Positions 1-64,000 of a DNA stretch of 64,000 nt are shown here, piece after piece. Each line of letters starts with the position of its first letter. Within the stretch, counting starts at the first letter, position 1. Both the position numbers and the translations under genes were made by a program. The notes beneath the pieces were generated by a model. That model did not search any database. It was not told the origin of the DNA and was given only the letters and a program-made list of their open reading frames with translations. Where the stretch lies: positions 434,001 to 498,000 of the forward strand of contig JAVLUZ010000617.1 of the NCBI GenBank assembly GCA_036768485.1. The letters run 5' to 3'. The DNA is from Mermis nigrescens (lineage: Eukaryota > Nematoda > Enoplea > Mermithida > Mermithidae).

Positions 1-968
1 TGATGGGTTGCCTGAGAAGCTGGCGGAGTTGGGACTGGTTCCACGCGCAGGCAAATACGACTGTCCAACATGTGGCGGGAAGATGGTTCTAATCAAGGAT
101 GAATCATGGGTGGATGGATGGATATGGACGTGCCGGGCGCGTGTGTCGGTCAGGAAACAGAAGGCGCGGCCTTGCGGAGTGCGAGTGGGCTTGCGCAAGC
201 ACACGCTTTTTGAGAATTCAAGTTACCGATTTGGAAAGTTCTTGGATTCGTCAATTTCTGGGTCGGAGGTGCAACTTTGCGATTTACTGGCGAACAGCTC
301 GAGATGGCCCAAGAAAGTCTGGTCAACTGGTCATCTTACTGCCGGGAGGTCGTATTTGATGCATTCTTCACGAACCCAGAAAAACTCGGTGGCCCTGGGA
401 AGGTCGTCGAGATCGACGAATCCAAATTTGGTAAGCAAAAATATCATAGGGGGCATTCTGTGGAGGGCCAATGGGTCTTCGGCGGCTATGAACGGGGCTC
501 CAGTCGCGTGTTTATGGTAGCCGTCGAGGCCCGGGGGTCTGACACACTGCTACCCGTAATCCGAGAGTGGATTAACCCGGGTACGACGATTCTTTCTGAC
601 TTTTGGAAGGCATATATATATGACTGCTTGGGAGACCATGGCTACATTCACATGAAAGTAAATCATTCTCTGAATTTTAAAGATCCTGACACACAGACAC
701 ATACTAACGCCATTGAGTCCTCCTGGCGAGCAGCCAAGTCTAGTTTTGCATCGTCAGGGAGAATAAAGCACATGTACCCGGTAATCTAGCTCGGTACATG
801 TTCCAAAAGCGATGCAAGGAAATGCAACTTGATCGCACGGTCGAGTTTCTGCGGATGGCTGGGCAGCTGTACAATCCGTGTAAGCCCAGTGCACCACAAT
901 TTGACGAGGACAGGGACAGCCGCGAGGAAGTGGAGGACAGTGACAGCCACGATGAATTGGAGTTTTAG
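1..968 (+). pseudogene. Merlin-superfamily (IS1595/ISXO2-like) DDE transposase, frameshifted, 5' end outside window
   Basis: The reading is open from the window edge and starts inside the protein. Frame 2 (to about base 242) carries a zinc ribbon: CPTCGGKM, then a WTC pair, then CG, ending in RKHTLFENS, the usual Merlin layout. Near base 243 the frame jumps to frame 1, which carries the catalytic core: first Asp in VEIDESKFG, second Asp in ILSDFWKAY, and the Glu in HTNAIESSW. Near base 779 it jumps to frame 0 and runs to a TAG at 966-968 with an acidic tail. The core matches the ISXO2-like DDE domain of cut-and-paste Merlin transposons. Two indels mean no full enzyme can be made, so this is a dead copy. 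Family call is firm; the exact indel bases are approximate. Confidence 0.82.
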
Positions 969-1056
969 TATAGTAAGTTGTGTTGAAAACATATTTTCTG
1001 ATCATTCAGTTCAGCTTAAGACGGGCTTAGGCTTAGGCTTAGTTATGTGCCTTCAC

Positions 1057-1170
1057 ATTGGTGCCAGGGGATGATGTAAGCCTGAGTCAGATGGGGCAAA
1101 AATTGCGGAGCGAGCGAAGCGATTTTTGCCCCATCTTTGGCTTAGGCTTAGATCATCCCCTGACACCAAT
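1057..1170. repeat. Long imperfect palindrome just downstream of the Merlin copy
   Basis: The outer arms read ATTGGTGCCAGGGGATGAT and, inverted, ATCATCCCCTGACACCAAT. An inner pair GATGGGGCAAAAAT / ATTTTTGCCCCATC closes on a short GCGGAGCGAGCGAAGC centre. The DNA can fold into a cruciform. It may be the 3' part of the Merlin element or a foldback MITE; I see no target duplication. Confidence 0.7.
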
Positions 1171-1242
1171 CTGAAGCCTCAAACAGCGCTTTTTAGGCTT
1201 CTAATCATCAGGAGCAGCACTATGAACCCAAGACATGCCCTG

Positions 1243-1320
1243 AACCAAGTTTGCAATATGCAAATTAGCCTAATTTGCATACTATGCAAATCAGGCTAAT
1301 TTGCATATCAAAACTTGGTT
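1243..1320. repeat. Near-perfect 38-bp inverted repeat with four POU-type octamers
   Basis: Two arms of about 38 bp are separated by only 3 bp. Each arm contains ATGCAAAT-type octamers (ATGCAAAT or its complement ATTTGCAT), four in about 60 bp, and the arms end in AACCAAGT / ACTTGGTT. This is a foldback/MITE-like structure. The octamer is the classic POU-factor binding word; function here is unknown. Confidence 0.7.
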
Positions 1321-1330
1321 TCCGCAGCCA

Positions 1331-3172
1331 GTTTAGGTTTCTAGTGATGCTCGCGATGATTAGAAACCCGAAAAACGTACGTTTTGTAAGAAATTGAAAA
1401 TCAGTAATTACGAATATTTTCCCTGGCGCCACCCGGTGGCGTGCGCGGTGGGCGCGGCATTGCCCACCTGCACCCCCCTGTCACAACCCGTAAAAATGTT
1501 TTAATCTGCTGTATTTTACTCTTTTTGAATATTCGTGATTTAGTTTGCATGAAAACAAATGATAATAATAACAATGAAATGACTTAGAATTATCAAATAT
1601 GGACAGAATATTGGACAAAAAGTGTCTGAATGAATGGACAGAGTACTAATCAAAAAAATAGGCATTTCAGGCTTGCTGGCACGTTTGGCGCTCTGCCATA
1701 ATTCCAACAACAGGCTTTGGTCTGCAAATGGCCTAAGGGGGTATTCCCTTCATAAATTGTTGTAGGGGGTATATACTCCCAATACCTCACAGTGCATGAA
1801 AATTTGGCTATTTTAATTTCTCTCCGACTTTTATATACCCATTTTTTCTATTTTCCAATGATTTTCTAGATGGAAATTAGAACGAAGGATATAAAATATA
1901 TTCTATTTTTGTGAAGTATCTATCAAGAAAGAACCATTTCCAATAAAAAATTTGAAAAAAAACTTTCTCTCTTCCGCGTTTTTTACGCATTTTTCGACTG
2001 TCCGTCGATTTTCTCATCTTAGCTCGGCCATGAATACGAAATTGAAATTTCAACTAAAGAAAACAAAGCTTTTCTCCACAAATGCCAACCAAGCCCAAGA
2101 ATTTTTGAATTTTTTCCATTTCCTGAAATTTTGGTTGAAAAATAGACTAAAAAGCGGGAAGAAAACGGTGCCAGTAAAGTGATTGATCTCGGAAACTAGA
2201 GGAGAGAAACAATACAGAAATAAATCAATCGGCGCAATGTGCCGAAGAAATTTGGCATTTCTTTCACCCAGCCTGGTCGAGCGGTTTTGAGCGCCAGAAG
2301 ACAAAAATAGATAAACAGTAAAGTTGGCGCGCCGGAAAAAAATTTATATTCTCTGCCACATTACTCAAATTTGAGCTCTTTTGAACGAAACAATGAATCC
2401 GGCGTGGAAAAAATGGCATGCTCTTAATGTCTAAGTCGTATTTCTGAGCTGATAAGGGCGGCTTAGAAGACAAAATACTATACATGCATGAGCAATGAAA
2501 ACAATGAAATTTGATCAATAAGATCTATAGTAAGAGTGGTGTGCATAAGTAATGGTACAAAGCATACCTTGAATGCACTAAAATCTTGAATTCACTAAAG
2601 AAGCCTGAATTGCACTAAAAGCCGTATGAACTAAATTATGCACTAAACACTTCAAAATGCGCTAAATCCAGTGTTGGCAACGCTACAGGTTTTAAGTTTA
2701 ATAAGGTTTTGTGGAGTACAAAAAATCATTGAGTTTTGGATTTTCTAGGTTTTTTATCCACAGGTTACTAACTTTTCAAATAGACGGAAATAAATACTGT
2801 AGGTGATTCAAATTGTGTTTCAATCTTCTTTTGTTTGCTTTATGCTGTTCCGCTAGTAAGGCCAATAGCCTTAGTCTTGCCAGCACAGTAATTAAACGCT
2901 CAAAAATATCAGCCTAACACAATTGCCATCATTTCTAAACAAGCTTGCAAGTATTGCAATTTAATTTTATAGAAAAATAGTTACGAGCCTGATATATCAT
3001 CCCTATTTCCTAATATTATTTTTGAGAAAGCGATACACTTTTTGATTAAATAATGGTAACGTCCGAGCATTGAAGAAGAAGCATTCGACAGCAGAGTTCA
3101 CATATGCATTGAGATAGTCATATTGTAAAGGCTTATGTATGCAGTTCGTAACTTATGATAAAGCGGAACAAG
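1331..3172. other. AT-rich stretch, no gene recognised
   Basis: A short GC-rich patch lies near 1428-1475. The rest is AT-rich with no open frame resembling a known protein on either strand. Confidence 0.5.
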
Positions 3173-3230
3173 TGGTGCCAAACGGATTCGAAACGTGGAC
3201 CTCTTCCTCCAAAGCTCAGAGCCTTAACCA
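3173..3230 (-). repeat. tRNA-like remnant (possible tRNA-derived SINE head)
   Basis: On the minus strand a D-arm-like TGGTTAAGGC is followed after a Leu/Ser-style spacer by GTTTCGAATCC (a good B box) and TTTGGCACCA. The 5' acceptor strand that should pair with the end is missing, so it is not an intact tRNA gene. Confidence 0.3.
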
Positions 3231-3327
3231 ATATTAGTAGTTCGTTTCGATAAAATGCAAAATTTTTATATTCGTAATGTTGTGCATTAGTTTACCTGCT
3301 TAATGAAGCATACTTAGTATGATAAAT

Positions 3328-3453
3328 TGACTAAAATGTTAGTACCAGCGTTTAAAATAAGCCCGAAGAATGGGATGCGATGGGCGGAGCGAGCGACGAG
3401 GTACTCATCCATTACTAAAGTTGCTTCAAACGCTGGCACCAACATTTTGGTCA
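3328..3453. repeat. Foldback MITE
   Basis: Terminal arms of about 26 bp (TGACTAAAATGTTAGTACCA and its near-exact inverse ending TTTTGGTCA) enclose a centre containing GGCGGAGCGAGCGA. The centre resembles that of the palindrome at 1057-1170, suggesting one family. Confidence 0.6.
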
Positions 3454-3719
3454 GTCACATAAATCTGCAGAAACAATCCCAGCCACCATATTTGTTTTTC
3501 GAAACCAGTTAGTGAAAGCTTTCACCGAATACTACTTGTTGTATACATTACTTATTGCGTGGCTATCTTATATGTGAACCAGCTATGTACGCAATGCCGA
3601 GAAAGATACATCCTTATATGCGGCAGTTGCAATGAACGATCGATTTGTTGTTGGATTCAATATTAGCTGAATAAAGTTGTTGCTCTTTGTTTTGTTTCGT
3701 GTCGCATCTGTAAGCATAC

Positions 3720-3858
3720 GTTGGCAGCAAGAAAATTCTGGGGGTGCAAGATTTTCAAAAGTTAAAAATGGCCTTAAAAATGGTGGTATGGCAAAAAAAC
3801 ACCATTTTCGACGTTTCCGTCGATCACTATCCATTGGCATCAAAATTGCGAAAAATAA
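3720..3858 (+). mobile_element. hAT-like MITE, CATAGGTGGGCAGC family, truncated copy
   Basis: The block from TGGCAGCAAGAAAATTCTGG through CCATTGGCATCAAAATTGCG matches copies at 5863, 41760, 46421, 48303, 51980 and 59340. The right end is missing and no target duplication is visible. Confidence 0.6.
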
Positions 3859-5051
3859 ATCAATCGTTGCTGCAGTCATAAGATGCGCCGCAAGAAGCAC
3901 GATAACCCTTCTACAGCAGTGTCTGTGAATATACTTTACACAACACGGTTTTTTGAAAATTTCTCCGCAAGTATAGGACCCTTAGACGAGCTTTTGTCTA
4001 TTGTCTGTTTCATTTTGACTTTGCAGTTTTTGTTTGAATTTTTCTAGCAGGAATCAGGCTGAAAGATGTACAAAGTGTTGATGCACTTTATCAGTGGTAT
4101 AGTATCAAGTGACTCGATATACTGTCGAATATCATACTTACCGTATTAGTTTAAAACTTTTTTATAGCCACTTTGAAGATTTTTTTTTCAAAACCCTTGA
4201 TTAAATGAAACGGAGTTATAACCATGTTTCTCAATGTTTAAATGCCCTGGTGCAAGTGCTAGGTAATTTAAAATACGTAGTGAAAATTAGGTCGATTTTT
4301 TGAAGCATTTTCCATGAGTTTCAGATTTATATATGTTCACACATGCAACAAGCTAAGCTGATCACTTGCTTATACCGTAAATTACTAAGTAGGCAATTTG
4401 CTGACAGTAGACACAGCTATATGCATAGGTGCCCAGACATATATACTGTACATGGGCATTTATAATGTTATAATTACACACCCTTGTACTGTAGCAACAT
4501 GGGAACAAAGTTCACAGGCACCGCAACTCAAAAGCAAAAAGAAACACCGCAGTAGAAGGTTAAAGCATCAATAAGAAGTTTGAAGCAGCTAGCTGTTACA
4601 AAACATAGTAGGGCATGACATTATTTGCTGAAGTCTATAACAGTAATAAGACTTTAACGAAAAATGGGCCGGTTTGGAATGGAACAGACGATGAAAAATT
4701 CTATACTTCTTTTGTGGTTCATCAATCCATGTGGATAAAATATAGCAAACAGTCTCTCGATGAACGGCGCGGTGTACACTTATAAAAGCTGAAGATAATA
4801 ATGTTTAGTTATTTTACTGCGATAGTTATTTCGTACGTAAGTATAAACAGATTAGACATGTGCGACTCGATAAAAAGAATAAATGAACAATAGGAAATAT
4901 TCCTTATGAATCTGATGCGATGAAATCGGCACATAAACATAAGACCGGTTTCTGAATTAACGCAGCATACCAACTCAATGCAAAAGTACTAAAGCGCATA
5001 AAATATTCAAATTGGGCAAAATCGTGCATAAGAAGAAAATTCAATTAGCAG
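3859..5051. other. AT-rich stretch, no gene recognised
   Basis: No long open frame, RNA gene or clear repeat boundary is visible. Confidence 0.45.
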
Positions 5052-5291
5052 TCAGCCTTTCGCGTGAGCCTCGCGTAGCTGCTGCGGCTCAAAAACACCA
5101 TATTCGGTGACAACAGCGCGGATGAGCTGAGCGGGAGTGACGTCAAAGGCGGGGTTCAACCAAATTGTGCCCTGAAGTCACAGGCTCCCCACTCGGCCCG
5201 TGCGTCATTTCTTTGGCAGGTCGCTGCTCGACCACTATTTCAGAGCCGCGGCGCGTTTCGGCGTGAAACGAGCTGGTTAGGCAAGCGGCAG
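5052..5291 (-). pseudogene. MRI1: C-terminal fragment of methylthioribose-1-phosphate isomerase (MRI1-like)
   Basis: MRI1 converts methylthioribose-1-phosphate to methylthioribulose-1-phosphate in the methionine salvage pathway. Read on the minus strand, the end shows LNPAFDVTPAQLIRAVVTEY then GVFEPQQLREAHAKG and a TGA (5052-5054). This is the highly conserved C-terminus with its NPAFDVTP signature. The segment upstream (about 5180-5291) reads SEIVVEQRPAKEMTH, also typical of the family, but in another frame; the switch falls near 5165-5175. A possible splice acceptor TTTTCAG abuts 5291. No earlier MRI1 exons are seen within 2 kb upstream. It is either a last exon with a small intron or indel, or a stranded relic; I favour a relic. 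The family call rests on the two conserved blocks. Confidence 0.65.
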
Positions 5292-5862
5292 CTGAAAAGG
5301 GTTCTTGATGAAAATGAAACAAACTGCCAACGCGTACGTCCCGATTTTGTGAAACATGTCGCCGTTCAAAAGGCTGCGCGGTCACCCTCAAAAATGGATT
5401 AAAATAAAATAACAAAATCAAAAATGGCGCCTACCCAGGTTTTTTAGAGCACCAAAAGAGTCCGAGAGATATCATTGATGCGTACGATACGCGCTAATTT
5501 GCTGAATCGCAAGCAGGCGTGCGTAAGTTAATTAGTACAGCTAAACCCAAAAATTGAAACCTTCTCGGAAGAATAAAGCACATGGATAACAATGCGTAAA
5601 ATCAAATTTTTCTACAATAATGCCGTTAATTAATGCCAAACTGTAACTAACATCGTAAACACACATGGGCGTGAGGTTAGGGGTTTACACCCGCCCCCCA
5701 AATCAAAATCGATAAACCCCAGAAGTGAATTTTCGTGCTTTATTTTTGGCAATTTGGCTTCATCGAACCCCAAAGAATTTGGTTATTTGCTCATGTATGA
5801 TCGGAACTATCTTTTCAGACATTAGTTCCGTAAAGCCAAGAATTTTAGATTTTGCCGCCGAC

Positions 5863-6102
5863 CATAGGTAGGCAGCACCAAAATTCTGGGGGTGCAAAGG
5901 TTTTTTCAAGGTCAAAGAATGGACTTAAATTCGTGGCATGGCGAAAAAGACATTTCCAACGTTTGTCATCGAGCACTATCCATTGGCATCAAAAATTGGA
6001 AAAAACAAAAAAATTTAAACTCAATTCTGGGGGTATTTCGGTTTCTAGAGTATTCGCCCTTCTGAAGTGCATACCCTCCTAACACCCCACGCCTCACGTG
6101 TG
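5863..6102 (+). mobile_element. hAT-like MITE, CATAGGTGGGCAGC family
   Basis: It starts CATAGGTAGGCAGCACC and ends CCCACGCCTCACGTGTG. The flanking 8-mers CCGCCGAC and ATGCCGAC agree at 6 of 8 positions, an aged target duplication. The internal core ACTATCCATTGGCATC is shared with the other copies. Confidence 0.65.
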
Positions 6103-6110
6103 ATGCCGAC

Positions 6111-7485
6111 CCCACTCAATGGACCTCGTATTGAAACTGTATATGTAAATATGAATAAATATGTACATACCTACCTACCATGCAATTTATACATAAGGTA
6201 TACAGTTTGCCAAGTTTTTAAAAGTTCAGAGCAACCGTATATCCTAAGCGTCGAGTGGTTGCTGTATTATACTAGCACATCCATTAGGATTATATCATGT
6301 GTACATATTATGTACGTTATTATATTACGTTATGAAGAACATACATACATATTACACACCACATGAATGAGGCATATCATGCATACCATAATTAGATACT
6401 TAAAATTTCTGTCAATTAAATTATGTTATGCACTACAGCTTTCTAAACCTGAAAAAACCGAAAAATAAGATAATAAAGTATTTACAAGAACATTGTAGTT
6501 AACGCGACAATAAATTGTATCATTTTTATACGTTATAAAACGTAATCAGTTGCTGTCAAAGGAATTTAATCACTCGCATACCTACTACGACCGCGTCAAT
6601 TTTTCCGTGTTCATTAGCCAGCCGACCATACTGTCACAAATTAGGGTGGACATATTTTCATAACACGAATTCATAGGCTGTGAGACGGGCACCTTGATTA
6701 TAAGAGCCTCGTTTCTGTGAAGTAGACCATTTCAATTCGATTTTGCTCAGCCAATTTTCGAATAATCCCACAAATAGTTTTTCGATTTCGTTCGATATCT
6801 TAAAGGAATACACATGAAATCCTAAACAAGCAGAATATTCAAGAGATACAAGAACACTCGACATAAGAAAACTGTTCCGTTGAAATAAAAAATAATAAGT
6901 AAATAAATAAATAAATTTGTGTACCTACATAGCTTGGAAAGATTTACAAAACTACGCTGAAGCTTCTGTGAACTCGCTTATGTAAGTGCATTTGCGCCAG
7001 ATATAGTAATTTCATTCTTTAGTCAATGACTGTCCGCCTCGTTCAGAAATCTCAAAAGATCTAACAGAAGCAGCATAGCATACTAAACGCATGAGGCAGG
7101 CACGTATCTCTGGGGAATAGGAGGTTCGGACCCTCCCAACATTCAAAAAATCGGACAAATAGGACTTGTTAAACGTTATTTTGTGCAATTTTTGGCCTTT
7201 AGGCTCCCCAAAAATTGTTGGTCCCCCCAAAATAGGATGTATACCTGATGAAAATATATTAATTGAAACAAATGTATATTCTTTACATGTACAATCCTTG
7301 CATTTATATCGTGAAGTTTGTTTAGAAATCCGATAGAAATTAATGAAGGTAGTTTTTCATTCCAAAGCCCTCGACGCCCGGGTATGTTCATGGCACTCTA
7401 ATCCTTCTCGGAACTGAGATTCAGGATATCACTGATCTAAAACTTTCGCTTCAACCTGAGGTGCTTTTCTACAAGTGTATTACAG
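6111..7485. other. No gene recognised
   Basis: AT-rich DNA with ATGT/TACAT simple repeats around 6140-6360. Open frames here do not resemble known proteins. Confidence 0.4.
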
Positions 7486-7621
7486 GTGGAAAGGGGTTTA
7501 CAAGGGGCGCCAAGGATTGATTCCTGTTGATCATGTTGAACCGTTGCTTCAAAATATTACGGACGGTCTACTGGGGAAGGACTTGGATCTGGTTGGATCG
7601 ATCTGACAAGATCACGCGTAG
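7486..7621 (+). pseudogene. SH3-domain exon remnant, possibly phospholipase C-gamma
   Basis: After the acceptor GTATTACAG the frame reads WKGVYKGRQGLIPVDHVEPL, the C-terminal half of an SH3 domain (Trp of the RT/n-Src region, GLIP, then HVE). The frame meets TGA at 7604-7606, 18 bases before a good donor (GTGAGC at 7622), so the exon looks damaged or the splice site lies earlier. Alone it could belong to several SH3 proteins. The PLC-gamma reading depends on the two blocks downstream on the same strand (9192 and 10607), which fall in the right domain order. Confidence 0.35.
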
Positions 7622-8130
7622 GTGAGCAAATTTAAATTGCTCTCAAAGTGTCAAGACTACCAGACTTGCACGATTATTTATTGTTTTTGATTTCATCTGA
7701 TTGCATTATATTGAACTTAAGAAATCGTTATTCGGCTTCTACAATTTTTCGGTGTACGACATTAGAACACTAAATAATAGCCTTGATATTATCAATTCCA
7801 CACTAATTATGTATTAAATTTAATTTAGACTACATGTGTGTAGATACATGACGTTAAATCGATAATTCATGCGAATCAATTGAACATGAATATTAATTTT
7901 TGAAATTATCATGTTGTGAAATTATTAGAGAATTCTCAATTCACGCAATCATATGCATTTTTGACATGTCGCTTTTGTTAGCTCTTTGGATCGCTGAAAT
8001 AGCTCGATAATGGCTGTATTTTGTGACTGATGCAGATTCGCTTGAATAAATCGGTGAATTACAATTATCGTCCTATTCTACAAGAATGTACATAATTTAA
8101 ATTACATGAAGCTATGCAAGTACGCATGTA

Positions 8131-9117
8131 CAGTGCCGCTCAAAAGTTTGAGCATCCCTTCGCCAAATCGCATTTTACTTATTGACTATTTTTCTGAATT
8201 AGAATAAACGCAAAATAAATTTGACACACTTGAAGTGACTTTTATTTGAATTCTGGACGTAATTTCATGCATTTACATAATTTAAAAAACTAGTAGGACC
8301 ACCTTTGTACAACAGTAGCCTGGAAAAACAAAACACAAAATACGCTATTTCTTCAAGTTCAATGGAATCTCAAATATTCATCAGCTTTGATTTCATGAAT
8401 TCTTTTAATTTTGGATGAAAGTTTTGTTTAATGAGTATCTACATATTTTATAATACACAATAAAATTTCAATCAGATTTTAGACATTTGATTGGAATCAC
8501 GTGTCAACTAATGGCTTCATTTTTAAATAAAAAGTTTCATTGACACTATGCACTGCTTCATTTTTAAATTGTTTTCTCATAGTGAAATCCATTTTTATTG
8601 ACTCCTGCTGAGCGCTGTAGACTTAATACTTTATTAAATGTTCTTCTAGGAAATTAAAGTAAGTGATTTGCAGTAAATTTGGGATACCTTATTAAGGACG
8701 GGAACCAAACGTTTCATATCATCACGCATTGAAAGCACCCTGTATTAAAATGGGTCAGCCCCTCCATACCCAAACACATTTGTATCTTTGCCGGGTCGCT
8801 GAGGGACAGCAATTATTGATTCTCGGTGCAAACTAATTAAATTCTTGATTCATCCATAATTTCTCATAAGCCGATTTAATTGACTGAACATGAATAAAAA
8901 TGCAGCAATTTTTGTCAGAAATATATACATTTTTTTGCTGTTTTACGCACAATGAATTTATTGGAACACGAAATAAATATAATAATTCGATTATCCACCT
9001 AAGAAAATACCAAGGAGCTAATCGCACACGTTGACAACCGTTAAGATTGTACTTAGATCGCTAAAACAATACAACGCTATGTACACTGTAGGGTGCCTGA
9101 ACTTTTGAGCGGCACTG
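8131..9117 (+). mobile_element. Tc1/mariner-like non-autonomous element
   Basis: Terminal inverted repeats begin CAGTGCCGCTCAAAAGTT on both sides (left CAGTGCCGCTCAAAAGTTTG, right ending ACTTTTGAGCGGCACTG). The left flank is TA; the right flank is TT, a decayed TA duplication. The interior has no transposase frame. It sits in the gap between the first two PLC-gamma-like exons. Confidence 0.72.
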
Positions 9118-9191
9118 TTTGTACATGCTTGCGTTGCATGTCGATTTAAGTTTTCTTATGGTTTGCCAAGTGCTGTAATTTCTATATATAG

Positions 9192-9343
9192 AAATATTGG
9201 GATGCTGACAAGGAAAATGTCCTAAAGTTAGTGCATGGATTACCACATCCGACACATGAGTGCATCATAAATAGCGACTCAAGGGAAGATTTTATGGACT
9301 GGGTCAACGCTTTACAGGACGATTAGAGGAGCGAACGGATAAG
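9192..9343 (+). pseudogene. Split-PH-domain exon remnant of phospholipase C-gamma
   Basis: The frame opens at an ATATAG acceptor and ends SDSREDFMDWVNALQDD. This matches the last strand and C-terminal helix of the split PH domain in PLC-gamma, where a DS-[RQ]-E-[DE]-x-x-DW pattern is expected. The upstream part has the right length for the preceding strands. A TAG at 9324-9326 interrupts it 18 bases before a donor (GTAGAC at 9344). Order and strand fit the SH3-like exon before it and the Y-box start after it. I read it as part of a decayed PLC-gamma gene. Confidence 0.5.
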
Positions 9344-10606
9344 GTAGACTTGATTTTATATTGTTTGCTATACATATTGCATGCGCTATCAATATCAATT
9401 AGGTGATGGAAATTTAAAGAGTAAGTGAAAGACATCGCCATATATTATCTTTCTATCATGCATTTTAAAGATCATTGTGGGTTGATCTGATTCCTTTTTT
9501 GCTTCTGGGCACTTAAAGGAATGTCTCAATGTCAATTATGCAGGATTCGCTGAATAAATTGAGTACTTTGTATATACTGTGGAACGGGCTTAGTTGATCA
9601 GTGTACTGGCAGGAGTATTCCTCGTCGTAAATCTTCCAATGTATGTTAATGTGCATACGTATGAATGTCACCTCTGCTAAAATTGAGGGTTCATATGCGG
9701 TCTCACATAGGTGTGCAACCCTTTTAAGAGTCGGAGATAGCAAATATAAATCCTTCTGCGTATCATTTCTGACTCACATGGTATGTTTTTGAGTCCAAAC
9801 AAAGCTATTTAGCTAGTTTTCTGAGCCTAAAAAGCTATATAGTAATTTTTTGTGGGCCGAAATGGCTCGGGGGAGTAATACCCTTTTCTCATCCTATACT
9901 CATGTATGGTATCGCAGGTTTTCGCGGCTAATAGCTTTTTAGGGATAGTTGTTAATTTTTTCTTATATATAACTAATCAAGCATACTGGATAAACGCATT
10001 TTGACGATGAAGCTTTCACAATTTTTAACGTCGTGTGTTAGGGAATATTGAAAAACTTCGTCGGCGATAAGCGACGCGTTCTAGCCTGAAAAAAATTTGA
10101 GCTTCTACTCATATGTTTGTAATCGTACATGAACTGGGCCCAACTTATGGGATGTATTTGGTCCCAAAAATTTTCAATGGTCGGTAAAGGGCCAAAAAGT
10201 CAGTGGTCTGCGACCTGCGCAGAGTACAAATTTTTTTGACATTTAATATCGGTTAGGAAACAAAGCAATTTAGTATGTAAATTGCTGATTTTGTTGTAGT
10301 TTTTAAGGTTCATACCAGGACTTGCATCGTGGGGAGGATATGGAAGTCTAGACCTCATAACGCAAAGTGCGTTTGAAAATAATCAGAAACTTTCGCATAA
10401 GTGTTTGGAAATGAGCAAAGACATTGGATTAAAATAGTTTTTACACTATTTCACCATTTGCACGAGTTTTTGAGGCCATTTTGGCTTAAAAAAGCTGTCT
10501 CGCTGACCCACTCTGATCTATGCCTAGACCCCAAACCTGGCGCTTTTGTTCGGTAGCAACCTTCTGCTTTTTCTCACTCGCCGCTAGGAACTACTTCTTA
10601 TCCCAG
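9344..10606. other. Intron-like DNA between PLC-gamma-like exons
   Basis: No open frame of note; fragments of dispersed repeats near 9860-9900 (GGGGGAGTAATACCC). Confidence 0.35.
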
Positions 10607-10706
10607 GCTATGCAGCTGAAGCATCGCGAAAATGCCTGAAAATTGCTAAAGGTGAGTTGTCAAACTTGGTAATTTATTGTCAAGCAGTGCAGTTCAATCC
10701 CGGATC
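10607..10706 (+). pseudogene. Exon starting the Y catalytic half of phospholipase C-gamma
   Basis: The exon runs from an acceptor ATCCCAG to a strong donor GTAAGT at 10707. It reads EASRKCLKIAKGELSNLVIY then CQAVQFNPGS. ELSxLVxYC is the start of the Y half of the PI-PLC barrel in PLC-gamma, preceded by the expected basic KIA stretch. PLC-gamma cleaves PIP2 to IP3 and diacylglycerol after receptor tyrosine kinase activation. The next exons (rest of Y, then C2) should follow, but a Polinton starts 101 bases after the donor and I find nothing recognisable between its right end and PNPT1. The gene therefore appears cut here. Confidence 0.6.
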
Positions 10707-10733
10707 GTAAGTATTTTATACAGCATATTTAAC

Positions 10734-10806
10734 ATGTATGTATGTATTTATGTATGTTTATGTATGTATGTATGTATGTATGTATGTATGTATGTATGTA
10801 TGCATG
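10734..10806 (+). repeat. (TATG)n microsatellite
   Basis: Imperfect TATG/TATT units run up to the first base of the Polinton and may have overwritten the original left target duplication. Confidence 0.9.
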
Positions 10807-11138
10807 AGTAGTATAGCATGGTTCCCTAGCCCGCAAAGCTGCGTCCCTAGCGTGCAACACAAAGTATATTCGGCTATGTTTTGTGTTATAGGCTCCGCCC
10901 CACCCGATCGTAGAGAAGTAGCCTCTCCTGTGTTATAGCATAGGCGGATAAGTGCTCTGGCTTGCACCCTGGCTTTTTCTCAGGGCGCAATAATGAGGCA
11001 TGGGGGAAGGGGAAGCTGGAGCAAACCAATGAATTAACATACATATTGTAAGGTGCATACCTACACGATTAAAAAATTGCTAAACAGTGTGCGTAATAAG
11101 CGCATTGATGAAGCATTTTTTGCAGCTGGTAATATCAT
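10807..11138 (+). repeat. Polinton left terminal inverted repeat
   Basis: It pairs with 20099-20402. Conserved blocks include GTGCAACACAAAGTATAT, CTCTCCTGTGTTATAGCATA, AATTAACATACATATTGTAA and TTTTTTGCAGCTGGTAATAT. This arm has about 20 extra bp near its tip, where TCCCTAGC is duplicated. The arms differ at many positions, so they have diverged since insertion or were not recently homogenised. Confidence 0.9.
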
Positions 11139-11296
11139 TATTGGCAACCTATTTCCATTTTAAGTGCATGTGATGAAATATTTATTTATAGTCTAGGTCC
11201 ACGGTCTACTGCATCTTAATCATTCAAGGGGTAGACCGCCGCTCTAGACTAGAAGTTCAACCCCCAATTTCCAAGCCGTTTTGGACTTGCAAAATC

Positions 11297-11304
11297 TATA
11301 AATA
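11297..11304 (+). promoter_or_regulatory. TATAAATA box for the 11338 gene
   Basis: CTATAAATACT lies 41 bases upstream of the ATG at 11338, just inside the left terminal repeat. It is one of nine similarly placed octamers in the element. Confidence 0.7.
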
Positions 11305-11337
11305 CTATTAATTCTTTTATTAATTTAAAACTTCAAA

Positions 11338-11661
11338 ATGGAGGAAATTATCGAACTGAAAAAACGTCCTTTCACGGATGAGGAAAAGAAACCTTATGGG
11401 CGGACAATACGACCGCCTATTGAGTTATGCGGGAGGAATCTGGAGCGTCCCATGTACCCTCTCATGATACATTTATGTCATTTTTGTCAAAAAAATTCGT
11501 CTGAAAAAGACGTTTTTGAAACAAATTCAGGAAAATGGTATTTCAACGTTCAAATGTGCCCAAGATGTTGTGAGTATAATAGGGCATCCCAGGAGGCTGG
11601 GAACATGGTGATTAAGAAATATGTTGCTCAACAGGTTGAAGAAGCGAAAAATGGCTTGTAA
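11338..11661 (+). CDS. Small zinc-ribbon-like protein of the Polinton, unknown function
   Basis: A 107-residue frame starting at the first ATG after a TATAAATA box. The middle shows two Cys pairs, CHFC and CPRC, about 28 residues apart, the layout of a zinc ribbon or treble-clef finger. The C-terminus is a charged helix (QQVEEAKNG). I do not recognise it as a standard Polinton gene. It occupies, with the next gene, the place where the polymerase core would normally lie. Given the TBP gene in the same element, a transcription-factor or DNA-binding role is possible, but that is speculation. Confidence 0.7.
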   Translation: MEEIIELKKRPFTDEEKKPYGRTIRPPIELCGRNLERPMYPLMIHLCHFCQKNSSEKDVFETNSGKWYFNVQMCPRCCEYNRASQEAGNMVIKKYVAQQVEEAKNGL

Positions 11662-11664
11662 AGT

Positions 11665-11672
11665 TATAAATA
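11665..11672 (+). promoter_or_regulatory. TATAAATA box for the 11704 gene
   Basis: GTTATAAATATG begins right after the previous stop codon, 39 bases upstream of the ATG at 11704. Confidence 0.65.
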
Positions 11673-11703
11673 TGAGCGATATCTGACAAAAAGTATCTAC
11701 AAA

Positions 11704-12030
11704 ATGAGTTCTCAAGGTGAATTGAGTTTTAATCATTTTGTGACCAAGTTGGCTGATAAAGCCAGTACAAGGTACATCACTTCTCACGATGTACAAAACA
11801 TTGGCTCCTGCTTTTGGAGTTTGCTTTCTGAAGAATACAAAGAAAATCGCAAAAGCCTCGATAATCGGAAAGCATTTTGGAATTTTGCGCTTTATGTGAA
11901 ACGATGCCTAATAAATCGTGAAATCGAGCCTATTTTAGATTTATGGCAAGATTTCGATCAAAATGGCAAAAATACATGGGAAAGCATGTATGAAAATTGC
12001 CTAAACGAGCGAGTTAGTCGTGTATTATAA
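11704..12030 (+). CDS. Hypothetical 108-residue Polinton protein
   Basis: Intact frame with its own TATA box; no recognised domain. The composition suggests an all-helical soluble protein rich in Trp, Asn and charged residues (e.g. KAFWNFALYVKRCL, ILDLWQDFDQNGKNTWE). It has no signal peptide or membrane segment. It lies convergent to the PolB N-terminal gene, separated by about 160 bases with two hairpins. It could be an accessory or anti-host-defence gene; nothing in the sequence decides this. Confidence 0.65.
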   Translation: MSSQGELSFNHFVTKLADKASTRYITSHDVQNIGSCFWSLLSEEYKENRKSLDNRKAFWNFALYVKRCLINREIEPILDLWQDFDQNGKNTWESMYENCLNERVSRVL

Positions 12031-12074
12031 ACGATTTGATTGAATTGAAAAATAAAAAAACCAAAAAAATTAGC

Positions 12075-12127
12075 GCCTCTCAGAGGCATCATGTGTGTGT
12101 GTGTAAAAAAATGGTGGTTGCCCACCA
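12075..12127. terminator. Two hairpins between convergent Polinton genes
   Basis: GCCTC-TCA-GAGGC (12075-12087) and TGGTGG-TTGC-CCACCA (12112-12127), flanking a (GT)n run. They sit where transcripts from 11704 (+) and 12188 (-) should end. A 3'-end role is inferred from position only. Confidence 0.35.
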
Positions 12128-12187
12128 CTAATAACCTGCTAGCGCATTGGCGAAGCAATTTGCTTACAGCATTGATGCCAGCCAAGC

Positions 12188-12961
12188 CTAGGGCTTCTCA
12201 GGCATTTTTGTTATTAGATCATAATGATTATTAGCAGCGTGCAAGTGAATTACTTTCTCAGCCTCAGGCCCTTGAAAGTACAAAATATTGCCATGATAAA
12301 CTTTTATTTGGTAGTCTGGCACCAGACTCTTTTGAATTTTGTCTATAGCTTCAAGTCCATATTTCTCGTCATTAATGCTTAGATCAGCTTTGTGCATCAG
12401 CTCTAATGCAAGTTGCTTTTGCAGAGTGTGCCGTCCTTTGTCACCTTTCCGAACAGATTCCCACTTAGGGCAGTTGTCTAGCTTTGCTATACCTGTTACA
12501 ACAGCTCTGGCTAATGATAAATTATCGTTTGATGTGATTTTAATATATGCCCCACCATTTTTGCAAAAGTCACCTACTTCAAAGTCATAACCGGTACCCA
12601 TTTGGGGTTTTTTGTCCACCAGAACTACTTTGAAAGTCAAGTCTTCACTTAAACAAAAGTCTTTTTGGGACTGAGCCACCTTTTCTATAATACTCAAAAC
12701 CTTGTCAGCATTTATGTATTGACGTTGAGTGAATGGTACTAACACAGGCGTATAGAGGCTTGGCTGTCTAATTTCAATGCCTACCATACTGTCATAAGGA
12801 CAGCCACGCAACATCAGGTTAATAGCTTTTTCAAAAATCTGTTCGAAAATCTCAAAGAGATTAGGGCATTTCTTGAAACGCAACAAAAATGCCTTAGCGG
12901 TTGTCCTAAACCTACGAACAGAAATGTGTGGGAGCTCATGTACTTCAAAGTACTGCTCCAT
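12188..12961 (-). CDS. Stand-alone N-terminal domain of Polinton DNA polymerase B (OTU-like)
   Basis: 257 residues from the ATG at 12961. It resembles the long region that precedes the zinc finger, exonuclease and polymerase domains in Polinton PolB: VRRFRTTAKAFLLRF near the start, TSNDNLSLARAVVTGIA in the middle (about 143-159), and NNHYDLITKMP at the end. The frame stops exactly where the zinc finger would begin, and no exonuclease or polymerase motif exists elsewhere in the element. The DNL-x-L-x-RA ... NHYD pattern looks like an OTU-type cysteine protease; the position I expect to be Cys is Ser149, with Asp146 and His246 kept. That part is inference. The gene has its own TATAAATA box 33 bases upstream and an intact frame, so it seems retained rather than decaying. 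Its loss of the polymerase makes the element dependent on another polymerase. Confidence 0.78.
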   Translation of the reverse strand: MEQYFEVHELPHISVRRFRTTAKAFLLRFKKCPNLFEIFEQIFEKAINLMLRGCPYDSMVGIEIRQPSLYTPVLVPFTQRQYINADKVLSIIEKVAQSQKDFCLSEDLTFKVVLVDKKPQMGTGYDFEVGDFCKNGGAYIKITSNDNLSLARAVVTGIAKLDNCPKWESVRKGDKGRHTLQKQLALELMHKADLSINDEKYGLEAIDKIQKSLVPDYQIKVYHGNILYFQGPEAEKVIHLHAANNHYDLITKMPEKP

Positions 12962-12993
12962 TTTCAAATTAAAACTACATACTTACTAATCGT

Positions 12994-13001
12994 TATTTAT
13001 A
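12994..13001 (-). promoter_or_regulatory. TATAAATA box for the PolB N-domain gene
   Basis: Minus-strand CTATAAATAA, 33-40 bases upstream of the ATG at 12961. Confidence 0.68.
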
Positions 13002-13033
13002 GACAGAATGATGTTAATAAATAGATGGACTGT

Positions 13034-13041
13034 TATAAAAT
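13034..13041 (+). promoter_or_regulatory. Weak TATAAAAT sequence before the integrase
   Basis: TATAAAAT only 10 bases before the ATG at 13051; too close for the spacing of the other boxes, so the integrase may use another start or a different control. Confidence 0.3.
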
Positions 13042-13050
13042 GTTTAAAAA

Positions 13051-14109
13051 ATGGAAAAAGTGTTAAAGCACATATATTACGACCCTAAAACGGGATATAG
13101 TAGCGTGGAACAGCTATATGAGAGGGCTAAAAAAGTAAAGCCAAAAATAGACCGGTCCTACGTGAAACAATGGTTGGAAAAGCAGCCCACCTACACGTTA
13201 CACAAACCCGCCCTCAAGAGATATTCTCGAAATAAAGTGTTAGTAAGTAGCATTGATGAGCAATGGCAATGTGATATTGTAGATCTGCAGTCCTTAAGCA
13301 AGTTTAACGATAATTTTAAGTATCTCTTGAATTGCATAGACATATTTTCAAAATACGCATGGTCCATCCCTTTGAAATCTAAAAGTTCAAAAGATGTTCT
13401 GACCGCTTTTCAAAGCATTTTGCATTCATCAAATCGAAAACCGTACAAGCTGCAAACAGACGCAGGGACCGAATTTACAAACAAAGAATTTCAAAAATTT
13501 CTTAAATCTGAATCTATCAATTTTTTCACGACTAAAAGCGAAATGAAGGCTAGCGTAGTTGAACGTTTTAATCGCACGCTTAAAGAACGTATGTGGCGGT
13601 ACTTCACCAAGAGCAATTCATATAAATTTATTGACGTATTACCCGACTTGATGAAAAACTATAATCACTCCAAGCATCGTACGATAGGTACCTCGCCAGC
13701 TAATGTTACAGTTAAAAATGAGACGGAAATTTTAAATAAAGCATTTAGGATTGATAAACAGAACGTTGTTTTTAAATTTAATATTGGTGATAAAGTCCGA
13801 CTGAGTAAAGTTAAGCGCGCTTTTGAGAAAGGATTTTGGCCCAACTGGACAGAGGAGTTTTTCATAATTAAGGAGAGGTTTGCTCGCACACCGCCCGTTT
13901 ACGTTTTAGAAGACCAAATGGGCGAAAAAGTTGAGGGTATTTTTTACGAACCTGAACTGCAAAAAATTGATATATCCTCGGATGACTTGTTTATTGTTGA
14001 AAAGATTTTGAAAACGCGTAAGAAAGGCAATAAAACTGATTATTTAGTGCGCTGGCGAGGGTACCCAGAAAAGTTTGATTCCTGGGTCTCAAACCTGATA
14101 AAGTTGTAA
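13051..14109 (+). CDS. Polinton integrase (retroviral-type, with chromodomain)
   Basis: 352 residues. It inserts the linear element into host DNA by DDE chemistry. An N-terminal helical region (about 1-60) contains RSYVKQWL. The rve core shows Asp75 (QCDIVD), Asp137 (QTDAGTEF) and Glu171 (VVERFNRT), so all three metal-binding residues are present. An SH3-like barrel follows (about 255-305, FNIGDKVRLSK). A C-terminal chromodomain (about 313-350, VEKILKTRKKGNKTDYLVRW then RGYPEKFDSW) keeps its aromatic residues and may steer integration to methylated histone. The length is typical of Polinton integrases. It is divergent from the PolB N-domain gene and convergent with the TBP gene, with a tandem-repeat spacer between. 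Confidence 0.95.
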   Translation: MEKVLKHIYYDPKTGYSSVEQLYERAKKVKPKIDRSYVKQWLEKQPTYTLHKPALKRYSRNKVLVSSIDEQWQCDIVDLQSLSKFNDNFKYLLNCIDIFSKYAWSIPLKSKSSKDVLTAFQSILHSSNRKPYKLQTDAGTEFTNKEFQKFLKSESINFFTTKSEMKASVVERFNRTLKERMWRYFTKSNSYKFIDVLPDLMKNYNHSKHRTIGTSPANVTVKNETEILNKAFRIDKQNVVFKFNIGDKVRLSKVKRAFEKGFWPNWTEEFFIIKERFARTPPVYVLEDQMGEKVEGIFYEPELQKIDISSDDLFIVEKILKTRKKGNKTDYLVRWRGYPEKFDSWVSNLIKL

Positions 14110-14138
14110 ACGTCTAAAGGCCAGATTTTTACACTTTG

Positions 14139-14427
14139 CAATATTTTTTGTAAAGTTTGGGATATTTTTTGTAAAGTTTGGAAATTTTTTTGTAAAATTT
14201 GGAATATTTTTTGTAAAGTTTGGAATTTTTTTTGTAAAATTTGGAATATTTTTTGTAAAGTTTGGAATTAATTTTACGTGCTTAAGCATAGTACTTTTGC
14301 AAAGTTTGGAATATTTTTTGTAAAATTTGGAATATTTTTTGTAAAGTTTGGAATATTTTTTGTAAAGTTTGGAATATTTTTTGTAAAGTTTGGAAATTGT
14401 TTTGTAGTTTTGTAAAATTTGGAATAT
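14139..14427. repeat. 21-bp tandem repeat between convergent integrase and TBP genes
   Basis: About a dozen units of GGAATATTTTTTGTAAAG preceded by TTT, interrupted once by a unique 30-bp spacer near 14270-14300. The T-runs recur with a two-turn period, so the DNA may be bent. Units differ mainly by A/G at one base. Confidence 0.9.
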
Positions 14428-14945
14428 TACGTATCTAAGTTGCATTTCTCAAGCATTGTTGAAACTATTTTATATGCTATATGCAACTCATGCTTGTGTT
14501 TTGCACCTGTGAGAATCATTTTCCCACTTGTAAAGAGTAAAAAGGTCACTGTTCTAAATTTGTATACTAATCCGGGAAATAATTCTACTTCATACATGCA
14601 TTTCCTTTTCACCAGCTCATAAAACTTACAAAGATCAATGCGATATCCCAAGTTAGCTGAGCCAACAAACAGCACTGGCTTTATTTTCAACATGGAATTC
14701 TCCATCTTCAGTATATAAATGAATGTCTTTATCGTATTTTCGCCTTCTTGCGTAGTTTTAGCTCCAACACATACAATTTTACCCGACTTGAAAATCAGCA
14801 ATGTTGCCTGAGGTAATCGAAATATGATGCCTGGAAATTTCGAGCGATTGTATTGCGCAGTATTTGGCAATTTAGGGTAGATATCATCTAGATTCAGCGT
14901 ATTTGGTAGTGCTGTAGTCAGCACAATGTTCTGTATAGTTACCAT
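14427..14945 (-). CDS. TATA-binding-protein (TBP) homologue encoded by the Polinton
   Basis: 172 residues forming two TBP core repeats and almost nothing else. Repeat 1 (about 4-80) reads IQNIVLTTAL ... FPGIIF ... LLIFKSGKIVCVGAK. Repeat 2 (about 90-167) reads VGSANL ... YEVELFPGLVYKF ... FLLFTSGKMILTGAK. These are the signature strands of the saddle that binds TATA DNA in the minor groove. The four DNA-kinking Phe positions are present as Phe37, Phe52, Phe123 and Phe138. In both repeats the Phe-to-Phe spacing is 15 instead of the usual 17, so both stirrup loops are shortened by two residues, which may change TFIIA/TFIIB contacts. The variable N-terminal tail of cellular TBPs is absent. No intron is seen, and the frame is intact. 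Its own TATA box faces that of the ATPase. TBP homologues are known in giant DNA viruses; I know of none in a described Polinton. Confidence 0.88.
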   Translation of the reverse strand: MVTIQNIVLTTALPNTLNLDDIYPKLPNTAQYNRSKFPGIIFRLPQATLLIFKSGKIVCVGAKTTQEGENTIKTFIYILKMENSMLKIKPVLFVGSANLGYRIDLCKFYELVKRKCMYEVELFPGLVYKFRTVTFLLFTSGKMILTGAKHKHELHIAYKIVSTMLEKCNLDT

Positions 14946-14949
14946 TTTC

Positions 14950-14957
14950 TATAAATA
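14950..14957 (+). promoter_or_regulatory. TATAAATA box for the packaging ATPase
   Basis: CTATAAATACT 41 bases upstream of the ATG at 14991; it begins 5 bases past the TBP start codon on the opposite strand. Confidence 0.72.
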
Positions 14958-14973
14958 CTTCATGATAAACTTA

Positions 14974-14981
14974 TATTTATA
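14974..14981 (-). promoter_or_regulatory. TATAAATA box for the TBP gene
   Basis: Minus-strand TATAAATATAAG, 29-36 bases upstream of the TBP ATG (14945). Its position raises the possibility that TBP controls its own gene. Confidence 0.7.
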
Positions 14982-14990
14982 CCTATAACC

Positions 14991-15641
14991 ATGATGTTCC
15001 AACATCCTTTCACCTGCCTTGTTTCAGGACCAACTAAGTCTGGCAAAACAACATTTGTCACGCGATTAATTGAAAAAAGAGCACACTTGATTGATATTAA
15101 AATCAAAAAGATTTGGTGGTGCTTTGCAGAAAATCAGCCTCTTTATAAAAAATTAAATGATGTTTTATTTATAGAAGGGCTTCCTGATTTTAATTACTTG
15201 AAACAATTCAGTCATGTGCCACAACTTTTGATTCTCGATGATCTTATGCAACAGAGCAAGGGTAATGCCCAGATTGTTCAACTTTTTACGAGGAGTTGTC
15301 ATCATTGGAACATTAGCATTATACACATTGTTCAAAACGTTTTCTTTGATGGTCTAAGAACTTCACGCATCAACTCTGATTATATAGTTTTATTCAAACA
15401 CCCTGCTGATCAGCTACAGGCACAAATGCTGTCTAGGCAGCTCTATCCTGCCAACGCTAAATATTTTCTAGAAGCCTATTCAGATGCTACTTCTCAGCCA
15501 CATGGTTACCTTTTAATTGATCTAACTCAAAATACTAGAGATGAGCTCAGGCTTAAAACAAATATTTTTAGCCCTCATCCAACTGTTTATGTGCAAAAAT
15601 CTATAAATACTAGTAGAGACATTGCAACAAAAAATGGGTAA
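14991..15641 (+). CDS. Genome-packaging ATPase (A32/FtsK-HerA type)
   Basis: 216 residues (a second ATG follows at once). The N-terminus MMFQHPFTCLVSGPTKSGKT carries the Walker A motif (residues 13-20), and LLILDDL at 79-85 is Walker B. This is the size and architecture of Polinton and virophage packaging ATPases, which pump the genome into the capsid. The frame overlaps the next gene by 8 bases, and that gene's TATA box lies within its 3' end. It heads the run of virion genes on the plus strand. Confidence 0.92.
   Translation: MMFQHPFTCLVSGPTKSGKTTFVTRLIEKRAHLIDIKIKKIWWCFAENQPLYKKLNDVLFIEGLPDFNYLKQFSHVPQLLILDDLMQQSKGNAQIVQLFTRSCHHWNISIIHIVQNVFFDGLRTSRINSDYIVLFKHPADQLQAQMLSRQLYPANAKYFLEAYSDATSQPHGYLLIDLTQNTRDELRLKTNIFSPHPTVYVQKSINTSRDIATKNG
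15602..15609 (+). promoter_or_regulatory. TATAAATA box inside the ATPase 3' end
   Basis: CTATAAATACTAG 32 bases upstream of the ATG at 15634. Confidence 0.68.
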
Positions 15642-15984
15642 AGAACGATTAACACGCAATATTGGTTGTTTACATCTCCTAAGTCAAGCAAAAAAACCTC
15701 AAAGAACCGCTATTATAAATACTGCCAGCAAAGATCAAATCCTTTGTCTCTGTGACTGTGCAAACAACTTTCTGAATGGTAATATTCCTTTTGCTGAGAA
15801 GGATATAAATAAACTTCGAAGATATCAGAATCAAATAAGATACCTGGCAAAGAATAGGCAGGCAACTACAAAACAAAAGAAAGATATTATAATACAGGAA
15901 GGTGGTTTCCTTCCTCTTTTACTTACTCCTATACTTACAATAGCTGGTAGTTTGTTAGCTGATGCAATAGTTGGTAGAAAATGA
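15634..15984 (+). CDS. Small Polinton/adintovirus conserved protein with hydrophobic C-terminus (core/pX-like)
   Basis: 116 residues from ATG 15634. A basic N-terminal half contains a CLCDCANNFLNGNIPF block, followed by a Lys/Arg-rich middle and a glycine-led hydrophobic tail (GGFLPLLLTPILTIAGSLLA). This layout recurs next to the packaging ATPase in animal Polintons and adintoviruses, where it is compared with adenovirus core or membrane-active peptides. Likely a minor virion component able to bind DNA or membrane; the exact role is unknown. Its stop overlaps the next start in the pattern ATGA. Confidence 0.75.
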   Translation: MGKERLTRNIGCLHLLSQAKKPQRTAIINTASKDQILCLCDCANNFLNGNIPFAEKDINKLRRYQNQIRYLAKNRQATTKQKKDIIIQEGGFLPLLLTPILTIAGSLLADAIVGRK

Positions 15985-16547
15985 AACATACTGAAAAGAT
16001 GATTCTTATACCTGCTGAAATCAGTGAGCGGACTAAACCTATTGATGTTGTGCTAGATTCCTTGGATAATAAAATGCAAAAAGTTTTGCATAGCAAAAGT
16101 GTAGCTCCTGAAATAAAACTCATGAAATACAATCAGGCGCTTAACAGATTTAAACGACTATATGAACAAAAGCAGCAGCCATATAGAGCTAGTATAGTTA
16201 AAGATGCAAAAAATGCTTTGAGTGATGAAGATGTGCTCGTTGGTATGCCAAAAAATCAGATTCCAAAGGCCAAACTCCTTCTTCACTACATTCGTACAAA
16301 TCCATTTATTGAAATTGAGCCTGATGGCGAGCTTGTGATAGATGGCAATAAAATTGAAGGCTCAAACATTACAGATTTAGTTAATGATCTTGCACGTGAG
16401 CGTAAGAAAATAAGTAGGCATCCTGGCACAAAAGAATTGCTGAAAGTGTTTAATCGCACAAATGTTCCACTGGAAAGTATAGCAAATAGACAAGGTAAGG
16501 AGATTTTTGCTGCAGGTAGTGAATTCGACTGGGATGAAAGTCTATAA
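15981..16547 (+). CDS. Conserved hypothetical Polinton protein, 188 residues
   Basis: Start codon overlaps the previous stop (ATGA), and there is no close TATAAATA box: the nearest, at 15804, is about 177 bases upstream and inside the previous gene. It may be translated from the upstream transcript by reinitiation. The protein is charged and helical (KQPYRASIVKDAKNALSD, PKAKLLLHYIRTNP) and ends in an acidic FDWDESL. Similar proteins lie at this position in other Polintons; function unknown, possibly assembly or a scaffold. Confidence 0.72.
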   Translation: MKHTEKMILIPAEISERTKPIDVVLDSLDNKMQKVLHSKSVAPEIKLMKYNQALNRFKRLYEQKQQPYRASIVKDAKNALSDEDVLVGMPKNQIPKAKLLLHYIRTNPFIEIEPDGELVIDGNKIEGSNITDLVNDLARERKKISRHPGTKELLKVFNRTNVPLESIANRQGKEIFAAGSEFDWDESL

Positions 16548-16550
16548 ATA
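16543..16550 (+). promoter_or_regulatory. TATAAATA box for the 16588 gene
   Basis: CTATAAATACTT overlaps the end of the previous frame, 45 bases upstream of the ATG at 16588. Confidence 0.68.
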
Positions 16551-16587
16551 CTTATCATATTTAATTCCTTCAAACAAAATTACAAAA

Positions 16588-17031
16588 ATGCACGTTCAAT
16601 TCAATCCTAACGATTACAACATTTGGTTGGACTATTACACAGGGCAGGCTGCCCAAACAGGCTATGGGTTGGAAGGGTATAAAGGCATCCCATACCAGCG
16701 GGGCGTGGGTCTTGGCAGCTTTTTTCGTTCGCTTTTCAGAATGGCAGTCCCAGTTTTGCAGTCAATTGGTAAGCAAGTTGGAAAACATGCTCTAGTTGCA
16801 GGTTCAAACATAGCGTCTGACTTGGCCCAAGGAAAACCGCTTTTTGAGTCAACTAAAGAACACTCAAAGCGAGAAGCTGCACAACTTTTTGATGAAGCCT
16901 CTCATGCCCTTCAGCAGCAGCAAGGAGAGGGTCTTGGTAGTCGCCCAAAGTCTATAAATACTAGCATGATTGATGCTTTTTCGAAACAAAAAAATGGCTC
17001 TCGTAAACGGAAAATCTATTCCCAGTACTAA
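16588..17031 (+). CDS. Polinton minor virion protein (adenovirus pVI/pX-like)
   Basis: 147 residues from the ATG at 16588; earlier in-frame codons precede the TATA box and were not used. The middle reads RGVGLGSFFRSLFRMAVPVL followed by GKQVGKHALVAGSNIASDL, an amphipathic membrane-active segment found in adenovirus-like minor proteins and in animal Polintons just before the major capsid gene. The C-terminus is basic. The 3' end overlaps the capsid gene by 38 bases in another frame. Probably packaged and helps membrane escape; that role is taken from relatives. Confidence 0.75.
   Translation: MHVQFNPNDYNIWLDYYTGQAAQTGYGLEGYKGIPYQRGVGLGSFFRSLFRMAVPVLQSIGKQVGKHALVAGSNIASDLAQGKPLFESTKEHSKREAAQLFDEASHALQQQQGEGLGSRPKSINTSMIDAFSKQKNGSRKRKIYSQY
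16953..16960 (+). promoter_or_regulatory. TATAAATA box for the major capsid gene
   Basis: CTATAAATACTAG 41 bases upstream of the capsid ATG at 16994, inside the previous coding frame. Confidence 0.72.
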
Positions 17032-18286
17032 AACTGAATTGGACCTTTTCACGGTCCCTCCTACTCAAGTAGTGATAAAACGCGGTTTTTGGCATGAAAT
17101 TCAACCAACAAATCCTATTACCAATGAGGGGCCCTATGAATTTAGAGTACCTCCTGATCCACATTATATTCAGCTCAATAAAAACTACATTTATATGCTA
17201 CTGAGAATCAAAAAACCAGTTGTTGCTGCTGGAGCAGCAGTGCCTGACTATGCGCCTATCAATCTTATTGGTAAGACTTTCTTCAAGCAAGTAAAATGCT
17301 TTTTAGGAGGCAAATTAGTTTTTGACAGCTCTGATAAATATGCATATAGATCATATTTCGAAACTGAATTGAATTATGGGTACGATGCCAAACATTCACA
17401 CTTGCAATCTGCGCTGTACTTTCATGAAGGTGGAGGCGATGTTGACACAAAAGAGAATGAAGCTTTCAAGAAACGTTCAAAAATGTTCAAAGATGAAAAT
17501 GTTGTGGAAGTCGCGGCCCCACTGCACATTGACATGTTCTTGCAAGACAGATATTTAGTTAATTTTACCGATTTCCGCCTAGAATTACACAGAAATAATA
17601 ATGCATTTGTTTTGCAGTGCTTTGAGGATGTCAGCCTTGACTTAAAAGTCTCCCAAATGAAATTATTTATTCGAAAAGTTGAGGTTTTGGACACTGTGAA
17701 TTTAGCCCTTGAGCAAACAATGCTTTCATATACAGCAAAATATCCCATAAGGCGTGTAGCTTTGACTAATTTGCACATTTCAAATCCTGCGAGAGAAACG
17801 CCCAATTATACATTGTTCACTGGTCAGCTGCCTAGGCGTATAGTGTTTGCCTGTGTTGAAGGCAGTGCTTATCGAGGCAACTTGGCAAAATCGCCATTCA
17901 ACTTCAAACCGTTCAGCATAAATGATGTAAAAGTAACGTGTGGAGGTATAACATATCCTGCTTACCCACTCAGCATTTCATTTAAACATGACAGGTACTT
18001 GCAAGCTTATACTCAGATGTTTGATGCATTAGATATTGGGCACGAAGGTAATTTTATTAGCAGAGAAGATTTTAAAACAAGTCACTGCTTCTTTGTGTTC
18101 GATTTGACCCCTGATGCAGATGATGGAGGACACTGGGACCTAGTTCGTGAAGGAACAACGAGCATCGCTGTTAGGTTTTCTGAAAATTTGCCAGATTCTG
18201 GCATTGAAATCATTATATATGCTGAATTTGATAACTTAATAATGATTGATAAAAATCGAAACACGTTTCATGACTATGATGCATAA
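16994..18286 (+). CDS. Major capsid protein (double jelly-roll, hexon-like)
   Basis: 430 residues from ATG 16994, in a context (AAAAAATGG) like that of neighbouring starts. Conserved blocks include TELDLFTVPPTQ near the start, a YIQLNKNYIYMLLRI strand, FFKQVKCFLGGKLV and YAYRSYFETELNYG. These define the animal Polinton/adintovirus capsid family often listed in genomes as an F54H12.2-like protein. It forms the icosahedral shell with the minor capsid protein encoded two genes on. The frame is intact, and the protease gene starts 3 bases after its stop. The double jelly-roll assignment is family knowledge. Confidence 0.88.
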   Translation: MALVNGKSIPSTKTELDLFTVPPTQVVIKRGFWHEIQPTNPITNEGPYEFRVPPDPHYIQLNKNYIYMLLRIKKPVVAAGAAVPDYAPINLIGKTFFKQVKCFLGGKLVFDSSDKYAYRSYFETELNYGYDAKHSHLQSALYFHEGGGDVDTKENEAFKKRSKMFKDENVVEVAAPLHIDMFLQDRYLVNFTDFRLELHRNNNAFVLQCFEDVSLDLKVSQMKLFIRKVEVLDTVNLALEQTMLSYTAKYPIRRVALTNLHISNPARETPNYTLFTGQLPRRIVFACVEGSAYRGNLAKSPFNFKPFSINDVKVTCGGITYPAYPLSISFKHDRYLQAYTQMFDALDIGHEGNFISREDFKTSHCFFVFDLTPDADDGGHWDLVREGTTSIAVRFSENLPDSGIEIIIYAEFDNLIMIDKNRNTFHDYDA

Positions 18287-18288
18287 AC

Positions 18289-18705
18289 ATGAACACTATT
18301 GAAATATTCAAAATTCTCAGACATGATAATATATTTGCAGGCGTTTTCCCCATAGATCTTCTGCCACCTATAAAAAATTACCCTGCGGCTCTGGTTGTAA
18401 ATTTGGACTCCAGTAAGGAACCAGGATCGCACTGGGTCGCAATTTATTTCCAAAATAAGAAGCATTGCGACTATTTTGACAGCTATGGGTTAGAACCAAA
18501 TATTCAATTACATCAATACATTTCTGATAATGCGCTCTCATTTACATACAATAATATGCAAGTACAAGGGCTTTTTTCAATTAGCTGTGGTCATATGTGT
18601 ATCTACTTTTTGGTCTGCATGAGCCAAGGCATAAGTTTCACAAACATTGTTCTGTCTATGCTCAGTAAAAAAATTAATAAATACTTTAATAAACTAGAAT
18701 TATAA
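18289..18705 (+). CDS. Adenain-like maturation cysteine protease
   Basis: 138 residues, shorter than adenovirus protease (about 200). His48 (GSHWVAIYF), an acidic residue at Asp64 (DYFDSYG), Gln93 and Cys100 (SISCGHMC) fit the C5/Ulp1 triad; the seven-residue Gln-to-Cys spacing equals that of adenain. It should cleave virion precursors during maturation. It follows the capsid stop by 2 bases and precedes the minor capsid gene by 2 bases, so the three are probably one transcript or use weak internal signals. Confidence 0.9.
   Translation: MNTIEIFKILRHDNIFAGVFPIDLLPPIKNYPAALVVNLDSSKEPGSHWVAIYFQNKKHCDYFDSYGLEPNIQLHQYISDNALSFTYNNMQVQGLFSISCGHMCIYFLVCMSQGISFTNIVLSMLSKKINKYFNKLEL
18675..18684 (+). 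promoter_or_regulatory. Variant TATA-like box before the minor capsid gene
   Basis: TAATAAATAC about 33 bases upstream of the ATG at 18708; a one-base variant of the octamer seen elsewhere in the element. Confidence 0.35.
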
Positions 18706-18707
18706 AC

Positions 18708-19484
18708 ATGGATACAAAACAGTTTTACGTAACGCTTCCGAGCAATTCCCAAGAAACAAATACTGCAGCCACATTTGTTACCAATCTGCCTAGACAAATC
18801 GCATTAACTGGTGACTGGGATGTTGGGTTATCCGAAATAATTTATGCAAATACATGGCACAATGTTGCCGAGGAGCAGAATATGATACAATTTTACGATT
18901 TAAAAAATAATGTTCGAATAAAAATGCTTATTCCTCGAGCAAGATATCTAAATATACATGATCTTGTTAAAACAATCAGTGAGGGAATAAAAATGGTTAG
19001 TTTGAAAGAAAAATTTGAATACATGCAATATTTTGGTATAAAGTATGATGAAAATGGAAAATTTTGTCACTTAACAATCAATACTGAATATATTCGAAGT
19101 GTAAAGCTGACAAAGCATTTAATGTATATGCTAGGATTTCTAGAAAGTCAGCTTAGCGATATAAATTATACTGTCGCACAAGAATTAATCATAGCTGCCC
19201 ATCATTCTCCTGACATGCTGGGTGGAATGCATAATTTTTACGTGTATTGTGATATAGTTGAACCTCAAATCGTTGGAAATGTTTTTGCACCACTTCTGCA
19301 GGTTGTGAATATAGAAGGAAAATATATGGATATTGTTAATCATGCATATATTACTCCACATTATATACCTGTGCTCAAAAAATCATTCAATACCATTGAA
19401 GTGAACATTAAAAGTGATCAAGATAAACCTGTGCCTTTTGAATTTGGCAAGACTATAGTTAAATTGCATTTTAGACGCCAGTAG
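18708..19484 (+). CDS. Minor capsid (penton, single jelly-roll) protein
   Basis: 258 residues. The N-terminus reads KQFYVTLPSNSQETNTAATF then TNLPRQIALTGDWDVGLSEI and YANTWHNV, the hallmark of the Polinton minor capsid protein (vertex penton). It works with the major capsid protein to close the shell. Intact, tightly packed behind the protease gene. Confidence 0.85.
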   Translation: MDTKQFYVTLPSNSQETNTAATFVTNLPRQIALTGDWDVGLSEIIYANTWHNVAEEQNMIQFYDLKNNVRIKMLIPRARYLNIHDLVKTISEGIKMVSLKEKFEYMQYFGIKYDENGKFCHLTINTEYIRSVKLTKHLMYMLGFLESQLSDINYTVAQELIIAAHHSPDMLGGMHNFYVYCDIVEPQIVGNVFAPLLQVVNIEGKYMDIVNHAYITPHYIPVLKKSFNTIEVNIKSDQDKPVPFEFGKTIVKLHFRRQ

Positions 19485-19486
19485 GT

Positions 19487-19494
19487 TATAAATA
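19487..19494 (+). promoter_or_regulatory. TATAAATA box for the membrane protein gene
   Basis: GTTATAAATACA 35 bases upstream of the ATG at 19522, directly after the previous stop. Confidence 0.68.
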
Positions 19495-19521
19495 CAAACC
19501 ATCGATCAGAAAATATAAAAA

Positions 19522-19974
19522 ATGATTTTCTTGCTAGTGGTTTTGCATTTTACATACGGGATTGACGCATACTGTGATGATTATGCGAATGAGTCTACGG
19601 TAGTGTGTCATAATTTAGCAGACTATAGTAGGCTTCCAAGATCAGTCCAAAACATGATTTTGAGAGACAGCTGTGATTTTCAAGTTTCCGATTGGAAAAA
19701 TTTGACAACATGCTTACCAAAACTTGAGTCTATGAAATTTGTGCCTAAATGTAAAAGCTGTTTGAAAATTGATGAGCATTTTAATGGAATAAAAATTGAA
19801 GGCAGGTGTTTGGAAAGCGATATAAAATGCAGACATAAAGAAGATTTGAATATCATTTCAAATGAGATTTTGAGTTGTATTGCAATGTTATGCACTCTAA
19901 CCATCCTCTACATTATTCGCTTTATTAAAAATGATATTTTAAAGCATCATGCGGCAGTCAAAATAGCAATATAG
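19522..19974 (+). CDS. Small secreted-type membrane protein of the Polinton
   Basis: 150 residues. A signal peptide (MIFLLVVLHFTYGIDA) leads a Cys-rich ectodomain with about ten cysteines and two N-glycosylation sites (NES, NLT). A C-terminal hydrophobic segment (CIAMLCTLTILYIIRFI, about residues 117-133) and a short basic tail follow. This is a type I membrane protein layout. I recognise no family. In a capsid-encoding element it could act in cell entry, release or host interaction, but nothing in the sequence fixes this. Confidence 0.75.
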   Translation: MIFLLVVLHFTYGIDAYCDDYANESTVVCHNLADYSRLPRSVQNMILRDSCDFQVSDWKNLTTCLPKLESMKFVPKCKSCLKIDEHFNGIKIEGRCLESDIKCRHKEDLNIISNEILSCIAMLCTLTILYIIRFIKNDILKHHAAVKIAI

Positions 19975-19999
19975 TCATTGCATATTTGAGCAAAATGCG

Positions 20000-20099
20000 C
20001 TTATTATAAATTCGCTGCCAATGCGCTTATTATATTCATCATGTTTCAGTCTATGTAGCTTCGCCAGTAATCCTTATTATAAATTCGCTGCCAATGCGC
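20000..20099 (+). repeat. 27-bp direct repeat next to the right terminal repeat
   Basis: CTTATTATAAATTCGCTGCC plus AATGCGC occurs at 20000-20026 and again at 20073-20099; partial copies of AATGCGC lie between and after. The second copy abuts the terminal repeat. Confidence 0.85.
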
Positions 20100-20402
20100 G
20101 ATATTACCAGCTGCAAAAAATGCTTCGACAATGCGCGTTATTACGCACACTGTTTCGCCAATTTTTTAATCGTGTAGGTATGCACCTTACAATATGTATG
20201 TTAATTCATTGGCTTGCTCAGCTTCCCCATGCCTCATCATTGCGCCCTGAGAGAAAAGCCAGGGCGCAAGCCAGGGCGCTACTCCGCCTATGCTATAACA
20301 CAGGAGAGGCTGCTGCTCTGCGATCGGGTGGGCGGGGCCTATAACACAAAACATAGCTGTATATACTTTGTGTTGCACCCTAGGGACACAGGCTATACTA
20401 CT
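20099..20402 (-). repeat. Polinton right terminal inverted repeat
   Basis: Inverse of 10807-11138; see that arm for shared blocks. It ends GCTATACTACT at 20402, immediately followed by CTTTATAATTTCAG, which is the middle of a hAT-type MITE. Confidence 0.9.
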
Positions 20403-20675
20403 CTTTATAATTTCAGAAATTGCATTTTGAAAGGAAAAATGCCAGATTTTTGGCGCTTCGCGCCGTTTTGAGATGTTTATTACTGATTTTTGCCCTCAGA
20501 AACCTAGAAATTGCTAAAATACGTAACCAAAGGTCGAACAACTCTGTTTTTACCACACTAAAATCGCTACTGTACCATTTTATAGTACCCAAAAATTTGT
20601 GTGTACGAAATATACAAAGACTTTTAGGGACCATCTTTGTACATGTACAAACGGACCTTGTACAAAAAAACACTG
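20403..20675 (+). mobile_element. Truncated CAGTG-family hAT MITE cut at the Polinton end
   Basis: Starts mid-element (CTTTATAATTTCAGAAATTG) and runs to the family's right end TACAAAAAAACACTG. The missing left half is not on the other side of the Polinton. Confidence 0.8.
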
Positions 20676-23600
20676 CCTTAGACCGGTCTTACCTTTGCAT
20701 ATCTGCTTCTCTAATTAGATAATTTTTACATTTCTTTCGTCGTTTAGACGATGCTAGATCGTATTAGAATAATTTTTTGAAATCATTCCTCTTCGTGATC
20801 TGTGTATAGATCGCTGTGTTGTTGGAATTAAATTGCTTTTGAAAGAGTGTAATTTGTGGTTTTCGGATAAATACGAAAAATAGTTCACTTTTCTGCTCAA
20901 AAATCAAGCAAATTAAATAAGAAAATACTTTTGGTCTTACATGTAAAAGGGGTGGAGGATCCCCCTTCCAACGTGGCCGTCCCACCATTTCTTAAAGACC
21001 ACGATTCTCCCCCTATATTATGCAAAAACTTGCGATGTGAGGTAATTTTAGGTGCTCTTTTGCCATTTTGGTCAAAAATTGAGGGTCGTTTACCCCCTAT
21101 CCCTAAAATTGCCGGTTAACCTCACCTATAATTTTGAACTGTTTACATGTCTGTTTTTGATATTTTATTGTTTATCGATTAAGTGAAAGTCTTGATTACA
21201 TAGATGGGTGAGAAAAGGGCGACCAGAGGGTGAAACTCGGAAACAGTCATGTACTAAATGGTGGTCCACCTTAAAAGCATTCTTTTACAATTTAAAGTGT
21301 CATTTAGGCCTTTCTTCGACCGTTTTAAATGCCACTTTTACGATGAAATAAAGCTGTTGAATTCACAAATTACATTTTTTATCGGATAAACGCTTGTTTT
21401 GACCATGTTTGATAAAGATAACTCAAGCAAGGTGTTTGATCAATTATTAATAATAATCAGAAAGATTTATAGAAAAATTACTTTTGCAATGAACATATCA
21501 AGTTGATTGAAAATTTGATTAAATGAGTCAGATTTTCTAAATTAGGATCGGAAATTTCCTAGTAACTCATTATCTTCCGAAATCGCCGGACAAGAATTGT
21601 TTTTTGGCAATTTTTGGGGAGGTGTAAAACATCCCTTTCACCCCTCTATTCCCATGTACGTCATTATATCTTTGTTAATTTACAAAGTAGCAGTATTGAC
21701 ATGAAAGTAGAAAAACGCGGTCGTCAAATGTTTGAAATCTTGTCTTTGTAGCGTGTGATGGCCTGTTAGGATGAGCAGAAGAAGAGATATCTTAGAATAG
21801 CATAGTAAACCAGGGGCATTCTCTGTTAAAATCTCGATGTTTTAAAATGTCATTGCCGACTGGATAAATATTAATGCTTAAAACGCATTTCAAAAAAAAC
21901 AGCATTGAAGCTTGAAATGAATTGTATATACGTATACGACGCGTTATGCATTTAAGCTATATTTTAAATCTAAATGCTTTTTTATTTTTAAGTCAAACGC
22001 ACAAGCATTGATGCTCGACGTCGCTCCGTCAGATAGCAAAACAATTCACCAGGATTTTTTCAATGGTATGATGATAACCATAGACGCACTGGGTCAGGAT
22101 CAGTAGGGGGGTTGAATCGTAGAAATTCAGGCCAGTAAATCTTCACGCCTTTTTTTGCTAATCAAATTACAAAAATGGTCAAAACAGCCTGTTTAAAACG
22201 ATATGCTTCGTAATATCGCATGTTCAAAGCATTTTCAGTCCATTTTGACTGCATTGTATAGTTTTCAGCACTGAAAAAATATAGCAATTGATCAATTTGG
22301 CGAGAAATTTGAAGACTATTTTGACCCAATTTTGGGCGCTTTTGTCTTTGAAAATGACGCTGAAAATGTTCCGCCAGCTGAAAATCGTCATAAGGTACCT
22401 GTCTGTCTCACCCTTCAGTAGAATAATAACTTCCCTATTGCACGGATCGCTTCATTCTCAATAGTAGATTTTGCATCATGTTGAATACTCCTATGCATTA
22501 TCATGTACTGTATATGTAAAACATGTAGCAAGGTCAATCGCCCGTCGCTTCCCTCAAAATTCACGATTTCACTACTACGCGTTGAAATTTGAAATGAAAA
22601 TCGTTTTGCAGCGTTTTGAACTTTAATACGAGTAGGTATATGGATAAATAATAGAAGCTCGGTACCTATAGGTATGTAGAGCAATAAATCCAGTAAATAT
22701 CTTGAATAGAATGAATTCAAATATGACCAGAAATGCACGTTAGTTTTTATTGGTTTTCTAGACGCTCGGAAAGAGAAGCTAAAAATTTTCTAGCGACAAC
22801 TTGAGCCTTGAGCAAAATCATAGTGAAAATGAACGAAAATTAAAGTTCTGTATATAGTGCTCGAAGTGGACCTGAAATTGCGCGTAAGGTAATTTTTGTG
22901 CTATTTTATTGTTTATACCACTTAAGGCCAATTTGGCTCTTGACTGACTCCCCGAGATCGACCATACGGTGAAACTATGAATACGATTGATTTCAGTATT
23001 ACTATCGTAAGCACACGCACAATGAAACATGCATGGATTAATGTTATACTCGTCTTATCATTTTTAGTGTAATTTGTTGTCATTTGATAATAGAGAATAT
23101 GAGAAGTAAGACAGCTTTCCGAAAGGCTGATGATAAAATTTTGGATTCAGAAAATTTCTAGTTCAAATCTCTTCAGATCGCCTGACATTATATTTTTGGA
23201 ATTTTGTTTACTTTTTCTCGCAATTAATGATGAGAAAAGTTGAAAAGGGCTATTTTTCGCGCTAACATTAATTTCTTTTGGTTTTTTGAAAGACCCCCAG
23301 AATTTCTATGCTGCTCATGCGTGGTCTAGTGTCCTTTCCTTACAAACATTAACAATTCAACCGTGTATGCACGCAGAGGGCGGCTCCTTCTTTGACTCAA
23401 AAATTCTTTTGAAAGGGATGGTCAATGCGTGATAGATAATGAAAATTGGCAACTATTTATCGGAAAATCAAAATTTTTGGCTACGGTCGTTATTGTCTAT
23501 CAGTTTGTCTTAAGCGCGACCGAAAAACATCTTTTTTCATAGCTTATTAAGGGAAAATAAAATTTCTTCTCGAGAAGTTTCAATTGTACGAGCTTAATTG

Positions 23601-24181
23601 ATAAAGAATGTCCGGAAACGCCAGAAAATTGAATTTATTTTGTTAACCGTCGAATATATTCTGAAGTTTATGTAGGGTCACTAATTTTCGGACGGCTTTC
23701 TCATTAAAAATACAGCGTACGCCCCTGATTTTAAGCCTTAAACCAATAAGAGGCAATATTTTGAATTTATTGCCATAAAATGCATACGTATACGAGTATA
23801 CTCGTATTTAGGATCTTTAGAATTATGTATCTGTAGCTGTCTAGGTGTCTTGCTCTTTTTCTTGTATATGAATGAATGCAATTTTTTATGTAAAAATCCT
23901 AAAGTTCAGCCGAATGATCAAGCTTATTTAGGTATCTTCAATAAAATTATTTTTCTAAGCTAACACTGTATATTTATGTAGCTCTTTATTTCTTTTTTCC
24001 ATAGTGAATAATTTTCTTGATTACAATAGATTTTGACGACTTGTTCGACGACGACAACGTTGAATAATAAATGATCGATTATTGTGGTTGCTCATTTTTC
24101 GCATATTTTAATACATAATTTTCGTGGACTGCGCATTCGGCGCTAACTTTCCATTCGCCTGTTTCGCAATACCTTTTGATT
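20676..24181. other. 3.5 kb with no recognised gene
   Basis: AT-rich DNA with no exon of PLC-gamma or of any other family I can identify on either strand. The last part should hold the PNPT1 promoter and 5' leader. Confidence 0.45.
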
Positions 24182-24495
24182 ATGACTAGTTCGCCGTTAC
24201 TACGCCATTCGGGTCATTTAATGATGCGTAAAAACTGGGCTTTTGACGTCGATTCTTTTTCTACGGCTTCTTTTACGCGCGAAATCGATATCGATGGGCG
24301 GCCGCTTCGTTTAGAAAGTGGTCGATTGGCTAAAATGGCCGACGGAAGCGCCGTTGGCTCGACTGACGGCACGTCGGTCCTAGTAACGGCTGTTTGCAAG
24401 CCCAAATTAAGTGCATTTGGTGGCTTTTTACCTTTAACAGTAGATTATAGGCACAAGTGGTCGGCAGCTGGTAGAATTCCTACTAATTACCATAG
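24182..24495 (+). CDS. PNPT1: PNPT1 exon 1: targeting peptide and start of RNase PH domain 1
   Basis: First ATG in frame is 24182. Residues 1 to about 33 are rich in Ser/Arg with few acids, fitting mitochondrial import. Then [16 protein letters not shown] and [17 protein letters not shown] match RNase PH domain 1. Donor GTAAAT at 24496, phase 2. Confidence 0.9.
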
Positions 24496-26289
24496 GTAAA
24501 TAAATATAGATATGCATATATAAACAAAAGTATAAATGTTTATAGGTAAGCAAAGAAACCGATTTTTAGACAACTTGGCATTATGTATGTGGCCTGTTGC
24601 ATCATTGAACGAACTTTCGGGCTATCTATGTTACTAACGTTTGAAATGTTTACTTGGTCTATCGATATGAGTAGTCATAAATTTTGTGTAATTATTGCAG
24701 CATAGGATTCCATAGGTTAAGTGGGTGGTGCAGTCGTAGGTGGGCAAGTTAGGGGCAGCTAGAGGGGGTCAAATCCAAAATCGGTCAAATATCAAATGGC
24801 GGTCATCATAACACGCCTTAGATTACCAGTCAAAATATCACGATCTTGCTTCAACCGCTTAAAATACCATTCTTGTTGATCCTCTAAATAACACAGCTTA
24901 ATTTCTATTTTATTTATTTTGTTATCATGCTGGAATAGTTTGAAAAATATCTTAATTAAACGTGTAAATTCGTTCGAGCGCTTTAAAAAAATTTTTGATT
25001 GTTGTTTCTGGCCTTGATTTTATCCCTTTTATGTTATGCTTGTATGTCTTTGGGGTGTAGAAGATCGACCACGCACCTTACTGGGAATTTTGAAAAATGG
25101 AAAAGATGGGGGAGATGGAGAGACCAGAATTAAAAAGCGGAAAATATTCTGGGGAAAGTATGGCAAAATGTAGGCCAGAAATAATTGAAAATCAACAATT
25201 TTCTGCAAGATTGCGTGACATTGGCCTGAAATTGTACATTATCATAGTTTTATGCCGGTTTACATCTATACCAGGTTTTTAGGCTATTTTGCCTCAAAAA
25301 AGTTCTGGCTGACCGCCCAAGGCCCGCCATGCTGTGCAGCTAATGCATGGTCTAGTGTAGACTAGATCGTAAAGCCCGACCACGCGCAGATCTGCTTACT
25401 AGTATATACGTATAGTCTGTTTCACGAAATCTTGTGCATGAATTACGATTCTTGAATCGATGTTAATCGATTATGCATAGTAATTGATAAGCACATGAAG
25501 TTCGACTGTGCAGAGTTGTTGTATACAATAAGCTGCCTAGAAATCGCTTTTGTATCTGCTCGCGTGATCGCTGAAAATTGATTTTCAGTTTTCGTGAAAT
25601 GGACTATAGTCGTTACACAAGGGCATAGGGTAGGGTGAGAGGGGGTATTATCCCTAACTAAGGTTTCCGAATATCAGGTACTGTCAGGCGATTTCGAGAA
25701 AATGGAAAGTGCTGCAAAACAATTTTAGAGCTTACTGCGGAAAAAAGGCCAAAAATTCTACCCGAAACAGAATAACAAATATCATATTTTTTCGGCGCTT
25801 CGCGCTGTATTGACAAATGTGTTGTGTTTTTCATTCACCATTCTTCGATTTCGCCTTCCCTCTGGCCACCTCTTCCTTGTCCATTTATGATAGTCGCTTT
25901 TTTGTAACTAGGCGAGATCTTGGTCCGAGTGAATTCGAAATTCTGACTTCTCGAATCATCGACCGCAGCGTACGACCTTTATTCCCAAAAGGTTTCTGTC
26001 ACGACCTCCAATTGTCATGCAACGCTTTATCGTTGGATCAGTCCGGGGATCCAGTTGTGGCCACTATCAATGCCGCTTCGACGGCTCTTCTTTTGTCAGA
26101 CATTCCTTGGCGTGGTCCGGTCGCAGCTGTGCGTCTTGCCTGCGATCCTGACCAGCCGAACCGATGCTTGATCAATCCTACCAGGTTATTTTTAAGTTTA
26201 ATTTAATTAATTTATATTTTGATTCAACTTAAATTTATAAATTTAATACAATAATAATACAATACAACGCATTTATTGTATTATTATTG

Positions 26290-26335
<46 letters not shown>

Positions 26336-29300
26336 TAATACAAATGACAATAATAATAGAATATAAATATTTATAACAATACAAATCATTTACAAATTTA
26401 ATTTCCATAATCCTATTACAATTTTCAGTCGTCGTATGTACATAATTGACTTTTTTATGTATAATGTCAATTATTGATCGACCGGGGCGACTTTTTTGGC
26501 CTGGGCCTGGGGCCTGGGAACACAACGTATTAGTAATATAGCATATAGTGTCTAAGCTCTCTTTTTTATTTGTACAAAAAGTTTGATTTTTTTCTGTACA
26601 TGCAAAATTGCCTATAAATTGCCTTTATTTTGTGTACAAAGATCGCTTCAAAAATCTTTGTACGAGCCTCGAAATCTTTTGTCCAATACGAAAAAAACAA
26701 TGTATATCAGTATTAGCAAAGAAAAATGCTCTGATGGAACAAAAAAAACGAATATACTTGGGATTGTGTAATTAATTACTTCCTAGAGAGCGGATCATTT
26801 CGAAAAACCCTGTATGTTGCGCGAAGCGTAGAAAATTTTGCACTTTTCAGCTAAAAGATCGACAAAAACGCTTAAAACAGGGCCTTTTCTGCAAATTTTT
26901 CTTAATTAAAAATTTTGTGATTGTTGCTCTTTTACACTCAGTTTCGCTTGTTTTTTGAGTCATAAAAATCATTATATGTATCTCGCGTGAGCCGGCGTAA
27001 ACTTAATTTTTATCCTTATCCTTATTCATTCATTTTAATTTATTTATCAATTTAATATTTTTTGTTTCATTTTGTATTTATTTATTTTTCTTTTTTAACT
27101 TTTTTCATGTCTTTCTTTATTTTTTGATCTCTTTGAATTTTTTATTTCTCTATTGAAAATTTTTTCAATTCATTTAATTTTCATATTTATTTTAAATTTT
27201 TCTTTATTTCTCATGTGTTGCTTTTTTCTTTTATCTTCAAAAAATCTAGAAGAGATAGGCGCAAAGGGTTTTATATGACGATTGATTGTGAAGTGTTCAA
27301 AGCACGCGTTTGGGGCTAAATAGACAATAATAAGGATATCATAAAGGTTTTGAGTATTACTATTAATTGCATCAAAGGCCTTTAACTTGCGATACTTTTG
27401 TCTTAAAATTAAGAACTTAAACATCAAGAATTGTGTGTACCATGTTATCGATGTGCAGCAATTGCTGGAGCATTGCGTTCACATCATACTTGGGCACAGG
27501 CCTGTTTCCAGGATCCGGCCAAGGGGGCGGACCCAACATAAATTTGTCTGTATCTCGGAAAATTCGTTGGAATGGCTCGCAAAAACCGCGTTTTTCGACG
27601 TTTTGCGACTATTCAATAAGATCGAAAAATTCGAACTTTTCTGAAAAAATTTTCTTCGCTTAAAATGCTATGAAAAGTGTCATTTTTTCGTCGCGCTTAG
27701 GCTAAAATGATGGAAAATAAATCATATCTGGCGCGAAGCGCCTATAATTTGAAGATTACATTCCACATTAAATGCATTCGATTTTTAATCTTTCCGTGCA
27801 TTATCTTACCTCTCAAAATTTTTTCCGGCCAAGGGAGGGGGGCGGCCGCCTCCAGCCCCCCTGAAATACGGCCCTGCTTGGGCATATACATGTAACAACG
27901 GAAAGAGGTGGGGGATCCCCGCCCAAAGTTGGTCGCCCCCATCCTCCAAAGCCAGAAAATTTTTGACCCCTCTCCCGATTTTTAGAAAAAAAATTAAATT
28001 TCTCGGCTGTTTTAAGCCAAAACTTGGAAGTTATTTATCCTATCCCCCTTAAAAAATTCAGGGACCCCTTATTCTAACCATTACATGTATGCTCAAGGTG
28101 GCCACTTACCCGGGAACCCGGGAAAAGCCCGGGGATTTTTTCGGCACCCAGGAAACTCGGGAAAAACCCGGGATTTTCGTCAAGAAATTTAGTTTGAACT
28201 CAGTTTTCGGAGGCCAAAAATATTGAATGAATAGTACAATGTTACATTTTTTATCGCTTTTAGTATCATGCTAGTTTATGTGTTTTTATATTTTATCATG
28301 TAGCATTTATTTCCGTTTTCCTTCTCGCCCATTGTCACATCGTTGATTGCTATTTGTGTATTCTCTTTGTTTGATATAGCTAGTAGCTATTTGTACTATT
28401 GTTCGTTAAGACGTTTGTGCAACAGTGTTTTTTTGTATTCGACCAAGATTTTTCCCGATGTACTAAGACTTTTCGGCACCGTCTTTGTACATGTACAAAG
28501 ATTTTTGGGAAGACCAAAATTGCAAAAAAGGTCTGAAATTCGCAAAAATTTTCGGCGCTTAGCGCCGAAATGAGTACTCGTGTGTTCTATATGTATATCT
28601 TTATAATGGCAAAGATTGTATTTCAAAAGGGAAAATGTCGAATTTCGGCGCTTCGCGCCGTTTCAAGACGATTCTTACTGATTTTTGCCCTTAGAGACCC
28701 AGGAATTGGCTGAAACACACTATCAAAAGTCGAACAACTCTGTTTTTACCACACTAAAGTCGCTACTCTACCATATTATAGTACCCAAAAATTTCTGTGT
28801 ACAAAATGTGCAAAGATTTTTGGGAAGACAAAAACTGCGAAAAGGTGTGAAATTCCCAAAAATTTTCGGCGCAATTGTTTGTCCTATACAGGGCGGATTT
28901 AACGAGGGGGCGGGGGCGGCCCCTTTCCCATTGGCCAAAAATATTTGGCGAGATAAAGCATGGATAAGCAATTTGCAATGATTTTTGGCCGTCAGTAACT
29001 ATAACTTCTCAAAGTTTTCCGACGCTACGCGCCATATGATACCTATTAATGACATTTATTTACTTTCTTGGCGACATGGAAGCACGTTTTTTTGTATTCA
29101 GCAAAGATTTTTCCCGATGTACAAAGACTTTTCGTGACCGTCTCTGTAGATGTTCAAAGATTTTCGGGAAGACAAAAACTGCAAAAAAGGTCTGAAATTT
29201 GTAAAACTTTTCGGCGCTTCGCGTCGAAATGAGTAATTGTGTGTCCTATATATCTTTATAATAGCGGAAATCGCATTTCGAAAGGAAAAATGTCAAATTT

Positions 29301-32300
29301 TTCGGCGCTTTGCGCCGTTTTAAGACGATTCTTAATGATTTTTGCCCTCATAAAACCAGTAATTATCCAAAATACACTACCAAAGGTCGAACAACTCTGT
29401 TTTTACCATACTAAAGTCGCTACCATACTATATCATAGTACCCGAAAATTTGTGCGTACAAAATGCACAAAGACTTTAGGGAAGATCTTTGTATATGTAC
29501 AAACGGACCTTGTACAAAAAACACTGCCTGGAAGCCATTTCTGTTCATGTAGGTTTCAAAACAATTTTTACAGCTATTTTTGCATAGTTTTCTTCTATTT
29601 TCAATTAAAAATTTCGATGCTTCGCATCAAATGCTATACATACGGGAAATCAAGCAGTGAATCATACTTCTAGACGTCTATCCGCCTTAATTTCACAAAT
29701 TTTTTGGCGCTTCGCGCCAGATTTTTGTTAAAGTCAAAGAAATTTAATGATTTTTTCGCACAAAATTGTTTAACATTTTGAAATTTCTTGAAAAATTATT
29801 GCGTCAGGTGATTTTATGTAAAAGTATACAATGTAAAACACCGAAAAAAACGCTATTTTGCGCGTTAAGGGCAAATTTTCGGACCTATTTTTGACTGTTT
29901 TTGGAAAAGTTGTGATACCGCCCCCCTTAGGAAAATCCTAGATCCGCCACTGGTCCTATATATCTTTAAAATGGCAGAATTTGCATTTAGAATGGAAAAA
30001 TATCAAATTTTCCGGCGCTTCGCGCCGTTTTGACACAATTTTTAGTAATTTTTGGCGTGAATAACCCATAAATTAGTTGAAATACACTACCAAAGATCGA
30101 AAACCCTCTTTTACCACACTAAAATCGCTACTGTACTATCTTATAGGCTCCGAGAACTGCTATTGACAACTCGTTAGCATTATTGAAAAGAAATTATGAT
30201 TGTTCCATCCAAAACGTTTCGTGTATTATTTGCATTTGTTTGATTAAAAGTTGCTTTTGCCTTATCCTTTTTCATGTTCTTATGACACTTCTGCGTATAT
30301 AGTGTGCGTTTAAAGCATGATTTAAAACCGGGAAATTGTCCATTAATCACCCGGGCAATCCGGGAAAAACAAGGGAATTTGATTTTGGGAAATCAGTGGC
30401 CACCCTGTATGCTCTCACCCCTTCCTATGCCCTTGTGTGGTTCATGTTTGTAGGTAGGTAAATGATTTTCTATTTAGACTGCAAGTATTTACGTAAGGAT
30501 TGTAGAGCGCAAATTGCTAGATTAATTTTGCATGTTATGTACTCGTTGAAAATTATTTTCTTTTGTCTGTCCTTTACAGGCGCTTTTTAAAACTTAGTCC
30601 TTTGAATGCGGTAATGGCTGCGACGAGCGGAGGCCGAATAATAATGTTGGATGTCGAAGCGAACGACTTACCTTTAGAACAATTTATGCATTGCGTACAG
30701 GTAGGAACCGATTTTCAAAATTTAATAACCCACGTGATCTTTGAGGAGGGGGTTGACCCCCCTCCTTAGAATGGCTACTAAGCCCCGCAAAATGGCTGCG
30801 ACACCCTCTCCCAGAATTGTTGATTTTTCGTAAAAATTGTAAACAGTGTGCCTTCTTAAGCGTTTTAGCCCAATTCTGACTCAAAGTCTCAAATTTTCGG
30901 CGCTTCGCCATTTACACATTTTTTGACTAGCGATTTTCTCAATTTTTTTTGTTTTTATGTTTTATAGGGAATGAGCATTGTCTGAAACGTCAAAAACAGT
31001 GTTTTTTGAAGTGTACGATGTACCCATTGCTTTTAAGCCCCAAAAAGGCGCTTTTTAAATTTTTTCTGGCCTGACCACCCTCTCAGAATTCCCATCCCAT
31101 GCTGTACATGTATCGTACCCACCAGTTTGATTTGAAATGTTTCCAATAACGTTATAAATCATTTATTTCTGTGCGTTTTGTTACTAAGTACATATACAAA
31201 AGTACACGGCGTATTCTGTTAACAATGTATAAGTTAATTTTCACAATTTATTTTTTAAGCTTTCTTACAGCGCAATTTCTATTTTATGTATAATCCGGAG
31301 TTCCCTTGCCTTTGCAAAAGTTCTTCAAATAGGTTTCCCGTGTCGAACAATGGCAACTTCAGAACGATCAATTCGAAAAATACGGAAAAGTTGAGACTAA
31401 TTATAGTGTTTTGTCGCTAAAGATATTAAATTTGACGTTTATACAAAGTAAATGACGCTCCAATTTTGATAATTTTTTGTGCTTATTATTTTTTGATGCA
31501 TTTTTGGGCAAATATATTGAGTTTTTATATGTAGTAATTTATATATACTGTAGCTACATACTGCCTCACTTATACAAAGCCCCATATAAAGGATTTTATT
31601 TTGAGGTAATCGTAGAATTTCGAAAATGCATTCAATGCTTTCAGAAGCGATTTTACGTAATAGAACGACATTTTCGACGTGTCTTGCGTTTTTTGCATCA
31701 CTTCTGCTGCTTTTGTTGTTGGAACATAAAAATTAAGGGGCGGCAAAATTTTTTGCATTTTTACTTTTTTAGACTTTATTTTTAGCTCCGTAGAGAACAA
31801 ACAATGCAACAACTATGTACATAAACGTGTTATATCCGCAGGAAATTTTTAGTTAAATTTTGCGGCTTTCTAAAGATAAGTACTACAGTAATTTCATGTT
31901 ATCGGGCTCAGAGCGCCCGAGAAATTTTGACTATTTTTTAAGCTCAATTTGGCAATTTTCCCGCTAGAGAACGTGAAAATGTGAATTTTCGTAGCTGAAA
32001 ATTTCGAGAGAAAAATTTTAAGGGGAATCCATCTACCTCCCTTCCAGTATGCATGTGTGGAATAGGGTATCTTCCGCTACAATCGGAAAACGCCTTCAAG
32101 GTATTTGAACACGGAATTAATAGGAAGTCAGTCTGCATCAATAAAAGAATATTCGGTCTCAGCAGAATTTTTTGTTAAAAACTATAAAAGCACAATTATG
32201 TAGCTCGAGCTTAACAGATAAATAACTAAGAAAAGCAGCTGCTTTACATACATACATGCTCCTAGGGAGGGTTGAGAGGCGGTATTACCCCACAGTCAAT

Positions 32301-33378
32301 GAACATTACAATTTGCTTCATCGGTTGATCCCATGTTCGCTTATACGTACACAAGTGTTTCGTCTTTATTATGTATATATGCATGTACGAGCAGGCCCGT
32401 ATCCAGGATCCGGCCAAGAGGGGACGGATCCAATATAAATTGGACTATATCTCTGAAATTTGTCGGGATAGCTCGTAAAAACCGCGTTTTTCGACATGCA
32501 CTATCCATTATGATCATAAATTTCGGACATTTCGAAAAATAAAATTTTTCACTCAAAACGCTATAAAAAGTGCCGTTTTTTGACTGTGCTTGAGCCAAAA
32601 TTATGGAAAATACTTCACATCTGGCGCGAAGCGCCCAAAATCTGAAGATTTGACGAAAAAAGACATACGATTTTAACATCTTTCCGAGCATTATTTTACC
32701 ACATCGAAATTTTTTTTCGCCAAGGGGGCAGGCCGCCCCCCCCGCCCCCTTAAATACGGCCCTGTGTACGAGTATGCTGTATACGTACATCACATGCATA
32801 TTATTAAACAAGAATGGGACATTTTTCAATATTCAGAAATCAGAAACACTATTGTATCTTTTTCCCTCTAAGATGACCGAAGTCGGACGGAATTAATTTT
32901 AGCTGCTTCTTGATTTGAACCATCTTTTCTATATTATGATATTATATAACGTATTTAGCTTTACAGTTACCTTACATATCTTGGTACCTTTTAAAATTCG
33001 TTGGAAATTTCAGGTCGGTTTGAAGCACACGGAGAGAATTATAGATCAATTGCTTGACATGAAAAGTCTGTACGGCAAAAAGGAACGCGAAACATTGTCT
33101 TCGCTATTTTCGCCTCATCCTGATCTACTAAAGTTGATTGAGTCAATTGCGCAGAGTCGTCTGGATCTGATATTTGATGACACTCTAGATAAGTTATCGC
33201 GCGATAAGGCTGTTTCGGAGGTCAAGAGCGAAACATTTCAGAATGTTAAGACATTGTTGCAAGAGTAAGTATGTTTAGTGCTATCCTCTAAAAAACCCAA
33301 GAGCATTTATATTCTAAAAAACCCTTGGGGTTTTGTAGGTGACAAAACGGTTCCCGAAGAAATTTTTCTTAAAATAAC

Positions 33379-33440
<62 letters not shown>

Positions 33441-36400
33441 GAACATTATTATATATGCTTAGGTTTGACTGATAAACTGGGATAAATGCTTGATTGAACT
33501 CAAGGAAATTTAAAAAAATGGATTTCTGGGACACGATACGCATCTTTTAGTAACTAGCGGGTTTTTTAAAGTTGCACTTTTCATAAAAAATTGAGATAAC
33601 GAAGGAATATTGAATCAAAGTGAGTGTTGGAGTACCTGGTCATGGTGTAGCCTTGATAAACAATCCCAAAACCCAGTAGTGTGTAAAGATAAATCGCACG
33701 AAAAGCAGAAATTGGGTTTTTAGAGGACAGCAGGACACATGTATCTTTCGTACTATGTGCACACATGCATACTGGGGTATGAGGGCGTGTCCCCCACTAC
33801 CAGGACTTTTGAGAAGCATACTCCATCAGGCCATTTTGGACCAAAACCGATTGCTTGAACCATGAAAAAGCGTCAAATGACGTCCGACAGCGTAATTCAA
33901 GTACATATACTTATTTTTAGAGCAATAGACTCTTCAATTCATTCATCCAGACACTTTTTTCCATTATTTTGTATATTTTTGATGCTACATGTCATTCAAT
34001 TACCCTTATCGTTATTGCTTTCATAAAAGTTAAACCATAAATGTACATGAAAAATAAAATACGACGAATTGAGTGCAAAATTTTGATATCAAATAGGTAA
34101 AAAATTAGTCCATTTACCCCCCTCCCTCCTGGAAACTCGCTTTACTCCCTCCCAGAGCTTTTGACCGTGTGCATGCATGACTAAGTGCTTACAGGCATGC
34201 TTCCTTAAAGCATCGCAAATAATGTTTCTTTGTGGCCGCAACAGAAATTAAATTGTGTAAAAACAATTGAAACGGAAGTTTGATAGTGTACTAATGAAAA
34301 TTCTCATGTTTCGCGCACTATCATATTGTGTAAAAATTTTTTGACGGCCGGAGCGGCCGTTCACCTGAAAATATGACCTTGCATTGTAACAGCTCAAAGT
34401 AATGGTAAGCGGGATAAGCCTCGTAGTTGGAGTAAGCGAGTTTCTAACATTTCAAAAATTCTGAAGAGATGCGTACGTTTCGCTCGTTTAAACGAATATT
34501 CATAGTTTTTGTTTCTTATGAAACTAGATTTTGTAACAGCAAAAAATATATCAATTTGTAAGGAAATGAAATTTTAGCCGAAAATTCATGGAAGAAGTCT
34601 TGTTTGGGGATGAATGGACGACCGAATTTGGGCAACGGAGATCGTTCATAATTGTGTTGCGCATGAATATATGCGACTCTTCTTACTTTGCAGTTCGAAC
34701 AGCCAATTGACCTCATTGTCTTCTACATCTGTCGACTCAAACAATTTTGACGTAGCCTTTACCCAGGTCTGCAACGAGGTATTTCGGCGACGATTTTTCA
34801 AAACCGGACGCCGTTGCGACGGCCGGTCTGCTAATGAATTGAGACCCATAACATGCTCAGTTGGCTTATTTGACTCCCTACACGGTTCAGCAGTTTTTCA
34901 GCGGTAAGGCGTTGAAAAAGTCTGGGAAGTACTAGTATAAGATAACAACCCCATCTATTCCGGCAAAGGGACTAGTTTCCCCAAAATTTCTGAAGTACGA
35001 TTATATTTTATGAGGGTTCCTGAAAGGAAAAAATTGAAGATTCTTGAACGCGTTTGAAAGACAACCGGAATAGATTGTACATAGCACGCTTTCGAGCTAA
35101 AAGCCCGAAATTTTCCGGCGCTTCGTGCCGGATTTATTGTTTTTGTATAACTTTTGTCTTCCAAATAACTTAAATACAGTAAGTGTGACAAAAGTTTCTG
35201 GCACTGCACGCAGAATTATTTATTTTCTGATTGCTTTTCTTTGCAACATACCAGAATTGAGTGCAAAGCAAGTTAAGCTATTTCCAATAAAGGTCAAGCT
35301 TGGATACAATGTTCAAAAGTCATTTTTTGTACTCATTTTATGCAACTTATTCCTTAAATATGATTGAAATGAAGTTGAATTTCTCAAATTCTTATAATTT
35401 TCTCTTCTCCAATGTGTAGAGTTTGTTAGAAACGCTCAAAACACTACTTTTTTTGCCTATCTACTAGGGATGCAACGGATATCCGGATCCGGATCCGTTA
35501 TTATCCGGTATTATTTTGGATCCGGATCCGGTATTTTGAAAAATTAAGATCCGGATCCCGTATTTTTCAGAAATAAGATCCGGATCCGTTATTTTTACAG
35601 TTTAAAACGGATCCCAGAGATTATTATAAAAGATCATTAAACCTTGAATTGTATTGAAGAAACAACATCATTATGAGACAAAAGCTTTACTTTGATTGAC
35701 TTAATACTCAAATTCAATGACAGGCAAATTGTATTTAAGAAACAGCAGCTTTTCTGCAACGAAATAAAACGGTAGATTGCTCAAAGTCATAAGCTCAACT
35801 AACCGCTCATCTATATAAATTGATCTTGCATCATCGTTATTCCATTTTTTACCCTTAAATCGTAAGTAAGTTAATTAGGAATCCTCTCATAAAAATAAAA
35901 TATTTTATGCGGCAAGTTAGCATGCTTCCATTGTCATTTGCACTTTTTTGTTTTTCCTGTTTCAAAGCAGTCTTTTAGCAATCTGCGCGTTTTTCTGCAA
36001 AGGAAAGTAGACATGCCTGACGCGAATCTTATACAATCTGTGCTTAACAAGAATACCTTTTCCTTTTCTTCGATCTGCTGGGACTTCTCTGCTTTGAACT
36101 TTTTATAATCCGCCGCATGCTTAGTTTGCAGATGCTTCGTCATGCAGGTGGTACCAGTGTTTTTTTTTGTACTCGGCAAAGATTTTTCCCGATGTACAAA
36201 GAATTTTCGGGACCGTCTTTGTACATGTACAAAGATTTATGGGAAGACAAAAATTGCAAAAAGGTCTGAAATTCGCAAAAATTTTCGGTGCTTCGCGCCG
36301 AAATGAGTATATGTGTGTTGTATATATCTTTATAATGGCAGAAATTGGATTTCAAAAGGAAAAATGTCAAATTTTTCGGCGCTTCGCGCCGTTTTAAGAC

Positions 36401-39400
36401 GATAGTGATTTTCGCCCTTAGAGACGCAGAAAAAAACCAAGCTCATGCAGCTTTACTTATTTCATCATCCTATAGTAATTATGCTTCTGAAACTAATGAG
36501 CACCGTACTTGCGAACAAAAATTTAAGTATTAAAGAAAATAAAGCGTTCATAATGCATATTCATGGATCCGGATCCGTTATTATCCGTTATTTTGATAAT
36601 TAAAGATCCGGATCCGGATTCGTTATTTTAAATTTTAAGGATCCGTATCCGGATCCGTTATTTTAAATTTTATGGATCCGTATCCGGATCCGTTATTTTG
36701 AATGTGTGCGGATACGGATCCGATATTATTGGAAAACCCGGATCCGTTGCATCCATACTATCTACATGTAGTTGTTGAGATATCTGGCTAAAAAATTTTA
36801 GTCCGTTCAAATTCAGAAGGTCGGCTACTAGGGATGTTCCGATTAATCGGAATCGGAATCGGGATCGGTAAGAATCGGTCGTTTTTCATGAAATCGAATC
36901 GGAATCGGTGATCACAGAATTTAAGGAATCCGGAATCGTCATTTCTGATTTTTAGAGAATCGGAATCGTATCGGAATCGGCCAAAAGTACACAAATTTCC
37001 GATTCCATTACCGATTCCATTCTTTTGAAATTATCGTGAAATTAAAAAGTTGTGAAATGAGAATTTTTCTTCAAATTGTCATAAAAAATCAATTTTGTGT
37101 TTGTTTTATTGAGGCAGGATGCAAATTCTGATAATCCGAGTTATTAAAAGATTCATTTTTATACTCGTGCTACAGCGTTAGAAAAACTTTGCTCACTTTT
37201 ACGCTAGGGCGGATTTAAGGGGACAGGGGAGAAATGGGCGGTCAATCATTAGAAGTAATTTCTCAGATTTTTCCGGCGTTTCAGCCAAATATAACTTAAA
37301 TATATTGCTTTCATTGCCACCTATCAACCTCGGCCATTCAACTGGATCAAAATTTTTTTCTGAGGCTCCGCATTTTCTAATACTTAAGCATTCTCATAGA
37401 ATAATCCTTCAGATTCCGTGCCTTTCTGACATCACCATTCTTTAGGCAATCACAGTTCCAGTCTATAGAATCAAAAATTAGAGTATTCCCCTACATGAAG
37501 CCCAGAATACAATGTTAAATTCCTCAATTGGGCCATGCATACGATTTAATTTATTTAAAATTATTCTCTTCGGTGGCAAAATGGAAGTTTGTCTAACAGA
37601 AAATTTTTCAATATGTTATAAGCATAAGGCCTAGAACCTAAGTCGGCTACCCAAAATCCTGGACGCATTGATATCAATGTTTTTTGTACTCGGCAAAGAT
37701 TTTTACCGATGTACAAAGACTTTTCAGGACCGTCTCTGTACATGCACTGAGATTTTTGGGAAGACAAAATTTGCAAAAAAGGGTCTGAAATTCGCAAGAA
37801 TTTTTGGCGCTTCATGCCGAAATGAGTAATTGTGTGTTCTACTTACCTTTATTACGGCAGAAATCGCATTTCAAAAGGAAATATGTCAAATTTTTCGGCG
37901 CTTCGCGCCGTTTTAAGACGATTCTTAGGGATTTTTGCCCTTAGAGACCCAGAAATTAGCTAAAATACACTACCAAAAGTTGAACAACTCTGACAAAGAT
38001 TTTCGGGAAGACAAAAACTGTAAAAAGGTGTAAAAATTCCAAAAATTTTCGGCGCTTTTTACCACACTGAAATCGCTACTCACTATATCTTACTACACGA
38101 AAATTTGCATGTGCAAAATGCGCAAAGACTTTTGGGGACCACCTTGTACATGGACAAACGGAGCTTGTACAAAAAAACACTGATTGATATGCGTAGTAGA
38201 CATTACTTATTGTACCATAACGATCTAAATTCTGTCTAGCTGATTAATGGATCAGATTGCAACAAAACATCTTGTTATACTCAGGTGGAGAGAAAGTCAA
38301 TGGTGGCAAGAATTTAATTATTTGCTGGATTGGCTACTGACAGACAATACAAATTTTCTAGTGCGCATAAAAGGCTTATCATCAAAATTTTCTTACTCCA
38401 AATGATTTTAGCGAAGTGCTAATATACTCGTCGTACATATAAACTGATGCGAATGAACATGCATAACAGATATGAATTTGAGCGAGCTAGCCTGAAGAAC
38501 TGAATTTCAAGATAAATTAAAGCAAAATGCTGAATGCTTTGTTTAGTTTTACATATTCGGCAAACAAAGCATCTGATCGATAAAAAATAACTTTTATATT
38601 CATAAACTGTAGTGCGCACGCACTTCAATTTTGATTTCTTAAAGCATATAACGCTTAATCACAGGAATCGGAATCGGTATCGGAATCGGCCGATTCCTAT
38701 ATTTTAGAATCGAAATCGAATCGGAATCGGCGATGCTGAGTTCTGCAGAATCGGCATCGGAATCGGAATCGGCATTTCTGAGATTTAAAGAATCGGAATC
38801 GAATCGGAATCGGCCATTTTCAAAAAAGTGGTATCGGCACATCCCTATCGGCTACATACGTACCTGTCTCTATTTGAACATTAACAAAGAGGTAGTCCAC
38901 CCGAATCTTAGTCGCGCTGATTATTGACGTGTCAGAATATCAGATTTACATGATTTTTTCGATTTGCGTTTGCTCGTTGTTGTGCATTCATATTTAAACT
39001 ATTAAGCTAGCTTTTCCGGAGGCATATATTTTTAGATGACCTATGTACGGTTGTTAAGGTACATATGTGTGTAATACGTATGCAGTTGTTAAAATTATTT
39101 GTATTTTTAGATCTCAGCGTGGGAAATATTTTGATTTATCAGTAGGTGAATCGGTTGATAAAAGCTCGCTTTGGTCATGTTAATACAAATGTATTTCACG
39201 TTTTGCTACATTGGTGAATTGAGTCATGACTTGAGTATGAAATTTAAATGGAATTTATCCTAATACATCCATAAGTACACGATTTATGCATTAATTCGAT
39301 GAAGATTAGTCTTACTCTCTGCTTCACTTCGTACGATGAATTGAGATCCGCGTTTTCTTCACGTTTTTTCAAGATGTTAATAAATCAAGAATTTCATGCT

Positions 39401-42400
39401 AAATCACAATTATTGGCTTCCTAATGCTCAATAAACTTATAAACTGACACCTTTGCCACCTTCAGGGAGGGGCGAGAGGGGGTATTACCTCCCCCTCGCT
39501 GAAGGGTACAAAAGTTAGGTACTGTCGAGCAGGTTGAGCCGAAAATAGTCTATTCTCACGCGATTTCCACGTAAAAATAGCCAAAAACGCCATTTACTAT
39601 AGGAAAGATCTTAGATTTTACCCCTCACAGACTCTTAAAATCTCGAGTTTACTCCTCCCTGGGCAAACTTGACCTTGTGCATTTATGCACCTTTGTACCT
39701 AATACATCTGACGTGATAATGCGGTTGCCATATACTAATTTGATATAAAAATAGACGTCACTGCGCTTATGAATTGAATGATAAATGAACTTAAAGAAGC
39801 TGATTTTGTCTTCAAACAGCATAAAACAGTGCAAAGTTACCAGAAAGTAATTATAATGTGCTAGAAATCGTTAAACAAATAGACGAGATGAGGGCGGAGT
39901 GTTTGAATCGCGCGCTTGAGCAGACGTTTAAAAGGGGAGATGGGGTATCCCCCACTCAAAGTCGGTCGTCCCGACATCCCCCAAAGCCAAAATTTTTTTT
40001 GACCCTTTCCGATTTTTGGGAAAAATTGAATTTTTTCGCTATTTTTAGGCGTTTTCGATCGATTTTGGCCAAAAATTGGAGGTCGTCTTCCCATTTTCCC
40101 CTTAAAATGGCTGGAACCCCTCGCCCCCCAAAAAAATTCGAGCCGCTACATGTATGCGCTTGAGGCTGAATAAACAGTAATGCCACTCGGCACAAAGCGC
40201 CGAAAGTTTCTTGGAATTTCGCTAAAAAAATTCATTAAAAAGCGTTAAAATTACTACAGTTTTGCTGAAAGACGTCTTCGTATTCGTTAGCACGTCATGT
40301 TAACGGCCAAAATTTTCATTAGCGCGGGGCAACTTTTATTAGCGTGGCGCTAAAAAACCTTTGGTTGAGATGCGATCTAGAATAGCATACTTACGATGTA
40401 CGTCATAATATAAGTACACCCTTACGTTAACTTGAGCCGTGGATTTCACTTCCAGGATTTCGTTGTAGTATCAGTGTTTTTTGTACAAGGTCTGTTTGTA
40501 CATGTACAAAGATGGTCCCCAAGCCAAATTAGTTTATTTATATTTATTTGTCATTCAATTCATGAGCGCACTGGCGTCCCTTATCAGAATAAATTAGTAT
40601 CTGGCAATCAGATTATCATTTGTGATGCTGTAATAGATAGAAAAGTGTTAGCTTCCTGTTTCTATTGAGCTTTAGAAAGACAATAATAGTGATTAAACTT
40701 GAATTTTCCGATTTAGGTATATAAATCTAGTTTTACTGGCAAGAACACTGTATTAATAAAGAAAAGGACATGCATCAATGACACTATAGCTATTATATAA
40801 GTAAAAAACTAGCGTGTCAATGTAAGCTTTTCCGTGCTAATGAAAAAAATTACCTAGCACCAGTTTAGAAAACACTTTTCCTACCTCTTTTTGATCAGTG
40901 GAAGTTTGATGAAAATAAAAAGGTTAATTTTTGCACATTACTCAGGGGTCAAACTCAAGTATTGTGCACATTGACATTAGATTCGGTGGAGGCCGCTTTA
41001 CGAAACGACGCAGTGTCCGTTTTGCTCGGAGCCGTGAAGGAAAAAATGTTCATGCTGACGTATGAGTTTCCCGCTTATGCTAACAATGAACTTGGCACCA
41101 GCTTTAGAACCAACAGACGAGAATTGGGACACGGCGCTTTGAGTGAGCGTGCTTTGAGACCTTTGATGCCCGATGAGTTCGGCTTTGCTACGAAATTGAG
41201 TTGTCAGGTTCGTTTTAAAACATTATGCCACGACTTATTTTCAAACACGCTGCGTCCATACATGATCTTGGGGGAGGTGGAGGAGTTTCACCCTCCTCCT
41301 TCCACGAAAATTTTCACATCGCCTCAGAAATTTTTTAGCCCTTCCCCAGAATTCGAGATTTTTCGAAAGTTTCCTGAAAATTCGCAGAAAGGGTCGCCTA
41401 CTTTTGGTGCCTATATGATTTTTATTTCTTGTCACGAAATTTACGCACTTAGAAATCCTGATGTTTTGCTAAGGATTTCGAGACCTATGCTGTAACATAA
41501 AATATCGTCGTATGTTTCAGCAGTAACGTTTATAACATACGACGAAGACCATACATGCATACGTTCAAAAGTTCTGGGAGGGGTAAACCGAGTTTTCTTG
41601 AGTGGGAGGGGGTTGAGCATTCTGCTGCTCGAAAATAAGTACTTGTTACTTAAAATTATACTTCGACGTTCTTTGACGCTTTTTAATGCTTTGAGCAATA
41701 GGTTTGGTTATGAAACGGCTTGAGTGGATGCCTTTCGAAAATCCTGGTTGGGGGATACCCATAGGTGGGCAGCAAAATGGTGATATGGCGAAAAAACACC
41801 ATTTTTCAACGTTTCTTATTGAGCACTATCCATTGGCATCAATATTTGCGAAGAAAATTTTCAAAAATTGGATCCTGGATGGGGTATTTTGGTTTCTGGG
41901 GGTATTCGGCCTTCTTTCTGGGGGGTATTCGGCCTTCCCGTGTAAATGTGTGATGAAGACGTCCTGCGATAATCGATACATGTGTTCTAATATGGGCCAA
42001 GCAATTTTTAGCAAAGCTCAAGGACTCGTTAAGTGTTCAAATTTTGTGGTGAGACCTATACATATCTTTGAGACTGTGTAATGCCTATATGGTTCAAATA
42101 AATTTGTTTACGCCTTTTCAGATATTGGACATACATACTGACCTGTACCCGGGCTGTATCAAATTTATTCATCTTTCTCGCAGTCATACGTGATCTTGGG
42201 GGTTTTTACCCCCTCCCCTCCTTATAGAAAAAATTCTTTTTCAAGCGTTTTCGGCTATCGATTTGCTCAAAAGTGTCATATTTTCGGCAATACGCGCCAT
42301 AGTTATGCTCATGTTTTGACTATATTTTGTTCAATTTGTGCCACTTTTTTGATTGATTTTCTAGAACTTTTGCATCGTCAGAGACGTCGAAAGACGATGT

Positions 42401-45400
42401 TTTCGACGCATACCAACCATGTTTGGGCTCTAAAATAAGCACTTTAAAATTTCACCCTTCCCGCCACACTCCCACCCTAGAATTCCCATGTCGTGCGTTT
42501 CTGCTCTCATCTGTTCTGTTTAGGTTATGGAAAGCAATGGGTCGTCGTCTATGGCATCAGTGTGCGCCGGTAGTTTGGCATTGATGGATGGAGGAGTGCC
42601 TGTTAAGGCGCCCGCGGCAGGAGTGGCTATCGGGCTTCTTCATGAGGTGAGCTGGAGCTTATCGGCAACAAGGTCGCTCGAACCACATGATTTTCACTGC
42701 CTAAATCCTGTGTATTTATGCTGCTATATTTCCATCTAATATACGTATATTTTTGTTTGTGAGAATGAAGACTGCATATGCACGTCTATTGACTTTTGTC
42801 AATGTCTTGAAGTTTTATGTTCGAAATACTGCAAGTTTTGCTAGCTGCGTGATCGTAAATGAGCTTAGGAGATGAGAGCAATTTTATATCTGTGTGGTTT
42901 TTAAAAAATAAAGCATCCACTTTATAATTGTGTTTTATTGTTTTTCTCCTTTTTTTGCAAAATATATAACTATAAAATTTTTTTTGTGTTTTATTTCTAT
43001 AATGCGGAAGTAAAATCGTGCATTCTGCAAATGTATTACACTTAGGTTTCTAGGAGCCGCTTCATCATGAGCTTACAGAATGCAAAAAAAATTTATTTTT
43101 CAAAATTTAAAGACGCCAATAAGTAGAGCTCGCTTCGCTCCAAAATGCCTTTATGTTTGTTTATGTACCTTATAATAGTTCTCGAGTTACATATCTGACT
43201 TGAGAATCGCCTCCCCTCAAAATAAAATACTGGGTACGGGCCTGTACGTATGTATATACATGTGTATGCAAAAAACCCCTTAATATCACTTGCCTGCATA
43301 GTGATCGATATCACAGCTGCATTGTGTGGGTTGATTAGTGCGCTAATCAGCTAGTGGGTATGAAACAACGTTTATGTTCATGTAGCTTTACTAAAATGTA
43401 ATAAGGCCCTAAAAAGTGATTATTTAAACGTTGAAATGTTAGAAAATAGAAATACCTCATGATTTCGGCATGATCTCTAACACACGCATGCATACGTATA
43501 ACGGCTTAAAATTTTGGGAGGGATTCCCCGGCCAATTTAGGGGGGGTGGTGAATGTCCTTCAATTTTTGGCAAAAAAACCTAAAAACGGCCAAAAATCGC
43601 AAGTTTTTTCAATAATCGGGAGTCAGAAATTTCCTGACTTTGAGGATGGGGAGACGACCAACTTTAAGTGGGGGATCCCCAACTCCCTTGTTACATGTCT
43701 GCTCGTATGTATGTGTTGTACATGACATCTTTTATTCCTATTATTTCTCTTTTTACCTTCATTATTTATCTTAGAACATTTTTTTATTCTCTCAAGCCCT
43801 CAACCCCTTTAAATGCAGGAGCGTAACGAGGATCTTATCCTGAGAGGGGCAAATTTTTGAAATAGCATATTTCCAGAACCGTCAGAAGCTATACATAAAT
43901 AATTAAATTTTAAGCGCTTCTCAACGAGCTCCATACAATAGTGAAGAATTAAATAGATGAAAATCTTTTTGTGCAATTTAAAACTGATACAAAAAGCTGT
44001 CCTTCGTGCTTTCTGTTTGACTAATTTTTTAACACCCGTTCTGGGCTCGAATGAGAGAAATTGTGGAATTCTTGTCTCTACATTCAATTTAGGGGCTTTC
44101 CAGAAAACTTTTAACATTTATAACTCCAGTCCTGATTTTTTAGATAAAAATATAGTATAATAGAAGAACAGGAAATCCGTGTTTGCTTTTACTATCTCAA
44201 AATGTAGTAGAAACCTCTTTTGACCGTCTTTTTATCGGGCTTTTGAGACTTTGAAAAAGATACATTTCTTCGTTTTGAGGGCCACCCTCCCCAGCTTAAA
44301 TGCTTGTTTTATGGAAGCTTACATTACGCTATCACTGTTTCGGATACGTCTCCGATCGTCAATCGTTATTACTTGATTTTTTTATTCTTGCTCATCTTTT
44401 GCTCTCATTCAGTTAGGAGAACAAAGTTCTCCCGGCACTTCGACTCATTACAGTCTTCTAGTCGACATTAATGGCTTGGAGGATTTTTCGGGTGATATGG
44501 ACTTCAAAGTCGCTGGCACTAAAACGGGGTTGACAGCTGTGCAACTGGATGTGAAAAGAATGGACGGACTGAGCGTAGACATGCTTCGAGAATCCCTGGA
44601 AAAAGCTCATATAGCCCGCGGTGATATTCTGGCGCGGATGGCTGAACAGGGCCTCCAAAATCCGCGTCAAGTTCCGAAATGTAATCGGCCTGTTGTTGAA
44701 GAAATAATCGTTCCCGTCAATAAACGCTATCGTATGATGCGAACGGGCGGTTATACCCTAAGGTCATTGTTCGAGAGATTTTTGTCATATTCATATGACT
44801 TAACTTGAAGTATCAAATTTTAGTTTTAAGCTAAAATGCACCAATTATATGTATATACTTTTTCAAATACAGTGAGAAGTCTGGTTAGGTTTGCATACGA
44901 CCATACATGCGCAGCATGGGAATTCTGAAGGGTGAAACCCAGTGTTTTTTGTACAAGGTCCGTTTGTACATGTACAAATATGGTCTCCAAAAGTCTTTGT
45001 TCATTTTGTACACACAAATTTTCGGGTGCTTAAATATGGTACAGTAGCGATTTTATTGTTGCAAAAAGAGAGAGTTGTTCGACTTTTGGTAGTGTATTTT
45101 AGCTGATTTATGGGTCTCTATAGGTATAAATCACTGAGAATCGTCTCTGAAACGGCGCTAAGCGCCGAAAATTTTGATATTTTTCCTTTTGAAATGCAAT
45201 TCTGCCCTTATAAAGATATAGAACACACAATAACTGATTTTCGGCGCGGAGCGCCGAAAATTTTTTTCGAATTTTAGACCTTTTTTGCAATTTTTGTCTT
45301 CCCAAAAGCTTTGTACTTGTACCAAGACGGTCCCGAAAAGTCTTTGTACATCGGGAAAATTCTTTGCCGAATACAAAAAAAACACTGGTGAAACCTAAAG

Positions 45401-48400
45401 ATTTTTCTAAAGCGCCTTGTTGGGTTTAAAAACGGTGGATACGCGTCAAAAATATCGTTTTTGGGCGTTTAAAACGATGCTCCATCTTTATACGACGTAA
45501 AAACATAAAAAAGCCCCGAAAATAAACATATCAAAAATTTTCGCATAATCTGAATTCAATATGGTCAGGACACGAGTTTATCGCGCTAATCGCCTAGTGT
45601 TTGACACTTTTGAGCAAAAAATAGCTAAAAGCGCTTAAAACAGCACCTTTTCTACTAATTTTTTTGAAAAATCGCTTATTATGTGGGTGGAAACATTTCG
45701 GGGGTGGAAAAACCATGAAAGATTATGTACATTTACGCATGTATCTTTACGTCAGCAAACTTCCTCAAAAGTTTGGGATGAGGTGGAAAACATAGTTTTA
45801 TTCGTGGATCGGCATCACTTGTTATAATTGCTTGTGTTGTTTGCAGGCGCGTACCTAGGAGGACAAAAGGCGCCGCTTTTGAACTATCATTTACCAAAAC
45901 TTTGCACCCGGATGTATTTTTTTGCATAATGTTTGTCTTCTGAACAGCCAATTTTGAGTGAGACATGTGAAGGACATGACAAAAGTTTTCGGCGCTTCGC
46001 GCCGTTTTTTTAATTTTTTTGTATAGTTTTTGTTTGAAAATGTTCATGTTCATCGACTGTATGATGAGGGAACGGTCGTATAGGTGGAACAATAGATTTT
46101 TTGTATACGAATTCGTAACAAACTAAAACATTTTCAATTTTTCTCCATCATTGATATAGAGCTTATTGAGAAACGCTTGAAGTCATTATTTTTGCCGACC
46201 TCCTGGTGGTCTTTGAGATATCGGACTTCTAAAATTTGCTGATAATTATGTATGTACGTCCAATTTTTTTGAAGGGGATCCATAATTTACATAGCTTACA
46301 CAGGGGCGGATTTAGGGGGCGCCCCTCCTCCAATTGGCGCAAAATTAAGCATTTTTGAGCGATTTTTAGCGATTTTCGGGTTAAAACGGCTAATTTTTCC
46401 GCCCAAGTCAGGGTTCCGCCCACACATGGGCGTGGGGGTTTGGGGGGTATACACCCCCCAGAAGTTGAAATACCCCCCCCCCCAGAAATCAAAATACCTC
46501 CCCCCAGAAAAATTTTTTTTGCTTTTTTAGCAATTTTTTGATGCCATTGGATAGAGCTTGATGAGAAACGTCGAAAAATGGTGTTTTTTTTGCCATACGA
46601 CCACTTTTAAGACCATTTTTTGACCTTTAAAAATTTTTTCACCCCCCCCCCCAGAAATTTTTTCACCCCCCCCAGAATTTTGGTGCTGCCCACCTATGGT
46701 TCCGCCCCGCCCCCTTAGGGGTACCGCCCTTGGGAAAATCCTAGATCCGCCACTGAGCTTACATAGGCACATTTAAAAATGTAATATTAGCCCACCAAAT
46801 AAAATAAAGCATTAATTGCATGGGGAATACATACAACCTCCTTGATACATAGCCGACTATTTTTCAATATATTCAAAAGTTCGCGATTATCTTTTTAAGC
46901 CAAGAGTTCTATTAGAACGTCTCTTCAAACGTTTGTAGCACTATTTATTACTGTTGAATTCGTTGTTTAGGAAATTAGAATCGGATTTGGGTGTTCAAAT
47001 TACTCAACTTGACAATCAGACGTATCGTATATTTGCTCCACAAAACGACGTTTTACAAGAAGCTAAAGAAAGTATTCAGCAAATGCTAGAACGAGGAGCT
47101 GATCAGACGCGTGATTTGGAATTTGGCGCCATTTACAACGCTAAAATAGTTGAAATATTAGAGAACGGTAATTTTCACCTGTGTTCTATGTAAATACAAA
47201 TCTTCCATACGTACTTATATGTCTAGTTAGACTTTGATAAACAAGCCAAGTAGCATCCGTTGTAAACAGACAAGCACCGCATGGGAAATCTGGGAGGGTT
47301 CAAATATTTAATATGCCTTTTTTGGACCTAAAAATGGTGGGTACGCGTCAAAAACATCGATTTCGGCGTTTCTGGCGATGCTCTATCTTTCTAGAGTATA
47401 AAAACATAAAAAAATTTTGAAAAAGAAGTCGAACAAATTTAACACAATATAGAAAAAACGTGATTATATGGCGCGAAGCGCCAAAAATTTGACACTTCTG
47501 GGCAAGCAAATAGCTAAAAACGCTTACGAAATCGCCAATCCTGCGTATTTTCAGGAAATTTTTGTTAACTCCAGAAAAATCGCGAATTCTAGGGGTGAAA
47601 CCCCTCCAACATCATGTATGATTGTAAACTGCATTCCATAGGTGCTTGAGTTAACCATTTGTCGATTGCTTCTATATCATAGTATTTCTTGATGCTTATA
47701 GGTTGCCAATAAAAACGGTGTTGTTTGAAAAACTGTAAAAATCTAACAAATTAAAATTCGATAATAAAAAAATTTTTTAATCAATTTCTTAAACATTGAA
47801 GCGAGAATTTACGCTTTTATCAGACATTAAGCAACTCGAATCTCGATTTAGGTAGGCATGCAACTATGTAAATGCAATGCGAATAAATTATAGTTACCTA
47901 ACTCGGCATTGAACTCGAACTATCGGGTCCTCAATTTATGGAGGAAAAACTTGCGTTTTTGGCCGTTTTTTTGTTTTTTGGTCAAAAAGCATCTAAAATT
48001 GCATAAGACAAAAACTCACTTTCAGTGAGAAATCTCAAATTAGAAGAAAAAACTCACAAAAAAAGGCAACTCAAAAAAACTCGAAGTTAACTAACTTTTC
48101 GAGAAAAAAACTCACGGTTGGCAACACTGGAAGCAGAGGGTACAAAAGGTTATTTATCAGTTGTCACCCGGTTTACAGCACAACTGTAAATTGTAAAGTG
48201 AAAGGCACCAGGTGCATGTGAAACGGACTGGTTTACAATAGAATTGTTAATTGTAAAGTGAAGGGCGCATGTTTATGTGAAATAGACTTGGTCTGTTGTC
48301 AGCACATGTAGGCGTGGGGGTTTGCATTGCACCCCCAGAATTCAATTTTTGAAAATTTTTGTGTTCTCTTCGCAATTTTTTGATGTCAATGGATAGTGCT

Positions 48401-48894
48401 CGATTAGAAACGTTGAAAAATGGTGTTTTTTCGCCATTGCATCATTTTTAAGACCATTTTCTGACCTTTGAAAAATCCTGGACCCCTTCCAGAATTTTGG
48501 TGCTGCCCACCTACGGTTGTCAGTCTGCTTATGTAGGCGCTGTGCAAATATAGTCACATTTCTAGGTGTTTGTGTCACTCTTTCGCCCGACTCTGATCCG
48601 ATCTTCATTCCTAATTCTCAACTGGATGTCCGAAACGTCAGGCATCCGAGCGCATTAAATTTGCAAATTGGTCAAGATTTGATGGTGAAATATTTTGGAC
48701 GGGAGCCGACCTCGGGTCGAATAAGATTATCGAGAAAGATATTGCTCCAAACGACAGCCTCGCTTTCAAAGTCGAACGATTTGCTCGAAAGTGCTGAGCA
48801 AATTAAGAAAATATCGGCCATCGATTCCAGTAGTACGAGTGAAGACTTTTCAGTCAAGTCGCCTTGGACAAAGAAGGCAAACGGACAATCATGA
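24182..48894 (+). CDS. PNPT1: PNPT1, mitochondrial polynucleotide phosphorylase (ten coding exons)
   Basis: PNPase degrades RNA 3' to 5' with phosphate, in the mitochondrial intermembrane space and matrix. Joining exons 24182-24495, 25912-26184, 30580-30700, 33014-33264, 34694-34903, 40946-41207, 42524-42646, 44413-44762, 46971-47167 and 48566-48894 gives a continuous frame of 809 residues (human about 783); every junction is GT-AG and in phase. Order: targeting peptide, RNase PH 1, helical domain, RNase PH 2, KH, S1. Catalytic-core blocks are present: [20 protein letters not shown] and [10 protein letters not shown]. The KH loop is MRTGG where GxxG is expected. Introns reach 6 kb and carry most of the transposons in the window. 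The intron 8 donor (GTCATT) is weak. The gene looks functional. Confidence 0.93.
24496..25911 (+). other. PNPT1 intron 1
   Basis: Nothing coding; a GAGAGGGGGTATTATCCC repeat fragment lies near 25640. Confidence 0.6.
25912..26184 (+). CDS. PNPT1: PNPT1 exon 2: RNase PH domain 1
   Basis: Reads [20 protein letters not shown] ... [14 protein letters not shown] ... LINPTR. Acceptor AACTAG, donor GTTATT at 26185, phase 2. Confidence 0.92.
26291..26335 (+). repeat. (TAA)n microsatellite in PNPT1 intron 2
   Basis: About 15 uninterrupted TAA units. Confidence 0.95.
27497..27876 (+). mobile_element. hAT MITE (CAGGSCCGTAT family) with exact 8-bp duplication
   Basis: Starts CAGGCCTGTTTCCAGGATCC and ends GAAATACGGCCCTG. 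CTTGGGCA is duplicated at 27489-27496 and 27877-27884. Sister of the copy at 32392. Confidence 0.9.
28889..29952 (+). mobile_element. hAT element (CAGTGGCGGATCTAGG family) nested in the MITE
   Basis: Left tip CAGGGCGGATTTAACG, right tip CCTAGATCCGCCACTG. Exact 8-bp duplication GTCCTATA at 28881-28888 and 29953-29960. No transposase frame; it carries its own nested insertion. Confidence 0.88.
29083..29526 (+). mobile_element. CAGTG-family MITE nested at the third level
   Basis: Left CACGTTTTTTTGTATTCAGC, right GTACAAAAAACACTG. Duplication CATGGAAG / CCTGGAAG (7 of 8) at 29075-29082 and 29527-29534. Confidence 0.85.
30580..30700 (+). CDS. PNPT1: PNPT1 exon 3: end of RNase PH 1
   Basis: Reads [20 protein letters not shown] then [16 protein letters not shown]. 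Acceptor TTTACAG, donor GTAGGA at 30701, phase 0. Confidence 0.9.
30701..33013 (+). other. PNPT1 intron 3
   Basis: Holds a copy of the GATCTTGGGGG repeat family (about 30735-31105) and the hAT MITE at 32392; the rest is AT-rich without genes. Confidence 0.6.
32392..32764 (+). mobile_element. hAT MITE (CAGGSCCGTAT family) with exact 8-bp duplication
   Basis: Starts CAGGCCCGTATCCAGGATCC, ends TTAAATACGGCCCTG. TGTACGAG is duplicated at 32384-32391 and 32765-32772. Very similar to 27497-27876, including an internal GGCGCGAAGCGCC. Confidence 0.92.
33014..33264 (+). CDS. PNPT1: PNPT1 exon 4: helical linker domain
   Basis: Begins [16 protein letters not shown]; corresponds to the all-helical region between the two RNase PH domains. 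Acceptor TTTCAG, donor GTAAGT at 33265, phase 2. Confidence 0.9.
33265..34693 (+). other. PNPT1 intron 4 with (TA)n microsatellite
   Basis: A (TA)n run occupies 33380-33437. The remainder is AT-rich with a repeat fragment near 33770-33830. Confidence 0.7.
34694..34903 (+). CDS. PNPT1: PNPT1 exon 5: linker and start of RNase PH 2
   Basis: Contains [20 protein letters not shown] and LHGSAVFQR. Acceptor TTTGCAG, donor GTAAGG at 34904, phase 2. Confidence 0.9.
35465..36757 (+). mobile_element. hAT element A with BED-finger remnant and GGATCCGGATCC subterminal repeats
   Basis: Ends TAGGGATGCAACGGATATCC and GGATCCGTTGCATCCATA. Exact 8-bp duplication CTATCTAC at 35457-35464 and 36758-36765. Both ends carry arrays of GGATCCGGATCCGTTATT. 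On the minus strand at about 36060-36154 a BED zinc-finger half ([13 protein letters not shown]) marks the transposase 5' region; it is broken by a CAGTG-family MITE starting at 36155. Confidence 0.92.
36155..36425 (+). mobile_element. CAGTG-family MITE fragment inside hAT element A
   Basis: Starts CAGTGTTTTTTTTTTGTACT and runs through the family's GGCGCTTCGCGCC core; the right half is missing. Confidence 0.75.
36829..38847 (+). mobile_element. hAT element B with TCGGAATCGGAATCGG subterminal repeats
   Basis: Ends TAGGGATGTTCCGATTAATC and GGTATCGGCACATCCCTA. Exact 8-bp duplication TCGGCTAC at 36821-36828 and 38848-38855. Only 71 bp separate it from element A. No transposase frame remains. Confidence 0.92.
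37675..38182 (+). mobile_element. CAGTG-family MITE nested in hAT element B
   Basis: Left CAATGTTTTTTGTACTCGGC, right GTACAAAAAAACACTG. Exact duplication ATTGATAT at 37667-37674 and 38183-38190. Confidence 0.9.
38856..40945 (+). other. Remainder of PNPT1 intron 5
   Basis: AT-rich, with repeat scraps near 39465-39660 and 39930-40200 (GGGGTATCCCCCACTC type) and a CAGTG-family tip at 40471-40517. No gene seen. Confidence 0.5.
40946..41207 (+). CDS. PNPT1: PNPT1 exon 6: RNase PH 2
   Basis: Contains [13 protein letters not shown] and [20 protein letters not shown], which includes the phosphate-binding arginines. Acceptor ACTCAG, donor GTTCGT at 41208, phase 0. Confidence 0.93.
41760..41952 (+). 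mobile_element. hAT-like MITE, CATAGGTGGGCAGC family
   Basis: Starts CATAGGTGGGCAGC; an internal deletion follows the head, then ACTATCCATTGGCATC and a GGGGGTATTCGGCC tail. The right boundary is approximate; no duplication visible. Confidence 0.6.
42183..42497 (+). repeat. Dispersed repeat, GATCTTGGGGG / AATTCCCATG family
   Basis: Shares head (GTGATCTTGGGGG) and tail (CCACCCTAGAATTCCCATG) with copies near 30735, 44915, 47281, 57740 and 60622. Non-coding. Confidence 0.55.
42524..42646 (+). CDS. PNPT1: PNPT1 exon 7: RNase PH 2 core
   Basis: Reads [20 protein letters not shown] then [19 protein letters not shown], a nearly invariant PNPase block. Acceptor TGTTTAG, donor GTGAGC at 42647, phase 0. 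Confidence 0.94.
42647..44412 (+). other. PNPT1 intron 7
   Basis: AT-rich; a degraded GGTACGGGCCTG hAT tip lies near 43229-43244. No gene seen. Confidence 0.5.
44413..44762 (+). CDS. PNPT1: PNPT1 exon 8: RNase PH 2 end and start of KH
   Basis: Contains [13 protein letters not shown] with the metal-binding aspartates, then [20 protein letters not shown] of the KH domain. Acceptor TTCAG; donor is the weak GTCATT at 44763, phase 2, chosen because it restores the KH frame with exon 9. Confidence 0.88.
44915..45730 (-). repeat. GATCTTGGGGG-family repeat interrupted by a MITE
   Basis: Starts CATGGGAATTCTGAAGGG, is split by the CAGTG element at 44940, and resumes to about 45730. Confidence 0.55.
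44940..45387 (-). mobile_element. Full-length CAGTG-family hAT MITE with exact 8-bp duplication
   Basis: Ends CAGTGTTTTTTGTACAAGG and GAATACAAAAAAAACACTG; GTGAAACC is duplicated at 44932-44939 and 45388-45395. At 448 bp it is the best reference copy. It contains two GGCGC...GCGCC hairpins. Confidence 0.93.
46301..46755 (+). mobile_element. hAT element (CAGTGGCGGATC family) with nested MITE
   Basis: Ends CAGGGGCGGATTTAGGGGG and CCTAGATCCGCCACTG; AGCTTACA duplicated exactly at 46293-46300 and 46756-46763. Confidence 0.92.
46421..46698 (-). mobile_element. CATAGGTGGGCAGC-family MITE nested in the hAT element
   Basis: Ends CACACATGGGCGTGGGGG and GCTGCCCACCTATG; GTTCCGCC duplicated exactly at 46413-46420 and 46699-46706. 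Shows that this family also makes 8-bp duplications. Confidence 0.9.
46971..47167 (+). CDS. PNPT1: PNPT1 exon 9: KH domain and start of S1
   Basis: Reads [20 protein letters not shown] then [15 protein letters not shown] and [17 protein letters not shown]. The donor GTAATT at 47168 (phase 1) is chosen because reading on gives a stop nearby. Confidence 0.88.
47281..47630 (-). repeat. GATCTTGGGGG-family repeat in PNPT1 intron 9
   Basis: CATGGGAAATCTGGGAGGG at one end and GGTGAAACCCCTCCAACATC at the other; contains GGCGCGAAGCGCC at 47471. Confidence 0.55.
48303..48515 (-). mobile_element. CATAGGTGGGCAGC-family MITE just before the last PNPT1 exon
   Basis: Ends CACATGTAGGCGTGGGGG and GCTGCCCACCTACG; GTTGTCAG duplicated exactly at 48295-48302 and 48516-48523. 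It ends 50 bases before the exon 10 acceptor, so it sits where the branch point region begins. Confidence 0.92.
48566..48894 (+). CDS. PNPT1: PNPT1 exon 10: S1 domain and C-terminus
   Basis: Reads [20 protein letters not shown] ... [20 protein letters not shown] then [12 protein letters not shown], the end of the S1 RNA-binding fold, followed by a Ser-rich tail. Acceptor TTTCTAG, stop TGA at 48892-48894. Confidence 0.92.
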
Positions 48895-49054
48895 GATGTA
48901 CATTGAATGGACAGTCACAGTTTATTCTGATATATGTACGTACGTACCATATTTCTAATCATCGTGTAAGCGCGTAACTTGTTTTCGTACATTATGCTGA
49001 TTTGATGCGTCTGTTTTGAACTTGGATTTATTAGGCATGCAGACATGCTTCGCA

Positions 49055-49060
49055 AATAAA
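49055..49060 (+). promoter_or_regulatory. PNPT1: Polyadenylation signal AATAAA for PNPT1
   Basis: First AATAAA after the stop codon, 160 bases downstream. Confidence 0.5.
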
Positions 49061-51979
49061 ATACGCATTGCCGCTTTAAGATTCAGCTGGAGTAACTCGT
49101 AGTGTGTGCTGTTTTAAACAGCGAAAACACCATAGGTGTTTATTTATTTTGCATTTCTTCATCGTTTGTCTGTCGGCGTACATAAGCTGCATAATCATAG
49201 GTAGCGTGTTAGCGCGTACCTACATATATGTACTTGGGTACCCCTTACATATGAATAACCTCTACAGCTATAACGGGTCACATCTAGAAGGTGCGATTTT
49301 TTTAGAAGATGGATAAATAAACAGATTATTAGCTCTTTTTTCTTCACACTCAACACGGGTCTCTCGTGGTGTGCGCGTAAAGTTGTTGTTTAACATTATA
49401 ATATGGGAAGGTTTTCCAGGGCAATTTTAAGATAATTCCGTATTAATGTCTAATAAAATTTGGTGATAAGGAACTGTAGTGCCTAAAATTCTCTAAAAGC
49501 TTCTTATTTTTCGAAGTTTGCATTACTTCTCATGTAAGAATGTAAAGAGTGAAAATCTGGAGGTGAAAAACAATTTTGGTCGCGATTCCAACATCGTTAT
49601 GTCTTTCAACTTGTCCTTGAGAGTCCGCAAGTCTTTTTGTTGAAAAAGTGCTACGTTTTTAAGGCTATACGCCGAACTTGACCGCGCTTGTATAAAGCCA
49701 ATACGGAGCTATGTTCTAACATTTTAAGGTTTAAACTCTAAAGGTGGATGAAAAAACGTTTTTGCCTTCGCTGAGTTTGACAAATCTCCGGATCTGCGAA
49801 GTATTTTAAAAATAAACTACGTCTCAAGGGTCACAACTCACACATCTTATTTAGATACTTTTCTCTAAACTTAATACAGAGCTAGTTCTGAAGGCGTAAA
49901 GTTTAAACTAGGATAAAATCATGTTTTTCGCGCCTTTTTTGCCTGACACCTCCGGTTATAAATCGGATCGTGCTATTTGTTCTAAAAATGAAGCATATTT
50001 CAAGGGCTACACTCCGCATTGGCAGGGGCAGATTTAGGGGAGGGCCGCCCCCCCCCCATTGGCCCAAAAAAGTGCGAAAAATTGAGCATTTTTGAGCGAT
50101 TTTCGGGTTAAAACGGCTAATTTTTCCGCTCAAGTCAGGGTTCCGCCCCCCCCTTTAGGAAAATCCTACCGCCACTGCGCATTGGTCGCGTTTCTTTACG
50201 TTCGATGCTTAGTCAATTCTGGAGGTGTGAAGATCCAATTTTGTAGGGAAAAATAACATTTTTGCAATTATTTTGTCTGCCAACTTGTCCGATTATGGAT
50301 AAGGATGTTCGAGCTAATGTAAAAACAGAATATTCGGAGGAAACTACATCGCAGTTGGATGCGTAAATTCAATATTGTCTTATTTCTTGAGGTGCAAACT
50401 GCTAATTCTGGTTGAAAAAACATCAAGCATTCCATTAGAAAAATTAGTTTGCACTCAATAGAGGCGTTAAGTACTTTACACGAGTCATTTATTTTGCTCT
50501 TAGAACCTTGTGGAGAGTCCATTTTCGAAAATTTTATTTATTCGTAACATCAGGATTACGAGTCTGGCATTACACATTCTCTACATTAAGCGGTTGTGTA
50601 AAGTCTGGAGACGTACTCAAGTCAAAGAGCAATGCCAAAGGTCAATTTTTTTAAATATCCGGAACATGTCAGTATTTCTTCGTCACATCATGATTGTGAA
50701 CTTGACTGCAATTTTCTTTACAATTAGTAGTTGTGCAAAGTTTACACTGAAGATTAATTTTAGATTCAGGAGATTGTACAGGGTAAACTTTTCCACGAAC
50801 TGTTCTACATAACATCAGGATTGTGATTTTAGCTTTCGACTTTCTTTGACTCAATTGTTGTGCACTTTACACAGAAAATAATTTTTCTTTTCACAACGCT
50901 GTAGAAGGAAATTTTGTAAACTATTCTTCGTAACATCAGGATAACGAATCGGGTAAGAATTCTCTTATTTGCAGTGTGGACATTGATGTGAAAGAAGAAT
51001 CTTGTTTTCCGTGTTGTTCGCCTGTAGCATTTCATGCAGCAACTTATCCATCAATAAATTTACTGACTGATTTAGGTAACACAACGTTTATAGTCCGTTT
51101 CACACATCTTCGGTCATAAATTTCAAAACTGTGTCTGACAATAAACTGACAGATTGTGATTATAGCATTGCGTAATCCTCGACTTGCTGCCGATGAAAAT
51201 TAGAATTTATGCACGAAGTTATGTGAAACAGACTATAGATAGACTGGTACCTATTTCAATCATTCTTCTATTTGTGCACAAACATCTATACACGCCTGCT
51301 GAAACATCTGGCGCGAAGCGTCGAAAATTCTAAGAACTCGTGCTGAAAAATGAGAAATATGCTGTAATAGTTGTTTTTGCTAAAAATTTATCTCAAGTCA
51401 TGTGAAAATGTTTGCTGCTAAAAACACCTATTTTGATGCACGAATATGGTTTTCAGGCCGTCAAAAAAGTAAATAAAGCTGACTAGACATGATATTATTC
51501 GGCGCGAAGCCTTGGAAAAGAATTACAATAAACAGTAATTCAAAAATCACTAGATCTAGTATTCATCATTTCGCCAGCTGGGCCAAAGGGGAGCAGCCTT
51601 CCTCCACCCTTAAGCCTTTCCCTGCACGAGTTTGTGGTTTTCACGTATACTAATTTTCGACTAAAAACTAACTTTGCTGATAATGCATTTTGTGGCTACC
51701 TTCGTATGGTTTTTTCCAAAATAAAGACTGGGTAAACATTTTCTGGAGGTCCACCGATTTTTGGGGAATCTTTCAGATTCCGGGGTCCAGAAACCCCCAC
51801 GCCCATGTGTGGTATCAACCGTCGTACAGACCCCACGTCCATGTCTGTACTTATGTACATATGTACGTGCCTATCTACTTAAGGTTCGCTTCATCACTCC
51901 CATTTATTTCAGCAGCTGAACCCAGTCATCCAAAAAACGATAAACGATCAGGAGCGTCTATAAGTCGTCCACTCGTCAG
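49061..51979. other. Intergenic stretch with repeats
   Basis: No gene recognised. Holds the hAT element at 50023 and GGCGCGAAGC-bearing scraps near 51309 and 51501. Confidence 0.5.
50023..50177 (+). mobile_element. Short hAT element (CAGTGGCGGATC family)
   Basis: Ends CAGGGGCAGATTTAGGGG and AATCCTACCGCCACTG; CGCATTGG duplicated exactly at 50015-50022 and 50178-50185. Confidence 0.92.
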
Positions 51980-52211
51980 CATACCTGGGCATGGGGGTTT
52001 GGGGGTATGCACCTCCCTAGGAACCAAAATGTCCCCCCAGAATTCAATTTTTTGAAATTCTTTTGTTTTTTTTCGCAGTTGTTTGATGCCAATGGATAGT
52101 GCTCGATGAGAAACGTTGAAAAATGTTGTTTTTCGCCATACCATCATTTTTAAGACCATTTATAACTTTGAAAATCTTGCACCCTTAGAACTCTGTTGCC
52201 GCCCACCTATG
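51980..52211 (-). mobile_element. CATAGGTGGGCAGC-family MITE with exact duplication
   Basis: Ends CATACCTGGGCATGGGGG and CCGCCCACCTATG; CTCGTCAG duplicated at 51972-51979 and 52212-52219. Confidence 0.9.
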
Positions 52212-52219
52212 CTCGTCAG

Positions 52220-53718
52220 CCAGAATAGAACAATTATTTTGCGAAGATAAATTACCTCACGAACCATAATTTGACTTCAAAATATATACTGTTTATGATG
52301 ACGTAGGTAGGTACTACTAAGCGCTTCACAATGCTACTAATCTCAACTATGATTTATAAGACATCACAAATAAAATTATGACTAGTTACCTACTTAATCT
52401 TTTCTACATTTAGCACATTTCATCATAATAAAAATGATAAGATCAATAAGGCACGTTTTGCTATCGCAAATGTTCTGATTAGCCTATCAAAGACCTTTCA
52501 ATTGCGATCTGACAAGCTTCTCGTTCGCCAATACCTTCTAAACGAAAGATAAAATCGATAAAAAAACAGCTATATACATAGACAGCTAAACATAAACTAA
52601 GCCTGAGTAGTTATGTATATGCAACGAGCGGAGCGAGTATTTCAAATCACTAAATTAGCCTTTAATTATGAAACAATAGAATATTTGGGCTGTTGTTATT
52701 TGGAAAAAACACCAAACACTTGCAGTCATTCTAAATTTATTCGAAACTATCAAACTTAAATGAAATTGACTATAAAGTACACAACTTTTTACAGCTAACA
52801 GCAAGTAAATGTCATTAAAAAACAAGATTTATGCTGATTGTGATAATCATAGAAAAAATATCAGCTGTCATTTACCTTCTTAACCACACCTGGGCAATAG
52901 GTGCAACCATCAGGTGCAGCCCGGTACAAGCTAGAGGGTCTGCCAGTTGCGACTGATATGAGTAGGAAAGTTTCATGTACAATTTCAGATAAATGAAAAC
53001 ACTGTCAAATGCTTAAATGAGCTATTTATGCTAATGCACTCACAGAACAATCACTCAAGATCTAGTCTAGTGTTCAATTTTAAACAAGCTTCATGACCAA
53101 TTACTTTAACGACTGAGCAACCAATCGAAAAAATTGGGTTTGGGTACCAGCTGGAGCAATGGGTATTGCCCAGCTATGTTCGTAACTCAATTAATTCAGC
53201 TGAAAATAACGGAGTATGAAGAACAAGTAAGCTTATAAGATACAGATAATTTCGTACCAATGGCAAAACATTCCAAGAAAAAATATGAGTTTTGATTTTC
53301 ATTCAAAGATTTGTGGAGAAAGTTGGTTTTTACAAATACCACTTATATCAAAGCTAGGACAGAGGAAGCTTTTATTACTTTTAAATTCCCTGAAAAGACT
53401 AAATCATGCGGAAATCTCTTATTTATAAAAGAACACACGCTAGCGCAAAACATTTAATTTAAGATAAAAAGCTCACGGCGAAGATAGCAAACGATTTTTA
53501 AATACGAAATTCGTCTTATGCTTCAATACCAGCAAAATTTAATTTATAGAAAATTTTTCCACGTATCTCTACTTGAAGCGTGCTGTGTATGTACATCTAA
53601 ACATATACACACGCAAAACAATTAATAGTAAATAAGAAAAATAATGTTTAATACATAATTACATACAATCACTGAGAAAAACGCAGAAACGACTGGCTGA
53701 TGAAAAACTCATAATTAC
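52220..53718. other. No gene recognised; should hold the 3' exon(s) of the TBC gene
   Basis: AT-rich DNA. The final GRTP1-like exon(s) are expected here on the minus strand, but none is distinct enough to call. Confidence 0.4.
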
Positions 53719-53904
53719 CTTCATGAACGCATGAGAATCAATCGCAAACTCGTTTAAGCAGATACTTTTCGCCTTTTCGATCATATCGTTGGCGTTTGAA
53801 CATGCGAGAAAAGTCGATTTGTTGACCGTCAGTAAAGTATAGGCAGCCATAAAGATGACATCAAATCCTTCGTTGAATAAACAATCCCAAATTCGCATGA
53901 CCGT
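53719..53904 (-). CDS. GRTP1: TBC gene exon: RIWDCLF block
   Basis: 62 codons, acceptor TTATCAG, donor GTAATT. TVMRIWDCLFNEGFDVIFMA is the C-terminal TBC signature. Confidence 0.75.
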
Positions 53905-56900
53905 CTGATAACAGGAAGAATAATACAGCATAATTCTGAATCAAAGCCAACTGAAAAACTATGTAGTCTCTTTCATTTAATCTTGCAGTTTTCAAAAATT
54001 CAGACAATAAAGAATGGTTTAAACTCATACAGCAGGAAGGACTGATATTCAACAGTACCTATAAACGAATAAAGGTGATCTTTCCCACTATTTAATGGCA
54101 TTAATGCATCATAGGTACTTCAGAGTTAAGGCTCATTCATACTTCGCCCGATCCGACGTCGCGCGACACCGCATGTCGCATCCTGTCGGACTCTTGTCGG
54201 GCAGAGCAGCATGCGCAGTGTGCGACACGCGTCCGACACGATGTGGCATGCGGTGCCGCGCAGCCTCGCATCGGACATCGGATCCGACTTTCATTCATAC
54301 TTTATCCGGCTTCTTCCGACTAGAAATCAATATTTTCACCACAACAAACATTGATGCCACTTGTTCTTGCAAGTTTCAACTGAATTCATGTTAAAAAATT
54401 TTACTTCAATCTTCTCAGTAGCGTCACCGGTGGGAGGAAGGGGGTTGAAAATGCTGCTGCCTTTTACTATTTTTTCATGTATTAAATAAAAATTAAATGC
54501 TGAAAGTATCAAAGTTCGTTTCATGCGCCAATTTATTTAAACTTATTTACCGGATAAATTAGGATCAAGATACGGACCATGCTGTAAATATTTTAACGTT
54601 ATAATACAATATTAAAGTGCACTTTTTTAAATTTTACGAAATTTTTCTGAATTCCTCATGTTCAAAATCCTGGATATATCTTCTTAAACCATACTTCATT
54701 CAATAAAAATTAGTTCCGACGCATGAAAATACGTTTATAGAGAGATGAAATAAAATGAATTGACTGCGCGCCAATCTTCCTATACGCTGTACTTTACATT
54801 TCAAGTGTGTCGGACGGACGAAAGATGAAACCAACTCAACTTGTCCGTTCCGACAAAAAAGTCGCATTGCGGCACAGATTACGACGTCATGCGCAAAGAA
54901 AAGTCGGACGCGTGTCGCATGATGTCGGATAATGTCGGACTCATGTCATAGCGTGTCGGAGCGGATTTGTCAATTTTCGCATTCCGACACCAAATCGGAC
55001 GGAGTCGGACGAAGTATGAATGCGCCTTTACCTTTGAAACTTTATTCGTGATGCGGTGTGAATTGAATTTAAGGAGGAAACCGCAAACTTATGCGAAACA
55101 AACTACTACAAAGTACGTTCGGTACGAAAATGAAGTTTTTACGATAAACCCTCTTCAAAAAGGCATATGCGCCTCAGTGGCGGATCTACGATTTTTCTAA
55201 AGGAGACAGTACCTCAATTTTTTCAAAACAGTTATAAAAAGGGTCGAAAAACCGGCTATTTACTTGCAGAGTAGAATTATTCGCCATTTTATACTGTCTA
55301 TTTTTAGCCAAAAATAATTTCTATCGCAAAAATTTGCAAAAAAATTTCAAAATTTTGAGCAATTTAGTGCAAAAATGCTTAAATTTCTTTGAATTTAGCT
55401 AAAATCTGGTGCGAAGCGCCGGAAAATTTGTCAAATTTCGACAGAAAGACTCTTAGAAACATGAATTACTTCGTTATTCCCTGTTTTTGTGCATTTGGAG
55501 CAAAGTCCATCGAAACATTCAACGTGGAAAGCAAAATCTTTTAGAATTTATGCTCCAAATGGAAAAAACTACAAATAATAATGGCTATCAGGCCGCCAAG
55601 AAAGTGAATAAATGTAAAAGCACCGGCAAAATTTGAGAAATAACTATGGTCGATGGCCAAAAATCACTGCAAAGTACATATCCATCCTTCATCTCGGCAA
55701 AGATTTTCGGCCGATGAGGTGGGCGGTCGCCTCACCCCACCGCTTTTAAATCCGCCCATGATGCGTCTACATGGTGTATGAAACTGCGAAAAATTGGTAA
55801 ACGTGGGTTTGGGGCGAGGCAAGAATTACAGGACTGCAAATGCATAACGTTTAAGCGCTTGATGCTCAATTGAGAAGAAACCTATTTTCATTAGTTAGCC
55901 AGAAGTTCACATCGTGACCATAGTTGCACAGCATGGCCGATCTGGAAGGGGATCAGCCGGTCTGGGGGGAGGGGAGGGTGAAAAATTGGGCTTTTTTGAA
56001 CCGAAATGACCTCAAAAACTGGTGTAAGCGCTAAAATAGCGTTAAAACTACTTTATTACCACGTTTTCAGTCATCAACTTAAAGCACTTTTGGAGAAAAT
56101 TTTTAATTGCTATCCGTTTTTGGCTTTCATTTTGCCCCATTTTCTCAACAAAACTTTCCATTTTTCCATTCTAGGGGATCAGGATTTCCACAACCCCCAC
56201 GTGCATGTCTGATCGTGACCAGTCATGACGTTAGAGGGGAGTTATCGTCAAGCTTTATCGAGTCATCACAATCAGACACGCAGTTGGATTGTGATTTAAT
56301 ACGAGGGTTGTTATAAAACTCGTTTTAGCTGTCTGATAACTTTTTTCTATCAGAGTTATCAAAAAGCGGTTTTTTGCTCCTTATTCTGCAACTTCTGCTT
56401 TACATTTCTGAACTCATCATTTCTTCTTATCTTTTTTCCGCTTTCAAGTAAAACAATTCTGTTTTATGATAGATTAAAAATACTGAAAAAATAGCCCTAA
56501 ACAGAAGGTCCTATGACTTCATTCTTCAAGGAAAAAGGTCAATAATTCAGCTGAGAGAATCCAACGTTGTAAAGAACTTTTTAGAATGTTTTTTGTTCAT
56601 AAAACGTGCATTTGTGATAAAGCAAATTTTTTGTCAAAATCAGCAAAAATTGAGTTTCAACGAAAAATGCATCACTGAAAAGAGAAAATAAATCACAATG
56701 GGATTTTTGGTAGTGCATCGATGAAAGTCACAAACTGTCTTTGTTTTACCGAAATTTTGAGATCAAATGCTAATCAGTGCCTAAGCTGCGACAAGATAAA
56801 AGTTGTTTATCTTTTGAGGTATTTTATAAAATTTTTCTAGAAAAGGCGGAAAAAGATAGAAAAAATGGTGACTTTAGTAATGTAAAGCAGAAGTTGCGTC

Positions 56901-59900
56901 ACCATATGCAAAAAACCATATATCTTGATATCTCTTATACAGAAAAAGTTATCAGACAGCTAAAACGAACTTTTATAACAACCCTCATACATCCAGGAGA
57001 AAAGGGAAAATTTTCAGCGAAAATAAGTCACAGAACAATAAAAAAGAGAAGGATGAAAAATCTCTTCGAAGCGTGTTAAAAAATCACATGCAAATTGTAA
57101 ACTCAGGTAGTCTTGTGTGACTTAAGTCAGTTATTCTGGCCATATTAAGACAATAAGCCTCCTATCTTATCCCAACAGATCACATCGACTTTCAGATCGG
57201 TATCGTTGTCCACCGCCGGGCAGAATCAGACATATGTATGCCCATGAGTAGAAGAGTTCTAGACCCCAGAACTCAGTCAAGTATATATAAAATTGTCTAT
57301 CCATTCCAGAAATTTAAGTTTTGGAACATTTTCGCTTCTTCGCACATACGTATGTGCACACAATTTGATTAGAAACATCGAAAATTATGTTTTGCCCATT
57401 TTTCATTTTTTGGTCCATTTTATTTAAAGAACGCTCGGATTCTTCGGAGTTTCAAAACAGCCGAAGCTTAAAACAAGCTTATAAAACTTATTATTAATTA
57501 AACGGATATTTTCCTGATAATAGAGATATTACTCTTTATTTCTTTTTATTTCAGAACTTTGACGTACGAAATAATATATCTCTGTAATGCCTGCATTTTG
57601 TCTGATAATTTATGTAAAAATTATACACCTTTTCCTACTTAGTTTAGAATAAGTGTCAAAATTCAAGGAGAACAATTTGACCATTTTGGAATAAGTAAGG
57701 ATTCCGTTTTGTTGGCAAGAAGCGCCGCAATCACGCCGGGCATAGACATGATCTTGAGGGGCGGGGTTTCACCCCTCCAGAATTCGTAATTTTCCAAAAA
57801 AACCGTAGAAAAGTCCTGTTTTAGGCGTTTCACTATCTGCTTGCTCAAAAAGGCCAAATTTTCGGCCATTGACTCATTTGTTGACTATATTTTATTCAAT
57901 TTCGTCAGGTTTTTTCTGATATTTTTCGAATTTTTCTGTTTTTATGCTCAGGAAATATAAAGCATAAACGCCGAAAAGTAATGTTTTTAATGCGTTATCC
58001 ACCTTTATGAACCACAAAAAGGCACTTTGAAATTTACCTTTCTGCTTGGAAATCGAAGAATAACAATCCATAGCATGCCATACAGCGCGGACCATAAATG
58101 CACAGCATAGCCGATCGGGGGGGGTTTGCCGGCCTGAGGAGTAAAAAATCGAGCTGTTTTGAGCCAAAACGACTCCAAATACTGGTATAAGCGCTAAAGT
58201 ACTGTTGAAACTACGTTATTAGTATTACTCAGTTTCTGCTTAATTTGAAACACTTTTGAAGAATATTTTCAACTTTCATCCATTTCCGGCCTTCATTTCG
58301 CCTCATTTTCTCCAGAAAATGTACTTCTTTTTTATTCTGGGGGTCAAGGCTCCCAACCCCACCCCCACGTGCAAGTCTGGTGCAAATTGCTGGTACACAA
58401 AGGAGACTAAAAGAGAAAACTGCAGGCCTGAAGGCTGAAATAATTAAAATATGCAAAAAACACATTAGCATTTAGTAAAATGCGAAGTTACTTAAAGCTA
58501 ATGATATACTTGCTTCTATGGGCATTGTTTCTAAGAACCAACAAACGAACCATTTCATCGTTATTAGTGAGACGTCAAGATGATACAAACGAAATTTTGT
58601 TGCAAGATCCGGATGTCGCTCGCTTAAGCAATAAAAAACACAGCTAAGCAGATTTTATGGAAAAAGATAGATCACCAAAAATAAATTTAGATAATTAATA
58701 AAAACTCGTACGACCAATACTATGCAATGTGAGAGCTCAATCGATCTATGGAGGCGACAAAAATCATTCAAAAAGACTACTAATATATTAAAAAGACTAC
58801 TAATATGCATAATACGAAGCATCAGGTCTCGTTGATTATTTATTCTTGAGCACAAAAATATTTTTTTTAAATCAAAATTTCTTATGATCGTAATAGTTAC
58901 AGCATTTTCAAAAACGTCGAAAAAGCATAGAAGAGCATGAGGGGAGGGGTGATGCAGGGGTATTACTCCTCTAGGGCTTTAAAAAAATTGATAGCTATAC
59001 AGCCATTTTGGCCGAAAAAACATTGCTAGACAGCCTTTTTGAGCTTAGAAAATATAGTCTTCTTGGACTCAGAAAACTAACTACATAGCCATTTTCGGGT
59101 TCATAAACATACCGTGTGAGCACAGAAATGAGTTGTCTTTTATGACTTTCATAAGGATACATAGCCATTTTATGTATCGACTCAAAAAAGGGCTAAATGG
59201 TTGTTTTTAGTCTATAAAAGCAATATAAGTAGCCAAGTTTTTTGAGTCCAAAAAGGCTTTATAGTTATGTTTGTGAGTTAAAAAAAGGCCATTTATTTAC
59301 CGTAAATGCTCAAAAACGATTGTTTTAACGCGATACCATGACTCGTGGACGTGGGGGAGGTTTGGGGTATAAATTCCCAGAAGGCCGAATACCCAGCCAC
59401 AATTCAATTTTTTAGATTTTTTGTTTTTTTCGAAATTTTTTAATGCCAATTGATAGTGCTCGATGAGAAACGTTGAAAAATGGTGTTTTTCGCCATACCA
59501 CTATTTTTAAGACCATTTTTTTGGCCTTTGAAAAACCTTGCATCCCCCGAATTTTGGTGCTGCCAGTGCCCACCTATGGACACCATCGCTTTTTCGCTAT
59601 AGAACCGTTTCTATTAAGCAATTAACTTTATAACAGTTTTTGGTTTTCAACCCCTCTTCCCCTCTGAAAGTTTGACCTTGCACACCTATGCGAAAAAGCA
59701 TTCATGTAAGTGTAGCTAAACCGATTTGTTTGTGTAGGATAATGTATCTGGGGTCCGCCCCACAGCAAAGCCTGAACACGCGCTGGTTAAAAGCGATTTT
59801 TAAGCACTAGTTTTTAATCAAGAAATGTGCCCTTATTATAAACTCATTCATACCTGACGAAAGACTGAAGCTGATTCAATTTTTCGACAAGTCCGGACAT

Positions 59901-61096
59901 GTCGGCCGAATAAAAATTTCTTGGCAGTTTTTCCACCACCGAGCGGAAGAGCCAAAACGCCTTTTCTGAGTCTTTTAATACCAGCAGTAACAAACCACAA
60001 ATGAAGTTCATACCCTGCAGAACATTAGTAGAATCGAATAATGCAACACGAGTAAATTATACAAAATTTGAGTCAAGCTAACAAAAAGAAACTTTTAATG
60101 AGCAAGTACCCATGCTTTGATAAATGCATAGAATGTTAAATATACAGAAAATTGGACGAAATCAATAAACTACACCAACTTATATTGAAAGATATGTAGG
60201 TAGTAAAATTTGAGTTTGTCCCAATCGTTTTATACTAAAAGCTCTATGATTAAAAGTTCTTGTAAATTACAACACTTTGCAATTAATTTGTGAAAGTATT
60301 TATCTTTCCGATAGACTGTTAGATTCTCCTTCATTTTTGGACAAATTTCATCAGGTTATCATAACTAGTGATGAAACGGAATTCATCAGCATTAATCAAC
60401 GAAAGTAAATCAAAATAAGTAATGTTCACTTACTTGACAATAGCCAATGCTTGGCTCAGCAGCTGCGAAACTATGTAATATATATTTCAATTGTTTTTTG
60501 CAGTCTGGATCAGCGTTTGACTGGAAATAAACATTGTCAGGAAAAGTCCTGTGCAAATCTGCAAAGAAAACATTGCCGAATGAATGGCAGAAAAAATTCT
60601 GAAAATGAACAGATAACAAAGAAGGTTTGAAGGGGGTTCCCCCAGAAATGTTTTCACCCCCACAGAACTCGCGGTTTCTGAAAAATTCGCAGAAAAGGTC
60701 CTGTTTTAACCGTATTTAGCTATCTGTCTGCTCATAAGTGCCAATTTTTGGCGCTTCGAGCCATTTACTCACTTATTGACTATATTTTCTTCAATAAATT
60801 TCAATTTTTTGGTTTTTTTATTCATGTTTTTGTGCTCTAGAAAGATACAGCATCGTCAGAAACGCCGAAAAAACGATGTTTTTGACGCGTATCAACCACT
60901 TCTGAGCCCCCAAAAGGACGCGTTTTAATTTTAACCCCGTCCCCTAGAATACCCATGCTTTGCATGTCTGCATAGCGCCCTAACCTGCATCGATTGAATC
61001 TGAGATCGATTTCTCGATACGAGATCGGCACAATTTTTCAAACAGACCCGCATTGTTCTTCAGCTTTGCGTCAGCGCCGCTGACAAGCATCCAAAC
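53719..61096 (-). CDS. GRTP1: GRTP1-like TBC-domain Rab GTPase-activating protein (partial, four exons found)
   Basis: TBC proteins stimulate GTP hydrolysis by Rab GTPases. On the minus strand, exons 60985-61096, 60434-60558 and 59854-60014 join in phase at GT-AG junctions, and 53719-53904 encodes a later part. They read VWMLVSGADAKLKNN, then DLHRTFPDNVYF ... GYCQ, then GMNFICGLLLLVL, then TVMRIWDCLFNEGFDVIF. These are the successive conserved blocks of a GRTP1-type TBC domain. One or more exons (about 50-60 residues before the RIWDCLF block) are missing from my reading between 53905 and 59853; 5' exons lie beyond the LINE and the window edge, and the 3' end was not found. The catalytic-Arg finger block (the IxxDxxR area) is degenerate here (RTFPDN lacks the usual Asp-x-x-Arg order in full view). 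GRTP1 versus a near paralogue is not certain. Confidence 0.72.
54129..55027 (+). mobile_element. PIF/Harbinger-like MITE with TTA duplication
   Basis: Terminal repeats AGGCTCATTCATACTTCGCC and (inverted) AGGCGCATTCATACTTCGTC; TTA flanks at 54126-54128 and 55028-55030. Subterminal regions are rich in TCCGAC/GTCGGA words. No transposase. Confidence 0.8.
55175..55760 (+). mobile_element. hAT element (CAGTGGCGGATCTA family)
   Basis: Ends CAGTGGCGGATCTACGATTT and TTTAAATCCGCCCATG; duplications ATGCGCCT and ATGCGTCT (7 of 8) at 55167-55174 and 55761-55768. Confidence 0.85.
56302..56987. mobile_element. Mariner-like foldback element
   Basis: TA-flanked inverted repeats of over 100 bp beginning CGAGGGTTGTTATAAAACTC and TGAGGGTTGTTATAAAAGTT. 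An apparent 100-codon frame on the plus strand lies in the right arm and is not a gene. Confidence 0.75.
57740..58060 (+). repeat. GATCTTGGGGG-family repeat
   Basis: Head CATGATCTTGAGGGGCGGGG; body similar to 42183 and 60622 copies. Confidence 0.5.
58480..58647 (+). CDS. Possible 55-residue secreted peptide ORF (low support)
   Basis: The frame starts MRSYLKLMIYLLLWALFLRT, a signal-peptide-like head with a hydrophobic core, then a short polar tail ending ARLSNKKHS. It has no homologue I recognise, no clear promoter or RNA signal, and lies in an intron of the TBC gene on the opposite strand. It could be a small secreted peptide or chance. Confidence 0.2.
   Translation: MRSYLKLMIYLLLWALFLRTNKRTISSLLVRRQDDTNEILLQDPDVARLSNKKHS
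59340..59578 (-). mobile_element. CATAGGTGGGCAGC-family MITE
   Basis: Ends GACTCGTGGACGTGGGGG and CAGTGCCCACCTATG; duplications GATACCAT and GACACCAT (7 of 8) at 59332-59339 and 59579-59586. Confidence 0.85.
59854..60014 (-). CDS. GRTP1: TBC gene exon: GMNFICG block
   Basis: 161 bases, acceptor CTGCAG, donor GTATGA; GMNFICGLLLLVLKDSEKAF then WLFRSVVEKLPRNFYSADM. Starts in phase with the GYCQ exon. Confidence 0.82.
60434..60558 (-). CDS. GRTP1: TBC gene exon: RTFPDN ... GYCQ block
   Basis: 125 bases, acceptor CTTTGCAG, donor GTAAGT. Two leading bases complete the Asp codon begun by the upstream exon, giving DLHRTFPDNVYF and ending EPSIGYCQ. Confidence 0.84.
60622..60975 (+). repeat. GATCTTGGGGG / AATACCCATG family repeat
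   Basis: Body and tail (CCCCTAGAATACCCATG) match the 42183 copy; non-coding, lies between two TBC exons. Confidence 0.5.
60985..61096 (-). CDS. GRTP1: TBC gene exon: VWM-VSGA block
   Basis: 112 bases, acceptor TTATTAG, donor GTTAGG; reads VWMLVSGADAKLKNNAGLFE, the N-terminal entry of GRTP1-type TBC domains. Confidence 0.8.
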
Positions 61097-61133
61097 CTAA
61101 TAAGCTAACCGTAAAAGCGGAAAATATATAGAT

Positions 61134-61290
61134 TAGGAATGCAACGGGTACCCGAATCCGAACCCGAATACTCGGGTACCCGAACAAAATTCAGGACCCG
61201 AACCCGAATAAAATTATTATATCTACCCGAACCCGAACACGACCCCGAATGTTCATGGATTTTATTCGGGTTTATTCGGGTATTTTTAAG
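61134..61290 (+). mobile_element. hAT tip (TAGGGATGCAACGG family), cut by the LINE
   Basis: TAGGAATGCAACGGGTACCC followed by an array of ACCCGAACCCGAAT words, the same design as hAT element A. Its other end is not seen. Confidence 0.6.
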
Positions 61291-63350
61291 CTCTAAAATC
61301 CCACAATTGTACTCACTTAATGAAATTTGTCCCAAAAAACGACGAAAAATAAAACCTTGGATCTCAGATGATACCCTAAAGCTAGTTGAAGAACGCGCAA
61401 AAATCAAGAATATTAATCACAAGCTGTACCTTTTCCTCAATAGACAAATTAAACGGCAGCTTAAGACGGATAAGGACGCTTGGTGGAATGTGAAAGCCCA
61501 AGAAATGGAAATAGCCAGCAAGAACCATGATTCGCGCTTACTCTACAGCATCCTGCGAAGTTGTAATGGAAAGTTTAAAGCAACGAGTTCAAACCTCAAA
61601 GATCACCATGGCAACCCCATCAAATCACTAACGGGTAAACTAGATAGATGGAAAGAACATTTTAGCCAATTGCTTAACCGCCCACACCCCACAAGCCTAG
61701 ACAAAAGGCTGATGGAGAACGTGGATCTGAAATTTTCAAGCACAATTAATGATCATCCTCCAACTGAAGAGGAAATCAGAATATCAATAAAAAAGACTCA
61801 AGAACCGGAAGGCACCAGGTGTGGACAACATCCCTGCTGAAGCTTTAAAAGCTGGAGGAGAGGCAATAGTCAAACAACTAAAAGGCGTATACTCGACCAT
61901 CTGGAACAAAGGCACAGTGCCTCAAGACTTTAAGGACTCAATTATCGTACCAATTCACAAAAAGGGAGACCCAGCTACCTGCAAAAACTATAGAGGAATA
62001 AGCCTGTTAGCAACATCTGGAAAACTTCTGACCTCTATAATCCGATCCAGACTACTCATAGGAACTAACTGCAGGGAAAAGCAGGCTGGTTTCAGGCCTG
62101 GAAGAGGTTGCACCGACCAAATATTCACACTTAGGCAACTAACCGAATCGCGCCTACGCTGTAAAAAGGACACATTCTTGCTATTTGTGGATTTTGCATG
62201 CGCATTCGATAGCATAGACCATTCGTCCTTATGGTGCGCCCTCAAAAATGAAATGAATCAATCCCACACTTAGTATTCTCAAGGCCTTCTACGACGGTGG
62301 AATGAGCAGGGCAAAATATTTGGGAAATGTGTCCTCACCATTCTCAATTACCACTGGCGTTAAACAGGGATGCATTATTTCGCCTATGTTGTTCAACGTG
62401 ACTATGGACTGGATTCTCAGAAAAACTTTCGACGACATGCCAGGTGTACAAGTCGGAGCTAATTTGTCTCTCACTGATTTAGTATACGCCGACGACATTG
62501 TATTTTTTGCCGAAACAGCTCAAGCCGCACAAAATACCTTGAATGCGTTACAAGTGAATGCCAACAAACTCGGCCTGACAATAAACAGCGAAAAAACTAA
62601 ATTTATTCTCACGGGCACACAACCGGCCATATTACAACTTGATGGCAAACCAATCGAAAGGGTGGATGCATTTAAATATTTGGGATCGGTTATCGATAGT
62701 GGACGAATAGTAGCAACTAGCGACATCAAAAACCGCATTGGGAATGCCATGTCAGCATTCACTTCACTAAAGAAGTGTTTGTGGAACCAAAAAGACGTTA
62801 CCATCACAACAAAAATGAGAATTTTTAATGCTTCCATCCGGACAATTTTGATGTACGGCTCTGAGTCGTGGACTCTGCTTAAAAGCGATATGCACATATT
62901 AGAACGTTTTCAACTTCGATGTCTTCGCAGCATTTTGCACATAAATCTACGAGACCGATGGGAGAATGAAACTGTGCTGCAAGTATGTAAAAACCAAACC
63001 AGTATCGAACTCTACTTAAAGCGACAGCGGCTCAGGTGGTTTGGACATGTCTGCCGCATGAACAACACCCGACTACCCTATCAGTTAATGAACTCCAAGC
63101 GGCCCACGGGGTGGAAAATCTCTCGAGACGCCCCTAAGAAAACATGGTTGACACAAGTGGCACAAGATGTTCAGCCGCTCCACTTCTCAATCATTGATGC
63201 CCAACAAGCAGCCTTGAACCGCGATCAATGGCGTGCTGTAATCCGTGATACACTGCCTTTGGCCGCCACAGCTCAACGGTCGTTGCCCTACCAACGTCAT
63301 TGAAGCTTATGGTGTTTAAGTCAAGTAAGTCAAGTAAGTCAAGTAAGTCA
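61291..63350 (+). pseudogene. RTE/BovB-like non-LTR retrotransposon, 5' truncated, frameshifted
   Basis: Encodes the linker and reverse transcriptase of a LINE; the endonuclease is absent. The frame changes near 61810 and near 62240. RT motifs: APGVDNIPAEALKAGGEAIV, NYRGISLLATSGKL, QAGFRPGRGCTDQIF, FVDFACAFDSIDH, GVKQGCIISPMLFN, and the catalytic YADD at 62485-62496. The C-terminal RLRWFGHVCRM is typical of RTE-like elements. The copy ends in short AAGTCAAGT tandem repeats. The RTE/BovB clade is my best reading; a tree is needed to exclude related clades. Confidence 0.88.
63317..63350 (+). repeat. LINE 3' tail microsatellite (AAGTCAAGT)n
   Basis: About four copies of AAGTCAAGT directly after the last LINE codons, the kind of 3' end used by RTE-type elements for priming. 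Confidence 0.8.
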
Positions 63351-63651
63351 CAATTGTATGTTAAAGATTCAAAAATTTTCAGCTTTTTGCGCCGTTTTCA
63401 GTTTGCTCGACCCTAAAACGCTGAATTTCATGTAGTCATCAAGTGCACATTAATGGCTGTGTAATTAAGTGGTTTATTTCAATCGATTCACGTGAATTTT
63501 TAATCTTTTATTTCACAAAAAGACTGCCAAATGATATCGTATAAAATGCTAAACACTGCTTCTTTAGTCGTAATTAAACTTGGTTTCTATCACATTAAAC
63601 TTCACGAATAACAGTTTTTCGGCAGCACACATTCCCATAGGAGGGGGTGAG

Positions 63652-63807
63652 CACTGCTTTTTATTTTTGTACGGGACAAAGATTTTGAGGCTGGTACAAA
63701 GATTTTTGAGCCATCTTTGTACATCTTTGTTCATAAAGTATAGGCAGTTTTTGGCCGATTTTCGATTGTACAAAAAAATCAAAGTCTTTTGTACAAAAAA
63801 AACAGTG
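63652..63807 (+). mobile_element. Short hAT MITE related to the CAGTG family
   Basis: Ends CACTGCTTTTTATTTTTGTA and GTACAAAAAAAACAGTG; duplications GGGGTGAG and GGGGTGAA (7 of 8) at 63644-63651 and 63808-63815. Confidence 0.8.
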
Positions 63808-64000
63808 GGGGTGAAGGGGGTATTGCCCCCTTAAAGTCCAAGACTCAAGTCACTAACAGACTATATTTGGTGAAAACCTTTTGAATTTGTTGAGCTTAGT
63901 TTCTACTATGGAAAAAGTGCACTTAATTATTAGAATTTCATGAAGTGATACAGTATTTTGGAATAAAAGCAATAGTAAATAGACAAACTATTTCTATAAA

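Follow-up and report, generated by a model that had tools for sequence, protein, structure and literature searches.

Whether a small mobile element in the genome of the nematode Mermis nigrescens carries a TATA-binding protein (TBP) gene of its own, and what the element might use such a protein for, is the question raised by a stretch of 64,000 nucleotides, here called the window. A preliminary description had placed an intronless two-repeat TBP core on the minus strand at 14427..14945, inside a Polinton and between its integrase and packaging ATPase genes. The reading frame encodes 172 aa with no internal stop, and an N-terminal extension is absent, as had been claimed. Pfam assigned PF00352 (TBP) to the 172-aa product in two stretches, with an E-value of 2.1e-41 and 140.1 bits (cut-off 22.9). 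Among the 36 sequences listed by phmmer against the PDB, 35 were TBPs or fusions holding a TBP (4wzs, counted among these, is not labelled as TBP in the match list), and the 36th was unrelated with an E-value of 0.87. The top match was Sulfolobus 1mp9 (E 5.4e-30), followed by other archaeal and then by eukaryotic TBPs. PHROGs returned no match for the window TBP.

The fold was modeled from an alignment of 30 TBPs that included the 172-aa sequence, and the mean pLDDT of 91 obtained in this way is not independent of the sequence because the input held 29 other TBPs. A single-sequence model reached a pLDDT of 43 and was not used. When the alignment-based model was compared with the PDB by Foldseek at E <= 0.001, ranks 1-44 of 45 were TBP chains, some of them titled by their complex alone, and the saddle fold was matched to TBP chains with TMq values of 0.81-0.90. 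Structure prediction, a check named in the preliminary description, thus returned the TBP fold from a model built on a TBP alignment. Together, the PF00352 match, the PDB matches, and the model bear out the proposed two-repeat protein, and on sequence and predicted fold 14427-14945 encodes a genuine TBP.

The gene lies in an element of about 9.6 kb that is bounded by imperfect terminal inverted repeats of about 310 bp. The left repeat occupies 10807..11154 (+), with the outer end AGTAGTATAG, and the right repeat 20081..20402 (-). Their alignment pairs 10839-11154 with 20391-20081 reversed (316 and 311 bp), while the outermost 32 bp on the left and the outer end on the right were placed by eye. 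A 6-bp target-site duplication was not found by eye in the flanks, which read TGCATG and CTTTAT and are on the left side a microsatellite. Both neighbors of the TBP gene were confirmed: an integrase with an rve core (E 1e-13) and a chromodomain (E 4.7e-9) in Pfam at 13051..14109 (+), and an A32-like packaging ATPase at 14991..15641 (+), so that an uninterrupted reading frame stands between them as described. The integrase and TBP genes converge, and a 21-bp tandem repeat of 12.9 copies (14135..14406) lies between their 3' ends. The match of the ATPase to PF04665 (E 1e-4, 22.3 bits) falls just under the cut-off of 22.8; the protein has 426 relatives at E <= 1e-5, the best of them 76% identical, and some of the 120 relatives listed (47-76% identical) carry PF04665.

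The remaining genes of the element are mostly small. An adenain-like protease at 18289..18705 (+) was identified by PF00770 (25.0 bits, cut-off 21.3), and a possible double jelly-roll capsid protein at 16994..18286 (+) by a weak match to PF21738 (E 0.02, below cut-off), with no PDB match at E <= 1. On the plus strand there are also a 107-aa protein with a CxxC-x23-CxxC pattern (11338..11661), a 108-aa protein without a family (11704..12030), small proteins at 15634..15984 and at 16588..17031, the latter without a family in Pfam, a 188-aa protein (15981..16547), a 258-aa protein with no family match (18708..19484), and a 150-aa protein with a signal-like start and a hydrophobic stretch by eye (19522..19974). 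A 259-aa reading frame on the minus strand (12188..12967) has no Pfam match above cut-off and is taken here to resemble the N-terminal part of PolB from Polintons; no polymerase domain was found in the two further minus-strand reading frames of at least 60 aa beside it. The earlier label "Polinton" therefore holds for the type of the element, but PolB is apparently left only as an N-terminal piece, and a target-site duplication was not seen. Given these two features, this copy is judged from its sequence to be Polinton-type but probably not self-sufficient. Elsewhere in the window, a piece of a mitochondrial-type PNPase reading frame was seen at 25817-26206 (best PDB match PNPT1 with E 2.4e-29, compared with 1.4e-21 for the best bacterial type), which would agree with an animal as host, and reverse transcriptase reading frames with an ISXO2-like transposase piece were seen at 61821-63303 and 277-789. 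Rfam gave 0 matches on the whole window.

A scan of genome contigs with the ATPase alignment led to one further locus, L001, on a separate metagenomic contig of 3352 bp that is filed in a bacterial MAG (Zixiibacteriota), where it is probably mis-binned. Its Polinton-type ATPase is 51% identical to that of the window, and beside it on the minus strand lies a TBP gene truncated by the contig end (PF00352, E 6.6e-38), whose product has the same residue as the window TBP at 45 of 144 aligned positions. Because the contig was found through its ATPase, the L001 TBP is an independent observation, and a second pairing of TBP and ATPase makes an accident of a single insertion unlikely. TBP was present at the only further Polinton-type-ATPase locus seen (1/1), which supports the proposal that TBP is a gene of Polinton-type elements. 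No relatives were found among viral contigs with the TBP, ATPase, and capsid-type proteins as queries, nor with alignments of the ATPase (36 rows), TBP (4 and 30 rows), and 188-aa family (2 rows).

Other parts of the two loci also correspond. The 188-aa protein has a relative in L001 (30% identity, E 2e-22), and a 110-aa reading frame occupies the place that matches the window gene at 15634, by position and by eye. At 744-1226, L001 encodes a weak relative of the window CxxC protein (E 1e-7 in a two-sequence comparison), so that a CxxC-x23-CxxC protein, zinc-ribbon-like by eye, is common to both TBP-bearing loci; neither copy matched the TFIIB family, and the protein could be a partner of TBP. 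A possible short intron with GT...AG borders was seen by eye at L001 792-840. The 3' end of the ATPase gene keeps AAAATCTATAA in both loci, with a differing reading frame over it by eye.

All four Phe residues that are taken here to be the DNA-kinking positions of TBP (37, 52, 123, and 138) are present in the window TBP, exactly where the preliminary description had put them, and Phe also fills these columns in all 26 cellular-type rows, which were picked by the authors from the 120 listed TBP matches and are in some cases of origin not known. Both window repeats count 20 letters from their first Phe up to SGK, whereas the human TBP, one plant TBP, and three archaeal TBPs count 22. In alignment A3 the missing stirrup residues belong to the tip of the loop in each repeat (columns 288-289 and 381-382). 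Repeat-length counts and alignment thus agree with the claim that both stirrups are two residues short at an equivalent place. In the L001 TBP the second stirrup is likewise two residues short and the first is of normal length. Overwriting of one repeat by the other was considered and found unsupported, as 16 of 51 aligned residues are common to the two window repeats, compared with 37 of 75 in Sulfolobus. Among the four Asn/Thr positions that presumably contact the minor groove, N6 and T146 are kept and two are changed (T60 to V, and the C-lobe Asn to L92), changes that may shift the DNA preference of the window TBP.

In PMC7221094, contact with TFIIB is assigned to two glutamates of the C-lobe, and contact with TFIIA, TAF1, Mot1, and NC2 to a cluster of basic residues in the N-lobe. 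With alignment columns matched to the position names of that source by spacing, both glutamates (E119 and E121) are kept in the window TBP, as they are in all 26 cellular-type rows and in the L001 TBP. Three basic H2 positions, spaced by four and invariant in the 26 rows, are kept at one of three in the window TBP and at two of three in L001, and a fourth invariant basic column adjoining the first of them reads T in the window and E in L001. No TFIIB-family match at E <= 1 was obtained in any of the 13 genes of the element, which together with the kept glutamates points to a TBP that borrows the TFIIB of the host. The sequence is best read as a TBP that keeps its TFIIB-contact glutamates and has lost most of its surface for host regulators. 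A different set of partners, as earlier deduced from the short stirrups, would accordingly apply to the mostly lost basic TFIIA/TAF1/Mot1/NC2 surface but not to the glutamates for TFIIB.

A protein search with the window TBP alone gave two matches (P0002 and P0003), and a search with a 4-row TBP alignment gave 5256, of which 120 are listed and, where named, are mostly animal and plant cellular TBPs. Identity of the window TBP to these 120 of 5256 matches ranges from 32 to 38%. The phylogeny suggested in the preliminary description was run with eukaryotic and three archaeal TBPs, and the eukaryotic rows excluded the window TBP from their clade with support of 99/97 and 98/95, a placement that is unsure because its branches are long and the program warns of long branches meeting. 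The L001 TBP fell without resolution among eukaryotic rows and was not joined to the window TBP in the free tree. Forcing the two together lowered the log-likelihood by 9.03 and was not rejected (p-AU 0.151), while a clade of the window TBP, the L001 TBP, and P0002 stood at the edge of rejection (p-AU 0.0475).

The element is rich in TATAAATA, the consensus TATA box, with 13 copies in its 9.6 kb compared with 4 in the remaining 54.4 kb of the window. The extended form TCTATAAATACT occurs five times in the element and nowhere else in the window. Over 500 dinucleotide shuffles of the element, TATAAATA had a mean of 1.19 and a maximum of 5 copies, and TCTATAAATACT never appeared. An exact TATAAATA lies 32-45 nt ahead of the chosen ATG in 9 of 13 genes and the one-mismatch AATAAATA in two more (integrase and 258-aa genes), while no box was found before the 188-aa and protease genes. 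Chosen starts were the second ATG for the genes at 16588 and 16994 and the first ATG after TTG for those at 12961 and 15634. The TCTATAAATACT form precedes the CxxC, ATPase, and capsid-type genes as well as two small genes, and looser boxes precede others.

On the left side of the element, TCTATAAATACT stands at -41 of the 107-aa gene (11297..11304, +), GTTATAAATA at -39 of the 108-aa gene starting at 11704 (11665..11672, +), TCTATAAATA at -40 of ATG 12961 (12994..13001, -), and the one-mismatch box TTAATAAATA at -35 of the integrase gene (13016..13023, +). The TBP and ATPase genes share a gap of 45 bp in which two facing boxes lie 16 bp apart, TTCTATAAATACTT at -41 of the ATPase gene (14950..14957, +) and GGTATAAATATA at -36 of the TBP gene (14974..14981, -). 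Further to the right, AATCTATAAATACT is placed within the ATPase reading frame at -32 of ATG 15634 (15602..15609, +), and AGTCTATAAATACT occurs both at -45 of ATG 16588 (16543..16550, +) and, within the preceding reading frame, at -41 of ATG 16994 (16953..16960, +). The two boxes that fall inside the coding sequence of an upstream gene, in the ATPase tail and ahead of the capsid-type gene, both spell KSINTS. The one-mismatch box TTAATAAATACT is found at -32 of the 258-aa gene (18676..18683, +) and GTTATAAATACA at -35 of the 150-aa gene (19487..19494, +). Four of the 13 TATAAATA copies lie off gene starts, at 11190 (-), 15173 (-), 15714 (+), and 15804 (+).

Boxes were also seen in L001, where TATAAAAG stands at -35 of the ATPase gene and at -43 of the 110-aa gene. 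The latter copy sits within GCAAAATCTATAAA, a string that is also present ahead of the window 107-aa gene and, with one extra A, ahead of the window gene at 15634. Three of five TATAAA copies in L001 lie off gene starts, and no clear box was seen ahead of its TBP, CxxC, and 182-aa genes.

Taken from these sequence features, it is fairly probable that a Polinton-type, adintovirus-like element encodes its own TBP as the promoter-recognition factor for its own TATA boxes. The element TBP would bind these boxes, including those of the TCTATAAATACT form, and its four Phe residues would bend the bound DNA. The kept C-lobe glutamates would recruit TFIIB and hence RNA polymerase II of the host, and the short stirrups and eroded basic helix would free the protein from TFIID, TFIIA, Mot1, and NC2, so that the genes of the element could be switched on regardless of host limits on TBP. 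The 45-bp gap brings the facing boxes so near to each other that two initiation complexes could not assemble at once, and the boxes may therefore switch the element between production of TBP and production of virion parts. A wider form of this reading, which is held more tentatively and at somewhat less than even chances, is a private core-promoter system of the whole lineage that would combine a deep-branching minimal TBP and an extended TATA motif with borrowed host TFIIB and polymerase II, escape from host control of TBP, and the facing-promoter switch.

The boxes themselves permit another user, as the host TBP should bind TATAAATA too, and therefore they do not by themselves prove use of the element TBP. 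They could serve the host TBP, with the element TBP competing with it or titrating TFIIB and so damping host transcription, an explanation that is considered unlikely. It would be in keeping with a box that is the consensus and with the glutamates that a TFIIB decoy requires, but a decoy has no need of the four Phe residues, all of which are kept, and the extended TCTATAAATACT is restricted within the window to the element. The captured protein might instead have no role in transcription and act as a structural bender of DNA in integration, replication, or packaging, for which chances are put at quite low. The position of its gene between those of integrase and ATPase would suit such a role, as would the retention of kinking Phe residues alongside the loss of most regulator surfaces; however, both TFIIB glutamates and the promoter boxes would be left unexplained.

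Two further explanations concern the history of the gene. Domestication of TBP by the host, with the element as a relic, is slightly less probable again: PolB is mostly missing and a target-site duplication was not seen, but the integrase, ATPase, protease, and capsid-type reading frames are open as well, and TBP is thus not singled out. Least credible by far is a recent retrocopy of the host TBP gene dropped into the element, which the preliminary description had named as the finding that would overturn its claim. An uninterrupted reading frame within a mobile element is what such a copy would look like, yet it fails on the 32-38% identity to the 120 matches listed and on the position outside the eukaryotic clade (98/95), and neither the lack of an N-terminal extension nor the second TBP-bearing element, L001, fits with it.

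With Polintons, Mavericks, and adintoviruses the element shares its terminal inverted repeats, rve-chromodomain integrase, A32-like ATPase, adenain-like protease, and possibly its capsid-type protein. It differs from them by the added TBP gene, by a uniform TATA box before most genes, and in this copy by a PolB of which apparently just the N-terminal part is left. A TBP fold encoded by a virus is shared with giant viruses and mirusviruses, whose genomes are far larger than 9.6 kb; the named BFVD matches of the window TBP came from phycodnavirus, mimivirus-like, marseillevirus, and asfarvirus-like sources, below a nameless top match. Within the genome set of PMC10132985, TBP occurs in 59% of mirusviruses and in 0% of Nucleocytoviricota. 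Phycodnaviruses that have TBP as well as TFIIB are reported in PMC4602308, and a green alga has sporadic TBPs in elements of putative mirusvirus origin (PMC10675990). According to PMC7221094, the glutamates for TFIIB are variable among viral TBPs, with about 40% conservation at one, and almost all TBP-bearing viruses have a TFIIB-like protein. In contrast to the viral TBPs covered there, the element TBP keeps both glutamates and is accompanied by no TFIIB-family match in the 13 genes of the element.

The haloarchaeal tailed viruses HRTV-9 and HJTV-2 also have a TBP in their genomes; they differ in their archaeal host, and identity is 28% over 92% of the query or 41% over 37%. In beta- and gammaherpesviruses a protein resembling TBP is paired with a viral core promoter motif of its own to call up host polymerase II; the mimic KSHV ORF24 has 752 residues, binds polymerase II directly, and acts on TATT promoters (PMC7498053). 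Unlike ORF24, the element protein is a true TBP that comprises just the core, and the accompanying boxes are TATAAATA. By analogy, if the element does use its TBP for its own promoters, the protein is best read as comparable in its job to the herpesvirus mimic, and built from a real TBP.

The literature searched, as far as its texts were accessible and without the founding adintovirus paper, gave no report of a TBP for Polintons, adintoviruses, or virophages. This includes the main texts on such elements in PMC11071308, PMC11071296, PMC10120064, PMC12220804, PMC12721341, PMC7805220, PMC8097293, PMC9952930, and PMC8363768. The earlier remark that TBP homologues are known in giant viruses but are not known in described Polintons, adintoviruses, or virophages is consistent with this record. 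TBPs of giant viruses, mirusviruses, and haloarchaeal viruses are already known.

The window protein is a natural TBP that perhaps keeps TFIIB contact without regulator contacts and would be useful for separating the two. Polintons are placed close to the origin of many DNA viruses of eukaryotes, and to our knowledge little is known of the way in which their genes are expressed. With one small protein and one motif, the TBP gene and the boxes that match it offer a direct, testable handle on Polinton gene expression. As the window TBP falls outside the eukaryotic clade, it also bears on the source of giant-virus and mirusvirus TBPs. If the reading is true, few virus-like genomes of eukaryotes that bring a general transcription factor of their own would be smaller than this element, which in the reduced copy seen here measures 9.6 kb.
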